Assembly (NCBI GenBank): GCA_039679645.1
Contig: JBDKUO010000015.1
Location: 1-56,162, forward strand
Direction of reading: 5' to 3'
DNA: 56,162 nucleotides
From: Armatimonadota bacterium
GTDB lineage: Bacteria > Armatimonadota > UBA5829
Made by a program: the position numbers and the translations under genes. This document shows positions 1 through 56,162 of the stretch, piece after piece; within the stretch, counting starts at the first letter, position 1, and every line of letters starts with the position of its first letter. Below the pieces are notes generated by a model. It saw only the letters and a program-made list of their open reading frames with translations. It was not told the DNA's origin and made no database searches.

Positions 1-1
1 G

Positions 2-103
2 CGCTGGAAGAGGCACGGAATCGAGACAATCGCACATTTGCGCTCTGCAGTGCTTAATAAAAGAACTGGCAATATATTAGAGGCTGCCAAAATTGCAGCG
101 TGA
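2..103 (+). CDS. 3' end of an unidentified gene (partial)
   Basis: Frame 2 is open from the window edge to a TGA at 101-103 and gives 33 residues ending NKRTGNILEAAKIAA, which reads like a natural protein C-terminus. The other frames stop sooner or look less protein-like. The gene starts outside the window, so no family can be named. It lies upstream of the promoter and T-box leader of the ilv-leu operon and is probably a separate transcription unit. It could also be chance. Confidence 0.25.
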   Translation, partial: RWKRHGIETIAHLRSAVLNKRTGNILEAAKIAA

Positions 104-142
104 TTCCGTAAATCTGACATGCACCCCTATGAGCACAGCTTA

Positions 143-177
143 TTGACCGTTCAACCGCTAATGTGATAACATATAAC
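143..177 (+). promoter_or_regulatory. Candidate promoter of the ilv-leu T-box transcript
   Basis: TTGACC at 143-148 lies 16 bp from GATAAC at 165-170. Alternatively TTCAAC at 150-155 lies 16 bp from TATAAC at 172-177. Either pair would start transcription about 20-30 bases before the first conserved T-box leader element, which is the expected place. Neither pair is a perfect sigma-70 match. Confidence 0.4.
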
Positions 178-317
178 GAGATAATAATAGACACAGGCGA
201 TGATGAGGACAAGTAAGTCGTATTGATGTCAGCTACAGAGACCCTGCGGTAGCTGCAAAGCAGGGGCGGCGCATATGACCCAAGCTCACCTCGGAGCCGG
301 CAAGAGAAAACCGATTT

Positions 318-348
318 AATAATCAATATAAAATACTCAATATTAAAT
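318..348. repeat. AT-rich heptamer array inside the T-box leader
   Basis: The stretch reads as four consecutive heptamers, AATAATC, AATATAA, AATACTC and AATATTA, followed by AAT. Near-identical arrays occur at 6620-6650, 8223-8260, 24934-24964, 33938-33970, 34034-34066 and 53666-53713. Here it lies in the linker between stem I and the antiterminator, where an insertion may be tolerated. Confidence 0.75.
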
Positions 349-446
349 CGATGAGTAGATTTGCCCGGGATGCGCCCGTTACAGCGTTTTGAGGGTTTGC
401 GGAGCAGTGACGCGCCGCAGGCTGAACCAGGGTGGTACCACGAAAA

Positions 447-479
447 CCTCTCGTCCTTGGGATGGGAGGCATTTTTTGT
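447..479 (+). terminator. T-box-controlled intrinsic terminator before ilvD
   Basis: A ten-pair stem formed by 447-456 and 460-469, with two G-T wobbles and a three-base loop, is followed by a run of six T at 472-477. Its 5' side follows directly after the T-box motif, the normal geometry for alternative antiterminator pairing. Confidence 0.85.
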
Positions 480-493
480 AACAGGTGAAGATT

Positions 494-2173
494 ATGAAGA
501 GTGACGTGCTGAGAACAGGAATGGAAAGAGCGGCCGGTCGCGCGCTGCTTAAGGCGATGGGTTATATCGATGAGGAGATATACAGCCCGCTTGTCGGTAT
601 TGCGAACTCGTGGAATGAGATCGTGCCGGGGCATATTCACCTCGATAAGATTGCCGATGCCGTGAAGTCGGGCGTGCGGATGGCAGGCGGCACACCCATG
701 GAGTTCGGTGTGATCGGTGTCTGCGACGGCCTTGCGATGGGCCATGAGGGCATGAAATATTCCCTGGTCACTCGCGAGCTCATAGCCGACTCAATCGAGT
801 GCATGGCCAAGGCGCATGCGTTCGATGCATTAGTCCTGATTCCCAACTGCGATAAGATCATACCGGGCATGCTGATGGCGGCTGCTCGTGTCAATATCCC
901 GACTATAATCGTGAGCGGCGGGCCTATGATGGCCGGTCGATATAAGGGCAAGAATATCTCAGTAACTGAGATGTTTGAAGGCGCCGGTTCGGTTCTTGGC
1001 GGCAAGATCACTGAAGAAGAGCTTACTGAACAGGAAGAGGTTGCATGTCCGGGCTGCGGAAGCTGCGCTGGAATGTTCACCGCCAATTCAATGAACTGCC
1101 TGACTGAAGCCCTCGGTATGGGTATGCCCGGCAACGGCACAATCCCGGCTGTGATGGCCGCCAGGATCAGGCTCGCGAAGCAGGCCGGTATCAAAGTGAT
1201 GGAGCTTCTCGATAAAGATATTAAGCCTCGAGATATCATGACCGAAGCTGCGTTCGGAAACGCGCTTGCCGTCGATATGGCATTGGGGTGCTCTACAAAC
1301 ACGACTCTGCATGTGCCTGCGATAGCTCACGAGGCGAAGATACCTTTCAATCTGGACATGTTTAACGACATCAGCGCAAAGGCGCCGCATCTGGTGACAC
1401 TTGCTCCGGCTGTTGCTGACCCTGCAAATGGGATAAGCCATTACCTGCAGGACCTGAATGAAGCAGGCGGCATCCCGGCAGTGATGAAAGAACTCAGCAA
1501 AAAGGGCTTGATCGATGAATCAGCAATAACAGTTACGGGCGCTCCATTGGCTGATATACTTGCTGGTGCAAAGATTGAAAATGAGAATATCATACATCCG
1601 ATCGATAAGCCTTATCATAAAGAAGGCGGCCTGGCGATCCTTCGTGGAAACCTTTGCCCGGATGGCGCTGTAGTAAAGCAGGCTGCCGTTGACCCAGAGG
1701 CCTGGGTCTTCGAGGGCCGCGCTCGCGTCTTCGAGTGCGAGGATGATGCCGTGAAAGAGCTGCTAGCGAAGAACGTCAGCAAGGGCGATGTGATAGTCGT
1801 GCGTAATGAAGGTCCCAAAGGCGGCCCCGGTATGCGCGAGATGCTTACCGCCACAGCAACTGTGGTCGGCCTGGGAATGGGCAAGGATGTTGCTCTTATC
1901 ACCGACGGCCGCTTCTCCGGCGCATCGCGCGGAGCGTGCATCGGTCATGTATCACCCGAAGCCGCATCGGGAGGCCCTATTGGCCTGCTTAAAGACGGCG
2001 ATATCATAAAAATTGACATACCCGGCAAACGGATGGACGTTGTGCTGTCCGACGACGAGCTCGAAGCGCGGCGCAAGGAGTGGACTGCTCCTGAGCTGCG
2101 GATAAAGGAGGGATATCTCGCGCGTTACGCGCGCACCGTCGCCTCCGCCGCAAAAGGTGCTATCGTCGAATAG
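494..2173 (+). CDS. ilvD: Dihydroxy-acid dehydratase
   Basis: This iron-sulfur enzyme removes water from 2,3-dihydroxy-isovalerate and 2,3-dihydroxy-3-methylvalerate, giving the keto-acid precursors of valine, leucine and isoleucine in the cytoplasm. The 559-residue product has the family's cysteines: NCDK at about residue 119, CPGCGSC at about 185-191, and the GCSTNT segment. The late signature [16 protein letters not shown] is also present. I chose the ATG at 494 because AGGTG at 483-487 is well placed for it and the product then starts MKSDVLRTG like relatives. A GTG at 485 would overlap that ribosome site. It is the first gene after the T-box terminator, so the leader controls its transcription directly. 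Confidence 0.97.
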
Positions 2174-2272
2174 GTGATAGGGGTTAGGTGTCAGGGTTGG
2201 GTTAGAGGTTCAGCCTTTAAGTAATCGACTTCCCTCCCCAACACCCATTACCTAACACCCAACACCCGTTAA
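2174..2272. repeat. Inverted heptamer-repeat arms between ilvD and ilvB
   Basis: The left side (2173-2210) is G/T-rich with GGTGATAG, GGGTTAGG and similar words. The right side carries four heptamers at 2241-2268: ACACCCA, TTACCTA, ACACCCA and ACACCCG. The two sides are approximately complementary, so the transcript can fold into a long imperfect hairpin that ends just before the GGAGG of ilvB at 2276-2280. Confidence 0.75.
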
Positions 2273-2290
2273 TGTGGAGGAGTATGTAAA

Positions 2291-3973
2291 TTGAAAATGA
2301 ATGGAGCTAATGCTCTGATCCGGTCGTTAGTGGACCAGGGCGTTGAAGTAGTGTTCGGATTGCCGGGCGGTCAGGCAATTCCTATATATGATGCGCTGTA
2401 TGAGCGCGAAGACCTGCGCAATCTGCTGATGCGCCACGAGCAGGGTGCGGTGCACGCAGCAGACGGCTATGCGCGCGCCACAGGCAAAGTCGGTGTATGT
2501 ATTGCGACTTCCGGCCCGGGTGCAACCAATCTGGTTACGGGTCTGGCGACTGCTTACATGGACTCGATACCGGTGCTGGCCATTACAGGCCAGGTCAAGA
2601 CGACGGCCTTGGGCAAGGACTCGTTCCAGGAGGCCGATATCACCGGCATCACACTGCCTGTGACCAAGCACAATTTCCTGGTCAAGAATGCCGATGATCT
2701 GCCGAGGGTTATTGCCGAGGCTATGTATATTGCTTCGACCGGTCGACCCGGCCCGGTGCTGGTGGATATTCCGATTGACGTCTCGCTGGCCGAGACCGAT
2801 TACAAGCCGGTCAAAGAGGTTAATATACGCAGCTATTCGCCGCATATCGAGATCAACGACGAAGATATCAAGCGGGCGGCGGAGCTTATAAACGCCTCCG
2901 AGCGCCCTGTGATCTATGCGGGCGGAGGTGTTGTGCTCTCCGGCGCATCCGAGGAGATTACCAAACTCTCCGATATGACGCATATTCTGGTGACGACGAC
3001 TCTGCTGGGCAAGGGAGCCATCTCCGAGTATAGCCCTCACTCACTTGGCATGCTCGGTATGCACGGGACAGCGTATGCAAACCATGCTGTCGATCAGTGC
3101 GATCTGCTGATCGCCATCGGCGCGAGGTTTGACGACAGGGTTACCGGCAAACTGGCAGCCTTCGCGAAGAGAGCGAAGGTCATACATATCGATATCGACC
3201 CGGCTGAGATAGGCAAGACAGTTGCGCCGGACGTCTCGGTTATCGGCGATTGCAAGGAAGTCCTTACGCGGCTGATCCCTATGGTCAACCCCAGGCAGGA
3301 GACCGATTGGAACAAGAAAATCATGCAGTGGCGCACCGAGTTTGCTCTCAAGTGCCCCGCCGATGATGGTGAGATCCATCCGCAGTGCGTGATCGACTGT
3401 CTTTCAGAGATGACAAAGGGCGAAGCTATAATCGTGACAGATGTCGGCCAGCACCAGATGTTTACCGCGCTCTATTACAAGACGACATCACCGAAGCGAT
3501 TTTTATCCAGCGGCGGCCTCGGGACCATGGGCTATGGCTTTCCAGCCGGAATCGGCGCGGCGGTCGGCTGCCCGGACCTGCCGGTGTTTGCAATTTGCGG
3601 TGACGGCGGCTTCCAGATGACTCTGCAGGAGCTTGCCCCGGCGCTTGAGTATAAAGTGCCGGTCAAGATCGTGCTTATGAACAATCGTTATCTTGGGATG
3701 GTCCGCCAGTGGCAGGAACTCTTCTGGAACAGGCGCTATTCGGGAGTGGATATTTCGTATCAGCCCGATTTTAAGCTGCTTGCCGAGGCCTATGGAGCCG
3801 TGGGTATCGTTATCGAGAAGCCGGGCGAGGTTAAGGACGCGTTTGCGCGGTCGCTGGAGATCAAAGATAAGCCCGTGATTTTAGATTTCCATATAGCTCG
3901 CGAGGAGAACGTATTCCCGATGATCCCCGCAGGCCAGAGCATCGAAGAGATGATGGTGAATAGACCGAGATAG
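2291..3973 (+). CDS. ilvB: Acetolactate synthase, large (catalytic) subunit
   Basis: This thiamin-diphosphate enzyme condenses two pyruvates to acetolactate, or pyruvate with 2-oxobutyrate to acetohydroxybutyrate. It is the first common step to the branched-chain amino acids. The 560 residues are standard length. The N-terminal domain carries the catalytic RHEQGA motif, the middle is the regulatory/FAD-type domain, and the C-terminal ThDP motif runs from GDG (about 437-439) to NN (about 464-465). TTG at 2291 is the likely start, 10 bases after GGAGG; an ATG at 2297 is possible but further away. The small subunit ilvN follows after a 66-base repeat-filled gap, and the two should form a holoenzyme subject to valine feedback. 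Confidence 0.96.
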   Translation: MKMNGANALIRSLVDQGVEVVFGLPGGQAIPIYDALYEREDLRNLLMRHEQGAVHAADGYARATGKVGVCIATSGPGATNLVTGLATAYMDSIPVLAITGQVKTTALGKDSFQEADITGITLPVTKHNFLVKNADDLPRVIAEAMYIASTGRPGPVLVDIPIDVSLAETDYKPVKEVNIRSYSPHIEINDEDIKRAAELINASERPVIYAGGGVVLSGASEEITKLSDMTHILVTTTLLGKGAISEYSPHSLGMLGMHGTAYANHAVDQCDLLIAIGARFDDRVTGKLAAFAKRAKVIHIDIDPAEIGKTVAPDVSVIGDCKEVLTRLIPMVNPRQETDWNKKIMQWRTEFALKCPADDGEIHPQCVIDCLSEMTKGEAIIVTDVGQHQMFTALYYKTTSPKRFLSSGGLGTMGYGFPAGIGAAVGCPDLPVFAICGDGGFQMTLQELAPALEYKVPVKIVLMNNRYLGMVRQWQELFWNRRYSGVDISYQPDFKLLAEAYGAVGIVIEKPGEVKDAFARSLEIKDKPVILDFHIAREENVFPMIPAGQSIEEMMVNRPR

Positions 3974-4029
3974 CGTCATAACGTCATAGCGTCACAACGT
4001 CACAACGTCGGGACGCTGGGACGCACGAC
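3974..4029. repeat. Octamer array (CGTCAxxx) between ilvB and ilvN
   Basis: CGTC recurs at 3974, 3982, 3990, 3998 and 4006, and CGC follows at 4014 and 4022, a strict 8-bp period over seven units. The last units (GGGACGCTGGGACGC) are partly complementary to the earlier GCGTCACAACGTC, so a hairpin is possible. The array ends just before the ilvN ribosome site. Confidence 0.8.
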
Positions 4030-4039
4030 GGAGGAAAAA

Positions 4040-4543
4040 ATGAAACGACCAATGCAACATACAATAACCGTGCTGGTGGAGAACAAGCCCGGCGTGCTCG
4101 CAAGAGTATCGGGCCTGTTTGCACGGCGCGGGTTTAACATTGAATCACTGGCCGTCAGCATCACGGACGACCCTACTATATCGCGTATGTCTATTGTTGT
4201 CTCGGGTGACGATTCGATCCTGGACCAGATCAACAAGCAGACAGACAAGCTTATAGACGTAATAAAAGTGATTGATTACGTCGATACGCCGATTGTCGAG
4301 CGCGAGCTTGCTATGATCAAGGTCAATGCCGAGAACATGCAGCGCGCAGAGATTATGCAGATAGTCGATATTTTCCACGCGAAAATTATTGACATTAGCG
4401 AAACAACATTTACTATAGAAGTGACCGGCAACACGGATAAAGTCGATGCCATTGAGCGGCTGTTGGCGCCTTTCGGGATCAAAGAGATGGTACGAACAGG
4501 CATGATCGCCATGGCTCGCGGCTCGATCACCGCTGTCGGTTAA
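4040..4543 (+). CDS. ilvN: Acetolactate synthase, small (regulatory) subunit
   Basis: This subunit binds the IlvB catalytic subunit, stimulates it, and in known members gives feedback inhibition by branched-chain amino acids. The 167-residue protein has an N-terminal ACT domain (HTITVLVENKPGVLARVSGL, with the GFNIESLAV segment after it) and the usual C-terminal small-subunit domain from about residue 80. The ATG at 4040 is preceded by GAGG at 4031-4034. Valine/leucine contacts cannot be assessed without a structure-based alignment. Length and order after ilvB are typical. Confidence 0.95.
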   Translation: MKRPMQHTITVLVENKPGVLARVSGLFARRGFNIESLAVSITDDPTISRMSIVVSGDDSILDQINKQTDKLIDVIKVIDYVDTPIVERELAMIKVNAENMQRAEIMQIVDIFHAKIIDISETTFTIEVTGNTDKVDAIERLLAPFGIKEMVRTGMIAMARGSITAVG

Positions 4544-4546
4544 GAA

Positions 4547-4628
4547 AGTAGAGAGTCAAGAGCGAAGAGTAAAGAGCAAGAGGGCTTATAGTGTCAAAGG
4601 CTCTTAGCTCTCCACTCTCCACCCTTAG
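4547..4628. repeat. Inverted heptamer arrays after ilvN
   Basis: Five heptamers (AGTAGAG, AGTCAAG, AGCGAAG, AGTAAAG, AGCAAGA) fill 4547-4581. Four opposing heptamers (CTCTTAG, CTCTCCA, CTCTCCA, CCCTTAG) fill 4601-4628. The purine arm can pair imperfectly with the pyrimidine arm. The array runs from the ilvN stop almost to the next start codon. Confidence 0.8.
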
Positions 4629-4630
4629 CT

Positions 4631-4948
4631 ATGAATATGGTTGAACGGGTAATGCTCTTCTTTTCGGTTGCGGGTCCGCTCGCGGGGCTGATAGTCGGCC
4701 TCTTTTTGGGAGCGCATGAACGATCCTCGTGTCCGAAGATGATTGGTGGTTTGCTCGTCGGCGCGCTCGGCACTGTCGCTTACGGCATGTGGCGCGTCTA
4801 TGGGCTTATAACAGGCAAGCTGAGTCTGGATTCCGTGTGGAATCTTTGCATACAACTTGTCATTTTCGCGGCTGCCGGCGTTTTGTTGGGAGCTGTGAGT
4901 TTCAGAATATCTAATATGCTTAAGAGGCGATGGACGGATAGCCCGTAA
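4631..4948 (+). CDS. Small membrane protein of unknown function
   Basis: I do not recognise the family. The 105-residue product has three hydrophobic stretches long enough to span the membrane (about residues 8-27, 38-58 and 72-92), rich in Gly and Ala, with a short charged loop HERSSCPK between the first two. The C-terminus is basic (MLKRRW). It is inserted between ilvN and ilvC and read in the same direction, so it is probably co-transcribed with the operon. No ribosome site is obvious because a heptamer array occupies the space upstream. A role in amino-acid transport or as an accessory subunit would be speculation. Confidence 0.7.
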   Translation: MNMVERVMLFFSVAGPLAGLIVGLFLGAHERSSCPKMIGGLLVGALGTVAYGMWRVYGLITGKLSLDSVWNLCIQLVIFAAAGVLLGAVSFRISNMLKRRWTDSP

Positions 4949-4971
4949 CCTCAAAATGGGAGGAAATTTAG

Positions 4972-5973
<1,002 letters not shown>

Positions 5974-5975
5974 CT

Positions 5976-6010
5976 AAGGGTTGAGTGTTTAGAGATATGA
6001 GTTGAGAGTC
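5976..6010. repeat. Heptamer-type array after ilvC
   Basis: GGTTGAG, TGTTTAG, AGATATG and AGTTGAG follow one another at a 7-bp period directly after the ilvC stop. A short opposing segment, TTCTCCACTCATATGATAT, lies at about 6027-6045 and could pair with part of it. Confidence 0.6.
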
Positions 6011-6056
6011 GTGGGATGATGGCGGTTCTCCACTCATATGATATATGAACTGGATG

Positions 6057-6080
6057 GTCGGGGGTGTTATTGCCCCCGAC
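6057..6080. terminator. GC-rich hairpin between ilvC and the next gene
   Basis: GTCGGGGG (6057-6064) and CCCCCGAC (6073-6080) form a perfect eight-pair stem with an eight-base loop. No good T-run follows (TGCCATTTCC), so it may be a weak terminator or an RNA-stability structure inside the operon. Confidence 0.5.
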
Positions 6081-6172
6081 TGCCATTTCCCCCTATGTCG
6101 GGGTGATACGCAGCATCTACTTCCTCCCCTGGGGGATAGGGTTGAGGACAGCGTAGCGTGTGGAGGCAGCTT

Positions 6173-6634
6173 ATGCCGGATAAAAATGCAGGATCAATCG
6201 CTCTGAAGTATTTTAGTGAAAGGTTTAACTGTGCCGAATCGACGCTACTTGGTGTAATGCAGGCTTGCGACCTTAAATGCGATTGCGCACCGCGTATAGC
6301 GACAGGTTTTGGCGGCGGTATTGGTGGCTGCGGTGAAATATGTGGAGCGCTCACGGGTGCTGTTATGGCCTTCGGCCTGAAGTATGGCCGTGAGAGCGGC
6401 GATGATCTAGAATCCAAGCTTGCAACAGCAGCAAAAGTGGATGACTTGATAGACGCATTCAGGAAAGAGTTTGGTGTGATCCGCTGCATTGACCTCACCC
6501 AGTGTGATATGCGCACGCCCGAGGGCAAGCAAAAGGCAAAAGATTTGAATTTACACAACGGCCTTTGCAGGAGTTTTGTTGAGTTTGCGGCAAATGAAGC
6601 CGCGCGATTGATGGCCCCAAATAATCAATACTAA
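6173..6634 (+). CDS. C_GCAxxG_C_C family protein (putative redox-active)
   Basis: The 153-residue protein has the spaced cysteine pattern of the C_GCAxxG_C_C family: FNCAES, then GGGIGGCGEICGALTGAVMAFG, then single cysteines near RCIDLTQC and NGLC. These proteins are small, sometimes associated with redox or metal enzymes, and have no firmly established reaction. I chose the ATG at 6173 because GGAGG at 6162-6166 lies six bases upstream; a GTG at 6158 would lack a site. The last residues (PNNQY) and the TAA stop are encoded by an AT-rich heptamer array. Placement between ilvC and leuA suggests co-transcription, but no role in the pathway can be stated. Confidence 0.85.
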   Translation: MPDKNAGSIALKYFSERFNCAESTLLGVMQACDLKCDCAPRIATGFGGGIGGCGEICGALTGAVMAFGLKYGRESGDDLESKLATAAKVDDLIDAFRKEFGVIRCIDLTQCDMRTPEGKQKAKDLNLHNGLCRSFVEFAANEAARLMAPNNQY

Positions 6635-6650
6635 ATATAATATCCTAAAT
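6620..6650. repeat. AT-rich heptamer array supplying a stop codon
   Basis: AATAATC, AATACTA, AATATAA and TATCCTA follow one another at 7-bp period. The TAA at 6632-6634 that ends the upstream gene is inside the array, so the array has defined or replaced the natural C-terminus. Confidence 0.7.
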
Positions 6651-6667
6651 CAGAGGGGTTAATGTTG

Positions 6668-8227
6668 ATGGCTAGACGTATACAAATTTTTGATACTACC
6701 CTGCGCGATGGCGAGCAGTCACCCGGCGCCAGTATGAATATCGAGGAGAAGCTGAGTGTTGCAAAGCAGCTTGCGCGTCTCAAGGTGGACGTGATAGAAG
6801 CCGGCTTCCCGATCTCAAGCCAGGGTGATTTTGACGCCGTAAAAGCTATTGCCGACACTATCAAGGGTCCGGCGATTGCAGGGCTTTGCCGTGCCGGCAA
6901 GATGGACATAGACCGCGCCTGGGAGGCATTAGTAAATGCCAAAAAGCCGGTTATTCACACGTTTATAGCCACATCCGATATCCATCTCGAAAAGAAGCTC
7001 AAAAAGACACGTGATGAAGTGCTCGATATAGCTGTTATGGCCGTCAAACACGCGAAAGGTTACTGCGAAGATGTCGAGTTCTCAGCCGAGGATGCCGCTC
7101 GGTCAGACTTCGATTATCTCTGCCGGGTGGTCGAGGCAGTGATTGACGCAGGCGCGACTGTCGTGAATGTTCCAGATACGGTCGGTTATGCGATCCCGAG
7201 CGAATATGGCCCTATGATCGGTAAGCTCATTGCGCGCGTGCCCAATTCGAGTAAAGCGATTATCAGCGTGCACTGCCATAATGATCTAGGGCTTGCCACT
7301 GCCAACTCGCTTGCTGCTGTCGCAAACGGCGCAGGCCAGATCGAGTGTACTATCAATGGCATAGGCGAGCGGGCGGGCAATGCAGCTCTGGAAGAGGTCG
7401 TGATGGCTCTTAATACACGGCCCGACCTCTTTAACGCCAAAACCGGCATCAACACAACCGAAATATATCGTGCCAGCAGGATGGTCAGTGATGTAACCGG
7501 TCTTTCGGTGCAGGTAAACAAAGCGGTTGTGGGCGCTAACGCGTTTGCTCATGAAGCCGGAATCCATCAGCATGGTGTTCTGCAAGAGAGGCGCACATAC
7601 GAGATCATGGATGCCCAATCGATCGGACTGGCTTCGAACAAGCTGATCTTGGGCAAGCACTCCGGCAGGCATGCAGTCGAGGGCAGGCTCAAGTCTCTGG
7701 GCTACAATCTGAACAAAGCCGAACTTGATAAAGCCTTTGAACGGTTTAAGGCTCTTGCTGACAAGAAAAAAGAAATATTTGACGAGGACCTCGAGACGAT
7801 TGTCGCGGACGAATCTCACGCCACAATCCCGCAGAAGTATCGTCTGTCCTATATGAACGTAATGACCAGTCTCGACGGCATTCCTACCGCCACTATCCGC
7901 CTCAAGACGGAAGACAGCGAAATTATAGAGGCATGCGTGGGAGTCGGCTCAGTTGATGCGGTCTACAAGACAATCGACAAGATGGTCGAAGCCCAATATC
8001 ACCTGGTCGACTTCAATATCAAGTCAGTTACAGGCGGTACGGACGCGCTCGGAGAGGTCACAGTCAAACTGGGAGCCATGAATGGCGAGGTCTATACGGG
8101 CCGCGGCGCATCGCTCGATATTGTCGAAGCCAGCGCAAAGGCGTATCTCAACGCAGTGAACAAGCTAGTTTACTACGAAGAGAAGCGTGGCAATGGCGGA
8201 AAACCCAAAGACAAAGCAATCCTTTAA
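6668..8227 (+). CDS. leuA: 2-isopropylmalate synthase
   Basis: The enzyme condenses acetyl-CoA with 2-oxoisovalerate to 2-isopropylmalate, committing carbon to leucine. The 519-residue product opens with the family motif [15 protein letters not shown]. It contains the metal-binding [15 protein letters not shown] in the TIM barrel, the linker with [10 protein letters not shown], and a C-terminal LeuA dimerisation/feedback domain from about residue 390. I prefer the ATG at 6668, nine bases after AGAGGGG, to the in-frame ATG at 6662, which is too close. CimA (12518-14095) is a paralogue here with a different signature, so the two are not duplicates. Transcription is probably continuous with the upstream ilv genes. 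Confidence 0.96.
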
Positions 8228-8260
8228 TTTTAGATTTAGTATTTTATATTGAGTATTTTG
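8223..8260. repeat. AT-rich heptamer array, reverse orientation
   Basis: TTTAATT, TTAGATT, TAGTATT, TTATATT and GAGTATT follow each other from the leuA stop codon to the start of the next gene. This is the reverse-strand version of the AATAATC/AATATAA array family. Confidence 0.65.
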
Positions 8261-8263
8261 CTG

Positions 8264-8653
8264 ATGGTTGATAGGGCTAGGGCAGTTATAATAGAAGACT
8301 CAAAAGTACTCTTAATGCACCGGTGCAAGGCTGGGCGTGAGTATTATTCGTTTCCCGGCGGCGGTGTAGAGCCGGGCGAGACTCCCGAGCAGGCATGTGT
8401 ACGAGAAGTGCTTGAAGAGACCAGCCTTGATGTCGAGATAGTCTCTTACCTGGCAGGCAATGATTTCAATGGTCAGAAAGAGTCTTTTTACTTGGTCAAA
8501 AAGCTTTCAGGCGAAGTAAGGCTGGGCGGCCCTGAGCTGGATCGGTTATGTGATGACAATCTCTACGAGCCTATGTGGGTTCAGATAGATCGATTGGCTG
8601 AATTGCCGGTATTTCCAAGGCATGTGGTTGAGATAGTTATAAAGCAGATATGA
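8264..8653 (+). CDS. Nudix hydrolase
   Basis: Nudix enzymes hydrolyse nucleoside diphosphates linked to another moiety. The 129-residue protein carries the Nudix box at about residues 34-57: GGVEPGE, seven residues, then REVLEETS. The last small residue, usually Gly, is Ser, while the catalytic REVLEE glutamates are intact. It starts with the typical strand RARAVIIEDSKVLLMHR. ATG at 8264 is the first good start; a TTG at 8249 lies inside the AT-rich array upstream. The substrate is unknown. Its place between leuA and leuC may reflect simple co-transcription. Confidence 0.85.
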   Translation: MVDRARAVIIEDSKVLLMHRCKAGREYYSFPGGGVEPGETPEQACVREVLEETSLDVEIVSYLAGNDFNGQKESFYLVKKLSGEVRLGGPELDRLCDDNLYEPMWVQIDRLAELPVFPRHVVEIVIKQI

Positions 8654-8693
8654 TATACCGCAGTATTCCAAGTCGGGAAAGAGGATGTGTGCA

Positions 8694-9044
8694 ATGCCAA
8701 AACGGCTGATAATCACTGTAGTGTGTTTTCACGTAAGTGCAGTTATCTTTGTGCTGGAAGGGTTGCTAGCATTTGGTTTGGCTGCTGGAAATATAGGCAT
8801 TTGGTCAGTCGCAGTGTATATAGCCGCCTGCATCACAAGCTTTGAAATTGTTGTAATGGGTTTACGCAAGCAACGTCGTTGGGCCTGGATTATAGGCATT
8901 GTGCTCTCTGGAATAATTATTGTAAGTGGGATCGGCAATGTAGTCGGCCTTGTTCTTGGAGGACTATCGCTTTGGGGCTTGGTCGATTCTGATACTGTAA
9001 AAGCATTTCGTCCGGTGCAAGCCGAACCGACAACTGAGGATTAG
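8694..9044 (+). CDS. Small membrane protein of unknown function
   Basis: I do not recognise the family. The product of 116 residues has three or four hydrophobic segments (about residues 5-30, 37-58 and a long 65-102 stretch rich in Gly, Ile and Val), then a short polar acidic tail. The start at 8694 lies nine bases after AGAGG; the in-frame ATG at 8685 would touch that site. It ends four bases before leuC, so it is almost certainly translated from the same mRNA. It does not resemble the 105-residue membrane protein between ilvN and ilvC. Confidence 0.7.
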   Translation: MPKRLIITVVCFHVSAVIFVLEGLLAFGLAAGNIGIWSVAVYIAACITSFEIVVMGLRKQRRWAWIIGIVLSGIIIVSGIGNVVGLVLGGLSLWGLVDSDTVKAFRPVQAEPTTED

Positions 9045-9047
9045 AAT

Positions 9048-10310
9048 ATGAAACAAACAATCACACAAAAAATCCTGGCCGCGCATGCGGGTAGGGATCA
9101 CGTTGAGCCGGGCGAGCTGATAAACGCAAGGCTCGATCTGGTTCTGGGCAACGACATCACCGCTCCGATTGCGATCAGAGAGTTCGAGAAGATCGGCGCC
9201 GAGACTGTGTTCGACAAAGAACGCGTCGCGCTGGTCCCTGACCACTCGACTCCGAATAAAGATATCAAGAGCGCCGAGCTGGTGAAGATTTTGCGCGAGT
9301 TCGCCCGCAAGCACAATATCACCAATTTCTTCGAGATCGGCAAGATGGGTGTAGAACACACACTGCTGCCGGACGAGGGTCTGGTCGGCCCGGGTGATGC
9401 GGTGATCGGTGCGGACTCTCACACATGCACATACGGCGCGCTGGGAGCTTTCTCGACGGGCGTCGGCTCGACCGACCTTGCCTATGCTATGGCCATGGGC
9501 GAGACGTGGTTCAAAGTCCCTGAGCAGATCAAGTTCGTCTATTACGGCAAGATGCCCAAGTGGGTATCGGGCAAGGACTTGATCCTCTACACCATCGGCA
9601 AGATAGGTGTGGACGGCGCGCTCTACTGTTCCATGGAGTTCACCGGTGAGGCGATCCGGGCGATGGAGATGGCGGGACGGTTCACGATGTGCAATATGGC
9701 AATCGAGGCGGGCGGCAAGAACGGCATAATCGAGCCTGATGAGATCACCATGGACTACATCAAGGGGCGACTCAAGCGCGACTACAAGGTCTATACCAGT
9801 GACCCCGACGCGGTCTACAAAGACGTGATCGAGATAGACGTCAGCAAGCTGGAGCCTATTGTGAGCTTCCCGCACCTGCCGGAGAACGCCAAGCCCATCA
9901 GCGAGGCGACGCATATCAAGATCGATCAGTCCGTGATCGGCTCATGCACAAACGGCCGCATCGAAGACCTGAGGATCGCAGCGAGTATTCTAAAGGGTCG
10001 CAAGGTGCATCCTGACGTGCGTCTGATCGTCATTCCGGCAACTCAGCAGATTTATCTGCAGGCAATCAAAGAGGGTCTGACTGAGATATTTGTCGAAGCG
10101 GGTGGGGCGGTCTCTACCCCGACCTGCGGTCCGTGCCTGGGCGGTCATATGGGTGTCTTGGCGGCAGGCGAGAGGTCAGTTGCGACAACCAACCGCAACT
10201 TCGTGGGCCGCATGGGTCACACCAAGTCCGAAGTCTACCTGGCCAACCCGGCCATAGCTGCTGCATCTGCGGTGCTTGGCAGACTCGGCAGCCCGGAAGA
10301 ACTAAAATAG
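9048..10310 (+). CDS. leuC: 3-isopropylmalate dehydratase large subunit (archaeal/HacA-type)
   Basis: With LeuD it isomerises 2-isopropylmalate to 3-isopropylmalate through an aconitase-type 4Fe-4S cluster, and can also serve citramalate in the isoleucine route. At 420 residues it is the short form typical of archaea and many deep bacteria, not the roughly 470-residue enterobacterial form. The cluster cysteines are visible in [27 protein letters not shown] and [13 protein letters not shown]. The ATG at 9048 follows GAGGA at 9035-9039. The small subunit follows after a heptamer-repeat spacer. Because leuA and cimA are both in the operon, the same LeuCD probably handles both substrates. Confidence 0.95.
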
Positions 10311-10372
10311 GTGATAGGTGTTGGGTGTTAGGTGCTGGTGAAAGCCATCTCTCGCACTTAGCACTCGTGATC
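10310..10372. repeat. Heptamer array between leuC and leuD
   Basis: GGTGATA, GGTGTTG, GGTGTTA and GGTGCTG occupy 10310-10337 at a strict 7-bp period, beginning at the last base of the leuC stop. A partly complementary arm with CACTTAGCACTCGTGATC lies at about 10355-10372. Confidence 0.8.
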
Positions 10373-10388
10373 AGATAAGAGGATACGA

Positions 10389-10880
10389 ATGATTAAAGGA
10401 AAAGTTCACAAATATGGATCGAACGTCGATACTGACGTTATCATTCCAGCGAGATATCTGAATACGACAGACCCCGCCGAACTGGCGTCACACTGTATGG
10501 AGGATATCGACGCCGACTTTACCAAGAACGTTAAGCCGGGCGATATCATAGTAGCTGATGACAACTTCGGCTGCGGCTCCAGCCGGGAGCATGCTCCTAT
10601 CTCCATTAAGGCGAGCGGCATATCGGCGGTTATAGCGAACACATTCGCCAGGATATTCTATCGCAATGCTCTGAATACCGGTCTGCCCATTCTGGAGTGC
10701 CCCGAGGCTGTCGCTGGAATCTCAAACGGCGATGAGGTCGAGATCGACCTCGGCTCCGGTAAGATTACAAACGTAACTACAGGCAAAAGCTATCAGGCAA
10801 AGCCATTCCCGCCGTTTATGCGCGAGCTGATAGAAGTAGGCGGGCTGGTGAAATATGCGCAGGCAAAACTGAACCACTGA
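10389..10880 (+). CDS. leuD: 3-isopropylmalate dehydratase small subunit
   Basis: This swivelling-domain subunit completes the LeuCD isomerase. The 163 residues match the short archaeal-type LeuD, in keeping with the short LeuC. Diagnostic segments are [18 protein letters not shown] near the start, [14 protein letters not shown] in the substrate-loop region, and [17 protein letters not shown]. The ATG at 10389 follows GAGG at 10380-10383. Its TGA at 10878-10880 lies at the start of an inverted repeat that surrounds the next gene. Confidence 0.95.
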
Positions 10881-10907
10881 AACGCTGAATTAAATGAGGC
10901 GCTGAAT
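10878..10907. repeat. Left arm of an inverted repeat around the GxxExxY gene
   Basis: TGAAACGCTGAAT at 10878-10890 and TGAGGCGCTGAAT at 10895-10907 are two copies of one word. The first matches TTCAGCGTTTCA at 11322-11333 perfectly over 12 bp on the opposite strand. The second matches ATTCAGCGTCTCA at 11342-11354 in 12 of 13 positions. Confidence 0.8.
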
Positions 10908-11304
10908 GGACTTAGTTCGTGACGACGCGCGGTACCCGATGTCGGAATTGACGTCAAAAATTATAGCCTGCGCTATTGAAGTTCACAAGACGCTTGGTCC
11001 GGGGTTTGAAGAAGTCTTCTATCAACGTGCGCTTTCAAAAGAATTTGCTGCCGCGAACTTTGAAGCGGAGCGTGAAGTGTGGATAGAGGTTTGCTATAAA
11101 GGCATTGTTCTCGGAAAGAAGCGTGTGGATTTTGTGGCCGAAGACTGTCTTGTCGAGATTAAGGCCAAGTCGTTATTAGAGGATGTTGATGTAGTTCAGA
11201 CACTCTCTTATCTAAAAGCGTCTGGCTATCCTATAGCATTATTGATTAATTTTGGCGGCCCAAAAATTGAAGTAAAACGTCTTGCAAATACAATTAAACG
11301 TTGA
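10906..11304 (+). CDS. GxxExxY family protein (PD-(D/E)XK-like fold)
   Basis: The 132-residue product matches the GxxExxY family: HKTLGPGFEEVFYQRAL gives the namesake motif. It is followed by VDFVAEDCLVEIKAKSLLE, which looks like the D and ExK residues of a PD-(D/E)XK nuclease core, and LINFGGPKIEVKRL near the end. Its biological role is not established, although the fold suggests a nuclease or nucleic-acid function. ATG at 10906 is preceded by GAGG at 10896-10899. The gene is foreign to amino-acid synthesis, sits between leuD and leuB, and is enclosed by inverted repeats that pair across it, as if it arrived together with a repeat element. Confidence 0.88.
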   Translation: MDLVRDDARYPMSELTSKIIACAIEVHKTLGPGFEEVFYQRALSKEFAAANFEAEREVWIEVCYKGIVLGKKRVDFVAEDCLVEIKAKSLLEDVDVVQTLSYLKASGYPIALLINFGGPKIEVKRLANTIKR

Positions 11305-11321
11305 TCTCTGCACTATCCATC

Positions 11322-11354
11322 TTCAGCGTTTCATAGTCTGAATTCAGCGTCTCA
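11322..11354. repeat. Right arm of the inverted repeat around the GxxExxY gene
   Basis: TTCAGCGTTTCA (11322-11333) and ATTCAGCGTCTCA (11342-11354) are the opposite-strand counterparts of the two words at 10878-10907. The repeat ends about 30 bases before leuB. Confidence 0.8.
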
Positions 11355-11383
11355 GCGGTTCTATGATATAAGTTAGGAAGTAA

Positions 11384-12481
11384 ATGACAACAAAGACATA
11401 CAAGATAGCGGTTCTACCCGGCGATGGCGTCGGCGTCGAGATAGTCCCACAGGGGATAAAGGCTCTCGATGCAGTGGCAAAGAAGCTGGGTTTGCAGTTT
11501 GAATACAAAAATTGTCTGGTCGGTGGAGCCGCGATAGACGCCACCGGCACGGCTTTACCTGATGATACACTTAATGCGGCGCTTGAAAGCGATGCAGTGT
11601 TTTTCGGCGCGGTCGGCGGTCCGAAGTGGGATAATCTTGAGCCTGCAAGCCGCAGACCGGAGCGTGGAGCTTTGTTTCCATTGCGAAGGGCTCTCAAAGT
11701 ATATGCCAATTTGAGGTCTGTGATAGTGTTTGATGCTCTGACGTCAGCATCATGCCTCAAAAAAGAAGCTATTGAGGGCGGTCTGGACATCTTGTTCATC
11801 CGCGAGCTGACGGGTGGTATCTACTATGGCCAGCCCAAAGAGCGCCGCGAGATAAACGGCGAGATGACTGCGATCGACACTTGTTCATACAGTGTCAGCG
11901 AGATCGAGCGTATTGCGCATGTCGCGTTCCAGCAGGCATCCAGACGCAGGAAGAGAGTCCATTCGGTGGACAAAGCCAACGTGATGGAGACTTCCAAGCT
12001 CTGGCGAGAGGTTGTGACCGAGGTTGCAAAACAGTATCCTGATGTTGAGTTGATACACATACTTGCCGACAACTGCGGTATGCAGCTTTTGCGCAAACCG
12101 AAGCAGTTCGACGTTATACTTGCAGACAATCTCTTTGGAGATTTACTGACGGATGAGGCTTCGATGCTAGCCGGCTCGCTGGGCATGCTGCCTTCGGCGA
12201 GTATAGGCGATGAGCACGGCGGCCTGTATGAGCCTATTCATGGCTCGGCGCCGGATATTGCAGGCAAAGGGATTGCAAACCCTATTGCAACTATATTGAC
12301 TGCCGGAATGATACTGAGATATGCCTGCGATTGTCCGGAAGGCGCTTCACAGATTCGGTCCGCAGTCGAAGCGGTACTAAATGCGGGCTATCGCACCGGC
12401 GATATTGCTGGTGACGGCGGCAAGATCGTTTCGTGCGATGAGATGGGTGATCTTGTCGCGAAGGCGATAGCAGACTCATAA
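11384..12481 (+). CDS. leuB: 3-isopropylmalate dehydrogenase
   Basis: This NAD-dependent enzyme oxidises and decarboxylates 3-isopropylmalate to 2-oxoisocaproate. In the citramalate route it converts 3-methylmalate to 2-oxobutyrate. The 365-residue product has LPGDGVGVEIVPQG at the N-terminus, the substrate-binding segment ELTGGIYYGQPKER, the catalytic lysine region HSVDKANVMETSKLWR, and the metal site LADNLFGDLLTDEASMLAGS. The cofactor-side motif EPIHGSAPDIAGKGIANP is also intact. ADNCG replaces the more usual DNAAM wording before MQLL. ATG at 11384 follows AGGAAG at 11375-11380. Confidence 0.96.
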   Translation: MTTKTYKIAVLPGDGVGVEIVPQGIKALDAVAKKLGLQFEYKNCLVGGAAIDATGTALPDDTLNAALESDAVFFGAVGGPKWDNLEPASRRPERGALFPLRRALKVYANLRSVIVFDALTSASCLKKEAIEGGLDILFIRELTGGIYYGQPKERREINGEMTAIDTCSYSVSEIERIAHVAFQQASRRRKRVHSVDKANVMETSKLWREVVTEVAKQYPDVELIHILADNCGMQLLRKPKQFDVILADNLFGDLLTDEASMLAGSLGMLPSASIGDEHGGLYEPIHGSAPDIAGKGIANPIATILTAGMILRYACDCPEGASQIRSAVEAVLNAGYRTGDIAGDGGKIVSCDEMGDLVAKAIADS

Positions 12482-12517
12482 ATCGGCGATGAGTGGCTGA
12501 TATAAGGGGAGATCACA

Positions 12518-14095
12518 TTGCCCAAAATTGCAATATATGACACAACGCTAAGGGACGGCATGCAGGGCGAGGGTATCAATTTCTCTGCAGAGGAGAAGTT
12601 GAAGGTAGCCAAACGCCTTGACGACTTCGGCGTGGCCTATATCGAGGGCGGCTGGCCTGGCTCAAATCCCAAGGATATCGAGTTTTTTGAGATCGCTAAG
12701 GGTGTTGAGTTCAAAAACGCCAAGCTCGCCGCATTCGGCCGCACCAGGCATCCTAAGTCTGCTGCTGAGAATGATCCGCTACTGCTGGATCTGCTCAAAG
12801 CAGAGACCCCGGTCGTCACGATATTCGGCAAGTCATGGGACCTGCATGTTACCGATGTCTTCCGCGTGACTCTCGATAAGAACCTTGCGATGATTTACGA
12901 CACTGTCAAGTTTCTCGTCGATAACGGCCGTGAAGTCATCTTTGACGCTGAGCATTTCTTCGACGGCTATAAGAACGATAGTGGATATGCCCTGCAAACG
13001 CTTGAAACGGCTGAAAGTGCGGGTGCATCGTGTCTGGTCCTCTGCGAGACAAACGGCGGCGCTCTGCCGTCAGAAGTAGCCGATGTAATGGACGTTGTAA
13101 AGGCTCGGCTTACAACCCCCATCGGGATCCATTCGCATAACGATTGTGATCTTGCGGTCGCGAACTCTATAGCGGCAGTCCAGCATGGCGCAGTGCATGT
13201 CCAGGGCACGATTAACGGCATGGGCGAGCGCTGCGGAAACGCCAATCTTGTTACGATCATGCCCATAATCGAGCTCAAGCTGGGAATGAAGTGTGTGCCT
13301 GACGGTATGATCCGCAAACTGACGGAACTCTCGCGCTCTATCGATGAAATAGCCAACCGTGTGCCGGAGGACTGCCAGCCGTTTGTTGGGGCCAGCGCGT
13401 TTGCCCACAAAGCAGGTGTCCATGTCGATGCAATGATGAAAAATCCTCTGACTTACGAGCATATCCAGCCGGAGAGCGTAGGTAACCGACGCAGATTGCT
13501 TGTATCCGAGTATGCCGGCAAGAGCACAATAGTCGAGAAAGCGCAGCAATATGATGTCGACCTCACCCGGCAGTCTCCCGAGGTCAAGAGCATCTTGAAC
13601 AAAGTAATGAAGCTCGAGCATGAGGGCTATTCGTTTGAGGAAGCCGAAGGCAGCTTTGAGCTTTTGCTGAAGAAATCTCTTGGAATGTACCGCAAGCTCT
13701 TTGATCTCAAGGGTTTCAGAGTCATTATAGAGAAACACGGCCCGAATGATGAGGTTATAACAGAAGCGACCCTTAAAGTAGCTGTTGACGGCGAGGAAGC
13801 ATTTACAGTCGCCGAGGGTGACGGCCCGGTTCACGCTCTGGACAATGCGCTGCGTCAGGCGCTGAGCCAGTTCTACGGCGAGGAACTTGCCAAGATCAAG
13901 CTCACAGACTTCAAAGTCCGCGTCATCAACACCAAAGCAGCCACTGCTGCAAAGGTCCGCACCATTATCGAGACCAGGGACAGTAACGAGGTCTGGAATA
14001 CGGCAGGCGTCTCTGAGAACATAATAGAGGCGAGCTGGCAGGCCTTGGCTGACGGCGTGGAGTACGGGCTGCTCAAGCACGTTCAGGATAAGTGA
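12518..14095 (+). CDS. cimA: (R)-citramalate synthase
   Basis: The enzyme condenses pyruvate with acetyl-CoA to (R)-citramalate, the entry to threonine-independent isoleucine synthesis. The 525-residue protein has the CimA version of the HMGL-like motif, YDTTLRDGMQGEGINFS, instead of the LeuA wording GEQSPG. It also has the EGGWPGSNPKD segment characteristic of the long CimA family, metal-binding GIHSHNDCDLAVANS, and a C-terminal regulatory domain from about residue 390. TTG at 12518 is the start, with AAGGGGAG at 12504-12511. It is the last gene of the ilv-leu run; a 269-base repeat-rich gap follows. Confidence 0.95.
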   Translation: MPKIAIYDTTLRDGMQGEGINFSAEEKLKVAKRLDDFGVAYIEGGWPGSNPKDIEFFEIAKGVEFKNAKLAAFGRTRHPKSAAENDPLLLDLLKAETPVVTIFGKSWDLHVTDVFRVTLDKNLAMIYDTVKFLVDNGREVIFDAEHFFDGYKNDSGYALQTLETAESAGASCLVLCETNGGALPSEVADVMDVVKARLTTPIGIHSHNDCDLAVANSIAAVQHGAVHVQGTINGMGERCGNANLVTIMPIIELKLGMKCVPDGMIRKLTELSRSIDEIANRVPEDCQPFVGASAFAHKAGVHVDAMMKNPLTYEHIQPESVGNRRRLLVSEYAGKSTIVEKAQQYDVDLTRQSPEVKSILNKVMKLEHEGYSFEEAEGSFELLLKKSLGMYRKLFDLKGFRVIIEKHGPNDEVITEATLKVAVDGEEAFTVAEGDGPVHALDNALRQALSQFYGEELAKIKLTDFKVRVINTKAATAAKVRTIIETRDSNEVWNTAGVSENIIEASWQALADGVEYGLLKHVQDK

Positions 14096-14113
14096 AGACA
14101 GAAATTTTTATCG

Positions 14114-14173
14114 CGAAAACACGAAATATGCGAAATCACGAAACCATCTGTCATTTCGAGCGCAGCGAGAAAT
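14114..14173. repeat. CGAAA octamer array and GAGCGCAGCGAG hairpin
   Basis: CGAAAACA, CGAAATATG, CGAAATCA and CGAAACC (14114-14145) have spacings of 8, 9 and 8, the same spacing pattern as the array at 48872-48905. Next to it, ATTTCGAGCGCAGCGAGAAAT (14153-14173) is a small palindrome of a type common in environmental bacterial genomes. Confidence 0.65.
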
Positions 14174-14224
14174 CTGCTGTTTGGAATCGCAACCTTGGTG
14201 ATGATTTCTGAATCGTTTACGTTG

Positions 14225-14348
14225 GTTGTTAGTTGTTTAGTTGTTTCGGAACACCTGTCCCGAAACGGTGGTTTTATAACTCATAACCGACGTTCGGGCG
14301 CAATATCTGATTGCGCCCGAAACAGAATCTCGCAATATCCGATTGCGA
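14225..14348. repeat. Three consecutive hairpins before ispH
   Basis: GTTTCGG/CCGAAAC pair at 14243-14249 and 14260-14266. TTCGGGCGCAAT/ATTGCGCCCGAA pair perfectly at 14293-14304 and 14310-14321 around loop ATCTG. TCGCAAT/ATTGCGA pair at 14330-14336 and 14342-14348 around loop ATCCG. The last two share loop and closing pairs but have different outer stems. A GTTGTTTA-type repeat at 14225-14246 can pair loosely with CAACCCTCAACTAA after the hairpins. Confidence 0.8.
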
Positions 14349-14364
14349 CAACCCTCAACTAATT

Positions 14365-15198
14365 ATGAAAGTAATAATAGCCGACCAGGCCGGAGTCTGC
14401 TTCGGCGTAAAAAGAGCATTGGATTTAGTGAACCAGGAGGCCGGCAAGGGTGGTCAGATAGCCACACTTGGCCCTCTTATTCACAATCCTCAGGTAGTGC
14501 GCGACCTCGAGGCCAAGGGCGTTCGCGTAGTCAAGGACGTCTCTGAGGTCGAGCAAGGCACAATCGTGATGCCCTCTCACGGCGTGCCCAAGGATGTTTT
14601 GCGTAATGCAGAAGATGCCGGTCTCAACGTCGTGGACGCTGCGTGCCCGTTCGTCGAAAAGGTGCATAAGCGTGTCGAGAGGCTTGCCAAAGACGGCTAT
14701 GTGGTCGTAGTTGTCGGTGATGCGGGTCACAGCGAGGTCAAAGCGATCAGGAGCGCCGCTGGTGAGGATGCGATTGTAGTGAGCGCTCCCGAGGATGTCG
14801 AGAGCGTGGACTGGTCGGGCAAGAAAGTTGGGATAGTCAGCCAGACCACACAGACCCCAGAGCGCTTCGGCGAGATCGTCGGCATGATAGCCGCCAGAGC
14901 GACTGAAGTTGTGGCTTATAACACTATCTGCTATGCCACTCACGACCGCCAGAGCGCAGCGCGCGAGCTTGCTCCGCAGGTAGAGGCGATGTTTGTAGTG
15001 GGTGGTCGAAACAGCGCCAATACCAATCGCCTTGCAGAGATTTGCCGTGAGGAAGGTGTGCCTACATATCATATTGAGACCGCTGCTGAAATCCAGCCCG
15101 AGTTGGCCAGAGGGATGCAGGTTGTAGGGCTCACTGCAGGCGCATCTACACCAGAGTGGATTATAGAAGAAGTCAAATCGCGATTGGAGCAGTTGTAG
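14365..15198 (+). CDS. ispH: 4-hydroxy-3-methylbut-2-enyl diphosphate reductase
   Basis: IspH (LytB) is the last enzyme of the MEP isoprenoid pathway and uses a 4Fe-4S cluster to make isopentenyl and dimethylallyl diphosphate. The three cluster cysteines are at residues 12 (GVCFGVKRA), 94 (DAACPFVEKVH) and 189 (YNTICYATHDRQ). GHSEVKAIRS, the SQTTQTPERF segment and the closing TAGASTPEWIIEEV are typical. I start at ATG 14365, giving 277 residues beginning MKVIIADQAG; the longer in-frame extension runs back through hairpin elements. No clear ribosome site is visible. The next gene's TTG follows the stop directly. Confidence 0.95.
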   Translation: MKVIIADQAGVCFGVKRALDLVNQEAGKGGQIATLGPLIHNPQVVRDLEAKGVRVVKDVSEVEQGTIVMPSHGVPKDVLRNAEDAGLNVVDAACPFVEKVHKRVERLAKDGYVVVVVGDAGHSEVKAIRSAAGEDAIVVSAPEDVESVDWSGKKVGIVSQTTQTPERFGEIVGMIAARATEVVAYNTICYATHDRQSAARELAPQVEAMFVVGGRNSANTNRLAEICREEGVPTYHIETAAEIQPELARGMQVVGLTAGASTPEWIIEEVKSRLEQL

Positions 15199-16512
15199 TT
15201 GGGTGGCATTATTTCTTATATCGAGCCTGGCAGTATAGCCGAAGACCTGGGTTGGCGTCCGGGCGATGAGATAATAAGTATCAACGATCACATCGTAAGT
15301 GATGTCATAGACTTCAGGTTCTATTGCGCCGATGAGTTTCTTTCTATAGTCATAAAGCGCAAAGGCCGACATATTCGCTTTGATATAGAAAAAGACGAGG
15401 ACCTGCCGCTTGGAGTCGAGTTTAAGAATATACTCTTCGACGGCGTCCGAACCTGCGGAGCGCACTGCATATTCTGCTTTGTCGAGCAGCTTCCCAAGGG
15501 TCTGCGTAAGCCGCTCTATCTCAAGGACGATGACTATCGCCTGTCATTCCTAGACGGCAACTTCGTAACACTCGCCAATGTGACTGAAACTGACCTGGAC
15601 AGGATAATTACCCAGCGCCTGACGCCTTTATATGTCTCAGTGCATGCGACCGATCCCGACCTACGCAGTATGATGCTTGGCCGGGATATACCCGATATCC
15701 TTCATCAGATAGACAGGCTCTCAGAGGGTCATATTTCGATTAACACCCAAATCGTGCTCTGCCGTGGAATAAACGACGCAGTCTACCTCGACCGCACAAT
15801 TGAGGACCTTTCCAGCCGCTACCCGACCGTCAGTTCTATTGCGATTGTCCCGGTAGGAATCAGCGCGCATCGCAGGCACCCTATGCCGATACCTCCAATT
15901 GATGCACAATATTCTGCCGATATTTTGCACAAAGTCAAGCAATGGCAGCACAAGTTTATGCAAGAAAAAGGCACAAAATTGGTCTGGGCGTCGGATGAGT
16001 TCTATTTGAGCGCAGGCAAGCCCATTCCAAGCGCACGAGCTTATGAAGGCTTTCCGCAGATTGAAAACGGTGTCGGACTGGTGCGCAAATTCAAAGACAG
16101 CGCAGCGCGCGCAAAACGTATTTTGCCCGAGAGTCTGCCCCGGCCTCTGCGTGTCTCAATCGTGACGGGCAGATCTGCGGCGCCGATAGTGAGCAAGTGG
16201 GCAAACTCACTCAAATGCTCAAATTTAAGTGTCCAGGTCTTCCCAATAGCGAACCATCTCTTCGGCGAGATGGTGACTGTCACCGGCCTCATCGCAGGCA
16301 AAGACATTATAGCTCAGCTAAAGGGCAGGGATCTTGGCGATGTGCTGTTTGTGCCTTCAGTCTCTCTTCGCGACGGCGCGTTCCTCGATGATATAACTCT
16401 CACAGACCTGCAAAATGAACTCAGTGTGTCTGTAGAGCAAATTGAACCTAGACCTTACCAGCTTGTACGTCGTATAATAGAACTCACATCAGACTTTCGG
16501 GGGACGAATTGA
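15199..16512 (+). CDS. DUF512 radical-SAM protein with N-terminal PDZ-like domain
   Basis: The 437-residue product has a short PDZ-like domain (about 1-65, GSIAEDLGWRPGDEIISIND), then a radical-SAM cysteine cluster written CGAHCIFCF with cysteines at 86, 90 and 93, followed by QLPKGLRKPLYLKDDDYRLS. The C-terminal half with VPVGISAHR and IVTGRSAAP corresponds to DUF512. Such proteins occur in Firmicutes, cyanobacteria and relatives; their reaction is unknown. TTG at 15199 directly abuts the ispH stop, so the two are co-translated. The adjacency to an iron-sulfur isoprenoid enzyme may be accidental. Confidence 0.9.
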   Translation: MGGIISYIEPGSIAEDLGWRPGDEIISINDHIVSDVIDFRFYCADEFLSIVIKRKGRHIRFDIEKDEDLPLGVEFKNILFDGVRTCGAHCIFCFVEQLPKGLRKPLYLKDDDYRLSFLDGNFVTLANVTETDLDRIITQRLTPLYVSVHATDPDLRSMMLGRDIPDILHQIDRLSEGHISINTQIVLCRGINDAVYLDRTIEDLSSRYPTVSSIAIVPVGISAHRRHPMPIPPIDAQYSADILHKVKQWQHKFMQEKGTKLVWASDEFYLSAGKPIPSARAYEGFPQIENGVGLVRKFKDSAARAKRILPESLPRPLRVSIVTGRSAAPIVSKWANSLKCSNLSVQVFPIANHLFGEMVTVTGLIAGKDIIAQLKGRDLGDVLFVPSVSLRDGAFLDDITLTDLQNELSVSVEQIEPRPYQLVRRIIELTSDFRGTN

Positions 16513-17252
16513 GCAGGAATCGGGCTAACAGCGGTCGAGCCGTACTTCTCTTGTTGGTAATGCTGTGCGGCGGATTTTTCCTTATGCACACTCTGGGAAT
16601 ATTCGCAAAGCCTGCGCGCCTGGTGGACAAGCTGAGCGCCGATTATGTAATCTGCGATCTTTCACGCGGCAAGTTCAGAGTTTCACCCGAGGTTGCAGCC
16701 AGCGCTGACCGCACCGAATCGTTTGAGTCTATGGTAAAGCGCCTGAAGCCTTACGCCGCCATCTGCGGCACCTATTATGATGAAAACAATCGCCCTCTCG
16801 GTGATGTTGTCGCTAAAGGCAGAGTGGTATCGAGGGGCTGCCAGAGACAGGGGATAGGTTTCACATCCTCAGGAAAGATCAAGTTTCTAGAGAGAAAGGG
16901 CAGATCCCGTATTGACTGGCGCGGATGCGCATCAGGCATTGCCTGCGGCCCCAGGCTTGTTCGATCAGGCAAGAAAGATATCAATGTTATACGCGACGGT
17001 TTCAGTTCCGCAGCCGCTACCAACAAGGCCTGGCGCTGCGCAGTGGGCGCTTCGAAAGACGGCAAGCTGATACTGTGCGCCGTATCGCAGAGCATTACTC
17101 TTTCGACTCTTGCTGATGTTATGATTGAGCTGGGCGCGCAGGATGCGATCAATCTGGACGGTGGGAGCATGTGTGCGTTGTATGTAAACGGCAAATACTG
17201 CGTGCAGCCTGCAAAGTCTATGAGCAATATCCTGGCCGTATACAAACGTTGA
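16509..17252 (+). CDS. NAGPA-like phosphodiester glycosidase domain protein
   Basis: The 247-residue product has one N-terminal membrane anchor or signal (about residues 11-31, LLLLVMLCGGFFLMHTLGIF) and an extracytoplasmic domain of the NAGPA family (phosphodiester glycosidase). Supporting segments are CGTYYDENNRPLGDVV, GIACGPRLVRSG, RCAVGASKDGKLIL and the conserved NLDGGSMCALYVNG. Related domains act on exposed glycan phosphodiesters or are of unknown specificity. TTG at 16509 overlaps the preceding stop codon by four bases, so it ends a tightly packed ispH-DUF512-NAGPA operon. Confidence 0.85.
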   Translation: MSRNRANSGRAVLLLLVMLCGGFFLMHTLGIFAKPARLVDKLSADYVICDLSRGKFRVSPEVAASADRTESFESMVKRLKPYAAICGTYYDENNRPLGDVVAKGRVVSRGCQRQGIGFTSSGKIKFLERKGRSRIDWRGCASGIACGPRLVRSGKKDINVIRDGFSSAAATNKAWRCAVGASKDGKLILCAVSQSITLSTLADVMIELGAQDAINLDGGSMCALYVNGKYCVQPAKSMSNILAVYKR

Positions 17253-17273
17253 CCTTACCAGGGGATGAGTGAT

Positions 17274-17391
17274 TTCAGTTCTCCGGTAAATAAGCTTTAT
17301 ACTTCGCGGGCGGATGCCCCGAAGGTTGGTCTTCTATCAAGGCTGCTTCGGCGCAATCGTATCCGAAGCATATTCGTGCGTGAGAACTGAA
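17274..17391. repeat. Two-hairpin element enclosed by a 10-bp inverted repeat
   Basis: TTCAGTTCTC (17274-17283) and GAGAACTGAA (17382-17391) are perfect inverted repeats. Inside lie CTTCG-c-GGGC/GCCC-CGAAG (17302-17324) and TGCTTCGG/CCGAAGCA (17344-17351, 17363-17370). The arrangement is a closed multibranch structure in the gap between a plus-strand and a minus-strand gene. Confidence 0.75.
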
Positions 17392-17405
17392 CTGATTCAT
17401 GTATG

Positions 17406-17452
17406 AAATAAAAAAGCACGGAATTTTGGAGTTTGTCCATCATTCCGTGCTT
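17406..17452 (-). terminator. Intrinsic terminator of the zinc-ribbon gene
   Basis: AAGCACGGAAT (17414-17424) and ATTCCGTGCTT (17442-17452) form an 11-pair stem. Read on the minus strand the stem runs into TTTTTTATT, a proper U-tract. It lies 25 bases beyond the stop codon of the minus-strand gene. Confidence 0.85.
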
Positions 17453-17476
17453 GTGTAGTCTAGTCGAAAAGCGTTT

Positions 17477-17665
17477 CTACCAGCGGTCGCTTACGCGCTC
17501 TCTGGAAAAGCCGCGATCTGACTTCTGGGACTTCCGGGCATCGCGGCAGGTCTTGCAGCGGATCGGCTCGCTGAAACCACGCGATTGGAAGAACTCTTGC
17601 TCGCCTGCGGTGAACGTGAAGCTTTGTCCGCAATCCTTGCAGATCAGTTCTTTGTCCTGGGCCAT
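17477..17665 (-). CDS. Small zinc-ribbon protein
   Basis: The 62-residue protein has two CxxC pairs, CKDCGQSFTF near residue 9 and RCKTCRDARKS near residue 36. Between them comes TAGEQEFFQSRGF, a pattern typical of the small probable zinc-ribbon domain proteins. A basic Ser/Arg tail follows. These proteins bind zinc and are suspected to act in nucleic-acid or protein binding, but the function is not established. GGGGG lies just upstream of the ATG on the minus strand, an intrinsic terminator follows the gene, and a consensus -10 box lies about 170 bases upstream, so it is probably monocistronic. Confidence 0.88.
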   Translation of the reverse strand: MAQDKELICKDCGQSFTFTAGEQEFFQSRGFSEPIRCKTCRDARKSQKSDRGFSRERVSDRW

Positions 17666-17831
17666 TTGTCTACCCCCTTGAAACTTGTGTTAAGTTGCAC
17701 TTCTGGAAATGATTTGGACCTTTGAACGGGGGTTTTGTTGTACCCAAGGGTTCATGCTTACCTTTGCCGATTCTTTTGTCCGGTTCGCAAGTCAAATCGA
17801 CCGTTGCCCGCGAACAGCAGAAGTCATGGTG

Positions 17832-17860
17832 ATTATACCTCAAGGAGTGCACTTTCAAAA
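17832..17860 (-). promoter_or_regulatory. Promoter of the zinc-ribbon gene
   Basis: On the minus strand TATAAT (17832-17837 on the plus strand as ATTATA) is preceded by TTTTGA with a 17-bp spacer or TTGAAA with 15 bp. It would give a 5' leader of about 160 bases before the zinc-ribbon start codon. Confidence 0.5.
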
Positions 17861-17958
17861 GTAATAATGAGTCAAATCACAAAAAAAGAGTTGGAGGAGC
17901 TGGAAGTACTCATGCTTAAGGACCAAATTAGGGAATAAAGTGCACGGGGAAGTGTTAC

Positions 17959-18393
17959 ATGAGGGCAACCGGCACGTCTCAGTATTTCAGGGACGCAATG
18001 ACTGAGCACATCACAAATGTTGAACAGGGGATCGTACTCTTCAAAGAAGGCAACTTTGAGCAGGCGGTCGGCATTCTGGAGGACGCCTCTCGGAAATATC
18101 CGGGAAGCTATGAGGCCTTCGTGTACCTGGGCGCGGCCTATGCTCAGCAGGGGCGGCACAATGCGGCGATAGGCGCATTGAAGCGTGCCGCCGAGATCAA
18201 GCCCGATTCCCCGCGCGTTCACTACAATCTCGGCCAGGCATATGAGGCGGCGGGAGTGCCGCGTGAAGCCTGGTTTGAATACAAAAAGGCTCTGGAACTG
18301 GACCCCAAATACGGCCTCGCGCGCGGCGCGCTGATCAGCTTATCACAGCGCCTTCCCAGACTGCTCGGCTCCGGCATTGAAGTGGCGGCATAA
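17959..18393 (+). CDS. TPR-repeat protein
   Basis: The 144-residue product consists mostly of three tetratricopeptide repeats. GIVLFKEGNFEQAVGILEDA opens the first, AFVYLGAAYAQQGRHNAAIG the second, and VHYNLGQAYEAAGVPREAWF the third, which ends at ALELDPKYGLARG. The C-terminal tail is short and lacks other domains. TPR arrays mediate protein-protein contacts; no partner can be inferred. I use the ATG at 17959 with GGGGA at 17946-17950; an internal ATG at 17998 is less well placed. It is followed by a sigma-54-like promoter and a gene-free structured region. Confidence 0.88.
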   Translation: MRATGTSQYFRDAMTEHITNVEQGIVLFKEGNFEQAVGILEDASRKYPGSYEAFVYLGAAYAQQGRHNAAIGALKRAAEIKPDSPRVHYNLGQAYEAAGVPREAWFEYKKALELDPKYGLARGALISLSQRLPRLLGSGIEVAA

Positions 18394-18451
18394 GCGTTTA
18401 TCCGCGGTGCAGGCAACTTTTTTGTCACAAACATACCAGCGCATGGCTATA

Positions 18452-18467
18452 TGGCACGATTTCTGCA
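18452..18467 (+). promoter_or_regulatory. Sigma-54-type promoter
   Basis: TGGCACGATTTCTGCA matches the -24/-12 consensus TGGCACG-N4-TTGCA at every fixed position except one (C for T at 18463), with GG and GC exactly 12 bases apart. Transcription would begin near 18478 and run through a hairpin-rich stretch toward the flavodoxin-family gene at 18916. No activator gene or sigma-54 gene is in the window. Confidence 0.65.
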
Positions 18468-18477
18468 TGGATATTAA

Positions 18478-18730
18478 CTGCAAAGTGTTGTGCAGCCGGC
18501 CTATAGGAGTTAGGGGAGCATATTTCAGGTTTTATGCAAAACGCCCTGCTCCGGTGTTTTGCGATTCAAAGCCCGTTTATTGCGGGCTGCTCACTCCAAA
18601 GGGTGGTATATGCCACAACACGTAGAGGCGCTCCGGCACGTCTATCCTCAGGCTGTCGGAGCGTTTATAACGTACGTCTTGCCAGCGCGGCCCCGCTCTG
18701 GCATACGGGGCCGCGTCGGAAAGAAAGGAG
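18478..18730 (+). ncRNA. Candidate structured RNA (five successive hairpins)
   Basis: This stretch of a 522-base gap holds stem-loops in series. GCAAAACGCC/GGTGTTTTGC spans 18536-18562 with one wobble pair. AGCCCG/CGGGCT spans 18570-18588, and GTGG/CCAC spans 18603-18616. CGCTCCG/CGGAGCG pairs 18629-18635 with 18657-18663, and CGCGGCCCCG/CGGGGCCGCG pairs 18686-18695 with 18706-18715 perfectly. GCCAG at 18681-18685 can instead pair with CTGGC inside the last loop, giving a mutually exclusive fold. A purine-rich AAAGGAGAG follows. It may be a leader RNA or an independent small RNA. I recognise no known riboswitch, and the open frames here look random. Confidence 0.45.
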
Positions 18731-18869
18731 AGAAAGGGATTTTACTCTCGAAATTGTTGATACCCTCCACCCGCGAGTTCAAAACCTGACGGCTGAAAGA
18801 AAAATGTCCGAATTATTATTAATTTGCGTTCGGGCGTTCAAATGCTGGTTGGAGAGGAACATTTATATA

Positions 18870-18896
18870 GTTCATATAAGATTGAATATACTGAAC
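18870..18896. promoter_or_regulatory. Operator-like inverted repeat before the flavodoxin gene
   Basis: GTTCATATA (18870-18878) and TATACTGAAC (18887-18896) form an interrupted palindrome 20 bases before the ATG at 18916. Its position and AT-rich centre resemble a repressor site, but no regulator gene is adjacent. Confidence 0.35.
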
Positions 18897-18915
18897 AAAT
18901 ATATGGAGCATCAAG

Positions 18916-19491
18916 ATGAAAGCAATCGCAATATGCGGCAGTCCTCGAAAGGACGGCAACACCCAGATACTATTGGCACACTGCCTCGCTCGGCTCGAGA
19001 AGGACGGCATAGACGTTGAGCTGATAACACTCCGAGACAAGACAATCAAACCCTGCATAGCGTGCGGTATGTGCGGCCAGCGCAAAGACGGCACCTGTTC
19101 GATCAAGGATGACAATTTCCAGGAAGTCTTTGACGCGATGAAGGAGGCTGATATCATCGTAGTCGGTTCGCCTGTCTATTTCGGTTCGGCCACACCGCAG
19201 ACAATGGCTCTGCTTGATCGTGCCGGTTATGTGTCCAGATCGAGCGGCAATCTCCTTTCGCGAAAGATAGGAGGACCGGTCACAGTCGCGCGCCGCGCGG
19301 GTCAAAATTTCACATACGCTCAGCTTATGTACTGGTTTATGATAAACGACATGATCGTGCCGGGCTCTTCCTATTGGAACATCGCATTTGGCCGTGCCGC
19401 GGGCGAGGTCGAAAATGATGAAGAGGCATTAAGCACCATCGACAGGTTCGCCGAAAATCTGTCCTGGCTGGCGCGCAAGCTGTTTGACTAA
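18916..19491 (+). CDS. Flavodoxin-family / iron-sulfur flavoprotein-like NAD(P)H reductase
   Basis: The 191-residue product begins with the FMN phosphate loop AICGSPRKDGNTQILL. It continues with CIACGMCGQRKDGTC, a cysteine cluster as in iron-sulfur flavoproteins (Isf-like) that can hold 4Fe-4S. VGSPVYFGSATPQTMALLDR is the second flavin contact. Proteins of this group transfer electrons from ferredoxin or NAD(P)H to varied acceptors. The ATG at 18916 has GGAG at 18904-18907. It is preceded by a 522-base gap containing a sigma-54-like promoter and hairpins, and appears to be monocistronic. Confidence 0.9.
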   Translation: MKAIAICGSPRKDGNTQILLAHCLARLEKDGIDVELITLRDKTIKPCIACGMCGQRKDGTCSIKDDNFQEVFDAMKEADIIVVGSPVYFGSATPQTMALLDRAGYVSRSSGNLLSRKIGGPVTVARRAGQNFTYAQLMYWFMINDMIVPGSSYWNIAFGRAAGEVENDEEALSTIDRFAENLSWLARKLFD

Positions 19492-19678
19492 GCAATTTCG
19501 CATAGTAAATTGCGCGCTTGCTTGTGGTTATAGTGGTGTAAAAAATACCGCGTTATGCAAGTGACTTACCGTTATTTGCTTAGTGTCCACTCGGCTTAAA
19601 TAATGTCCAATCCTGGGTACACCTATACTCGGTCAGGTGCATAGAAAACGGCGGCAGCCGGATACTGGGGGGATCGAG

Positions 19679-20227
19679 ATGGATTATGGTGCGCTCTCGC
19701 GTTTAGCAAAGCCGGTCGTGGAACACGAGCATATTCAAGGTCCGGCTTCTGCTGTGGTGACACTGGTCGAATACGGCGACTATCAATGCCCGAATACGCG
19801 CGCTGCATATTCGGTTGTCAAGAAGATTCAGCAATTATCCGGTGATTGGCTGCGGTTTGCATTCAGGCATTTTCCAAAGACTCAAAAGCATGAATATGCT
19901 CAAATCGCCGCTGAGGCGGTTGAGTCAGCCGGTGCGCAGGGGCTTTTCTGGGAGATGCACGACTATCTGATGCGTCACACCCATCTCGATGAGGGTTCGC
20001 TGATGGATTATGCCGAGGAGATCGGGCTGGATGTGGACCGCTTCGAGTCGGATCTTGCCAGCCATGTTCATAGGCAGCGTGTCCAGGACGACATCGCAGG
20101 CGGCTTCGACAGCGGCGTGACTGATACGCCCACATTCTTTATGAACGGCAAGAAATACACCGGCAAACTTACGGAAGATGACATGCTTGAGGCAATTGAG
20201 ACTGCTGCGGACGACATCGAAGATTAG
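19679..20227 (+). CDS. DsbA-like thioredoxin-fold protein lacking the second active-site cysteine
   Basis: The product of 182 residues has the DsbA-family fold: VTLVEYGDYQCPNT at residues 27-40, a helical insertion with FRHFPKTQKHEYAQIAAEA, and the cis-proline region VTDTPTFFMNGKKYTG. The usual CPxC motif is CPNT, so only Cys37 remains and a classical dithiol oxidase is unlikely. No signal peptide is visible, which points to a cytoplasmic location. ATG at 19679 follows GGGGGGA at 19667-19673; an upstream GTG at 19637 is less likely. The next gene, 23 bases downstream, is another thioredoxin-fold protein without its normal catalytic Cys. Confidence 0.85.
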   Translation: MDYGALSRLAKPVVEHEHIQGPASAVVTLVEYGDYQCPNTRAAYSVVKKIQQLSGDWLRFAFRHFPKTQKHEYAQIAAEAVESAGAQGLFWEMHDYLMRHTHLDEGSLMDYAEEIGLDVDRFESDLASHVHRQRVQDDIAGGFDSGVTDTPTFFMNGKKYTGKLTEDDMLEAIETAADDIED

Positions 20228-20250
20228 CGATCCACAGGAGGTGCGCTGTT

Positions 20251-20736
20251 ATGGAACAACACACGAGCAATCCCGGCCTTGGAAAACTCATTCCTCCATT
20301 CTCTTTGCGCTCGATTGACGACAAGACAATCTCGCCCTGGGATTATAAAGAGAAGATGGGCCTGATGATTATATTTTTCAACATATATGATCAGGCCGAT
20401 CTGGAAGCCTTGGCTGTGATCAATCGCCGCTATCATGAGATCACTGACGAAAACGCGGAGGTTATTGCGATCAGCCCAGCCTCTGTTGAAGATATCAAAG
20501 CATGCTCGGCTGACTTTAATTTCGCCTTTCCGCTTCTTAGTGATCCTATGGGCAAGATGGCATGCCAGTATAACGCCAATGAGAGTATGATCTATGTAGC
20601 GGATAAATTTGGCGAACTGCAGTTTATGGCCCGGCTGTCTGAGAGTATAGACGATACGCTCAACAACGTGATAAACGTTTTAGATCTCGCTGAGTTGGAA
20701 TGCCCTGAGTGCGGCGTTTCAACATGGACGCAGTAG
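20251..20736 (+). CDS. Redoxin/AhpC-TSA-like protein without peroxidatic cysteine
   Basis: The 161-residue product resembles peroxiredoxins in overall layout: GKLIPPFSLRSIDDKTISPW, MIIFFNIYDQADLEALAVIN, VIAISPASVEDIKACSADFN, FPLLSDPMGKMACQYN. At the position where peroxiredoxins have TxxC the sequence is YDQADLE, so the peroxidatic Cys is absent. Other cysteines (KACSAD, MACQY, CPECG at the end) are not in the canonical place. AGGAGG at 20235-20240 drives the ATG at 20251. It forms a two-gene unit with the DsbA-like protein; the pair may bind rather than oxidise partners. Confidence 0.82.
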   Translation: MEQHTSNPGLGKLIPPFSLRSIDDKTISPWDYKEKMGLMIIFFNIYDQADLEALAVINRRYHEITDENAEVIAISPASVEDIKACSADFNFAFPLLSDPMGKMACQYNANESMIYVADKFGELQFMARLSESIDDTLNNVINVLDLAELECPECGVSTWTQ

Positions 20737-20740
20737 GAAA

Positions 20741-20832
20741 CAGGCAATAGGTAACGGGTAAACCGATCGCTTGCCTGTTACCTATCACCTATCACCTATC
20801 ACCTATCACCTAACACCTAACACCTAACACCC
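20741..20832. repeat. Heptamer arrays between convergent genes
   Basis: CAGGCAA, TAGGTAA and CGGGTAA (20741-20761) face four perfect ACCTATC heptamers and three ACCTAAC heptamers (20780-20828). GGCAATAGGTAACGGGT can pair with the start of the second array. Units within the second array are almost uniform, unlike most other loci, suggesting recent expansion. Confidence 0.9.
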
Positions 20833-20836
20833 ATTT

Positions 20837-21574
20837 TTATCTCCACGGCTCCGATGCAAATCGTCTGAGAACCAGTTCGTCTGTGAATGCCGCTCCATCC
20901 TGTGTGCAGAGGTATACCGCTGCTTCAGCCACTTCTTCGGCTGTCATCCAGTTTGGCGAGTCCTCAGGTTCCCCACGGTCCGCTCGCAGATTGGTCGAGA
21001 GTCCGGTCAGCACTCCGCCGGGGCTTATCACATGAACCCGGATGCCGTATTTTTGAGTCTCTATGGCAAGGACTTTGCTGAGCCCGACCAGCGCATGTTT
21101 TGAGGTGCAATAAACGCCCTGCTCGGAATAACCGCGCCTGCCCGCCATTGATCCGATGTTGATTATCCGGCCTGCTTTACGCTCCATCATTTGAGGGATG
21201 ACTTCACGGCAGGTAATGAATATGCCTCTGACGTTGGTGTTCATTATGTCGTCCCACGTCTGAGCGGACGTCTCGCATATCTTGCCTAGAGCCATTACAC
21301 CGGCGTTGTTGACCAGCACGTCAATAGGTCCCAGTTCAGACTGGGCTTTATTGATCGCATTCTTTATCGACTCTTCCGACTTCAAATCCATAATTACCGG
21401 CAGGGCTTTTCCACCTTGAGCCGATATCTTTTCGCATAATGCATTTATTTCACTTTCTGTGCGGGCGGCTGCAGCGATTTTTGCTCCTTCGGCTGCGAAA
21501 GCTTCCGCAATAGCCTTTCCGATGCCGCGACCGGCTCCCGTGATGAACGCTATTTTACCCTTCAAAATACTCAT
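20837..21574 (-). CDS. Short-chain dehydrogenase/reductase
   Basis: This 245-residue classical SDR is a cytoplasmic NAD(P)-dependent oxidoreductase of unknown substrate. It has the cofactor motif TGAGRGIG, the NNAG motif (DVLVNNAGVMALG), the catalytic serine in IINIGSMAGRRG and the YCTSK catalytic Tyr-Lys. After beta-2 the sequence AAARTESEI has Arg where NADP-preferring members are basic, so NADPH is plausible. GGAGG precedes the ATG on the minus strand. It is convergent with the redoxin gene across a heptamer array and divergent from the MCP gene. Confidence 0.9.
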   Translation of the reverse strand: MSILKGKIAFITGAGRGIGKAIAEAFAAEGAKIAAAARTESEINALCEKISAQGGKALPVIMDLKSEESIKNAINKAQSELGPIDVLVNNAGVMALGKICETSAQTWDDIMNTNVRGIFITCREVIPQMMERKAGRIINIGSMAGRRGYSEQGVYCTSKHALVGLSKVLAIETQKYGIRVHVISPGGVLTGLSTNLRADRGEPEDSPNWMTAEEVAEAAVYLCTQDGAAFTDELVLRRFASEPWR

Positions 21575-21798
21575 TATTCCTCCAAGCTTGCCTATCTTAC
21601 GGACATGTTAGCGCAATAATCAATCGCTTTCAATGGGCGCCGGCTTCGACACATATGTCAAAAAGTGACAGCAGTTTAAGCTTTATAATCTGAGGTTTGG
21701 TGTATGCAGACCCAATAATCAAATAGTCTATGCAGTAAATCACTGCGGAAGCCTAAGTGTTTCCAACCAAAAGCGAAAAACAAAGGGGAGTGTCGCTT

Positions 21799-23739
21799 AT
21801 GTTGTCAAAAATGAAGATTGGAACCAAGATCGGCGGTGGATTTGCAGTTGTACTATTGCTTACCATGATAGTTGCAATTGCATCTTACACCAGTATCCGC
21901 ACCATGAACCGCAATACAAAAGAGGCCACCGGACTGCGCGTGAGTGAATTGAAGTGCGCATATGAGCTGGCCTGGTCAATGAGCAAGCATACTATGTATG
22001 CTCGTGGATATTTACTCTATGGCTCAGATTCTATTAAGCAGCAATACGAGTCTGAAGTCGCGAAATTCAACGAGACTGCTCAAAAACTCGAAGGCATGTT
22101 GACGGACGCTAAGTCCAAAGATGTAATGCGCAGAATTAGAGAGGGCGAGTCCGAATACAGCAAGATATTTAAGGATGAAGCCATACCTGCTTTTCAGTCG
22201 GGCAATCGCTCGCTTATGATTAAGCTGGCTCAGGGCAGAATGGCAGATGCAGGCAGCGAGTCAATAACAGCGTCTGAAGAGATGCTGAAAAACATTCAAA
22301 AAGCTATGAACGATGCCACGAAAAGGGCTAATGATGCAGGCAGCAATGCAATCAAGTCTGTATGTATCCTTGCTGTTCTAGCAGTCATTCTCGGTGCATT
22401 CATTGCAGTCACAGTCACAAGAGCAATCGTAACTCCTATAACGGCTCTGGTGAAAGATGCCGAGGAGGTTGCAGAAGGCGATCTGACCATCCAGGTGGCC
22501 GCATGCGGCGAGGACGAAGTGGGCCAGCTTTCAGTAGCTTTCAAGCGTATGGTCGACTCTCTCAAAGATACCATTATTAAGGTTACGAGTTCGGCTGAGA
22601 AGGTAACATCTTCCTCGCAGGGTCTGTCTGCCACATCCGAAGAGATCAACAAAGCGACTCAGCAGATCACAGAGACCATCAACCAGGTGGCTGCCGGTTC
22701 GCAGGATCAGTCTAAGAATGCCCAATCCAGCGCTATTTCCATGGAACAGTTGAGCCGGGCGGTACACGAAGTTGCGTCAGGTGCTCAGACGCAGGCCAAC
22801 ACCGTGGATCAGACAGTGGCCCTGGTCCAGCAGATCAATGCGGCCATCGATAATGTATCTTCACTTTCCCAGGAAGCTGCAGCGAACGGCCAACAGGTGA
22901 CCGATGTTGCCAATACCGGTGGCAAGCATGTTGCCGATACCGTCGGTGGAATGGACAGAATAAAAGACGCGACCGACAAAGTCGCCGATATGGTTAAGTC
23001 ACTTGGTGAGCATTCTCAGCAGATAGGCGCGATTGTCGAGACAATTGACGATATCGCCGAACAGACCAACCTACTCGCTCTCAATGCTGCTATAGAGGCA
23101 GCCAGAGCAGGCGAGCATGGCAAAGGTTTTGCAGTCGTGGCGGATGAGGTCCGCAAGCTGGCGGAGAGAAGCTCAAAAGCAACCGGTGAGATTGCCGAGC
23201 TGATTTCGAATATACAGCAGATGACTGAGCATGCCGTCGTGGCTATGAATCAGAGCAGCCAGGAAGTGGCCGAGGGCACACAGCTTGCAAATCAAGCCGG
23301 TGAAGCCTTGAGCGGCATACAGGAAGCCGTTGTCGGAATTGTAAAGCAGATAGAGCAGATCTCCGCATCGACTCAGCAGATGGCAAGTTCCAGCGCTGAA
23401 GTTGTAAAGGCTATTGAGAACGTATCGTCAGTGACGGAAGAAACCACAGCCGCTGCTCAGCAGATGTCTGCCAGCAGTGACGATGTGACGAAGCAGATAG
23501 AACAGGTAGCAGCAGTTGGCCAGGAAAATGCCGCAGCGGCTGAGGAAGTGTCTGCGACTACCGAAGAGCAGATGGCTTCCGTTGAGGAACTAACCGCATC
23601 AGCCGAGGAACTGGCGCATATGTCGGAAGAACTGCAGGAGCTGGTTGCTCAGTTTAAGGTCGATGAGGCTCCGAGCAGAGGCTCACTACAGGATGTTTCA
23701 AGAGCAGTGACCTCACAACGCCGAAAGAAGGCTGCCTGA
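21799..23739 (+). CDS. Methyl-accepting chemotaxis protein
   Basis: This transmembrane chemoreceptor feeds the CheA/CheW kinase. The product of 646 residues has a first membrane segment at about residues 10-32 and a four-helix periplasmic sensor with [21 protein letters not shown] second segment lies near 190-210 and is followed by a HAMP domain ([20 protein letters not shown]). The long cytoplasmic coiled coil has a hairpin tip reading [20 protein letters not shown]. The ligand is unknown and no C-terminal methyltransferase-docking pentapeptide is present. ATG at 21799 follows GGGGAG at 21785-21790. TATAAT at 21684-21689 may be its -10 box. CheW follows directly; no other che genes are in the window. 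Confidence 0.95.
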
Positions 23740-23755
23740 GATGGAGGATGCAACT

Positions 23756-24262
23756 ATGACCAGTGAAACACGCGATGTTACAACGGATCAGTGGGAGCAA
23801 ATAGTTGTCTTCGATCTCGCCCACGAGTTCTACGGTGTGGATATCGGGGCAGTCAACACAATCATCCGCATGCAGGAGATCACGCGGATACCACGGACTC
23901 CTGAGTTTGTGGAAGGTGTAATTAACCTGCGCGGAAGCATTGTCCCAGTGATTGATCTGCGCAAGCGCTTTGGTCTGCCGGTGGGAGACGCCACTAAATC
24001 TTCGAGGATCGTGGTAGTCGAGGCAGCCGGCCAGATGATCGGTATGGTAGTCGATGCAGTTGCCGAGACGCTTCGCCTGTCCGCCGATATGATCGAGCCG
24101 CCGTCGCCGGTGGTTGTGAATGCTAATTCCGCGTATGTGCGGGGTGTAGGCAAGCAGGACAACCGTCTGGTAATCCTGATCGATTTGGAGAAGGTTCTCA
24201 CCGATAAGGAACTGGATTCGCTCTCAAAAGTCGAGAGGCGCTCAGAAGCTAAAGCTGCCTAA
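23756..24262 (+). CDS. cheW: Chemotaxis adaptor protein CheW
   Basis: CheW couples receptors to the kinase CheA. The product of 168 residues is a single CheW domain with the expected segments: VVFDLAHEFYGVDIGAVNTI, IPRTPEFVEGVINLRGSIVP and VIDLRKRFGLP. I start at ATG 23756, eight bases after GGAGG at 23743-23747. An in-frame ATG at 23741, one base after the MCP stop, would include the ribosome site. Adjacency to a single MCP suggests a receptor-specific adaptor. A 13-pair hairpin at 24292-24320 follows. Confidence 0.95.
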   Translation: MTSETRDVTTDQWEQIVVFDLAHEFYGVDIGAVNTIIRMQEITRIPRTPEFVEGVINLRGSIVPVIDLRKRFGLPVGDATKSSRIVVVEAAGQMIGMVVDAVAETLRLSADMIEPPSPVVVNANSAYVRGVGKQDNRLVILIDLEKVLTDKELDSLSKVERRSEAKAA

Positions 24263-24291
24263 ACCGTTTGCGTCAATCCATTACAAAGAAC

Positions 24292-24320
24292 GATGGCCGG
24301 AGCAGTCTGCTCCGGCCATC
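24292..24320. terminator. Strong hairpin after cheW
   Basis: GATGGCCGGAGCA and TGCTCCGGCCATC are perfect 13-bp inverted repeats separated by GTC. The T-run is missing on the plus strand (AAACCATC) and poor on the minus strand, so its role as a terminator is uncertain. It coincides with the point at which the sigma-factor fragment on the other strand is broken off. Confidence 0.55.
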
Positions 24321-24420
24321 AAACCATCATTCCATTATACACATCTATCAATTCTATGAATGCAGCGGTATCACCATCGACGCTTCGCCGCACCAGGTCG
24401 GCATCAGTCAATCGGCCCAT
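24319..24420 (-). pseudogene. Truncated ECF sigma factor (N-terminal fragment)
   Basis: On the minus strand an ATG at 24420, preceded by AGGAA, opens a 33-residue frame starting MGRLTDADLVRRSVDGDTAA and ending LIDVYNGMMV. This matches the first part of region 2 of extracytoplasmic-function sigma factors (usual form: LxDxELVxRxxxGDxxAF, then ELxxRYxxMVY). The rest of the roughly 180-residue protein is missing: the frame stops at a TGA that is part of the 13-bp hairpin at 24292-24320, and cheW lies beyond. The likely story is loss of most of the gene with the hairpin marking the junction. A functional 33-residue peptide is less likely. Confidence 0.55.
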
Positions 24421-24520
24421 TCTACGTTCCTGCACATAAGAAGACGTGCTATGCGCGCAAAAGGTTGATGGGCTATGCAAATTGTATGTCTCAGTCTGAA
24501 TACCATATATTTTTTGTTGC

Positions 24521-24600
24521 TTCGTGCAGCAGCCAAAATCGTACTGTCCTTCAATCTTCACCAACCCCGCTGCCGAAGCCTCCGAACGCACCTGACTCAG
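24521..24600. repeat. 80-bp dispersed repeat, copy A
   Basis: It begins TTCGTGCAGCAGC and ends CCCCGCTGCCGAAGCC then TCCGAACGCAC. The same frame of words, about 80 bases long, recurs at 41441-41521 as TTCGGGCAGCAGC and CCCCGCTGCCGGAGCC, then GACGAACGCAC, with a divergent centre. The ends can form a CTTCG-x-GCAGC/GCTGC-CGAAG stem. Confidence 0.65.
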
Positions 24601-24648
24601 TCTTCCAACACCTGGTACCAGTGTCCATTCGCAACTAGTGAACAACAT

Positions 24649-24805
24649 TTAACTGAAATACCATGGTCTGTTAACCAAATTTTGGCCTAGAAGCCGTCTT
24701 ATAATTATGGGAGTACATTTTTGTATGCTTCGCGGACGTAGTCCCGAAGCCCCGTGCAGCCGCTCCGGAGCATACGCTCTCGAAGCATCACTGCAAAGGG
24801 TAGAA
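24649..24805. other. Gene-free stretch with a CTTCG...CGAAG hairpin
   Basis: No credible gene is present between the sigma fragment and the inverted-repeat element. GCTTCGCGGACGTAGTCCCG and AAGC form a hairpin at about 24727-24750 of the same type as the one at 17302-17324, and TATGC and GCATA flank it more widely at about 24725 and 24772. Confidence 0.45.
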
Positions 24806-24806
24806 A

Positions 24807-24902
24807 TTGCATATATAAAAAAACAGCCAAAACGAACTCCCCACGCTCAAAAATCCAAATTTCACGCTCAGTTCGTTTTGCAAAAATGCTATAAATATGC
24901 AA
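24807..24902. repeat. MITE-like element with about 32-bp terminal inverted repeats
   Basis: TTGCATATATA through CAAAACGAACT (24807-24838) is mirrored by AGTTCGTTTTG through TATGCAA (24870-24902). The inner 11 bp (24828-24838 and 24870-24880) are perfect. The loop contains CACGCTCA twice, at 24842-24849 and 24863-24870. No open frame lies inside. Confidence 0.55.
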
Positions 24903-24933
24903 AAAGGCCGAAGCACCCAGCCCCGGCCCAGTT

Positions 24934-24964
24934 AATAATCATTATAAAATACTAGATACTAAAT
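24934..24964. repeat. AT-rich heptamer array
   Basis: AATAATC, ATTATAA, AATACTA and GATACTA follow one another at 7-bp period, just downstream of the NfnB gene. It is one of seven copies in the window. Confidence 0.65.
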
Positions 24965-24971
24965 TTGTTAT

Positions 24972-24997
24972 GCCTCCAGGTATCCCTACCTGGAGGC
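24972..24997 (-). terminator. Hairpin after nfnB
   Basis: GCCTCCAGGTA (24972-24982) and TACCTGGAGGC (24987-24997) form a perfect 11-pair stem with loop TCCC, ten bases beyond the nfnB stop codon. On the minus strand ATAACAAATTTAG follows, only moderately T-rich, so termination may be partial. Confidence 0.65.
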
Positions 24998-25007
24998 AAG
25001 CGCATTC

Positions 25008-26417
25008 TCATACAAGTTTATATTTCTTGCGTATATACCGGTCGATCCCTGCAGCGGCAACCTTGCCTGCGCCCATGGCCGATATGACTGTCGCTTCACC
25101 GGTCACTGCGTCGCCGCCCGCGAATACTCCTGGGATGCTGGTCATGCCGGTCTCGGCGTCGATGCAGATTCCGCCCCACTTCTCGCATGTCAAGCCGTCC
25201 GTGGTGGTCCTGATCAGCGGGTTCGGGTTCTGACCCAGAGCGACGATGACCGTGTCGCACTCGATCTCAAACTCGCTTCCGGGGACTGCTACAGGCCGAC
25301 GCCTGCCCGAGTCATCCGGCTCACCGAGTTCCATCCGCAGGCATTCCATTGCCCGCACCGCGCCCTTTTCGTCGCCTATAAAGCGCTTGGGGTTTGTGAG
25401 GAGCTTGAAGATCACGCCTTCTTCCTCAGCGTTCTCGGTCTCTTCGGCTCTGGCTGGCATCTCCTCGCGCCCGCGTCGGTAGACAATTGTCACCTGCTGT
25501 GCGCCGATTCTCAGAGCCGTTCGAGTGCAGTCCATAGCTGTGTTTCCCGCGCCGATGATGCAGGCCTTCTTGGGCAGCTTGATCGGGGTCGCGTAGTCTT
25601 CACGATTGGCGCGCATCAGGTTGATCCGGGTCAGCCACTCGTTGCCTGAGTAGATACCGGAGAGGTTTTCGCCGGGGATTCCCATCAGCTTGGGAGCGCC
25701 CGCGCCCGTCCCGACAAACACAGCGTCAAAGCCTTCCTTGAGCAGGTCTTCGAGCTTAAACGTCCGCCCGACAATGATATTCGTGAGGATCGTGACCCCC
25801 AGTGACTTCACATATTCGACCTCGCGATCCAGAATCGTGCGCGGAAGCCTGAACTCGGGGATTCCGTAGCGCAGCACGCCGCCTGTCTTGTGCAGCGCCT
25901 CAAAGATCGTGACCTTGTAGCCGGTCTTGGCGAGGTCTCCCGCCACGGTAAGCCCCGCCGGTCCGCACCCGACCACGGCTATCTTATATTTGGCAAGGTC
26001 AGGGTCCTCGGGCTTGGGAGCGCCGGAGCCGTTTGAGTGCGCAGCCTGATAGTCGGCCGCAAAGCGCTCCAGTCGACCCACAGCCACAGGCTCGCCCTTC
26101 TTGCCGAGCACACAAAACTTCTCGCACTGGTTCTCCTGAGGGCACACGCGCCCGCATACGGCCGGCAGTGAGTTGGTCTTCTTGATCTCATCAGCGGCGG
26201 CGTTATAGTCCTTTTCTTTGATGTGCTCGATGAACGTGGGAATGTTAACATTTACCGGGCAGCCGGACACACACGGCTTGGCCTTGCAGTTGAGGCAGCG
26301 CTCAGCCTCGTCGAGAGCGGTCTGCTCGTCGTAGCCCATGGCCACCTCGTCAAAGCTGGTTATACGCTTGGCCGCGTCCTGATGCGGCATCGGATTTCTT
26401 GGTCCGCCCTTGGCCAT
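25008..26417 (-). CDS. nfnB: NfnB/GltD-type FAD-dependent NADPH oxidoreductase subunit
   Basis: With NfnA this subunit makes the NADH-dependent reduced ferredoxin:NADP+ oxidoreductase, which couples NADH and ferredoxin oxidation to NADP+ reduction by electron bifurcation or confurcation. The 469-residue product has an N-terminal 4Fe-4S domain (AERCLNCKAKPCVSGCP and VCGRVCPQENQC). An FAD site VVGCGPAGLTVAGDLAKTG and an NADPH site IIGAGNTAMDCTRTALRIG follow, and the C-terminal FAD closure is GVFAGGDAVTGEATVISAMG. Glutamate synthase small chain is the alternative, but no glutamate synthase large chain is nearby and the NfnA partner overlaps it by one base (TAATG). SudA-type names refer to the same family. 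Confidence 0.92.
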   Translation of the reverse strand: MAKGGPRNPMPHQDAAKRITSFDEVAMGYDEQTALDEAERCLNCKAKPCVSGCPVNVNIPTFIEHIKEKDYNAAADEIKKTNSLPAVCGRVCPQENQCEKFCVLGKKGEPVAVGRLERFAADYQAAHSNGSGAPKPEDPDLAKYKIAVVGCGPAGLTVAGDLAKTGYKVTIFEALHKTGGVLRYGIPEFRLPRTILDREVEYVKSLGVTILTNIIVGRTFKLEDLLKEGFDAVFVGTGAGAPKLMGIPGENLSGIYSGNEWLTRINLMRANREDYATPIKLPKKACIIGAGNTAMDCTRTALRIGAQQVTIVYRRGREEMPARAEETENAEEEGVIFKLLTNPKRFIGDEKGAVRAMECLRMELGEPDDSGRRRPVAVPGSEFEIECDTVIVALGQNPNPLIRTTTDGLTCEKWGGICIDAETGMTSIPGVFAGGDAVTGEATVISAMGAGKVAAAGIDRYIRKKYKLV

Positions 26418-27310
26418 TACTTGCCACCTCCGTTTGATGAGAATGCCTCTCGCGCAGACTTCTCCTGGTCGAAGTAGAACGACTTGCGAGCCTTGAGCTC
26501 ATCCCAGTCTACCTGGTGAGCGTCGAAGTCCGGGCCGTCCACACAGGTGAACATGGTCTTGCCGCCGACGGTCACCCTGCAGCCGCCGCACATGCCGGTG
26601 CCGTCGACCATGATCGGGTCCAGCGAGACTATAGTCTTTACGCCGTAAGGCTCAGTGGTCTTGGCAACAAAGCGCATCATAGGCAGCGGGCCGATCGCGA
26701 TCACTATATTGACCGTCTGCTTATCCATGATGTCCTTCAGCGCATCGGTGACCAGGCCCTTGCGGCCGTAGGAGCCGTCGTCCGTGGTGATGAACTGCTC
26801 ATCGGCGATGGCTGCCATTTCTTTTTCCAGTATGATGAGCGACTTCTCACGCGCGCCTATGATAGTGATCAGATGATTGCCTGCTTTTTTAAGCGCCGCT
26901 GCGACGGGCCTGGCGATGGCTGTTCCGACTCCTCCGCCGATCACTACAGCCGTGCCGTAGTTTTCGATGGGGGTGGGGTGGCCGAGTGGGCCGGATATAC
27001 TGGGTATGTCCTCGCCGACCTTCAGCCCGCCGAGCTCCATTGTGCTGCGCCCGATCTCCTGGAATATGATCGTGATAGTGCCCTTATCGGGGTTCATATC
27101 AGAGATGGTCAGGGGGATTCTCTCGCTCTTTTCGCCTGCCCATATCATCACGAACTGCCCCGCCTTTGCAGACCGTGCAATCAGTGGCGCACTGATCTCG
27201 AGCAGAGTCAGTACCGGCGAGAGTTTCTCTTTACGGACTATCGTGTTCCTTACGCTGTCGGGAGTCAGGTCCGCAAGCCTGCAAACGCTCCCGTCCGAGT
27301 GGTTGCTCAT
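26417..27310 (-). CDS. nfnA: NfnA-type FAD/NAD-binding subunit with 2Fe-2S
   Basis: The 297-residue product belongs to the dihydroorotate dehydrogenase electron-transfer/sulfide dehydrogenase family. It has an N-terminal FAD domain (SERIPLTISDMNPDKGTITI), an NAD domain (VVIGGGVGTAIARPVAAALK) and a C-terminal 2Fe-2S loop, MCGGCRVTVGGKTMFTCVDG. It oxidises NADH and passes electrons to NfnB. The start at 27310 is chosen because TTGGAGG ends six bases upstream; a TTG start four codons earlier would use the ribosome site as coding sequence. Its stop overlaps the nfnB start by one base. Confidence 0.92.
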   Translation of the reverse strand: MSNHSDGSVCRLADLTPDSVRNTIVRKEKLSPVLTLLEISAPLIARSAKAGQFVMIWAGEKSERIPLTISDMNPDKGTITIIFQEIGRSTMELGGLKVGEDIPSISGPLGHPTPIENYGTAVVIGGGVGTAIARPVAAALKKAGNHLITIIGAREKSLIILEKEMAAIADEQFITTDDGSYGRKGLVTDALKDIMDKQTVNIVIAIGPLPMMRFVAKTTEPYGVKTIVSLDPIMVDGTGMCGGCRVTVGGKTMFTCVDGPDFDAHQVDWDELKARKSFYFDQEKSAREAFSSNGGGK

Positions 27311-27331
27311 TGAAACCTCCAATAAAATAGT

Positions 27332-27361
27332 GGAGAGTTGAAAGTGGAAAGTGGAAAGTCC
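27332..27361. repeat. GGAAAGT heptamer array
   Basis: GGAGAGT, TGAAAGT, GGAAAGT and GGAAAGT lie at strict 7-bp period upstream of nfnA. CC and AGAACCACCATTCTCC follow. The array at 40470 ends in GAGAGCC and then carries GGAGAATGGTGG, the reverse complement of that same last segment. Confidence 0.8.
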
Positions 27362-27376
27362 AGAACCACCATTCTC

Positions 27377-27640
27377 CTAATCCTCTCCCTCAGGAGAGGG
27401 GACTTGCGCTTCGATTATTTCTCTGCTTTTATCCGCATATCGCCTGGGCACGACTACATCTCCCCAATAACCCACGCTCGTCTTGAATACCCCATCATAC
27501 ATAGGCACCATGCGCGATTCGAGCACCACGGGTATATTCTCACCCTCAAGTATGCCCTTGACGATATTAGCCGTGACTTCATCGGGCGCTCTGAATACGA
27601 CTACAAGATTTTCGCCCTGACCATGATCTTCAGTATTCAT
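27377..27640 (-). CDS. DUF2007 small signal-transducing-type protein
   Basis: The 87-residue product is a single DUF2007 domain: LVVVFRAPDEVTANIVKGIL, then ENIPVVLESRMVP, then GVFKTSVGYWGDVVVPRRYA and a closing helix. The fold is related to nitrogen-regulator-like small domains, but no function is established. The last residues VPSPEGED are encoded by a short GAGAGG/CCTCTCC palindrome, so the C-terminus has been written by a repeat. The ATG overlaps the stop of the upstream membrane-anchored paralogue by one base (TAATG), implying coupled translation. Confidence 0.88.
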   Translation of the reverse strand: MNTEDHGQGENLVVVFRAPDEVTANIVKGILEGENIPVVLESRMVPMYDGVFKTSVGYWGDVVVPRRYADKSREIIEAQVPSPEGED

Positions 27641-28311
27641 TATCTCACCCTATTGGTCGCGGACGGATATTTTTTAGCTGTGCCATAAATAAACGCTATT
27701 GCAGCAAGCACATTAACAGCCGCCGCGATATTTGCGGATATAGGAATTACACTAACAGACCGCAGACCCAATAATAACAAAGCAAATGCGCCAACATAAA
27801 TATATTGTCCGATAACCTTGTGGTCCTTCTGATATTGCTCGGGGACATATTTGACCGAACCGGTTATGTACCAAGCATATAGCAGGCTACCAAAGCACAT
27901 GCAAAAAGTCATATAGGCCTGCAAGAGACTATCGCCACATAAGTTGCACAGCCCTACACCACAAAACACTAATGCCATGAATGCACAAGGTATACGTAAG
28001 CTTCCAGATGAATAGCCTTTTTCCCACTTCAGAGATTTTGTCTGTGCTGTGTTTTCTTCAGGCTGATATGCCGAGATCAGTTCAAGACTTTTCTCAATAT
28101 CCGAAGCCGCGACCGCAACACTGCCCCATTGTCTGGTCTGCATGCGCTCGATTGAGTCCGCTATAGCAGCACGTTCACTCCAGGTTGTCGTCGATGTGAT
28201 TATGGTAGCAGCAATGCCCTCGCTTTCAAGCAGGCCCGCGACGATATTGGCAGTCGCTTCATCCGGCGCGCTGAAGACCGATATAAGGTTATTGTCCTGG
28301 TTCTCGCTCAT
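27640..28311 (-). CDS. DUF2007-like domain fused to a four-helix membrane domain
   Basis: The 223-residue product has an N-terminal copy of the domain in the next gene: LISVFSAPDEATANIVAGLL, EGIAATIITSTTTW, then WGSVAVAASDIEKSLELI. A charged linker and four hydrophobic segments follow at about residues 107-127, 129-153, 167-189 and 191-210. The pair of a soluble and a membrane-attached version of one domain suggests a shared ligand or partner, but the role is unknown. AGGTG precedes the ATG on the minus strand. Confidence 0.8.
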   Translation of the reverse strand: MSENQDNNLISVFSAPDEATANIVAGLLESEGIAATIITSTTTWSERAAIADSIERMQTRQWGSVAVAASDIEKSLELISAYQPEENTAQTKSLKWEKGYSSGSLRIPCAFMALVFCGVGLCNLCGDSLLQAYMTFCMCFGSLLYAWYITGSVKYVPEQYQKDHKVIGQYIYVGAFALLLLGLRSVSVIPISANIAAAVNVLAAIAFIYGTAKKYPSATNRVR

Positions 28312-28349
28312 TGCCGCACCTAATACTGTTACCTATTACTTATCGCCTG

Positions 28350-28760
28350 CTATCTTGACTTTACCCTCATCATCCGGGCAGTCGCCTCAGCTATGACTTG
28401 ACCATTCTCGTCAGTCGCGCGAGCGGAGCAGTCGATTATCCGGTGGTTCTCGGAGACTATCCGTCCGGCAAAGCGCAGTCTTGCACCTGTGGGCGCAGGC
28501 CGCTTCATTCGCACGGTCAGCTCTGCAGTCACCGCATTGCACCCCAGTTCATATACGGCGCGCGCCATTACTTCGTCCAAAACCGTACAGACTATACCGC
28601 CGTGGGTGATACCGAGCCAGCCCTGATGCTCCTTAGCAGGTGTGAAATAGGTGACGTACTCTCCATCCTCCTGCCCGAACTCCAGATGAAGACCGATGGG
28701 GTTGGACTTGCCGCATGCGAAGCAGCCGTCGTCATTATTTAGTTGCGAGATCTCACTCAT
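28350..28760 (-). CDS. PaaI-type hotdog-fold thioesterase
   Basis: The 136-residue product is a single hotdog domain likely to hydrolyse an acyl-CoA. The segments are CFACGKSNPIGLHLEF at the start, HQGWLGITHGGIVCTVLDEV (the HGG catalytic region) and LTVRMKRPAPTGARLRFAG. The start at 28760 lies only 12 bases from a TATAAT box on the same strand, so the mRNA may be nearly leaderless. A longer in-frame extension upstream would cross the promoter and is unlikely. Confidence 0.88.
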   Translation of the reverse strand: MSEISQLNNDDGCFACGKSNPIGLHLEFGQEDGEYVTYFTPAKEHQGWLGITHGGIVCTVLDEVMARAVYELGCNAVTAELTVRMKRPAPTGARLRFAGRIVSENHRIIDCSARATDENGQVIAEATARMMRVKSR

Positions 28761-28772
28761 ATTATTGTGGTA

Positions 28773-28800
28773 ATTATAGCACAGGAAAAAGAATAGGCAA
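28773..28800 (-). promoter_or_regulatory. Promoter of the thioesterase gene
   Basis: On the minus strand TTGCCT (28795-28800) is followed after 16 bp by TATAAT (28773-28778). The predicted start of transcription falls about six bases before the ATG at 28760. Confidence 0.65.
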
Positions 28801-28962
28801 CTGGTCAATCCAATCAGGTAATATTGAGCCCGCCTCGCATACTTTCTTCTCGAAATTGGTACATACTCTGCATGCCGCTGGAACTTACGCTTGTGAATGA
28901 TTCAAAGGTGGTTTGTAAGCATCGTTCCCGCAGCATCTGAAACAGAGCGGTGACAGTTCCGG

Positions 28963-28992
28963 GCTCTCAGCTCTCCACTCTCCGCTCTCAGC
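28963..28992. repeat. GCTCTCA heptamer array
   Basis: GCTCTCA, GCTCTCC, ACTCTCC and GCTCTCA follow at 7-bp period, preceded by TTCCGG. It is the opposite-strand form of the GAGAGTG/GAGAGCC arrays at 40470 and 46552. Confidence 0.8.
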
Positions 28993-29012
28993 TATTTCAG
29001 GAGGTGCGAACG

Positions 29013-29210
29013 ATGAGAAGCCGAATGGTCAAAAGTACGGCCAACCTGATGGACTTCTTAAAGGATGTGGACTACCCCGCAAGCAAAGACGAGATCATAG
29101 CTCTTGCGGAGGATCACATGGTCGCCAAAGATATCATGAGCAGGCTGGACCAGCTCCCGGACAGGGAATATATCAGCCTTGCCGATGTCACCAGCGAGGT
29201 GCCTGTTTGA
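29013..29210 (+). CDS. DUF2795 small protein
   Basis: The 65-residue product matches DUF2795: LMDFLKDVDYPASKDEIIAL then MSRLDQLPDREYISLADVTS. These small acidic proteins are common in Actinobacteria and Chloroflexi and have no assigned role. ATG at 29013 follows a strong AGGAGGTG at 28999-29006, which excludes the longer upstream frame that runs through a heptamer array. It is followed by the AGTxxAAA octamer hairpin. Confidence 0.88.
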   Translation: MRSRMVKSTANLMDFLKDVDYPASKDEIIALAEDHMVAKDIMSRLDQLPDREYISLADVTSEVPV

Positions 29211-29322
29211 GTCGAAAAGTTAAAAAGTCGAAAAGTCAAAAAGTTAGAAAGTGGGATTGCCAGGGCGGAGGCTGTGTGATTATAGCAACTTTTTGACTTT
29301 CAAACTTTCAGACTTTTTGACT
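29210..29322. repeat. Octamer arrays AGTxxAAA / TTTxxACT forming a hairpin
   Basis: AGT recurs at 29210, 29218, 29226, 29234, 29242 and 29250, a strict 8-bp period. On the other side ACT recurs at 29288, 29296, 29304, 29312 and 29320. The arms are about 45 and 35 bases and largely complementary. The element exactly fills the gap between two convergent stop codons. Confidence 0.9.
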
Positions 29323-29324
29323 AA

Positions 29325-30959
29325 TTAGAATTCTACGGCTGCCTGGATCGCAGGGTCGAGGCCGGGAAGCTGTGCGGCGTATTCTGCTCTGTCGAGCCTG
29401 ATAGCTGCTATTGAGGCGTCGATACGGTCCTGAGTATAGTGCCGATCCAGGTCGAATTTGGTTATATCCATGCCATCTACATATTCAGGCGTCTGGACCA
29501 TCCAATTCGCATCCTCTTGCCATTTGATTGTGCCTCTTGCAATGCTTCTTATGATCGAGGCCATTTCGGGTATCTGGACGCGCGTCACTTTTTGAAGCAC
29601 GCGCCTTGTCCCATCCAGTCCGTGCTCGACTATCTCTCCGACGCCGCCGGTGTTGAGCATATAGCACTCGATTTGGTCGCCATTGGCCTTGAGCATCTGA
29701 TAGAACCTGTTGCAGTCCTCCGATGCTTCGCCGATGACCAGTGGGCTGGCGCTGATCCCGCGGGTGGGGGTTCCAGGCCCCTGCTGATCACTTCCGGATG
29801 CATCAATTGATTCGCTCAGCATAAATGCCACTGCCGCCTGCTCGCATGTAAGCTTGCTTACAATGGGCACAACAGCATTGCTGCGCGTCATAAACACCAT
29901 AATCAGCCCGTCCAGTTCATCTATCGGCGGCATGTTGATCGAGTCACTGCAGTAGGGCGACAGCGCACCGCGCTGGACCAGGCCATGGCCGTTGGCTGTG
30001 AGAGTCCGGTCCTCAAAATAGACGTTGCCGAGGTAGTCGACCATCACATTTTCAAGGATCGCATCCTCCTGGACAGCCGCGTCATAGAGCAGTGGCTGAG
30101 TCTCAGGGCTGAGGTTTTCGGTCTTTATATAGAAAGCCTTTTCACTGCCCAGAGCCGATCCGTCACGCTTCCAGAATACTACATCGTCCTGCAATATCTC
30201 GATGCCCTCGCCGGGCGCAGTGAGGTCATGATTGTGGCATGAGTGGGTGGTCTTGCCTGTTGCTGCAATCCCGAACATCATCATCCCAAGCTTGCGGATA
30301 TTTTCTTCTGTGCTGCGCGCTTTGAGGATTTTTGTGCCGGCATGCAACCCGAGCATGCCCTTTTCCTTTGCGCGCCACATTGCCATTCTCAAGAATGCGT
30401 TTTTGGCTTCGCCGAAATAATCGGTGCCCAGGACATATGTGACCCCGATCTCAGGAAAGACCAGCACCTGGCGGTCCTTTTCCTGCCACTCGGGGATGAA
30501 GACCACTGTCAGGTCGGGTTCACGGTCAGCAATCGGCGGGAAGAGACTCTCCATAACCATATGCGCCACGCGTATGCCGTCCCTGCGATATTTGGAGACG
30601 TAAAATGCGCACTGTGGAGTGAAGTCGCTGTCCTTGCCCAACGTGCCGGATGTGTGTACCATAGGAGCTTTTTTCAGATACTCATGGACCGATCTGATTG
30701 TCTGCAGCGCGCCTTTTTTGATGTCGCGTTTCTTTTGCGTGTAGACCCCGGTTTCCACGTGCTCGCTGCCCAGATACACTGTGAGGGCCGTGCTGAGGGT
30801 CTTGGCAGATGAGACATAGTTGCAGCTTCCGAATACTGTGCGCCTGCAGAACTTCTCTGCGCGCATTTTTATTTCTTCAGGCATCAGGCGCTCTACATTC
30901 GGCTGTGCGCCAAGCCCCCCGGCTACAAGTTTTATCTCATCCAGAATTGCTTTATCCAA
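29325..30959 (-). CDS. pckA: Phosphoenolpyruvate carboxykinase (ATP-type), divergent
   Basis: The enzyme interconverts oxaloacetate plus ATP with PEP, CO2 and ADP in gluconeogenesis. The 544-residue length and overall layout fit the ATP-dependent family. The nucleotide P-loop reads MFGIAATGKTTHS at about residues 228-240, where most members have GLSGTGKTT, and the second kinase motif is LQDDVVFW instead of IGDDEHxW. The segment RGISASPLVIGEASEDCNRF near residue 390 and the final NTGGVG region retain the family's C-terminal plan. TTG at 30959 is the likely start, with GAGG seven bases upstream. Divergence at the nucleotide site could mean altered nucleotide specificity. Confidence 0.88.
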   Translation of the reverse strand: MDKAILDEIKLVAGGLGAQPNVERLMPEEIKMRAEKFCRRTVFGSCNYVSSAKTLSTALTVYLGSEHVETGVYTQKKRDIKKGALQTIRSVHEYLKKAPMVHTSGTLGKDSDFTPQCAFYVSKYRRDGIRVAHMVMESLFPPIADREPDLTVVFIPEWQEKDRQVLVFPEIGVTYVLGTDYFGEAKNAFLRMAMWRAKEKGMLGLHAGTKILKARSTEENIRKLGMMMFGIAATGKTTHSCHNHDLTAPGEGIEILQDDVVFWKRDGSALGSEKAFYIKTENLSPETQPLLYDAAVQEDAILENVMVDYLGNVYFEDRTLTANGHGLVQRGALSPYCSDSINMPPIDELDGLIMVFMTRSNAVVPIVSKLTCEQAAVAFMLSESIDASGSDQQGPGTPTRGISASPLVIGEASEDCNRFYQMLKANGDQIECYMLNTGGVGEIVEHGLDGTRRVLQKVTRVQIPEMASIIRSIARGTIKWQEDANWMVQTPEYVDGMDITKFDLDRHYTQDRIDASIAAIRLDRAEYAAQLPGLDPAIQAAVEF

Positions 30960-30986
30960 TGGTAAACCTCATGTTTTATCGGCTGC

Positions 30987-31691
30987 TTATTTTAGGCACT
31001 GATAGAACCCGCGGAACCCGGTCTTGCCATATTTCTTATTGACAATGGTAAAACCGGCGCGCTCTATCATGCCTTCCATTATCCAGTCGCAAGTAGGAAA
31101 CTCATCCCGCATAAGCACAGCCATAATATTACGCCCGTTCGCATCGACGCTGCCTTTATTCCTTTCGATGAGGTCATCGAGTACTTGCGGGTATTGATTG
31201 ACTTCGAAAGAGAGCACGTGGTCTTCAAAATGCATCTTGCCGCCGGGTTTGAGCATTGCATACATACGATTGACGGCTACCTGTTTCCAAAAGTCGGGCA
31301 GATGGTGCAGTGCGCCGCAGCATACCACACCGTCAAGCGGCGTACTCGCATGTTCATAGGTCAGAAAGCCTGCTGTGTGAAATTCGATATTGGTTAGGCC
31401 TATTTCCCGAGCCAGTTTTGCAGCCAGATCCGTCATTGCAGGAGAAATGTCTACTGCGATGACTTTTTTACAGCGTGCAGCCGCTGCCATTGCAAATGAA
31501 CCGAACCCCGCACCGAAGTCCAGAACGACCTTGCTATCATCAAGGTCGAGGTAGTTCAGTATGAAATCATTGACGGCGTCTCTATCCTGGCTGCGGCTTC
31601 GCTGCTCATACGCGGCTGCTTCTTGGACCTGGCTGTAATCCGTGCCGAAAGTCTTCACTTCGTCATACAGCCACTCGGGAATTTTGTCCAT
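30987..31691 (-). CDS. Class I SAM-dependent methyltransferase
   Basis: The product of 234 residues carries the SAM-binding glycine motif VVLDFGAGFGSFAMAAAARC and the acidic end of strand 2 in KVIAVDISPAMTDLA. Motif IV-like GVVCCGALHHLPDFW and the late MLKPGGKMHFEDHVLSFEV follow. The substrate is unknown. ATG at 31691 is preceded by GTGGAGG with a six-base gap. It lies downstream of the fucosidase fusion gene on the same strand, separated by two hairpins. Confidence 0.88.
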   Translation of the reverse strand: MDKIPEWLYDEVKTFGTDYSQVQEAAAYEQRSRSQDRDAVNDFILNYLDLDDSKVVLDFGAGFGSFAMAAAARCKKVIAVDISPAMTDLAAKLAREIGLTNIEFHTAGFLTYEHASTPLDGVVCCGALHHLPDFWKQVAVNRMYAMLKPGGKMHFEDHVLSFEVNQYPQVLDDLIERNKGSVDANGRNIMAVLMRDEFPTCDWIMEGMIERAGFTIVNKKYGKTGFRGFYQCLK

Positions 31692-31786
31692 GCCAATCCT
31701 CCACACTGCTACATGACTTTACCACTTAAAGCTGCCGGTGACAAGCCTGCCGGTAAGACCCTAATCGGGCGTTATTTCCTGTTGAT

Positions 31787-31843
31787 GGGTAAGGATCTCC
31801 GAATCCTTACCCACAAGCCAGTGCCGGATCTCCGAATCCGGCA
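31787..31843. repeat. Tandem hairpin pair with identical loops
   Basis: GGGTAAGGAT/ATCCTTACCC (31787-31796, 31803-31812) and TGCCGGAT/ATCCGGCA (31822-31829, 31836-31843) enclose the same six-base loop CTCCGA. Outer stems are unrelated. The pair starts two bases after the stop of the fucosidase fusion gene, read on the minus strand. Confidence 0.85.
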
Positions 31844-31844
31844 A

Positions 31845-33920
31845 CTATGACACTGCGGTAATAATCTCCAGAACCGTATCCACAGGGTCAACACACTCCG
31901 CCGGTATCGTGAGATACAGCCCGTCTTCTACATATTTCCACTCAACAGACCTGCCGTCAATGTTCTGCACAGATTTCACTCCATTCGCAAGACCCTTTAC
32001 AATAACTGTATTCTCTGAGCAGTCGAGAATGTGCAGATATATGCTGTTGTCTTTGCTCACAGCATAACCCCAGGTCTGCTGCGGAAGGTCGGCGGGACGG
32101 GTCGAGTAGATCGCCTTTCCATTGCGCTCCATGAACTTCCCGATATCCTTGAGCCTGTCTATCTGCTCAGGTGGAAATTCACCGGATGGGGTGGGTCCGA
32201 CATTGAGCAGCAGGTTAGCGCCCTTGCCCACCACTGTCACAAGCTGCCGGATCAGCTCTTCCGATGATCGATAGTTCATATCGGATGGAGTGTATCCCCA
32301 GTTATCGTTCATGGTGTCGCAGACCTCGATAGGCCAGAAATCACGGCTCGGCTCGGGCATCGGCGACATCACCAGACGCCCCTGGGAGTCATAATTGCAG
32401 ATGTTGGTCATATCGCGTTCGACTGCTATGAAGTCACAGGACATGACAACCGCATGAGGCTGCTTGCTGCGAATGGTTTCAAGGGCTTTCTGGCCGCGGT
32501 AGCGCCCAAGCAGGGAGCCCATGTCGAACCAGAACCCGGCCACGTTGCCATAACGCGAGCAGAGTTCATCGACCTGACCCTCCATGTAGCGGGTATATTC
32601 AGGCAACTGGGGAGCGAAGTCGGGGAAATGCCAGTCTATCATTGAATAATAGAACATTAGCTCCATATCGCCCGCCGCGCACGCCTTGCTCAGTTCATCA
32701 GCAATATCCCGATGCGGGCCGGTCTTGACTGTGGTGTGGTCCGTCAGGTGGCTGTCGAAGAGGCAGTAGCCGTCGTGGTGCTTCGTGCCGAAAGTCATAT
32801 ACTTTGCGCCGGACTCACTTGCCAACTTAACCCACTGCGCCGCATCGAACTTTTCAGGCTTAAATGTATCCGCCTGGCGGTCATACTCCTCGAAAGGAAT
32901 ATTTTCTCTGAATACCGCCCACTCGCCGTGTCCCAGGATCGAGTACAGCCCCCAGTGGATGAATATACCGAACTTCATATCCTTGAAGTGCTCCTGGTCG
33001 GCAGTGAGCGGCGGCCAGTCTGTTTTGAGCGGCCCTTCGATCACTGTTCCCTTCCAGAGGACTTCCGGCGCGGCATAATGCAGGTCCGGCTTAGTGTAGC
33101 ACCAGTGGAAGAAATCGGTGAGAGTGCCGTCGAATATCGCCCGCTTGGAGTTTGCCCAGGTCTTTTGGTCGCCTGTGGCGTAGTAGAGATACACTTTGTC
33201 CTCAAACTCGACCAGGTCCGGGTCCGATGCATTTATACCCTCATCGCCTTCGGCTGTGAGTATCGGGTTGCGCGGGGAGAGTTCCCAGTTTATCAGGTCC
33301 TTTGAACGGGTCATATAAGTGTCGAACCGCCAGTCAGGAGTCATATGCTCCAGGTAGAGCATATAGAAATACCCCTCCATATAGCGCAGGCACGGGCAGG
33401 CCGTGTAGCGGTCTTTATATGAGCCGGCGTTGGATATCTTCGTCCAGTTGAGCAGGTCTTTGGACTCGGCGAAGAGAATCGTGAACGCTACATATTGCGG
33501 GTCGTTGGTCTCATAGGCCATCACAAACCGTCCGTCCGCCCAGCAGACGGATGTGTTGAACAGATGCTCAGTAGGTTCCTGCTCGATCACGAGCTTGCTC
33601 TCCCAATGCTTGAGGTCGCCCGAATAAAAGACTGTGACGTCGTTCCAGTCGTTGTTCTCATGGCGGGATGCAAATACATAGAACTTATTGTCATGGATAA
33701 TCGCGCAGGCCAAGCCATATCCCTGAGCGAACTGTGTGAGTATATCGCCTGTCTCGACATCTTTTATTTGCAGATAATGTGCTTCATTCGGACCCTCGGC
33801 AGGGCGGACACACTCCAAAAGCAGCAGCCGGCCGTTATGGACCAGCGGCGTCACTTCCATCATGTTTTTCTGTGTTTCGGGCTGTTTGACCAGACTCATG
33901 TTTGCCAGTTGTTTGCTCAA
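31845..33920 (-). CDS. Beta-propeller (GH43/GH32-like) fused to GH29 alpha-L-fucosidase
   Basis: The 691-residue product joins two carbohydrate-active modules. Residues about 20-290 contain repeated blades with SKDLLNWTKI, SKDLINWELSPRNPIL and YTACPCLRYMEGYFYMLYLE, as in five-bladed glycosidase propellers. Residues about 300-691 are a GH29 alpha-L-fucosidase: MKFGIFIHWGLYSILGHGEW, TFGTKHHDGYCLFDSHLTDH, and the nucleophile Asp466 in GFWFDMG. Conserved NLLLNVGPTPSGEFP follows. No signal peptide is visible, so it acts on imported oligosaccharides. TTG at 33920 is the probable start; ATG at 33899 is possible. A CE-type or lectin role for the propeller cannot be excluded. Confidence 0.85.
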   Translation of the reverse strand: MSKQLANMSLVKQPETQKNMMEVTPLVHNGRLLLLECVRPAEGPNEAHYLQIKDVETGDILTQFAQGYGLACAIIHDNKFYVFASRHENNDWNDVTVFYSGDLKHWESKLVIEQEPTEHLFNTSVCWADGRFVMAYETNDPQYVAFTILFAESKDLLNWTKISNAGSYKDRYTACPCLRYMEGYFYMLYLEHMTPDWRFDTYMTRSKDLINWELSPRNPILTAEGDEGINASDPDLVEFEDKVYLYYATGDQKTWANSKRAIFDGTLTDFFHWCYTKPDLHYAAPEVLWKGTVIEGPLKTDWPPLTADQEHFKDMKFGIFIHWGLYSILGHGEWAVFRENIPFEEYDRQADTFKPEKFDAAQWVKLASESGAKYMTFGTKHHDGYCLFDSHLTDHTTVKTGPHRDIADELSKACAAGDMELMFYYSMIDWHFPDFAPQLPEYTRYMEGQVDELCSRYGNVAGFWFDMGSLLGRYRGQKALETIRSKQPHAVVMSCDFIAVERDMTNICNYDSQGRLVMSPMPEPSRDFWPIEVCDTMNDNWGYTPSDMNYRSSEELIRQLVTVVGKGANLLLNVGPTPSGEFPPEQIDRLKDIGKFMERNGKAIYSTRPADLPQQTWGYAVSKDNSIYLHILDCSENTVIVKGLANGVKSVQNIDGRSVEWKYVEDGLYLTIPAECVDPVDTVLEIITAVS

Positions 33921-33937
33921 TTGCTACCACCACTTCA

Positions 33938-34066
33938 ATTTAGTATTGGGTATATTGTATTGATTATTGTTCTAGTGCGCACAACCCCCTGCTCCCTCTC
34001 CTGGGGGAGAGGGTTGGGGTGAGGGCGCACCTGATTTGATATTGAGTATATTGTATTGATTATTTG
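33938..34066. repeat. GC-rich palindrome flanked by direct copies of the AT-rich repeat
   Basis: The 33-base AT-rich array occurs at 33938-33970 and again at 34034-34066 in the same orientation with 28 identical positions. Between them lies a palindrome: GTGCGCAC (33975-33982) against GGGCGCAC (34023-34030) outside, and CCCTCTCC/GGAGAGGG (33994-34001, 34006-34013) inside. The TAA of the neighbouring minus-strand gene lies in the second AT-rich copy. Confidence 0.8.
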
Positions 34067-36063
34067 CTCTCCATGAGCAGTCTCATATGCCAGGGTTCTA
34101 TACTCGGCAGCACAAATTCCTTGTAGTCTGAAAATGTATTTTTTGCTGTAATAATTGTCTCCTCGCAAGCCATATCGAACACGCTTAACATGTCCTTATC
34201 CGTGCGCAGCATTATAGTCAGATCATCGGCGACATCATGGCTGGAATTGGTGAAAACAACCGCCTGCCTGCCGTCATTGGTCCTGCGCGCCCAGAGATTG
34301 ATCTTGTGATATGAGCTGATGTACGCGGCGAGCCTGTCTTTGCTGAGCCAGCGCATCAGCGACTTGATCTGTGCCGACTTTGAATACTCCTGCACAAATG
34401 TCCATGGGTAATACCCCGCAACGCATACCCGCCCGCCCAGAGCGTTCTCATATATACCCATACAGCAGTTTGAAAGCTCTTTGCCTGAGTAGTCGACCAG
34501 CCGGGTGAGTATGCCGCAGGCGTCTTCCTTTGGTATGAGCCTTGCAGCCGGGCAAAGCCAGGACAAAAAAGACTGTCTGCAGTCTCGCATGCTCCCGGCA
34601 AGATCACTATTGATCGGGTGATCGACAAACTCCTCGATCCCGTCATGATCGACATAGCCATCTACGTCGAAGCCCGTGAAGCGCCCATAGCCCAGCTTGT
34701 TCAGACACTCCAGAGCCTTTGCGTCCATGTAGACCCCGGAGGAGAGTATCTTGAGGATTGTCTGATCATCCATGGCAAGAGCGCTCTCCGCCGTAAGAGC
34801 CGTGATCTGAGCGTGGTCGAGAGAGTAGGCGGCGGGCAGCCCGAGTTCCAACAGCTCGGATGCGTGCGAGCCGGACGTGCCGGGGTGATCGCAGTTGAGC
34901 CAGTCACCCTCGCCTGTGATGAAGCCGTTCTTGTTCCAGCCGGTGTATATCCCCTCGGGCGCAGACCTGCCCATTGTCCCTGCCAGCAGATCGTAAAACG
35001 GCCTGCTTGCGGCAATGCGTTCGAGTATGGGCTTATATTGATGCAAGTGTGGGTTGGCTCCGGCCCTTGCATTAGCCGTCAAAACATTGAAAGCAGTGCC
35101 GGTGCAGCCTGCTGCTATGTGCGAGGCAGCTTCCAGAGCGGTGGCGTGCGCGCTCTTTTTGAGCGCCTGATACGGGAAGTTTTCGATCTCGGACTGAATG
35201 CACTCTACCCATGGCGGCAGGAGTGATACCTGACGGCCAATATCTTGAGACTTACCTGCCAGCTCGCTCATCCGGTCATCGGCGTAAAAGCCTCCGCCCG
35301 GCCTCCACAGGACAGGTGTATTATCAGGTCCGGCGAGAGTCTTTGCCCACCTGTCAAAATCATAGCCTTCGAAGAACCGGTCACCGGTCATAAAACCCAG
35401 GGGCATACTCGGCTCAATCTTATGCACTGTCTTTTCGATGAGTTCGAAGAGCCGGTTTATTGTGCTTCGGTTATGTTCGATCCAGAGTTTTCGGATGTCC
35501 GTCTTGCCGCTGTTGAATGCCTCTGCCAGAGACTCCCGGGTAAACCTTGTGCCCGATTCGGACTCGAATATGCCAAGGCAGTTATCGCAGAAGCAGCCGT
35601 TTCCTATGGGCATGTGTCCAAAACGGATGTCATCGTCTATCCAGATGTAGTCCGGCCTGCACGATGCAATTATCTCAGATAGCTGCCTGATGTAGTCGCG
35701 CGCTTGCTCATCATTAGGGCACAACACTGCTCGCGATACATCGCCGTGTATATTGGTCATCCGGCTAAAGTTGCCCGTGAGAGAGCCAGTGAGGTTTTCT
35801 TCATGATGGCCGATAGTCGTAAGAATATTTACACCCGCGCCATAGCCATGACTGCGGATTGCGGTTAACCTGTCGGTAATAATGGGCGCGCGCTGCTGCA
35901 TGCTCTCAAGTGAAAGAGGAGCGTGCGTATCCGAAGTGAATAACACTATGTCATCAGTGATGCCGCCGAACCCGTCAAGCAGGTCCAGCAGTTCGCCGAA
36001 GAAGTCCTCGTCCATCCACAAAGATGCGCAGATCCTAAATGAGACTGATGATCTATCTACCAT
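34060..36063 (-). CDS. Glycosidase-like protein of unassigned family
   Basis: I do not recognise a named family. The product of 667 residues looks like a TIM-barrel hydrolase. N-terminal DDIVLFTSDTHAPLSLESM, RPDYIWIDDDIRFGHMP with an adjacent CFCDNC pair, and a mid-region with LLPPWVECIQSEIENFPYQA resemble glycoside-hydrolase barrels. The C-terminal part (RAYISSYHKINLWARR-like region near 590, then VVFTNSSHDVADDLTI) looks like a beta-sandwich. No signal peptide is visible. ATG at 36063 overlaps the DUF2207 stop, and its ribosome site GGAGGAGGTGG lies within the glycine codons of that gene's tail. Its neighbour downstream is a fucosidase fusion, so a sugar-degrading role is likely but unproven. 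Confidence 0.65.
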   Translation of the reverse strand: MVDRSSVSFRICASLWMDEDFFGELLDLLDGFGGITDDIVLFTSDTHAPLSLESMQQRAPIITDRLTAIRSHGYGAGVNILTTIGHHEENLTGSLTGNFSRMTNIHGDVSRAVLCPNDEQARDYIRQLSEIIASCRPDYIWIDDDIRFGHMPIGNGCFCDNCLGIFESESGTRFTRESLAEAFNSGKTDIRKLWIEHNRSTINRLFELIEKTVHKIEPSMPLGFMTGDRFFEGYDFDRWAKTLAGPDNTPVLWRPGGGFYADDRMSELAGKSQDIGRQVSLLPPWVECIQSEIENFPYQALKKSAHATALEAASHIAAGCTGTAFNVLTANARAGANPHLHQYKPILERIAASRPFYDLLAGTMGRSAPEGIYTGWNKNGFITGEGDWLNCDHPGTSGSHASELLELGLPAAYSLDHAQITALTAESALAMDDQTILKILSSGVYMDAKALECLNKLGYGRFTGFDVDGYVDHDGIEEFVDHPINSDLAGSMRDCRQSFLSWLCPAARLIPKEDACGILTRLVDYSGKELSNCCMGIYENALGGRVCVAGYYPWTFVQEYSKSAQIKSLMRWLSKDRLAAYISSYHKINLWARRTNDGRQAVVFTNSSHDVADDLTIMLRTDKDMLSVFDMACEETIITAKNTFSDYKEFVLPSIEPWHMRLLMESK

Positions 36064-37805
36064 CCGCCGCCACCTCCTCCGCCGCATCCGCCGCCGGAGA
36101 AACCGCCTGAAAAACCGCTGCCGCCACCGAAGAAGCTTGAACCGCCACTGCCGTTTGACCTTGGCTGTGAAGCCATATTGCTGCCCCAGCTATATGTGGC
36201 GACATTCAAGTCATGGGCGAAAATTGTCGGGTGGAATGTGCCGTCATAGCCCTCATACCATTCAGGTGGTTTGGTCTGCAGCCCATCAAATGCCTGCGCC
36301 CATCTCTCGGCGATATCGAGCGCTATAGCATACGGCAGGAATTTCTCGAAGTAGCCCTGCCTCTCCTGATATTCGATCTCGGCTCGCTCTGCGCGCGAAA
36401 GATACTCCTCAAAACCCTTCACGCCAAGCAGTGCATCCTTACCTTTAGCGGTCTTTTTGGGCATGACCCAGGAGGAGATTGCCAGCATGACCCCGCAGAC
36501 CGCTATTGCGAATACCCAACCTACTGATATATGCAGCGGCATATCACCTGAACTGAGTATGAATCCTCCGAAAAATCCAAACACTGCAATTGGCGCTCCT
36601 ATGCCCAGATAGCTCTTGCGGACCCGGTCCGGCCTGCTGTTGAAATAACCCCGTTCGACCATCGAGTCATAAAGCATATCCTGCAGGAGCGGAATATGGG
36701 CATAAAACTTTTGGGCAAGGCTCGATACAATGCAGAAATCCATGCCATTAAAGAGGGCATTGATGAGCAGTTTATCAAAATCGCTGAGATTTTGGTCTTT
36801 CTTGATTTCATCATTCGGTTTTGTGAGTCTGAGAGTGTAATCGGTTTTTGTCGAGATGAAACTCTTCACCTTCTCGGATTCGATCTTGATATATCCTCGC
36901 ACCGCAAGGTCTATAATCGAGGCGGTTATATCCCGCATATCGACGCGCTCGTCTATCAATGTGCCGATCTCCGCCGGGCTCATACTCTCCGGTGGATCAT
37001 AGACAGTCATCTCGCTCTTGCCGGTATCGGGGTCGCGCCCTTCTTTGAGCCATAGGAGCCACAGACCAAGCAAGAAGATAGGTGGCAGGAAGAAATAGCC
37101 GTTGTCCGAGACGAACCACTTCGCCTCCTGCGAAAAGCTCGGCTGGATCACCAGACCTTTCGGCCAGCCTACGACTATAGTCATCGACTCGCCGGGGTTG
37201 ATCGCACGTTTCATCCAGAACCTGGCCGTGCGGCTGTCGGCAACGTCGCTGAAGCCGTCCGAGCTTGTGGAGCCGAACGCGCCGGTGTATGAAGCCGTCC
37301 GGATCGAGTTGGCTTTTGCACCGTTTGGGATAGTCACTACGCAGGTCGCGTTATTGACCGGCACTTCCCACTCCGGCCCGACTACATTCAAATATACCTC
37401 GTCGTAATCGTCAAAGAAATGCACAGCCCGCCAGAGCTTATATTTAATGACATACGTCTTCGGCCTATCCAACAGGATATCGGCATCGCCTATTCTTATG
37501 TCGATCTTTCCGCCTGAAGCCGTCTGCTTGTATGTCTGCGCTGCGCCCGTATTGTCAGTTACGCTAAGGGTTGTTTCTCTGATTCGATAATTGTTGCCGT
37601 ATCTGTCCTTGCCCGAAAGTGGAATGTCGCGATAGATACCGTGATGCGGATCGTTCGTGAAGTCTGCAGTGATGGTCTCGGCGACTATCACGCCGCCGTC
37701 TTTTTGAATATCCAAGCGCGTGTCGTAACTTGTGATCTGCCACGCCATTACCGGTGTAGTGTAAAGTAGAGCAACTGCGATCAGAACATGCTTGAGTGTC
37801 TTCAT
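36057..37805 (-). CDS. DUF2207 membrane protein with glycine-rich tail
   Basis: The 582-residue protein starts with a signal peptide (about 1-21, ending VMAW). An extracytoplasmic DUF2207 domain follows: YDTRLDIQKDGGVIVAETIT, HHGIYRDIPL and FWMKRAINPGESMTIVVGWP. A membrane segment lies near 242-260, then comes a cytoplasmic region, two more membrane segments near 400-470, and a C-terminal tail that is almost pure Gly, Ser and Phe. DUF2207 proteins commonly pair with LemA; both are envelope proteins of unknown function. Its ATG overlaps the lemA stop by four bases. The glycine codons at the end double as the ribosome site of the next gene. Confidence 0.88.
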   Translation of the reverse strand: MKTLKHVLIAVALLYTTPVMAWQITSYDTRLDIQKDGGVIVAETITADFTNDPHHGIYRDIPLSGKDRYGNNYRIRETTLSVTDNTGAAQTYKQTASGGKIDIRIGDADILLDRPKTYVIKYKLWRAVHFFDDYDEVYLNVVGPEWEVPVNNATCVVTIPNGAKANSIRTASYTGAFGSTSSDGFSDVADSRTARFWMKRAINPGESMTIVVGWPKGLVIQPSFSQEAKWFVSDNGYFFLPPIFLLGLWLLWLKEGRDPDTGKSEMTVYDPPESMSPAEIGTLIDERVDMRDITASIIDLAVRGYIKIESEKVKSFISTKTDYTLRLTKPNDEIKKDQNLSDFDKLLINALFNGMDFCIVSSLAQKFYAHIPLLQDMLYDSMVERGYFNSRPDRVRKSYLGIGAPIAVFGFFGGFILSSGDMPLHISVGWVFAIAVCGVMLAISSWVMPKKTAKGKDALLGVKGFEEYLSRAERAEIEYQERQGYFEKFLPYAIALDIAERWAQAFDGLQTKPPEWYEGYDGTFHPTIFAHDLNVATYSWGSNMASQPRSNGSGGSSFFGGGSGFSGGFSGGGCGGGGGGGW

Positions 37806-38353
37806 CGCTCCTCCATTTTGATATGCGGTGACTCTCTCTCATCGTCCGCCGCGCCGAAATATTCCTGTCTGCCGAACCCGAACCAGCCCGCGACCAGGTT
37901 GGACGGAAACATCTCGCACTTTGTGTTTATATCGCGCACCACCGCGTTGTAGTATCGGCGGGCGTATTGGATGTGGTCCTCAATATCTGTAAGCTGCTTT
38001 TGGAGGTCGCGGAAGTTAGCGTCGGCCTTAAGCTCAGGGTAACTCTCAGCAACAGCAAATATTGACTTTATCGCGCCGGATAGATCGTTCTCAGCGCCTG
38101 CCTTCTCACCTATGCCTTCAAGTTGAGCAGCTTTTGCCCTGAGATTTGCTACATCCTCAAACACACTCTTCTCGTGGGAGGCGTAACCCTGCACAGCCGC
38201 CACAAGGTTCGGCACGAGGTCATGCCTGCGCTTGAGCTGGACGTCCACATCTGCCCAGGCGTTTCTCGCTCTGTTGCGCAGCGATGCGAAGGCGTTATAA
38301 GTCAAAACAACATAAACAAGTGCCGCGAATATGACACCTAAAATTATCCACAT
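37802..38353 (-). CDS. lemA: LemA family protein
   Basis: LemA proteins are membrane-anchored helical proteins, probably with a short extracellular N-terminus and a coiled cytoplasmic part. The 183-residue product has one N-terminal membrane helix (IILGVIFAALVYVVLTYNAF) and the LemA signature AWADVDVQLKRRHDLVPNLV. It continues with LQKQLTDIEDHIQYARRYYN and VRDINTKCEMFPSNLVAGWF. The function is not established. It is the first gene of a minus-strand unit with DUF2207 and a glycosidase-like gene, and lies opposite lepA across a two-hairpin element. Confidence 0.93.
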   Translation of the reverse strand: MWIILGVIFAALVYVVLTYNAFASLRNRARNAWADVDVQLKRRHDLVPNLVAAVQGYASHEKSVFEDVANLRAKAAQLEGIGEKAGAENDLSGAIKSIFAVAESYPELKADANFRDLQKQLTDIEDHIQYARRYYNAVVRDINTKCEMFPSNLVAGWFGFGRQEYFGAADDERESPHIKMEER

Positions 38354-38439
38354 ATTGATACCCCATTGGATATTTGCCGTTGAGTGCTATTCTTCCTGCT
38401 GAATATATTGAATCTGTTACAAGCCATCTTTGTTGTAGT

Positions 38440-38580
38440 GGCGAAGCAATTGCCCGGTAAGGTTGGTTGATCCTTGGGCTTTAATCGCAATTGCTTCGCC
38501 CTGAAGCACATTCCGTCGTGGGTGAAGCATTTGCGGCGAAATTTCAGAAGCTTACGTAAAGCGAATGGCAAATGCTTCAC
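38440..38580. repeat. Two-hairpin repeat element, copy 1
   Basis: Hairpin 1: GGCGAAGCAATTGC (38440-38453) and GCAATTGCTTCGCC (38487-38500), a perfect 14-pair stem. Hairpin 2: GTGAAGCATTTGC (38522-38534) and GCAAATGCTTCAC (38568-38580), a perfect 13-pair stem around a 33-base loop beginning GGCGAAATTTCAGAAGCT. It occupies the divergent lemA/lepA gap; a related element lies at 41674-41814. GGCGAAGCATTTGC-type palindromes are seen in other environmental genomes, so the family may be widespread. Confidence 0.88.
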
Positions 38581-38641
38581 TCCTACATGTACAACAGGCC
38601 TCAAGTTCTACGTTCTGCTTCCCTGAGAGTCCTTAATCTGA

Positions 38642-38658
38642 TAAAATATACAGTAATG
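38642..38658 (+). promoter_or_regulatory. Possible -10 box for leaderless lepA
   Basis: TAAAAT at 38642-38647 lies nine bases before the ATG at 38656, so transcription would start within a base or two of the start codon. No ribosome-binding site precedes the ATG. The -35 region is poor (TTCCCT). Confidence 0.35.
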
Positions 38659-40467
38659 GACAACTCTCAATCGCACATACGCAATTTTTGCATTATAGCT
38701 CACATAGACCACGGCAAGTCAACCTTAGCTGACCGCATACTCGAGTTTACCGGCGCGGTGGATCCCAAGAACATGAAAGAGCAGCTCCTGGACGGAATGG
38801 ACCTGGAGCGCGAACGCGGGATCACGATCAAGATGACGGCAGTCCGGCTCGAATATAAGGCCAAGGATGGCAATACCTATGAGCTCAACCTTATCGATAC
38901 GCCCGGTCACGTCGATTTTGCCTACGAAGTATCTCGCTCACTGGCTGCATGCGAGGGCGCGGTGCTGGTGGTAGACGCCTGCCAGGGTGTGGAGGCGCAG
39001 ACACTCGCCAACGCCAACCTTGCGATGAACCACAACCTCGAGATCATCCCGGTGATCAACAAGATCGATATGGAACGCGCCGACCCGGATAGAGTGGCTG
39101 ATGAGATCGAGAGCGTGCTTGCTATAGACGCGACCGACGCCATTTTGGCGAGCGCTAAAATGGGGATCGGCACACAGGATATACTCGAAGCGATTGTGAC
39201 GAGGGTCCCGCCGCCGTCGGGCGACCCGGCAAAGCCACTGCGCGCGTTGATTTTTGATTCCCATTTCGACCAATACCTGGGAGTAGTGGCATATGTTCGT
39301 GTGGTCGACGGTGAGATCAAGCCCAACATGCGTATTCAGATGATGGCCAGCGGCAAGGAGTTTGAAATCGCGTCCGTCGGCATTTTCAAGCCCGATATGG
39401 TCGCTACGGATAGCCTTGGCGCGGGTGAGGTCGGATACATCACTGCCGGTATAAAAAACGTTGGGGATACTCGGGTCGGCGACACCGTAACCGACGCCTC
39501 TCGTCACGCCGACAAGGCTCTTCCGGGCTATCGCGAAGTGCAGCCGATGGTCTACTGCGGGCTCTACCCGACAGATTCACAGCAGTATACCGGTCTTCGC
39601 GACGCTCTATCCAAGCTCCAGCTCAACGATGCGGCTCTCACATATCAGCCTGAAAGCTCAGCCGCTCTCGGTTTCGGCTTTAGATGCGGATTTTTGGGGT
39701 TACTGCATATGGAGATAGTGCAGGAGCGCCTGGAGCGTGAGTTCGACCTAAACCTGATCGCTACAGCCCCCAGCGTTATCTATCGCGTGCTCAGGACTAA
39801 CGGCGAAGTGATCGATATAGACAACCCCAACGACCTGCCAGAGCCGACTGAGATCGATGCAGTTGAGGAGCCTTACGTCAACGCGTCGATCATCGTGCCC
39901 AAGGACTATGTCGGCGTCACAATCGAGCTTTGCCAGGAGAGGCGCGGGCTGTATCAGTCCATGGATTATCCCGCTGCCGACCGAGTAATGATCCTCTTCA
40001 AGCTCCCCTTGGCTGAGATATTGATGGACTTTTTCGACGCGCTTAAGAGCCGCACGCGGGGATATGCGTCGTTCGACTACGAGTTCGCAGACTACGAAAA
40101 GTCTCAACTGAGCAAGCTCAACGTGTTGCTTAACGGCGACCCTGTGGACGCGCTCTCGTTCATAACTCACCGCGACCGTGCCTATACCCGTGCGAAGGTC
40201 CTCGTCGAAAAGCTGCGGGATGTGATCCCGCGCCAGCAATATGAGATCAGGGTGCAGGCAGCCCTGGGTCACAAGATAATAGCCGCGGCCACTGTCCGCC
40301 CATACCGCAAGAACGTCACTGCCAAGTGCTATGGCGGCGACATCACCCGAAAGCGCAAGCTCCTTGAAAAGCAGAAAGAGGGCAAGAAGCGCATGAAGTC
40401 CATAGGCAGCGTAGAGGTGCCTCAGGAGGCTTTCATGAGCGTGCTCAAGATAGGCGACGATAAGTAG
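38656..40467 (+). CDS. lepA: Elongation factor 4 (LepA)
   Basis: This translational GTPase acts on stalled or initiating ribosomes. The 603 residues have the G-domain motifs [21 protein letters not shown] and NKIDMERAD, the switch region LEFTGAV followed by [16 protein letters not shown], and the LepA-specific C-terminal domain with [20 protein letters not shown]. That last segment distinguishes it from EF-G. The ATG at 38656 is chosen because relatives begin near [14 protein letters not shown] and upstream sequence is hairpin element. No ribosome site is visible; a leaderless transcript is possible. An octamer-like purine array follows. Confidence 0.96.
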
Positions 40468-40469
40468 CG

Positions 40470-40514
40470 GAGAGTTGAGAGTGGAGAGCAGAGAGCCCGG
40501 AGGAGAATGGTGGA
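40470..40514. repeat. GAGAGxx heptamer array after lepA
   Basis: GAGAGTT, GAGAGTG, GAGAGCA and GAGAGCC (40470-40497) follow at 7-bp period, then CGGAGGAGAATGGTGG. GGAGAATGGTGG is the exact reverse complement of CCACCATTCTCC found after the array at 27332-27361. Confidence 0.8.
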
Positions 40515-40589
40515 TGCGTAAGCTCTTCTGTTTTTGGGATGAGGCATACCTGATGTTTTTTAGACTACTAGCAATGGAGTTGGAATCAA

Positions 40590-41414
40590 ATGGCGAGAGA
40601 CATTGTAAGCAAGGCCACACGCGCTGAATTCCGAGAGTGGTTAGTTGGTTTTTATCTTAGAGAAATCGAGGATATTTTTAATGCTGCTGGTGTAGAATGT
40701 GATTCTGACTATGAACCCTGCATATCAGGTATGCGGCGAAGTCTTGTTGAACAGTATTACCACTCTGTTGATTGGACAAATTGGAAGCAGGTTCAGCCTG
40801 TCTTGGATGCATATGAACAGATAATGATTCACATGCCGGAAGACAAACGAGGAAACTGCGAAAAGTTGCTCCTGCGTGATGGTCTTCAATTCGATGGTAT
40901 ACGTATAGCTCGAGTACAAAATAGGGTTGTGGCTGAGGACAAACTGCAGCAAATAGCCGATAGTCTGGAATTGGCCATTATCAATGAGCAAGTTGCACGA
41001 TTACGGGGAGCCATTGAAGATGATCCTGCGCTTGCTATTGGCACCGCAAAAGAATTATTAGAGTCTGTATGCAGAGGAATAGCTCACGAGTGTGGTCATG
41101 TTCTGAATGGCAAAGAAGACATACCTTCGCTAGTTAAATTGTGTTTGAAGTCGTTGCGTATGGCACGTGAGGACATTGAGGAAAGTAAAAAAGGGGCAGA
41201 TGCTCGAAAACAAATTGCGAGTGGCCTTGCTGCAGCATGCCAGGGAATTACTGAGCTTCGGAATGTATATGGCACCGGGCATGGACGTGGCCCAAATGCT
41301 GTTAGTGCTGTGACTCGGGATGCACGTCTGGCAGTGGGGACAGCGACAACTCTTGGCGTGTTTCTTGCAGAGGTGTGCGAAGCCAGACGAGGATTGATTA
41401 ATTCTAACGCGTAA
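40590..41414 (+). CDS. Abortive-infection C-terminal domain protein
   Basis: The 274-residue product has an N-terminal helical region (ATRAEFREWLVGFYLREIED) and a C-terminal domain resembling Abi_C: IGTAKELLESVCRGIAHECG in its middle and ITELRNVYGTGHGRGPNAVS near residue 230, the motif characteristic of that domain. Abi_C proteins are linked to phage resistance by abortive infection, through an unknown mechanism. The gene appears visibly more AT-rich than lepA, lies alone, and is bounded by repeat elements. No antitoxin or partner gene is adjacent. Acquisition by horizontal transfer is likely. Confidence 0.75.
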   Translation: MARDIVSKATRAEFREWLVGFYLREIEDIFNAAGVECDSDYEPCISGMRRSLVEQYYHSVDWTNWKQVQPVLDAYEQIMIHMPEDKRGNCEKLLLRDGLQFDGIRIARVQNRVVAEDKLQQIADSLELAIINEQVARLRGAIEDDPALAIGTAKELLESVCRGIAHECGHVLNGKEDIPSLVKLCLKSLRMAREDIEESKKGADARKQIASGLAAACQGITELRNVYGTGHGRGPNAVSAVTRDARLAVGTATTLGVFLAEVCEARRGLINSNA

Positions 41415-41440
41415 TGCGGATTAGAATACATAATCGTTTC

Positions 41441-41521
41441 TTCGGGCAGCAGCAAATAGCCGCCAATCCTGACGCTTATAATCAAGCCCCGCTGCCGGAG
41501 CCGACGAACGCACTGCCTAAC
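41441..41521. repeat. 80-bp dispersed repeat, copy B
   Basis: It starts TTCGGGCAGCAGC and ends CCCCGCTGCCGGAGCC then GACGAACGCAC. This agrees with copy A at 24521-24600 at both ends while the middle differs. It begins 26 bases after the Abi gene stop codon. Confidence 0.65.
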
Positions 41522-41673
41522 CCGAAATGCCATAATCCCAGAGGTCCTTTGCTTCACATTGCTTCATGCCATGAAGTAAAGGCTAAAGCCTAATTATGCT
41601 TGCTTCAAACAAAGGTTCGGGCGGGTTTACTGTGGGTGCGTGTCAAATGTGGGGAAATTCGCCAACGTTGTAG

Positions 41674-41814
41674 GGGCGACAGCATTTGCCCCCTAATGCC
41701 GTTTTGCGTAGTAATCTCAAATGCAAATGCTTCGCCCGAACCCACCGCCTAGGGTGAAACATTTGCGGCGAATTTTCAGAAGCTAACCGAGTTTTATTGG
41801 CAAATGTTTCACCC
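41674..41814. repeat. Two-hairpin repeat element, copy 2
   Basis: Hairpin 1: GGGCGACAGCATTTGC (41674-41689) against GCAAATGCTTCGCCC (41723-41737) with one bulged base. Hairpin 2: GGGTGAAACATTTGC (41752-41766) against GCAAATGTTTCACCC (41800-41814), a perfect 15-pair stem around a 33-base loop GGCGAATTTTCAGAAGCT and onward. Compared with copy 1 the second stem has one G-C to A-T change with the matching change opposite, and the loop has the same length. Confidence 0.88.
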
Positions 41815-41929
41815 CTACTAAGATATGACACGCGCCCTTTTGCTGTTGCTGTTGTGCTCTGGACACTCCTATTCTATTTTGATAACATAATGCTACTCAG
41901 GTTTCGCCATTAAGGAGAGAAATATAAAG

Positions 41930-44659
41930 ATGTACAAAGATTATACATGTATTATGATGCGATACGTTGTTTTGTGCTCGATTGCCGCTGCGATTTTCGT
42001 TCAGAGCCCGGTGGCAGCGAGTGTTATTCGTGATGGCAACAAGGTTACATGCGGTCCGGCGCGTTTCGAAGTCTTATCTCCCAGCCTTGTGCGCATGCAA
42101 TATGCGCCGGGTGGGTTCATAGACTCAGCTACTGCAGTCGTAACGAACCGAAGCATGAGAGATGAAAGATTTACCGTATCGAATACTGGTGAATGGGTTC
42201 GCATCGATACTAAAGAAATGTCAGTATTTTATAAACCGGATTCGGGCAAGTTTACGGCTGCTAATCTGCTTGTTACATGGCGCAATAAAAGTCAAAAATG
42301 CCAGTGTATGCCGGGAAGTAAGGACGACGAGAATCTGGGCGGTCCGTTCGGCAGCTTTAATGATATATATAGGTTAACCGCGCCGGGGGAAAAAATGCCG
42401 GATTTCCCGTCCGGCATGCTCAGCAAACGCGGCTATTATTTGCTGGACGACAGCAAAACCCCTGTATGGGACACAAAATCGAACTGGATAGCTCCACGCA
42501 CTGATAAGGCTGCGCAGGATTGGTATTTTTTTGTATACGGCAATGACTATGCTAGTTTCTACAAACAATATATTGCACTTGCCGGAAAGATACCTATGAT
42601 ACCCAGATACGCATTTGGCGCATGGGTTACTGACCTGAACTTTGAATATCACGACGAAAAGATCAAAGAAGATTATCTCTACTCGATAATCGAACGGTTC
42701 AGAAAAGAAGATATTCCTCTTGATGTTATGGTGCTGGATTTCGGATGGCATCTTTATGGATGGTACGGCGGTCTTGATTGGAGCCCCATCATATCCGATC
42801 CTAAGAAATTCGCGGACACACTCCACAAGTCCGGAATAGAGCTAACGTTAAACGACCATCCCAGCTGCGGACTGTATTACAAAGACACCCGGATCAGCGA
42901 TATAATTAAAAAATCTGATCTGGTCGATCCGGCGATTTTCAATGTCGAACAAATAGATAAAGATTGGATGTTCAATACGGACCCGACAGCAGAAGGCCAG
43001 ACGCAAAAGTGGTTCTCCACGGAATATGACGACAGCAACTGGCACACAATCGCAAAAATGGGAAGATGGGAAAGCAATGGATTCCCCGGCTATGACGGCA
43101 TAGGCTGGTATCGAAAATGGGTCGAGATTCCTGAGAGCTTCAAAAACTGGCCTGTGTATATTGAGTTCGGCGGAGTGAGCGATGAATATGATATTTATGT
43201 AAATGGAACCTATATCACTCACTACGGTTCAGCGGGGAAAAGCAGCAACAGGACTCTGACTTCAACCGACATAACCCATTATATCAAGAAAAACGCAAAA
43301 AACCTCATCTGCCTTAGGGTAAACAACTGGGGCGGCAATGGGGGTATGACAAAAGGGCCCGTGATGCTGACCGCTAAGGCCGGAATGCCGAACGTGTATT
43401 TCAACCTGGCGCGCAAGCAAGATGCCAAGCTGTGGATGGATTATCATAACTCTATCATGGATGATGGAGTCGATTTCTGGTGGATTGACGGAGACTATGC
43501 CCGCATGGACGGCTTGAATTCACAGATGTGGACAAATAAGGTATATTATGATGCTCAGCAGCAGCACACTGGTAAAAGGACCTTAATCTTCAGCAGATAT
43601 GGAGGTCCGGGCTCGCACAGATATCCGGCTTTCTTCACCGGCGACGCTTACTCCAACTGGAAGACTCTGACGAGCGAGATACCTTTCACGATAAAGGCAG
43701 GAAACACGCTCGCTCCATATGTTACACACGACATAAGCGGCTTTTTCGATAAGCTTACGGACGACTTCGAGCTATACGCCCGTTGGGTCGAGTTCGGTGC
43801 GCTCAGTCCTATGCTCAGGCTCCACAGCGCGCATGAGAACCCTGTGGAAGGTAATGTCCGCCTGCCTTGGGTTTATGGTAAGCAGGGGACAGACCTTTGC
43901 CGCAAGTTCTTTAAGCTCAGATACAGCTTGATCCCTTATTACTACACACTCGGTCGCCAGGCATACGAAACAGGCATGCCGATCGTTCGCGGGCTGTATC
44001 TTGAATACCCGGATATTGAACAGGCATACAGGTTTGACGAGTATTTGCTAGGAGAGAGTATTTTAGTAGCGCCTATCACAAGCCCAGGAACGAATGGCAC
44101 GGCTACAAGAGATATATATCTGCCGCCCGGTGGTTGGGTGGACTACTTCAGCGGCAAAGTATATAACGGTAATCAAACAATCAGCTATGAGTGCCCGCTT
44201 GATGGTATGCCGATATTTGTTAAGCAGGGGTCTATTATTCCCAAGCAGCCTGATATGGACTATACAAGCCAGAAGCCGGTCGATCCGCTCATTCTGGATG
44301 TTTATCCCGGGAGATCGACTTCATTTACGCTGTATGAGGACGACGGGTCATCATTGGATTATAAAAATGGCAAGTTTGCCCGCACAGCAGTTACGCTGAA
44401 GCAAGATGCAAAGAAGAATGAATATACAGTCACGATCGGGCCGGCTAAAGGACGATATGCAGGGCAGCCTCAAAGCAGAAGCTACTTAATCACCATGCGC
44501 CTTGGTCAGAGACCGCAGCGTGTTATTGCAGATGGAAAAAGTCTTGCTGAAGGCAAGAGCGACACTCAGAGTTGGCAATGGGATGAGGTTAACAAACTTG
44601 CTACAATAAAATTGCAGACAAGTTCGATATCCACCAAACAAAGCATTATAGTGCAGTAG
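41930..44659 (+). CDS. Secreted GH31 alpha-glycosidase with an inserted sugar-binding-like domain
   Basis: The 909-residue protein has a signal peptide (about 10-31, ending PVAASV). A GH31 N-terminal sandwich follows, then a TIM barrel that starts near PMIPRYAFGAWVTDLN (residue 222). Nucleophile Asp520 is in FWWIDGD and acid/base Asp572 in FTGDAYSNWKTL. The C-terminal beta domains carry VAPITSPGTNGTATRDIYLP. Between about residues 340 and 490 a beta-sandwich is inserted in the barrel (NWHTIAKMGRWESNGF, VYIEFGGVSDEYDIYVNGTY), typical of galactose-binding folds. The substrate could be an alpha-glucoside or alpha-xyloside. AAGGAG at 41912-41917 precedes the ATG. Confidence 0.93.
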   Translation: MYKDYTCIMMRYVVLCSIAAAIFVQSPVAASVIRDGNKVTCGPARFEVLSPSLVRMQYAPGGFIDSATAVVTNRSMRDERFTVSNTGEWVRIDTKEMSVFYKPDSGKFTAANLLVTWRNKSQKCQCMPGSKDDENLGGPFGSFNDIYRLTAPGEKMPDFPSGMLSKRGYYLLDDSKTPVWDTKSNWIAPRTDKAAQDWYFFVYGNDYASFYKQYIALAGKIPMIPRYAFGAWVTDLNFEYHDEKIKEDYLYSIIERFRKEDIPLDVMVLDFGWHLYGWYGGLDWSPIISDPKKFADTLHKSGIELTLNDHPSCGLYYKDTRISDIIKKSDLVDPAIFNVEQIDKDWMFNTDPTAEGQTQKWFSTEYDDSNWHTIAKMGRWESNGFPGYDGIGWYRKWVEIPESFKNWPVYIEFGGVSDEYDIYVNGTYITHYGSAGKSSNRTLTSTDITHYIKKNAKNLICLRVNNWGGNGGMTKGPVMLTAKAGMPNVYFNLARKQDAKLWMDYHNSIMDDGVDFWWIDGDYARMDGLNSQMWTNKVYYDAQQQHTGKRTLIFSRYGGPGSHRYPAFFTGDAYSNWKTLTSEIPFTIKAGNTLAPYVTHDISGFFDKLTDDFELYARWVEFGALSPMLRLHSAHENPVEGNVRLPWVYGKQGTDLCRKFFKLRYSLIPYYYTLGRQAYETGMPIVRGLYLEYPDIEQAYRFDEYLLGESILVAPITSPGTNGTATRDIYLPPGGWVDYFSGKVYNGNQTISYECPLDGMPIFVKQGSIIPKQPDMDYTSQKPVDPLILDVYPGRSTSFTLYEDDGSSLDYKNGKFARTAVTLKQDAKKNEYTVTIGPAKGRYAGQPQSRSYLITMRLGQRPQRVIADGKSLAEGKSDTQSWQWDEVNKLATIKLQTSSISTKQSIIVQ

Positions 44660-44677
44660 GATTTATTCTATTTTCAT

Positions 44678-44717
44678 GGGAATGGCAGTGAGCTTGGTCA
44701 GCAAAGCTGTCATTCCC
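44678..44717. terminator. Hairpin after the GH31 gene
   Basis: GGGAATGGCAG (44678-44688) and CTGTCATTCCC (44707-44717) pair over 11 positions with one wobble. GAGCTT and AAAGCT partly extend the stem inward. No T-run follows, so it may be a repeat-type palindrome rather than a strict terminator. Confidence 0.45.
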
Positions 44718-44825
44718 GGCGCTATTTTGAATCTGAATTAAGTGTTCAGCCAGTTTGACTTGCCACAGGTGATCGTGATAACCTTGTTCGAGTAAATTAC
44801 GCTTGAAATCTCAACCATGAGGTAA

Positions 44826-46544
44826 ATGTTGGCTTTCACCCTCTCAAACATTCGCAGATATATACACGACTACAAATCGCTGCTCTGGCTTGGTCTGGCG
44901 TGTCTTTTTGCAGAGCTGGGCTACGCGATATTGAACCTTTCAGCTCTGCCGATGTATGTCAAGTTCAGCCTGAACAGGGGCGCGGAATGGGGGATCATAC
45001 TCAGTACATTTCTGCTTACCGAGGCTCTATCGAGGCCGCCCGCGGGCGCATTGGGCGACAGAATAGGCAGAAAACCCCTGATGATTGCAGGGCCTTTAAT
45101 CACAGCAGGCACCGCATATCTCACGATAGTCCTGCACGGCCCATACGTCATATTCGGACTGATCGGTCTGAGGGCGATAGATGGTCTCGGCAGCGGCGCT
45201 CTGTGGACCAGCGCATTTGCTGCAGTAGGCGATGTAGTCGGTGAAAAGAACCGCAGCGCCGCGATGAGTGTATTGAACGTTACATATATGGGTGGTCTTG
45301 CGCTCGGGTTCGTGATGGGCGGCGCGGCGAACGAGCTTTTCGGCACGTATACAGCGTCGTTTTATCTTGTCTCGATACTGCTGATATTGTCGGCTTTTGT
45401 AATGATTGTCTTTTTGCCCAGGAGCCTGGGCAAGGGGCATCATGCCGAACCACTGCATGGCGAGGCTATGGAATTACCTGCTCTCGAAGACCCGACCGAG
45501 TTTAAGTTCACGCACCTCCTGCGCAGCTTCCGCGAGGTGCCGGACATGGTTGTGCTGGCGCTGGTTACTTTTCTTGGAATGGGCATGCTCACCCCTATCG
45601 TCAAGCTCTATGCAGTCGAGCATCTTGGTATGACCGAGACTCAGTTCGGCCTGCTGGTTGCTCCTGTGGCAGGCGCGATGGGGATATTTGCCGTCCCACT
45701 TGGCAGGCTCGGCGATAAATTCGGAAAGTGCACTGCAGTCGCTTATGGAATACTCTTCAGCGCAATTGCGATGTGGGTGGTCGCGCTATTTAGAAGCATA
45801 GTGATATTAGGGGCTGCGGCCGTGGTGATCGGGCTTGGCTTCACGGTGGCTTTCCCCGCCTGGAATGCGCTGGTAGTTACGGTGACGCCGAGGGAGCGTC
45901 GCGGCGAAGTGCTCGGCGCGGTCGGTCTGGCGCAGGGTCTGGCCGCGATTGTGGGCGCGAGCATAGGGGCATTTGTATACTCAAGCGATGTGCTCAGTTT
46001 CCCCAGGCTCGGTATTGTAAACTACAATGTGCCGTTCTGGTTAAGCGCCGCCCTGCTTACTGCCGGTTCAATAGTCACATTCTTATGGACATGCAAGCGC
46101 CATGCTCACATAGAGCCTAATGGCCTGGTTACTGACCGTCAGCGCAGAAACGTCGTGATACTTGCGATAGCCGGCCTGCTGGTTCTTGCATCCTGGATAG
46201 GCTATCGATATACCACCCCGGAGCCGCCCGACAGGGTCGCATGGGAGTGGGTCAAGTATTTGGCGAGCGGCAAGCAGCAGAAAGCTCTGCGTCTTACGAG
46301 CGATGAGCCTGCCGCCGGTTGTGACGGCAGTTTGGCTACTCGTATCAATGTAAATACATATCGATCATGGAGGATCAAGAAGCAGGCGAGGTATACTGTC
46401 ATGCTTCCCGATCAGGTGACCGATGACCGTGCCGATGTGCCTGTGAAGTTCACCTTCCCAGGCGGCAAAACAATTGTTCAGCATATAATTCTATACAAGA
46501 CAGGCTCGAAACAATGGAAAGTCTGCCGGGTGATGAGTAAGTAG
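44826..46544 (+). CDS. MFS transporter with a C-terminal extracytoplasmic domain
   Basis: The 572-residue protein is a major-facilitator permease. GALGDRIGRKPLMIAGP is the loop 2-3 motif, LGRLGDKFGKCTAVAYG is its repeat in the second half, and twelve hydrophobic helices run to about residue 425. A thirteenth helix (VVILAIAGLLVLASWIGYRY) follows, and then about 100 polar residues starting PEPPDRVAWEWVKYLASGKQ, probably a small NTF2-like domain outside the membrane. Such a tail is not usual in MFS proteins. The substrate is unknown. The gene follows a secreted GH31 enzyme, so a sugar substrate is possible but not shown. Confidence 0.88.
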   Translation: MLAFTLSNIRRYIHDYKSLLWLGLACLFAELGYAILNLSALPMYVKFSLNRGAEWGIILSTFLLTEALSRPPAGALGDRIGRKPLMIAGPLITAGTAYLTIVLHGPYVIFGLIGLRAIDGLGSGALWTSAFAAVGDVVGEKNRSAAMSVLNVTYMGGLALGFVMGGAANELFGTYTASFYLVSILLILSAFVMIVFLPRSLGKGHHAEPLHGEAMELPALEDPTEFKFTHLLRSFREVPDMVVLALVTFLGMGMLTPIVKLYAVEHLGMTETQFGLLVAPVAGAMGIFAVPLGRLGDKFGKCTAVAYGILFSAIAMWVVALFRSIVILGAAAVVIGLGFTVAFPAWNALVVTVTPRERRGEVLGAVGLAQGLAAIVGASIGAFVYSSDVLSFPRLGIVNYNVPFWLSAALLTAGSIVTFLWTCKRHAHIEPNGLVTDRQRRNVVILAIAGLLVLASWIGYRYTTPEPPDRVAWEWVKYLASGKQQKALRLTSDEPAAGCDGSLATRINVNTYRSWRIKKQARYTVMLPDQVTDDRADVPVKFTFPGGKTIVQHIILYKTGSKQWKVCRVMSK

Positions 46545-46551
46545 TAGAAGC

Positions 46552-46597
46552 TGAAAGTGGAAAGTGGAAAGCCCGGAATAGCAGCTTTCAGCTTTTC
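46552..46597. repeat. GGAAAGT heptamer array with opposing GCTTTCA arm
   Basis: TGAAAGT, GGAAAGT and GGAAAGC at 7-bp period (46552-46572) are followed by CCGGAA, then GCTTTCA and GCTTTTC (46584-46597). The two sides pair into a short hairpin after the transporter gene. Confidence 0.8.
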
Positions 46598-46667
46598 GCT
46601 TATTTGACCAGCCTAATGATCATGATCGGCTTGTGATTATATCCCTGTTATGTGATAGGTGAATAGG

Positions 46668-47306
46668 TTGAACTTATTCTTTGACCTTGACGGCACACTA
46701 ACGGACCCCAAAGACGGTATTGTAAGATCAATCAACTTTGCGCTCAGCAAGTTCGATCTGCCGGTTTTTGAGCCTTCATCACTGGAGCGCTTTATAGGCC
46801 CGCCGCTCATGGACACATTTCAAGTTTTGCTCGATACTGATGACCGCGCAACTCTAATGCAGGCCGTGACCTGGTATCGGGAGAGGTATGTGGTCAAGGG
46901 CTATCTGGAGAATCACGTATACGAGGGCATTCCTGAGCTTTTATCGAGTCTGCAGCCTAACCATCGCCTGTTTGTCGCAACCTCAAAGCGGCAGGATATT
47001 GCGGCAAATGTGCTTACTCATTTCCGGCTTGCATCGTTCTTTACTGCCATATACGGCTGCGATGTGGACCTCTCGAAGGCCGATCTGCTAAAACAAATTC
47101 TGCATGAGCAGTCTATCAATCCGCCCGGCTGCATTATGATAGGCGACAGGAAGCACGACATAGAGGCTGCGCGCGCTAATGACATATCGTCAATGGCGGT
47201 GTTATGGGGTTACGGATCACATGAAGAACTCATCAGTGCAGATTATATCGCAAGTACCCCGTCTGAAGTGTCAAGTTTGATCTATTCCACTCTTTCAGCC
47301 CGCTAG
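46668..47306 (+). CDS. HAD-family phosphatase (phosphoglycolate phosphatase-like)
   Basis: The product of 212 residues has HAD motif I FFDLDGTLTDPKDGIV at the start. The PGP-like cap segment FIGPPLMDTFQVLL, motif II FVATSKRQDIAANVL and motif III/IV CIMIGDRKHDIEAARAND follow. The architecture resembles phosphoglycolate phosphatase and related small-molecule phosphatases; the substrate is open. I prefer TTG at 46668, six bases after AGGTG, over GTG at 46659 which lacks a ribosome site, but this is uncertain. The last 12 bases overlap the end of the convergent glycerol-3-phosphate dehydrogenase gene. Confidence 0.88.
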   Translation: MNLFFDLDGTLTDPKDGIVRSINFALSKFDLPVFEPSSLERFIGPPLMDTFQVLLDTDDRATLMQAVTWYRERYVVKGYLENHVYEGIPELLSSLQPNHRLFVATSKRQDIAANVLTHFRLASFFTAIYGCDVDLSKADLLKQILHEQSINPPGCIMIGDRKHDIEAARANDISSMAVLWGYGSHEELISADYIASTPSEVSSLIYSTLSAR

Positions 47307-48740
47307 CTCTTCCTGCTTACGCGCATCGTCCCAACCGAGTATATCCGCCATCCAATCGGCAACCTGCTTTTTAATCTCATCCGCATTTGTGCAGTAGTAT
47401 GCCCAACCGGCGCGCCGCACCATTACGTCGCTAAGATGAACCGCCCACTCGTTTTTGCAGAAGTGATCGACCAGATCGCGTGACGGCTCCGGCGGCACTA
47501 TTGCACTGATGCCGACGGTCTCTTCAGTCGGAAGCAGAGGCTGCTGGGCAGTCACACACGCCGTTCGAGGCCGTCCGAGATATTTTTCGATACGGTCGAC
47601 TGTCTGCTCTGCCATAAGCCGGTAGGTTGTGAGCTTGCCCCCGCCTACATCCCACCATCCCGGTTGCGGCGAGACAATCAGGTGCGAGCGCGAAATATCC
47701 GACGGTCTGCCTTTCTTATCCGCGATGAGCGGCCTCAGTCCGGCCCATGCGCTGATAATGTCTTTGCTGCTGAGTCCGATTTCCGGAAATGCCCGGCCAA
47801 TCGTCGCGATAATATAGTCCACGTCTTCTTGTTCAACGGCTACATCTTCGGGCCTGCCGTTATAGTCCGTATCAGTCGTACCAAGGATCACTCGATCTCC
47901 CCAGGGGATCGCAAAGAGGATTCTGGAGTCTTCTATAACCACTACCGCATCGGGAACCGGCAGGCGCTTGCGGCTGATGACAAGATGAACGCCTTTCGTC
48001 GGTCGCAGGCTGATTACGCTATGATCGAATTGCTCTTCCCATGGGCCTGTAGCATTGACCACACATTTGCTTGTCAGCTCAAATGTTTCGCCCGTGATGC
48101 TGTCCGCAAGAGACAAGCGCCATACGTTAGCTTCAGGCTTCGCGCTGATCAGACGGCAGTAGTTTAATACACTTGTGCCCGATTTTGCCGCCGAGCGCAG
48201 CGTATCCGCCACCAGGCGGGCGTCATTTGTCAGCCCATCATAGTAGAACACACCTCCGGTGAGCCGGTTCTTCTCGATGTCGGGCAGCAGAGCAGTCACT
48301 TTCTTTGGTGTGAGCGAACGTGACTTGCCGAGATTTCTTCCCCCACAGAGGATATCGTATATTTTCACTCCGATCCGCAACTTCCAGAGTGCCCACTGGT
48401 CGAGTAAAGACGCTTTGTACGTAGGGAAAATAAACCCCAGCGGAGCGGAAATATGAGGAGCGATTCTGTTTACTATACATTTTTCCACACTGGCTTCGTA
48501 AACGAGTTCTACACGTCCCTGCGCAAGGTATCGCAGTCCTCCGTGCAATAATCGACTGGACTTGCTGCTGGTGCCTGATGCAATGTCATACTGCTCGACG
48601 AGAGCACATTTTAGTCCACGAAGTCCGGCGTCACGCGCAATACCGGATCCGACAATTCCACCGCCTGCAATAACCAGATCGAGTGTGTTTTCCTGCAGTT
48701 GTGCAATAGCGCGTTGACGCTCGGCAATATCCTGTATCAT
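47295..48740 (-). CDS. glpD: FAD-dependent glycerol-3-phosphate dehydrogenase
   Basis: The membrane-associated flavoenzyme oxidises sn-glycerol-3-phosphate to dihydroxyacetone phosphate and passes electrons to quinone. The 481-residue product has the FAD motif VIAGGGIVGSGIARDAGLRG. The family signatures GTSSKSSRLLHGGLRYL and VFYYDGLTNDARLVADTLRS are present, along with ILGTTDTDYNGRPEDV and the C-terminal closing GGGKLTTYRLMAEQ. The short C-terminal helical domain lies after residue 390. No iron-sulfur extension of the anaerobic GlpA type is present. Convergent overlap with the HAD gene is 12 bases. The promoter side has no obvious partner gene. Confidence 0.93.
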   Translation of the reverse strand: MIQDIAERQRAIAQLQENTLDLVIAGGGIVGSGIARDAGLRGLKCALVEQYDIASGTSSKSSRLLHGGLRYLAQGRVELVYEASVEKCIVNRIAPHISAPLGFIFPTYKASLLDQWALWKLRIGVKIYDILCGGRNLGKSRSLTPKKVTALLPDIEKNRLTGGVFYYDGLTNDARLVADTLRSAAKSGTSVLNYCRLISAKPEANVWRLSLADSITGETFELTSKCVVNATGPWEEQFDHSVISLRPTKGVHLVISRKRLPVPDAVVVIEDSRILFAIPWGDRVILGTTDTDYNGRPEDVAVEQEDVDYIIATIGRAFPEIGLSSKDIISAWAGLRPLIADKKGRPSDISRSHLIVSPQPGWWDVGGGKLTTYRLMAEQTVDRIEKYLGRPRTACVTAQQPLLPTEETVGISAIVPPEPSRDLVDHFCKNEWAVHLSDVMVRRAGWAYYCTNADEIKKQVADWMADILGWDDARKQEELAG

Positions 48741-49067
48741 TTGATGTATCCTCGCGGTTAAGAGATTTCCCGTACAAAAAAGAGGGAACTTCCTGCGTGC
48801 AGATATCTAAGTATATCATGTTTACGCTTATCTGGTCAGGGGTGCGTGTCAAATTCACGGATTATTAATTGCGAAAGAGCGAAATTTCCGAAAGCACGAA
48901 ATAGGATATGGTCTTAATATAGAAGCAAACCATAAATTGCATTGGAATTCATTTCACTCGCTGATCCTTTCGCGTTTTCGCCCTTTCGTGCTTTCGCTAT
49001 TAGAGCAACCTACCTAAATTTTGGCTATTTCCGTAGATTTGACATACACACTCTGGTCAGCCCAAAC
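48741..49067. other. Gene-free stretch with CGAAA octamer arrays
   Basis: No credible gene lies between glpD and the response regulator. CGAAAGAG, CGAAATTTC, CGAAAGCA and CGAAATAGG (48872-48905) face TTTCG recurring at 48968, 48976, 48984 and 48992 at 8-bp period. The arms are complementary and about 65 bases apart. TTGACA also occurs at 49039-49044 but lacks a matching -10 box. Confidence 0.75.
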
Positions 49068-49096
49068 TTGACATCGCTTCTTGCCAATCGTAACAT
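49068..49096 (+). promoter_or_regulatory. Promoter of the two-component pair
   Basis: TTGACA at 49068-49073 is followed after 17 bp by TAACAT at 49091-49096. The predicted leader to the ATG at 49162 is about 60 bases. Confidence 0.6.
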
Positions 49097-49161
49097 GAGC
49101 TATGGTTGTGCGAAAGCACGGAACGTATGCACTCTGGCCAAGTCAGGAGCTGCAATTTGTC

Positions 49162-49860
49162 ATGAATGACAGGATACTTCTCATAGAAGACGAGGCGCCG
49201 ATTGCCGAATCGGTAGCCTATTCTCTTAAGGCGGAGGGGTTTGTTGTAGAAACGTCCGGTGACGGGCTTTCGGGACTTTCCGCATTTCGGACTTTTTCAC
49301 CTGATCTGATAATCCTTGATCTTATGCTGCCTAAGCTGGGTGGAATGGATTTCTGCAGAATTGTCCGCAGGGAATCCAACGTGCCGATATTGATGCTTAC
49401 GGCAAAGACCGAAGAGATTGATCGAATCATCGGTCTGGAGATGGGTGCAGATGATTATTTGCCTAAGCCTTTCAGCATCCGCGAGCTGATTGCACGCGTT
49501 AAGGTGATTTTGCGCCGTGTGCAAAGCGCTCACGATGATGAGAAGAATGCATTACTGGAGGTGGGTCCTATCCAGCTCGACCTTGCCAGAAGGCGAGTTA
49601 CTTTAGGTGGAAACCAGGTGCATTTGCCGCTCAAGCAGTATGAACTCCTGCGTGCTCTGATGTCAAACAAGGGCAGAGTCCTCAGCAGGGAGGAGCTGTT
49701 TAAGAGGGTGTGGGATGCAGATGCTGCCTACGACACGGGCTCTCTCGACGTCCACATACGCTGGCTCAGAGAAAAAATCGAGCAGGATCCAAGCTCCCCG
49801 ACCTATATAAAGACAGTGCGTGGGATTGGTTACAAGATCGTTTGTGAGGGTGAAGATTAG
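49162..49860 (+). CDS. OmpR/PhoB-family response regulator
   Basis: This transcription regulator acts after phosphorylation by the kinase encoded next. The product of 232 residues has a receiver domain with acidic pocket IEDE, phospho-acceptor Asp53 in IILDLMLPKLGG, conserved MLTAK and YLPKPF. A winged-helix DNA-binding domain follows (LPLKQYELLRALMSNKGRVL, VHIRWLREKIEQDP and VRGIGYKI at the end). I start at ATG 49162, which opens MNDRILLIEDE; the longer frame starts in non-coding sequence. It overlaps the kinase gene by 11 bases. Phosphate or envelope stress are typical cues, but the sequence does not show which. Confidence 0.94.
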   Translation: MNDRILLIEDEAPIAESVAYSLKAEGFVVETSGDGLSGLSAFRTFSPDLIILDLMLPKLGGMDFCRIVRRESNVPILMLTAKTEEIDRIIGLEMGADDYLPKPFSIRELIARVKVILRRVQSAHDDEKNALLEVGPIQLDLARRRVTLGGNQVHLPLKQYELLRALMSNKGRVLSREELFKRVWDADAAYDTGSLDVHIRWLREKIEQDPSSPTYIKTVRGIGYKIVCEGED

Positions 49861-51223
49861 GCTCTTTCTTCCAAGTGTCATATTTGCCGTATTGGTGACT
49901 TTCCTGGTGACTGTCATTGTGCAATCAGCAGGCCTGCTGTTTTCTGTATGGATCAGGTGGTTGATATGCGCGGTTCTGCTTGTAATGCTTTGCTTTGCCT
50001 ATGCGCGTGCTTCGACTTTGAAAGCCAAACGCGCAGCGCGCTTATCGCAGGCGATCAAACAAATCGCCTCGGGTTCGGAATCTTTCGATCAACGCGTCAT
50101 ATTGGATGAGTTTGGTCACGACCTGGCTAATACAGTTATAAGCCTCAGCGAGAGCATAAGGGTGCTCAGGCGCGAAAAGCGCCAGGGCATGATTGTGATA
50201 GAAAGTATGGCTGACGGTGTCATCACAGTCGATGCTCAGGGTCGTATTATGCTGTGCAATGCCGCGGCTCGTCGAATATGCGGTGTAGATGAGTCACAGA
50301 TCGGAGTGCAGCTCGAGGACACCGACGTGCATCCTGAAATCACCAGACTGGCGTATGAGTCCATGTCCGGCAGGTGCGTTCTGAGTTCTGAAATCAGGCT
50401 TCCCGGCTGGCCGCAGCGAGTGATAAGCATTCGAGCCGCATGGTATCGGCAGGCGAGTTCGTCGGAGGATAGCGCGCTTATCATATTGCACGACCTTACG
50501 GACGTCCGGCGTCACGAGATGAACCAGAGAGAGTTTGTTGCCAATGTCAGCCATGAGCTAAAGACACCGATTACGGCAGTCAGGACAACGGCGGAAGCGC
50601 TGCTTGCAGGCGCAAAAAACGATGAAGATTTTGTGGACAGGTTTCTGAACTCCATCATCTCGGAGAGCGATAGACTGTCATCGTTGATCGAGGACTTGCT
50701 GGATATCGCAAGGCGAGATTCGGGCATCACAAAGACTGAGAAATCTACCTGCTTTGTATCGGAGATTATCAGCCGCGCTGTAAGGGTAATCAATCCGCAG
50801 GCTGTAAGCAAGAACATATCGGTCGATATCACTGCTCCCGATGACCTGGTAGGTTATTGTGATGAAGCGCAGGCGGTGCAAATGGTCCGCAACCTGGTGG
50901 ATAACGCGGTCAAATATACCGCCGAGGGCGGGCATGTCTCAGTCGAGGCTAAGACGCATGGATCGGGGATTGAGATAACGGTCGCCGACACCGGTATCGG
51001 CATTCCGCAGGGCGAGATAGATCGTATCTTCGAGCGTTTTTATCGGGTAGATAAGGCTCGGTCCCGGCGCCTGGGAGGCACTGGGCTTGGCCTGGCTATC
51101 GTTAAAGATATAGTTGAGTCTCACGGCGGCAAGATCGACGTGCGCACTCAACTCGGCAAAGGCAGCTCATTTACAGTTACACTGCCCGGCAGGGATGACT
51201 GGCTGCCGGTTGAAGACACCTGA
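49850..51223 (+). CDS. PhoR-like sensor histidine kinase
   Basis: The product of 457 residues has two adjacent membrane helices (about 4-24 and 32-52) with almost no periplasmic loop, then a linker and a PAS domain (MADGVITVDAQGRIMLCNAA). The H-box is FVANVSHELKTPITAVRTTA, and the ATPase domain includes LVDNAVKYTAEGGHV, VADTGIGIPQGEIDRIFERF and GTGLGLAIVKDIVESHGG. With such a short loop it probably senses an intramembrane or cytoplasmic cue or a partner protein. GTG at 49850 gives the shortest overlap with the regulator; GTG at 49820 or 49844 remain possible. Confidence 0.92.
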   Translation: MKIRLFLPSVIFAVLVTFLVTVIVQSAGLLFSVWIRWLICAVLLVMLCFAYARASTLKAKRAARLSQAIKQIASGSESFDQRVILDEFGHDLANTVISLSESIRVLRREKRQGMIVIESMADGVITVDAQGRIMLCNAAARRICGVDESQIGVQLEDTDVHPEITRLAYESMSGRCVLSSEIRLPGWPQRVISIRAAWYRQASSSEDSALIILHDLTDVRRHEMNQREFVANVSHELKTPITAVRTTAEALLAGAKNDEDFVDRFLNSIISESDRLSSLIEDLLDIARRDSGITKTEKSTCFVSEIISRAVRVINPQAVSKNISVDITAPDDLVGYCDEAQAVQMVRNLVDNAVKYTAEGGHVSVEAKTHGSGIEITVADTGIGIPQGEIDRIFERFYRVDKARSRRLGGTGLGLAIVKDIVESHGGKIDVRTQLGKGSSFTVTLPGRDDWLPVEDT

Positions 51224-51403
51224 TGGCAGATTGACTGGTGGCGAAGCTCCCGCTGAGCCGAGACAATTTGGTGCAGCCAGGCTCGATGTGAACCTTGCCC
51301 TCCAAGGCATAATTGCGGAGAGTGAACCTTACCATCTTGATTGAAAAGCTATTATTATGTAGAATATCTAACGGATAATATTCCAACCGGACTATGAGGC
51401 ATA

Positions 51404-52252
51404 ATGGAAAACAATGAAACAATAGGCGCAATGCTCCTCCAGGAGAGACAAAAACGCGAGCTTTCCCTGGATGAAGTCCACGACGCCACAAAAATAACAG
51501 TGCATAATCTCGCAGCTCTAGAGGAGGACCGCTTCGATCACTTTCCAAACAGAGTATACGCGCGCGCGTTTCTGCGTGACTACGCCAACTTTCTTGGCCT
51601 GGACAGCGGCGAACTGCTGGAAAAATATGAGTACGACTGGCAGGGCGTCATTCGCGAGACGGCTCCGCAGCCGCCAAAGCGCAAGTCGGTCTGGAAAAGC
51701 GTGCTGGTTACGCTGTTGACTCTGGTAGTGCTTGGCGGACTTACAGCAACTGTATATTTCTATGACAAAGGGTGGGGGATTAAGGTACCTGCAGCGATCA
51801 GAGGCAATGTAGGAAAGCCGGATGTAGCTCAGCTTCCAAAGCCTGAACCGATTGTGCCCGCACCTGTCAAGCCAGAAGCAAAGAAACCTGCCGGGCAGCC
51901 AAAAGCCGAGAAGCCTGCCGCGCCGCAGTCATTGTCGCTTGAAGTCACGGCAAGCAGGCCTGTGTGGGCAGATATTAAGGCCGACGGCCAAAAGGTGATC
52001 TATGGCATGCTGCCAGCCGGTATCAAGACAGTGACAGCCAAGAAAGTTGTCTTTATAAAGGTCGGCCAGGCAACTGCAGTCAGTTTGAAACTCAATGATA
52101 AGCAGTTGCCTCCGATGGGAACATCAGCCAATATGGCCAAGGCAGAGTTTCGGCTTCCGGCACAGCCTGCGAAGACTGCACCGGTCACTGGTCCTGGAAA
52201 GACTCCGGCAGGAGCGGCAGCCGGCACAACTTCAAAGCCAGCCGGGCAATAG
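51404..52252 (+). CDS. RodZ-like protein (HTH, membrane helix, DUF4115)
   Basis: RodZ-type proteins bind MreB through a cytoplasmic helix-turn-helix and help set rod shape. The 282-residue product has an N-terminal HTH (IGAMLLQERQKRELSLDEVH to about residue 70), one membrane helix (SVLVTLLTLVVLGGLTATVY near 96-116) and a Pro/Lys/Ala-rich linker. A DUF4115-like beta domain (LSLEVTASRPVWADIKADGQ) and an Ala/Gly/Pro tail follow. No mreB is in the window, so the shape role is inferred from domain order. The ATG at 51404 is weakly served by GAGG at 51395-51398. Confidence 0.85.
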   Translation: MENNETIGAMLLQERQKRELSLDEVHDATKITVHNLAALEEDRFDHFPNRVYARAFLRDYANFLGLDSGELLEKYEYDWQGVIRETAPQPPKRKSVWKSVLVTLLTLVVLGGLTATVYFYDKGWGIKVPAAIRGNVGKPDVAQLPKPEPIVPAPVKPEAKKPAGQPKAEKPAAPQSLSLEVTASRPVWADIKADGQKVIYGMLPAGIKTVTAKKVVFIKVGQATAVSLKLNDKQLPPMGTSANMAKAEFRLPAQPAKTAPVTGPGKTPAGAAAGTTSKPAGQ

Positions 52253-52297
52253 TCGTTTGATCGTGAATCGTTTGATCGTTGATCGTCTGATCGTGCA
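52253..52297. repeat. TCGTxxGA array with alternating 8- and 7-bp units
   Basis: TCGTTTGA, TCGTGAA, TCGTTTGA, TCGTTGA, TCGTCTGA and TCGTGCA start at the first base after the rodZ-like stop and have lengths 8, 7, 8, 7, 8 and 7. No opposing arm is evident. Confidence 0.85.
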
Positions 52298-52483
52298 CAC
52301 TGCTTCGCGCTACAACCGCTAGGCGAGGCTCGCGCCGAGCTGTATTTGTTCTCGTAAAACTGAATGGCTTCTGAACTGAATTCATTAGTTGATTAAGCCT
52401 GCAATATTGTGGTATATTACACATCGGCGTACGTTAATAGTGTCGGGAGCAAAAAAATGTTGCCTGGATGTTACCGAATGCTA

Positions 52484-52513
52484 TTGACAATGCCGGACTG
52501 AGTTAGATATAAT
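52484..52513 (+). promoter_or_regulatory. Strong promoter of the str operon
   Basis: TTGACA at 52484-52489 and TATAAT at 52508-52513 are both perfect consensus hexamers, separated by 18 bp. Transcription should start near 52520, giving a leader of about 180 bases before rpsL. The 170 bases upstream of it hold the TCGT array and no credible gene. Confidence 0.88.
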
Positions 52514-52628
52514 TTACAAGTTCGGGTCGGGGCGATCTCGACCGAGCACGTTTGCCGACATATCAGGAGGCGATTAGCACACCTTTCTCGTTGCGGAAAC
52601 AACTGAAGCTATCCAAGGTGGACTAACG

Positions 52629-52660
52629 CCCTTCGAGTGTGTCACGAGGGGTTTTTTATT
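52629..52660 (+). terminator. Leader terminator/attenuator before rpsL
   Basis: CCCTTCG (52629-52635) and CGAGGGG (52645-52651) pair with one wobble and are followed by six T (52652-52657). It lies between the promoter and the rpsL start, so read-through must be regulated or partial. An upstream AGGAGG at 52565-52570 and an 11-codon TTG frame at 52591-52626 that stops just before the stem suggest possible coupling to translation. Confidence 0.75.
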
Positions 52661-52700
52661 GCCCCGAGTCAATGTTAACATTTAATTTAGGAGTGTCAGT

Positions 52701-53072
52701 TTGCCGACTATCAGCCAGCTTGTAAGGAAAGGCCGCGCCAATGTCAAGAAAAAGACTAAGGCGCCCGCACTTAAAGGAAACCCGCAGAAGCGCGGTGTAT
52801 GCCTTATAGTGCGAACCGAAACGCCGAAAAAACCTAACTCTGCTCTGCGAAAGGTCGCAAGAGTCAGGCTTACCAATGGAATGGAAGTAACCACTTACAT
52901 TCCAGGCATTGGTCACAACCTGCAGGAGCACTCCGTGGTTCTTATCCGCGGAGGCAGAGTCAAGGATTTGCCGGGTGTTCGCTATCACGTAATTCGCGGC
53001 ACGCTTGACGCGGCGGGCACGGCCAACCGCAAGCAGGGCCGTTCAAAATATGGAACCAAGCGACCGAAGTAG
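52701..53072 (+). CDS. rpsL: 30S ribosomal protein S12 (uS12)
   Basis: S12 sits at the decoding centre of the small subunit. The 123 residues include the highly conserved [17 protein letters not shown] and [20 protein letters not shown]; the lysines linked to streptomycin sensitivity in other bacteria are unchanged. TTG at 52701 is the start, with AGGAG at 52690-52694. It is the first gene of rpsL-rpsG-fusA-tuf, the standard str order. Confidence 0.98.
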
Positions 53073-53077
53073 GTCTG

Positions 53078-53665
<588 letters not shown>

Positions 53666-53666
<1 letters not shown>

Positions 53667-53713
53667 ATAATCGTAAATAATCAATATAAAATAATCAATA
53701 CTAAATAATAAAT
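53666..53713. repeat. AT-rich heptamer array after rpsG
   Basis: AATAATC, then AATAATC, AATATAA, AATAATC, AATACTA and AATAATA follow one another, mostly at 7-bp period. This is the longest copy of the AT-rich family in the window. Confidence 0.8.
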
Positions 53714-53847
53714 GCTGTATGGAAGGGGGCGGAAGATAGAGAGCAAAGTGAAGATCGAGCAATCGGGGACGGGGTCATAAGATCCGCGCCCGGCGATCCA
53801 GCATGCTTTCTGCTTTCCCTCGGGAGTTTTTGAGTAAGGAATCTATA

Positions 53848-55941
53848 ATGTCTCGCGATTATCCGTTAGAAAAAACACGGAATATTGGCATTGCCGCGCA
53901 TATCGACGCCGGTAAGACGACCGTAACGGAGCGTATGCTCTATTATACTGGTCGTATTCACCAGATGGGCGAAGTTCATGAGGGCGCGGCGACCATGGAC
54001 TGGATGGAGCAGGAGCAAGAGCGAGGCATCACCATAACCTCTGCGGCCACCACTTGTATGTGGAAAGACAGTCGCATCAATATCATCGATACCCCCGGTC
54101 ACGTGGATTTCACCGTTGAAGTAGAGCGAAGCATGCGCGTCCTTGATGGCGTGATTGCAGTTTTCTGTGCAGTTGGCGGAGTCCAGCCTCAGTCTGAAAC
54201 AGTATGGCGACAAGCCAATAAGTATAAAGTCCCCCGTATAATTTTCGTCAACAAGATGGACCGCGTCGGTGCGGACTTCATGCGAGTTGTCGAGAAAGTG
54301 CGTGAGAGGCTTGGAGCGAACGCGGTTCCGATTCAGTTACCCATAGGCTCTGAGAGCGAACTAAAAGGCGTAATCGATATCGTTCGTCTCAAGGCTCTGT
54401 ATTATCATGACGACACGGGACGTGACTTCGAGGAGAAGGATATTCCTGATGATCTTCGCGCAAGTGCGCTTGAAGCCAGAGAGTATCTGGTCGAGAAAGT
54501 CGCTGAGATCAACGATCACCTGATGGAGAAATATATCGAGGGTGAGAAGATCACTCCCGATGAGATAAAAGCCGGGATCCGCACAGGAACCATTCGTAAT
54601 AAGCTTGTTCCGGTGCTTTGTGGTTCCGCATTTAAGAACAAGGGCGTACAGCCGCTTATGGATGCCGTTGTCGACTACCTGCCGTCACCGTTGGATGTTC
54701 CTCCGGTAGAGGGTGTAAGCGTATCGACTGGCGAGCCGGTCACGCGTGAGGCGTCAGATAACGAACCATTTGCTGCCCTTGCATTCAAGATTATGAGCGA
54801 CCCATATGTGGGCAACCTCACATATTTCAGAGTCTACAGCGGGCAGCTGGAGCGTGGCAAGCAGGTTTGGAATGCGAACAAGGGCAAGAAAGAGCGCCTA
54901 AATCGAATCTTGCGAATGCATGCCAATCACCGCGAGGAAGTACAGAATGTTTATGCAGGCGACATAGTCGCGGCAGTGGGACTTGACACTACCAATACAG
55001 GCGACACGCTCTGCACCGAAGATCACAAGATTCTGCTTGAGACCATTCAGTTCCCCGAACCGGTCATCGAAGTCGCAATCGAGCCTAAGACAAAGAGCGA
55101 TCAGGAAAAAATGTCGCTTGCTTTGCAGAGGCTGGCCAAAGAAGACCCCACTTTCAGAGCGCGAACCGATGAAGACACCGGTCAGACGATAATCGCTGGC
55201 ATGGGTGAGCTTCACCTTGAGATTATTCTCGACCGTCTCTATCGCGAGTTCAAAGTTGAAGCAAACCACGGCAAGCCGCAGGTTTCCTATAAAGAGACAA
55301 TAACGAAGCCTGTTAAGGTTGAGGGCAGGCACGTAAAGCAGAGCGGCGGGCACGGTCAGTATGGCCATGTAATAATTGAGATGGAGCCGCTTGAAGCCGG
55401 TTCCGGATTTGAGTTTGTAAACAAGGTCGTCGGCGGCGATGTGCCAAAGGATTATATCCCGGCAGTCAAGCAGGGTGTAGCAGAAGCGTTAAAGTCGGGT
55501 GTCCTGGCCGGATTTGAAGTGGTCGATGTCAGAGTCACGATCACCGGCGGTTCATACCATGAGGTTGACTCATCCGATATGGCATTCAAAATTGCCGGTT
55601 CGCTGGCGGCACGCGCTGCAGTTGAAAAGGGCAAGCCGACCCTTAAGGAACCGATTATGAATGTTGAAGTCGTGGTTCCTGAAGAATATCTGGGTGATGT
55701 TATCTCGGACCTTAACGGGCGCCGGGGCAGCATTACTCATATGGAAGTCGGCGCAAGCGGGACTCAGCAGTTGGATGCAAAGGTGCCGCTTTCTGAAATG
55801 TTCGGATATGCGACCTCCCTTCGCTCTATGAGCCAGGGTAGGGCATCATATACAATGGAACCGTCGCACTATGAGCAGGTTCCCGTGAGTCTGGCAGAGA
55901 AAGTTGTCGAGAAGACGACCGGTCGCTCACTTAAAAGATAG
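53848..55941 (+). CDS. fusA: Elongation factor G
   Basis: EF-G is the translocase GTPase of the ribosome. The 697 residues have the GTPase motifs [41 protein letters not shown] and [10 protein letters not shown]. Domain IV has [10 protein letters not shown] and the tip loop [20 protein letters not shown], and the C-terminus is [23 protein letters not shown] at 53848 follows AAGGA at 53836-53840 with a seven-base gap; the longer frame from 53803 is unlikely. Two hairpins separate it from tuf. Confidence 0.98.
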
Positions 55942-55951
55942 TAAATTCGGT

Positions 55952-56009
55952 GTATCGGGAATTTATTCACGATACGATGCAATGTTTCGGGAACAAGTTC
56001 GCGAAACAT
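55952..56009. repeat. Tandem hairpin pair between fusA and tuf
   Basis: GTATCG-g-GAAT-tt-ATTC-a-CGATAC (55952-55975) and ATGTTTCG-g-GAAC-aa-GTTC-g-CGAAACAT (55982-56009) have the same layout: outer stem ending TCG, one unpaired base, a four-pair inner stem and a two-base loop. Base content of the stems differs while pairing is kept. Confidence 0.85.
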
Positions 56010-56059
56010 CTTGGTTGTTGAGTTAGAAATTAATTAGCTTATTCTTGGAGGCAAATAAT

Positions 56060-56162
56060 ATGGCAAAGCAGCGGTTTGAGAGGACGAAGCCGCACGTGAA
56101 CATTGGAACGATAGGTCACGTGGACCATGGCAAGACAACGTTGACTGCCGCGATCACTGCGG
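56060..56162 (+). CDS. tuf: Elongation factor Tu (5' end, cut by the window edge)
   Basis: The visible 34 residues read [20 protein letters not shown] then [14 protein letters not shown], the invariant start of EF-Tu including the P-loop [11 protein letters not shown] at 56060 follows GGAGG at 56047-56051. The remainder lies outside the window. Its place after fusA completes the str operon order. Confidence 0.97.

Follow-up and report, generated by a model that had tools for sequence, protein, structure and literature searches.

The question raised by this locus is whether the promoter-like motif that opens a gene-free, hairpin-rich region serves the flavodoxin-fold gene that follows it or an RNA in its own right. 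The region lies in an Armatimonadota genome of 3.41 Mb in 69 contigs (G000), of which contig C15, 56,162 nucleotides long, is the stretch of DNA analysed here (the window). The initial annotation of the region had offered both readings, a regulated small RNA and a long leader sensing a redox- or flavin-related signal. The features of the locus, all on the + strand, are as follows.

17959–18393, +, gene for a small TPR protein of 144 amino acids (Pfam TPR matches; orthologues upstream of RNA1)
18452–18467, +, sigma-54 (−24/−12) promoter TGGCACGATTTCTGCA (consensus match, conserved position)
18478–18669, +, RNA1, a structured RNA that very probably stands alone (covariance-model matches in eight genomes, compensatory changes in 15 pairs)
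18685–18755, +, element 2, a G+C hairpin (18685–18695/18706–18716) and the tract CGGAAAGAAAGGAGAGAAAGGGAUUUUACUCUC (conservation, covariation)
18916–19491, +, gene for an NADPH-dependent FMN reductase (flavodoxin fold; PF03358, E = 8.5e-33)

The promoter belongs to a sigma-54/PEP-CTERM set

The motif TGGCACGATTTCTGCA matches the sigma-54 consensus TGGCACGNNNNTTGCW at 15 of 16 positions, with one mismatch, and is kept at the equivalent place in all eight genomes in which RNA1 is found, which bears out its earlier description as a near-perfect −24/−12 promoter. The pattern TGGCACGN5TGCA is exact at seven of these eight loci, with one mismatch in G005. In the seven loci linked to a TPR gene the promoter lies 43–73 bp past the TPR match (exact in six, with the single mismatch of G005 in the other). 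It is 100% identical to that of G004, the flanks on both sides being less conserved. Consensus sites with at most two mismatches occur in the window at the chance rate (10 found versus 10.45 expected), and the promoter is significant because of the genome-wide excess of such sites, their placement at PEP-CTERM genes and the conserved position, not from the window alone.

Genome-wide, TGGCACGN5TGCA is found at ten sites, compared with one for the reversed pattern. Eight of the ten exact sites are directly upstream of PEP-CTERM genes (contigs C14, C20, C25, C29, C33, C39, C45 and C50; loci L076 and L078–L084), and seven of the eight linked genes exceed the TIGR02595 cut-off, the C20 gene falling just below it (14.1 versus 16 bits). 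Given the 41 PEP-CTERM matches in the genome, and assuming 200 bp upstream of each gene, the binomial probability of eight such placements by chance is about 2e-22. The two exceptions are a site on contig C58 near a groES-type gene and the RNA1 promoter. The latter is a member of the sigma-54/PEP-CTERM promoter set of G000.

The initial annotation had pointed to rpoN and an enhancer-binding protein as the genes to look for, and both are present: G000 has rpoN in two copies and, besides weaker AAA matches, two canonical sigma-54 activators (strong Sigma54_activat matches), one on contig C16 and the other on C5. A stretch of contig C16 (L154; G000:C16, 4893–16057) carries a histidine kinase, an NtrC-type regulator, chemotaxis-type genes, the second rpoN and then two PEP-CTERM genes. 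The C16 activator adjoins the histidine kinase; the second rpoN and the two PEP-CTERM genes are some 7 kb away, beyond the chemotaxis-type genes.

In Proteobacteria, PEP-CTERM genes have sigma-54 motifs upstream and occur along with PrsK, PrsR and PrsT, and the passages of the report that deal with these motifs give them as common only to Proteobacteria among the species discussed (Haft et al., 2006; PMC1569441). G000 resembles the PrsR-controlled regulon of those passages in having a −24/−12 motif before many PEP-CTERM genes and an NtrC-type regulator with a sensor kinase; it differs in the small RNA proposed here, since none is described in them. Against the NCBIfam models, the C16 kinase scores 97.5 bits for PrsK (TIGR02916, cut-off 300) and the C16 regulator 429 bits for PrsR (TIGR02915, cut-off 502.6). 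The sites in front of PEP-CTERM genes suggest, from sequence, a sigma-54/PEP-CTERM regulon outside the Proteobacteria. The sigma-54 motif is also far above its reversed control in Armatimonadota relatives, for example 29 versus 2 in G020.

RNA1 is a conserved and covarying structure

Transcription from the predicted promoter would start near 18478 and end near 18666–18669, giving an RNA of about 190 nt. The 438-nt RNA folds 4.85 standard deviations below its dinucleotide shuffles, and the five successive stems noted earlier are recovered between 18536 and 18749, with pair probabilities of at least 0.9. The parts of RNA1 itself are listed below.

18485–18492/18614–18621, +, P1, closing helix GUGUUGUG/CACAACAC (pair probability 0.94, RNA1 alone)
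18506–18510 and 18516–18519/18589–18597, +, P2, helix closing the P3/P4 junction (pair probability 0.84–0.99)
18536–18545/18553–18562, +, P3, 10-bp hairpin with apical loop CUGCUCC (compensatory changes in 9/10 pairs, 96% of cells paired)
18570–18588, +, P4, hairpin AGCCCGU...GCGGGCU (pair probability 0.96; kept in 8/8 genomes)
18589–18601, +, near-invariant segment GCUCACUCCAAAG between P4 and P5 (conservation in eight genomes)
18626–18666, +, terminator-type hairpin AGGCGCUCCGGCA...UGUCGGAGCGUUU (compensatory changes in 5/8 modelled pairs)

The conserved structure to be expected in relatives of a functional RNA is there, the stems being kept and covarying in eight genomes. In the eight-sequence alignment, standard pairs occupy 89% of the cells and compensatory changes on both sides occur in 15 of 26 pairs (7.7 in shuffles, 0/500; 3–7 in slid controls), although this alignment (A3) was fitted to the structure of the model and the pair counts therefore lean somewhat towards it. 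P3 is the strongest helix, and its loop is almost unchanged, (C/A)UGCUC(C/A), across the eight genomes. The segment that follows P4, GCUYACKCCAAAG, shows only two substitutions among them, one each in G011 and G007. The case for P1 and P2 is mainly one of energy, because these helices are too invariant or shift too much in register for covariation: P1-type pairing reappears when most of the eight sequences are folded without constraint, and P2 is kept in G011 as GAGUAAGC/GCUUACUC, its register varying among species. Both helices have high pair probabilities in the window RNA cut at 18669. In a fold that runs on to 18790, pairing with 18756–18789 competes with P1 and P2, and the full 438-nt fold restores both.

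A small protein encoded by RNA1 was considered and rejected: there is no shared reading frame, the hairpin loops carry indels, and no conserved reading frame runs across RNA1 in the genomes compared. RNA1 has its own promoter, a conserved structure, a terminator-type hairpin and no coding frame, as a small RNA should, with a weak U-tract in the window: the U-rich DNA after the terminator-type hairpin is weak at this locus (GUUUAUAAC) and strong (TTTTTT) in G013.

RNA1 follows the sigma-54 sites within one family

A first covariance model, built from seven sequences, recovered G007 as the eighth. RNA1 scores 92–130 bits in eight genomes, with one copy in each (G000, G001, G002, G004, G005, G007, G011 and G013). 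A second model run on 40 genomes with lax filters gave nothing above 22 bits outside these eight, and a search of about 400 genomes under strict filters recovered these eight and two marginal matches besides. On this evidence RNA1 is confined to a single Armatimonadota family, because covariance-model matches of 92–130 bits occur only there. A search with the intergenic DNA likewise recovered the region in members of the genus and the family, and homologous loci in the named collection come from the Armatimonadetes MAGs SKW42 and LacPavin_0920_SED3_MAG_51_14 and the bacterium MAGs bin.50 and bin.10. Covariance-model matches outside the family (L094, L095 and L143–L146) are weak and were treated as chance, L094 and L095 on inspection resembling coding sequence or adjoining a recA-like gene. 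Similarly, one of five pattern matches in the genome collection (L097, Chitinophagales) is a chance match at the edge of a coding sequence. Viral contigs gave no match. In Rfam 15 there was none at gathering scores or at E ≤ 5, in line with the earlier remark that no known riboswitch is recognisable. RNA1 is a previously undescribed RNA with no Rfam family.

The TPR gene is upstream of RNA1 in seven of the eight genomes (G000, G001, G002, G004, G005, G007 and G011); G013 has the promoter and RNA1 without it. In the near-complete genomes of the family, RNA1 goes with a clear excess of sigma-54 sites over the reversed control (G000 10/1, G001 11/0, G002 17/0, G004 14/0, G005 11/0, G007 7/1 and G011 9/1) and is missing where that excess is slight or nil (G006 5/2, G008 1/1, G009 0/1 and G010 4/3), in a comparison that left out G013, where RNA1 is present. 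The exception is G003, with sites at 8/0 and yet no RNA1. This 80%-complete assembly has the TPR gene, the FMN reductase gene and element 2, and a repeat containing a run of N takes the place of RNA1 at the locus. Neither PEP-CTERM genes nor RNA1 are found in G008, G012 and G014.

The 'regulated small RNA' of the initial annotation is supported by the presence of rpoN and enhancer-binding proteins, the conserved promoter, the covarying stems and the conserved terminator-type hairpin; its other proposals, a sensing leader and a switching RNA, fare poorly (see below). In all likelihood, the locus carries a stand-alone sigma-54 RNA.

It should also be noted that, upstream of the zf_Tbcl zinc-ribbon gene, a minus-strand region (17666–17850) looks conserved in G006, G007 and G010. 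It contains a TATAAT box and GAACCCUUGGGU...CCCCCGUUC...GGUCC, and is possibly a second conserved RNA leader.

How RNA1 may act

RNA1 would be transcribed by RpoN–RNA polymerase activated by an NtrC-type enhancer-binding protein, and would therefore be made when the set of PEP-CTERM surface-protein genes is switched on. The transcript is predicted to fold into a P1-closed multibranch structure (P2, P3 and P4) and to end at the G+C hairpin. Most likely, it would then act in trans, base-pairing through its UGCUCC apical loop and the CUCACUCCAAAG segment. The CUCC core of both could pair with GGAG-type ribosome-binding sites. We propose antisense action in trans because the stems covary while the C-rich loops are unchanged, as for a pairing seed.

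We may wonder whether the PEP-CTERM mRNAs are themselves the targets. Set against 54 other translation starts of this genome, those of the PEP-CTERM genes are no better partners for either C-rich segment (p = 0.46 and 0.14), which leaves pairing with PEP-CTERM mRNAs unsupported. This makes protein binding a serious rival: RNA1 might be a protein-binding RNA, for instance one that sequesters a regulator, and its multibranch, P1-closed fold with near-invariant loops would suit such a role, since protein binding would conserve the same loops. A short, C-rich conserved loop is, however, equally expected of a pairing seed; we consider protein binding unlikely, if the best of the alternatives. The reading that we prefer, a stand-alone sigma-54-dependent small RNA co-regulated with the PEP-CTERM genes and acting in trans by base pairing, is in our estimation evenly balanced when taken as a whole.

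Small RNAs that depend on sigma-54 and act in trans include the enterobacterial GlmY/GlmZ, the Vibrio Qrr RNAs and Pseudomonas CrcZ. RNA1 resembles them as a stand-alone structured RNA with a sigma-54 promoter and a terminator-type hairpin; it differs in having no Rfam match and in its fold, phylum and regulon. In Gram-positive bacteria, antisense small RNAs with C-rich loops, such as RNAIII and FsrA, pair with ribosome-binding sites. RNA1 shares with these its conserved CUCC-containing loops, although the pairing test at PEP-CTERM starts was negative.

Element 2 is a separate conserved unit

The stem at 18686–18715, in which the initial annotation saw an alternative partner and a possible RNA switch, is part of element 2, a conserved unit separate from RNA1. 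The switch is not supported: the 18685–18716 stem pairs at P = 0.99 in every folded context, and riboswitch-like switching is rejected by these pair probabilities. The hairpin of element 2 is followed by the AAAGGAGAG tract (CGGAAAGAAAGGAGAGAAAGGGAU), which contains an extended Shine–Dalgarno-like AGAAAGGAG. Element 2 is 99% identical to that of G004 over 70 bases, compared with 86% and 82% for the neighbouring genes, and its hairpin shows compensatory changes in 5 of 10 pairs among nine genomes. In the genus of the window and in G005, GAGAG has a possible pairing partner in a CUCUC farther downstream (P 0.93–0.97 at the window locus).

RNA1 and element 2 are adjacent in six genomes (G000, G002, G004, G005, G011 and G013). 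Together with the weak terminator U-tract of the window, this could mean that both belong to one longer sigma-54 transcript, in which RNA1 would act as a leader and govern read-through into element 2 and an open reading frame, short or lost, behind it; an ATG is indeed at usable spacing after the tract in G006, G010, G011 and G013. But the two units are separable, lying on different contigs in G001, with element 2 only in G006 and G010 and RNA1 only in G007, where element 2 was not seen, and in G013 a TTTTTT terminator stands between them. Moreover, the usable start position is ATT in the genus of the window and in G005, and no frame is kept in that genus because the start codon is ATT and the length of the U-run varies. 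A single transcript is, in our view, improbable.

Element 2 itself may be a decoy, a separate RNA or the ribosome-binding site for a gene that is very short or has been lost. A plain ribosome-binding site whose gene has been lost fits less well, since the hairpin covaries and the sequence is 99% kept, with no frame preserved. A divergent copy of the tract (CTCGGAAAGAAAGGAGAGAAAGCG) was observed directly before the ATG of a gene for a secreted-type protein in G010 (L015, G010:C77, 1500–1530).

RNA1 is not conserved with the FMN reductase gene

At the window locus, the FMN reductase gene is on the same strand, 246 bp downstream of RNA1, and at a similar distance in G004, an arrangement that favours RNA1 as its long regulatory leader or riboswitch. 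Yet the gene is 3′ of RNA1 only in the window genome and in this closest relative, and RNA1 is kept without it at the locus in the other six (G001, G002, G005, G007, G011 and G013). Downstream of RNA1 in G001, G002, G005, G007 and G011, the nearest large gene runs on the opposite strand (purB-like, phosphomannomutase-like, nucleosidase-like or ATPase-like); its counterpart in position in G013 lies on the same strand and is unrelated. In addition, a terminator-type hairpin intervenes between RNA1 and the FMN reductase gene, Rfam gives no riboswitch match, and the stem proposed to switch is stable. A leader of the FMN reductase gene, and with it the sensing of a redox- or flavin-related signal, appears largely refuted by synteny and is very improbable.

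A chance promoter match with unrelated stems in ordinary intergenic DNA, as the chance rate of consensus sites in the window alone might suggest, can practically be dismissed, being contradicted by the promoter conserved in eight genomes, by covariation far above shuffled and slid controls and by a core identity to G004 (91%) above the 86% and 82% of the genes on either side.

Implications for the Armatimonadota

Our literature searches turned up nothing that combines PEP-CTERM with a small RNA or an RNA motif, and nothing of relevance on Armatimonadetes in connection with either PEP-CTERM or noncoding RNA. Small RNAs of the Armatimonadota thus appear undescribed in the literature searched, and RNA1 brings with it a promoter class, a regulon and a structure that can be tested. 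That sigma-54 sites are linked to PEP-CTERM genes beyond the Proteobacteria is noteworthy in itself. Taken jointly, the results tentatively point, at rather less than even confidence, to a new small-RNA family in an Armatimonadota sigma-54/PEP-CTERM regulon, adjoined by an element 2 that carries a sequestered ribosome-binding site and may itself be a decoy. If this is true, RNA1 would be a post-transcriptional arm of this regulon, which, so far reported for Proteobacteria, would extend to another phylum. If its targets are surface or exopolysaccharide functions, exosortase/PEP-CTERM systems would also be under RNA control.
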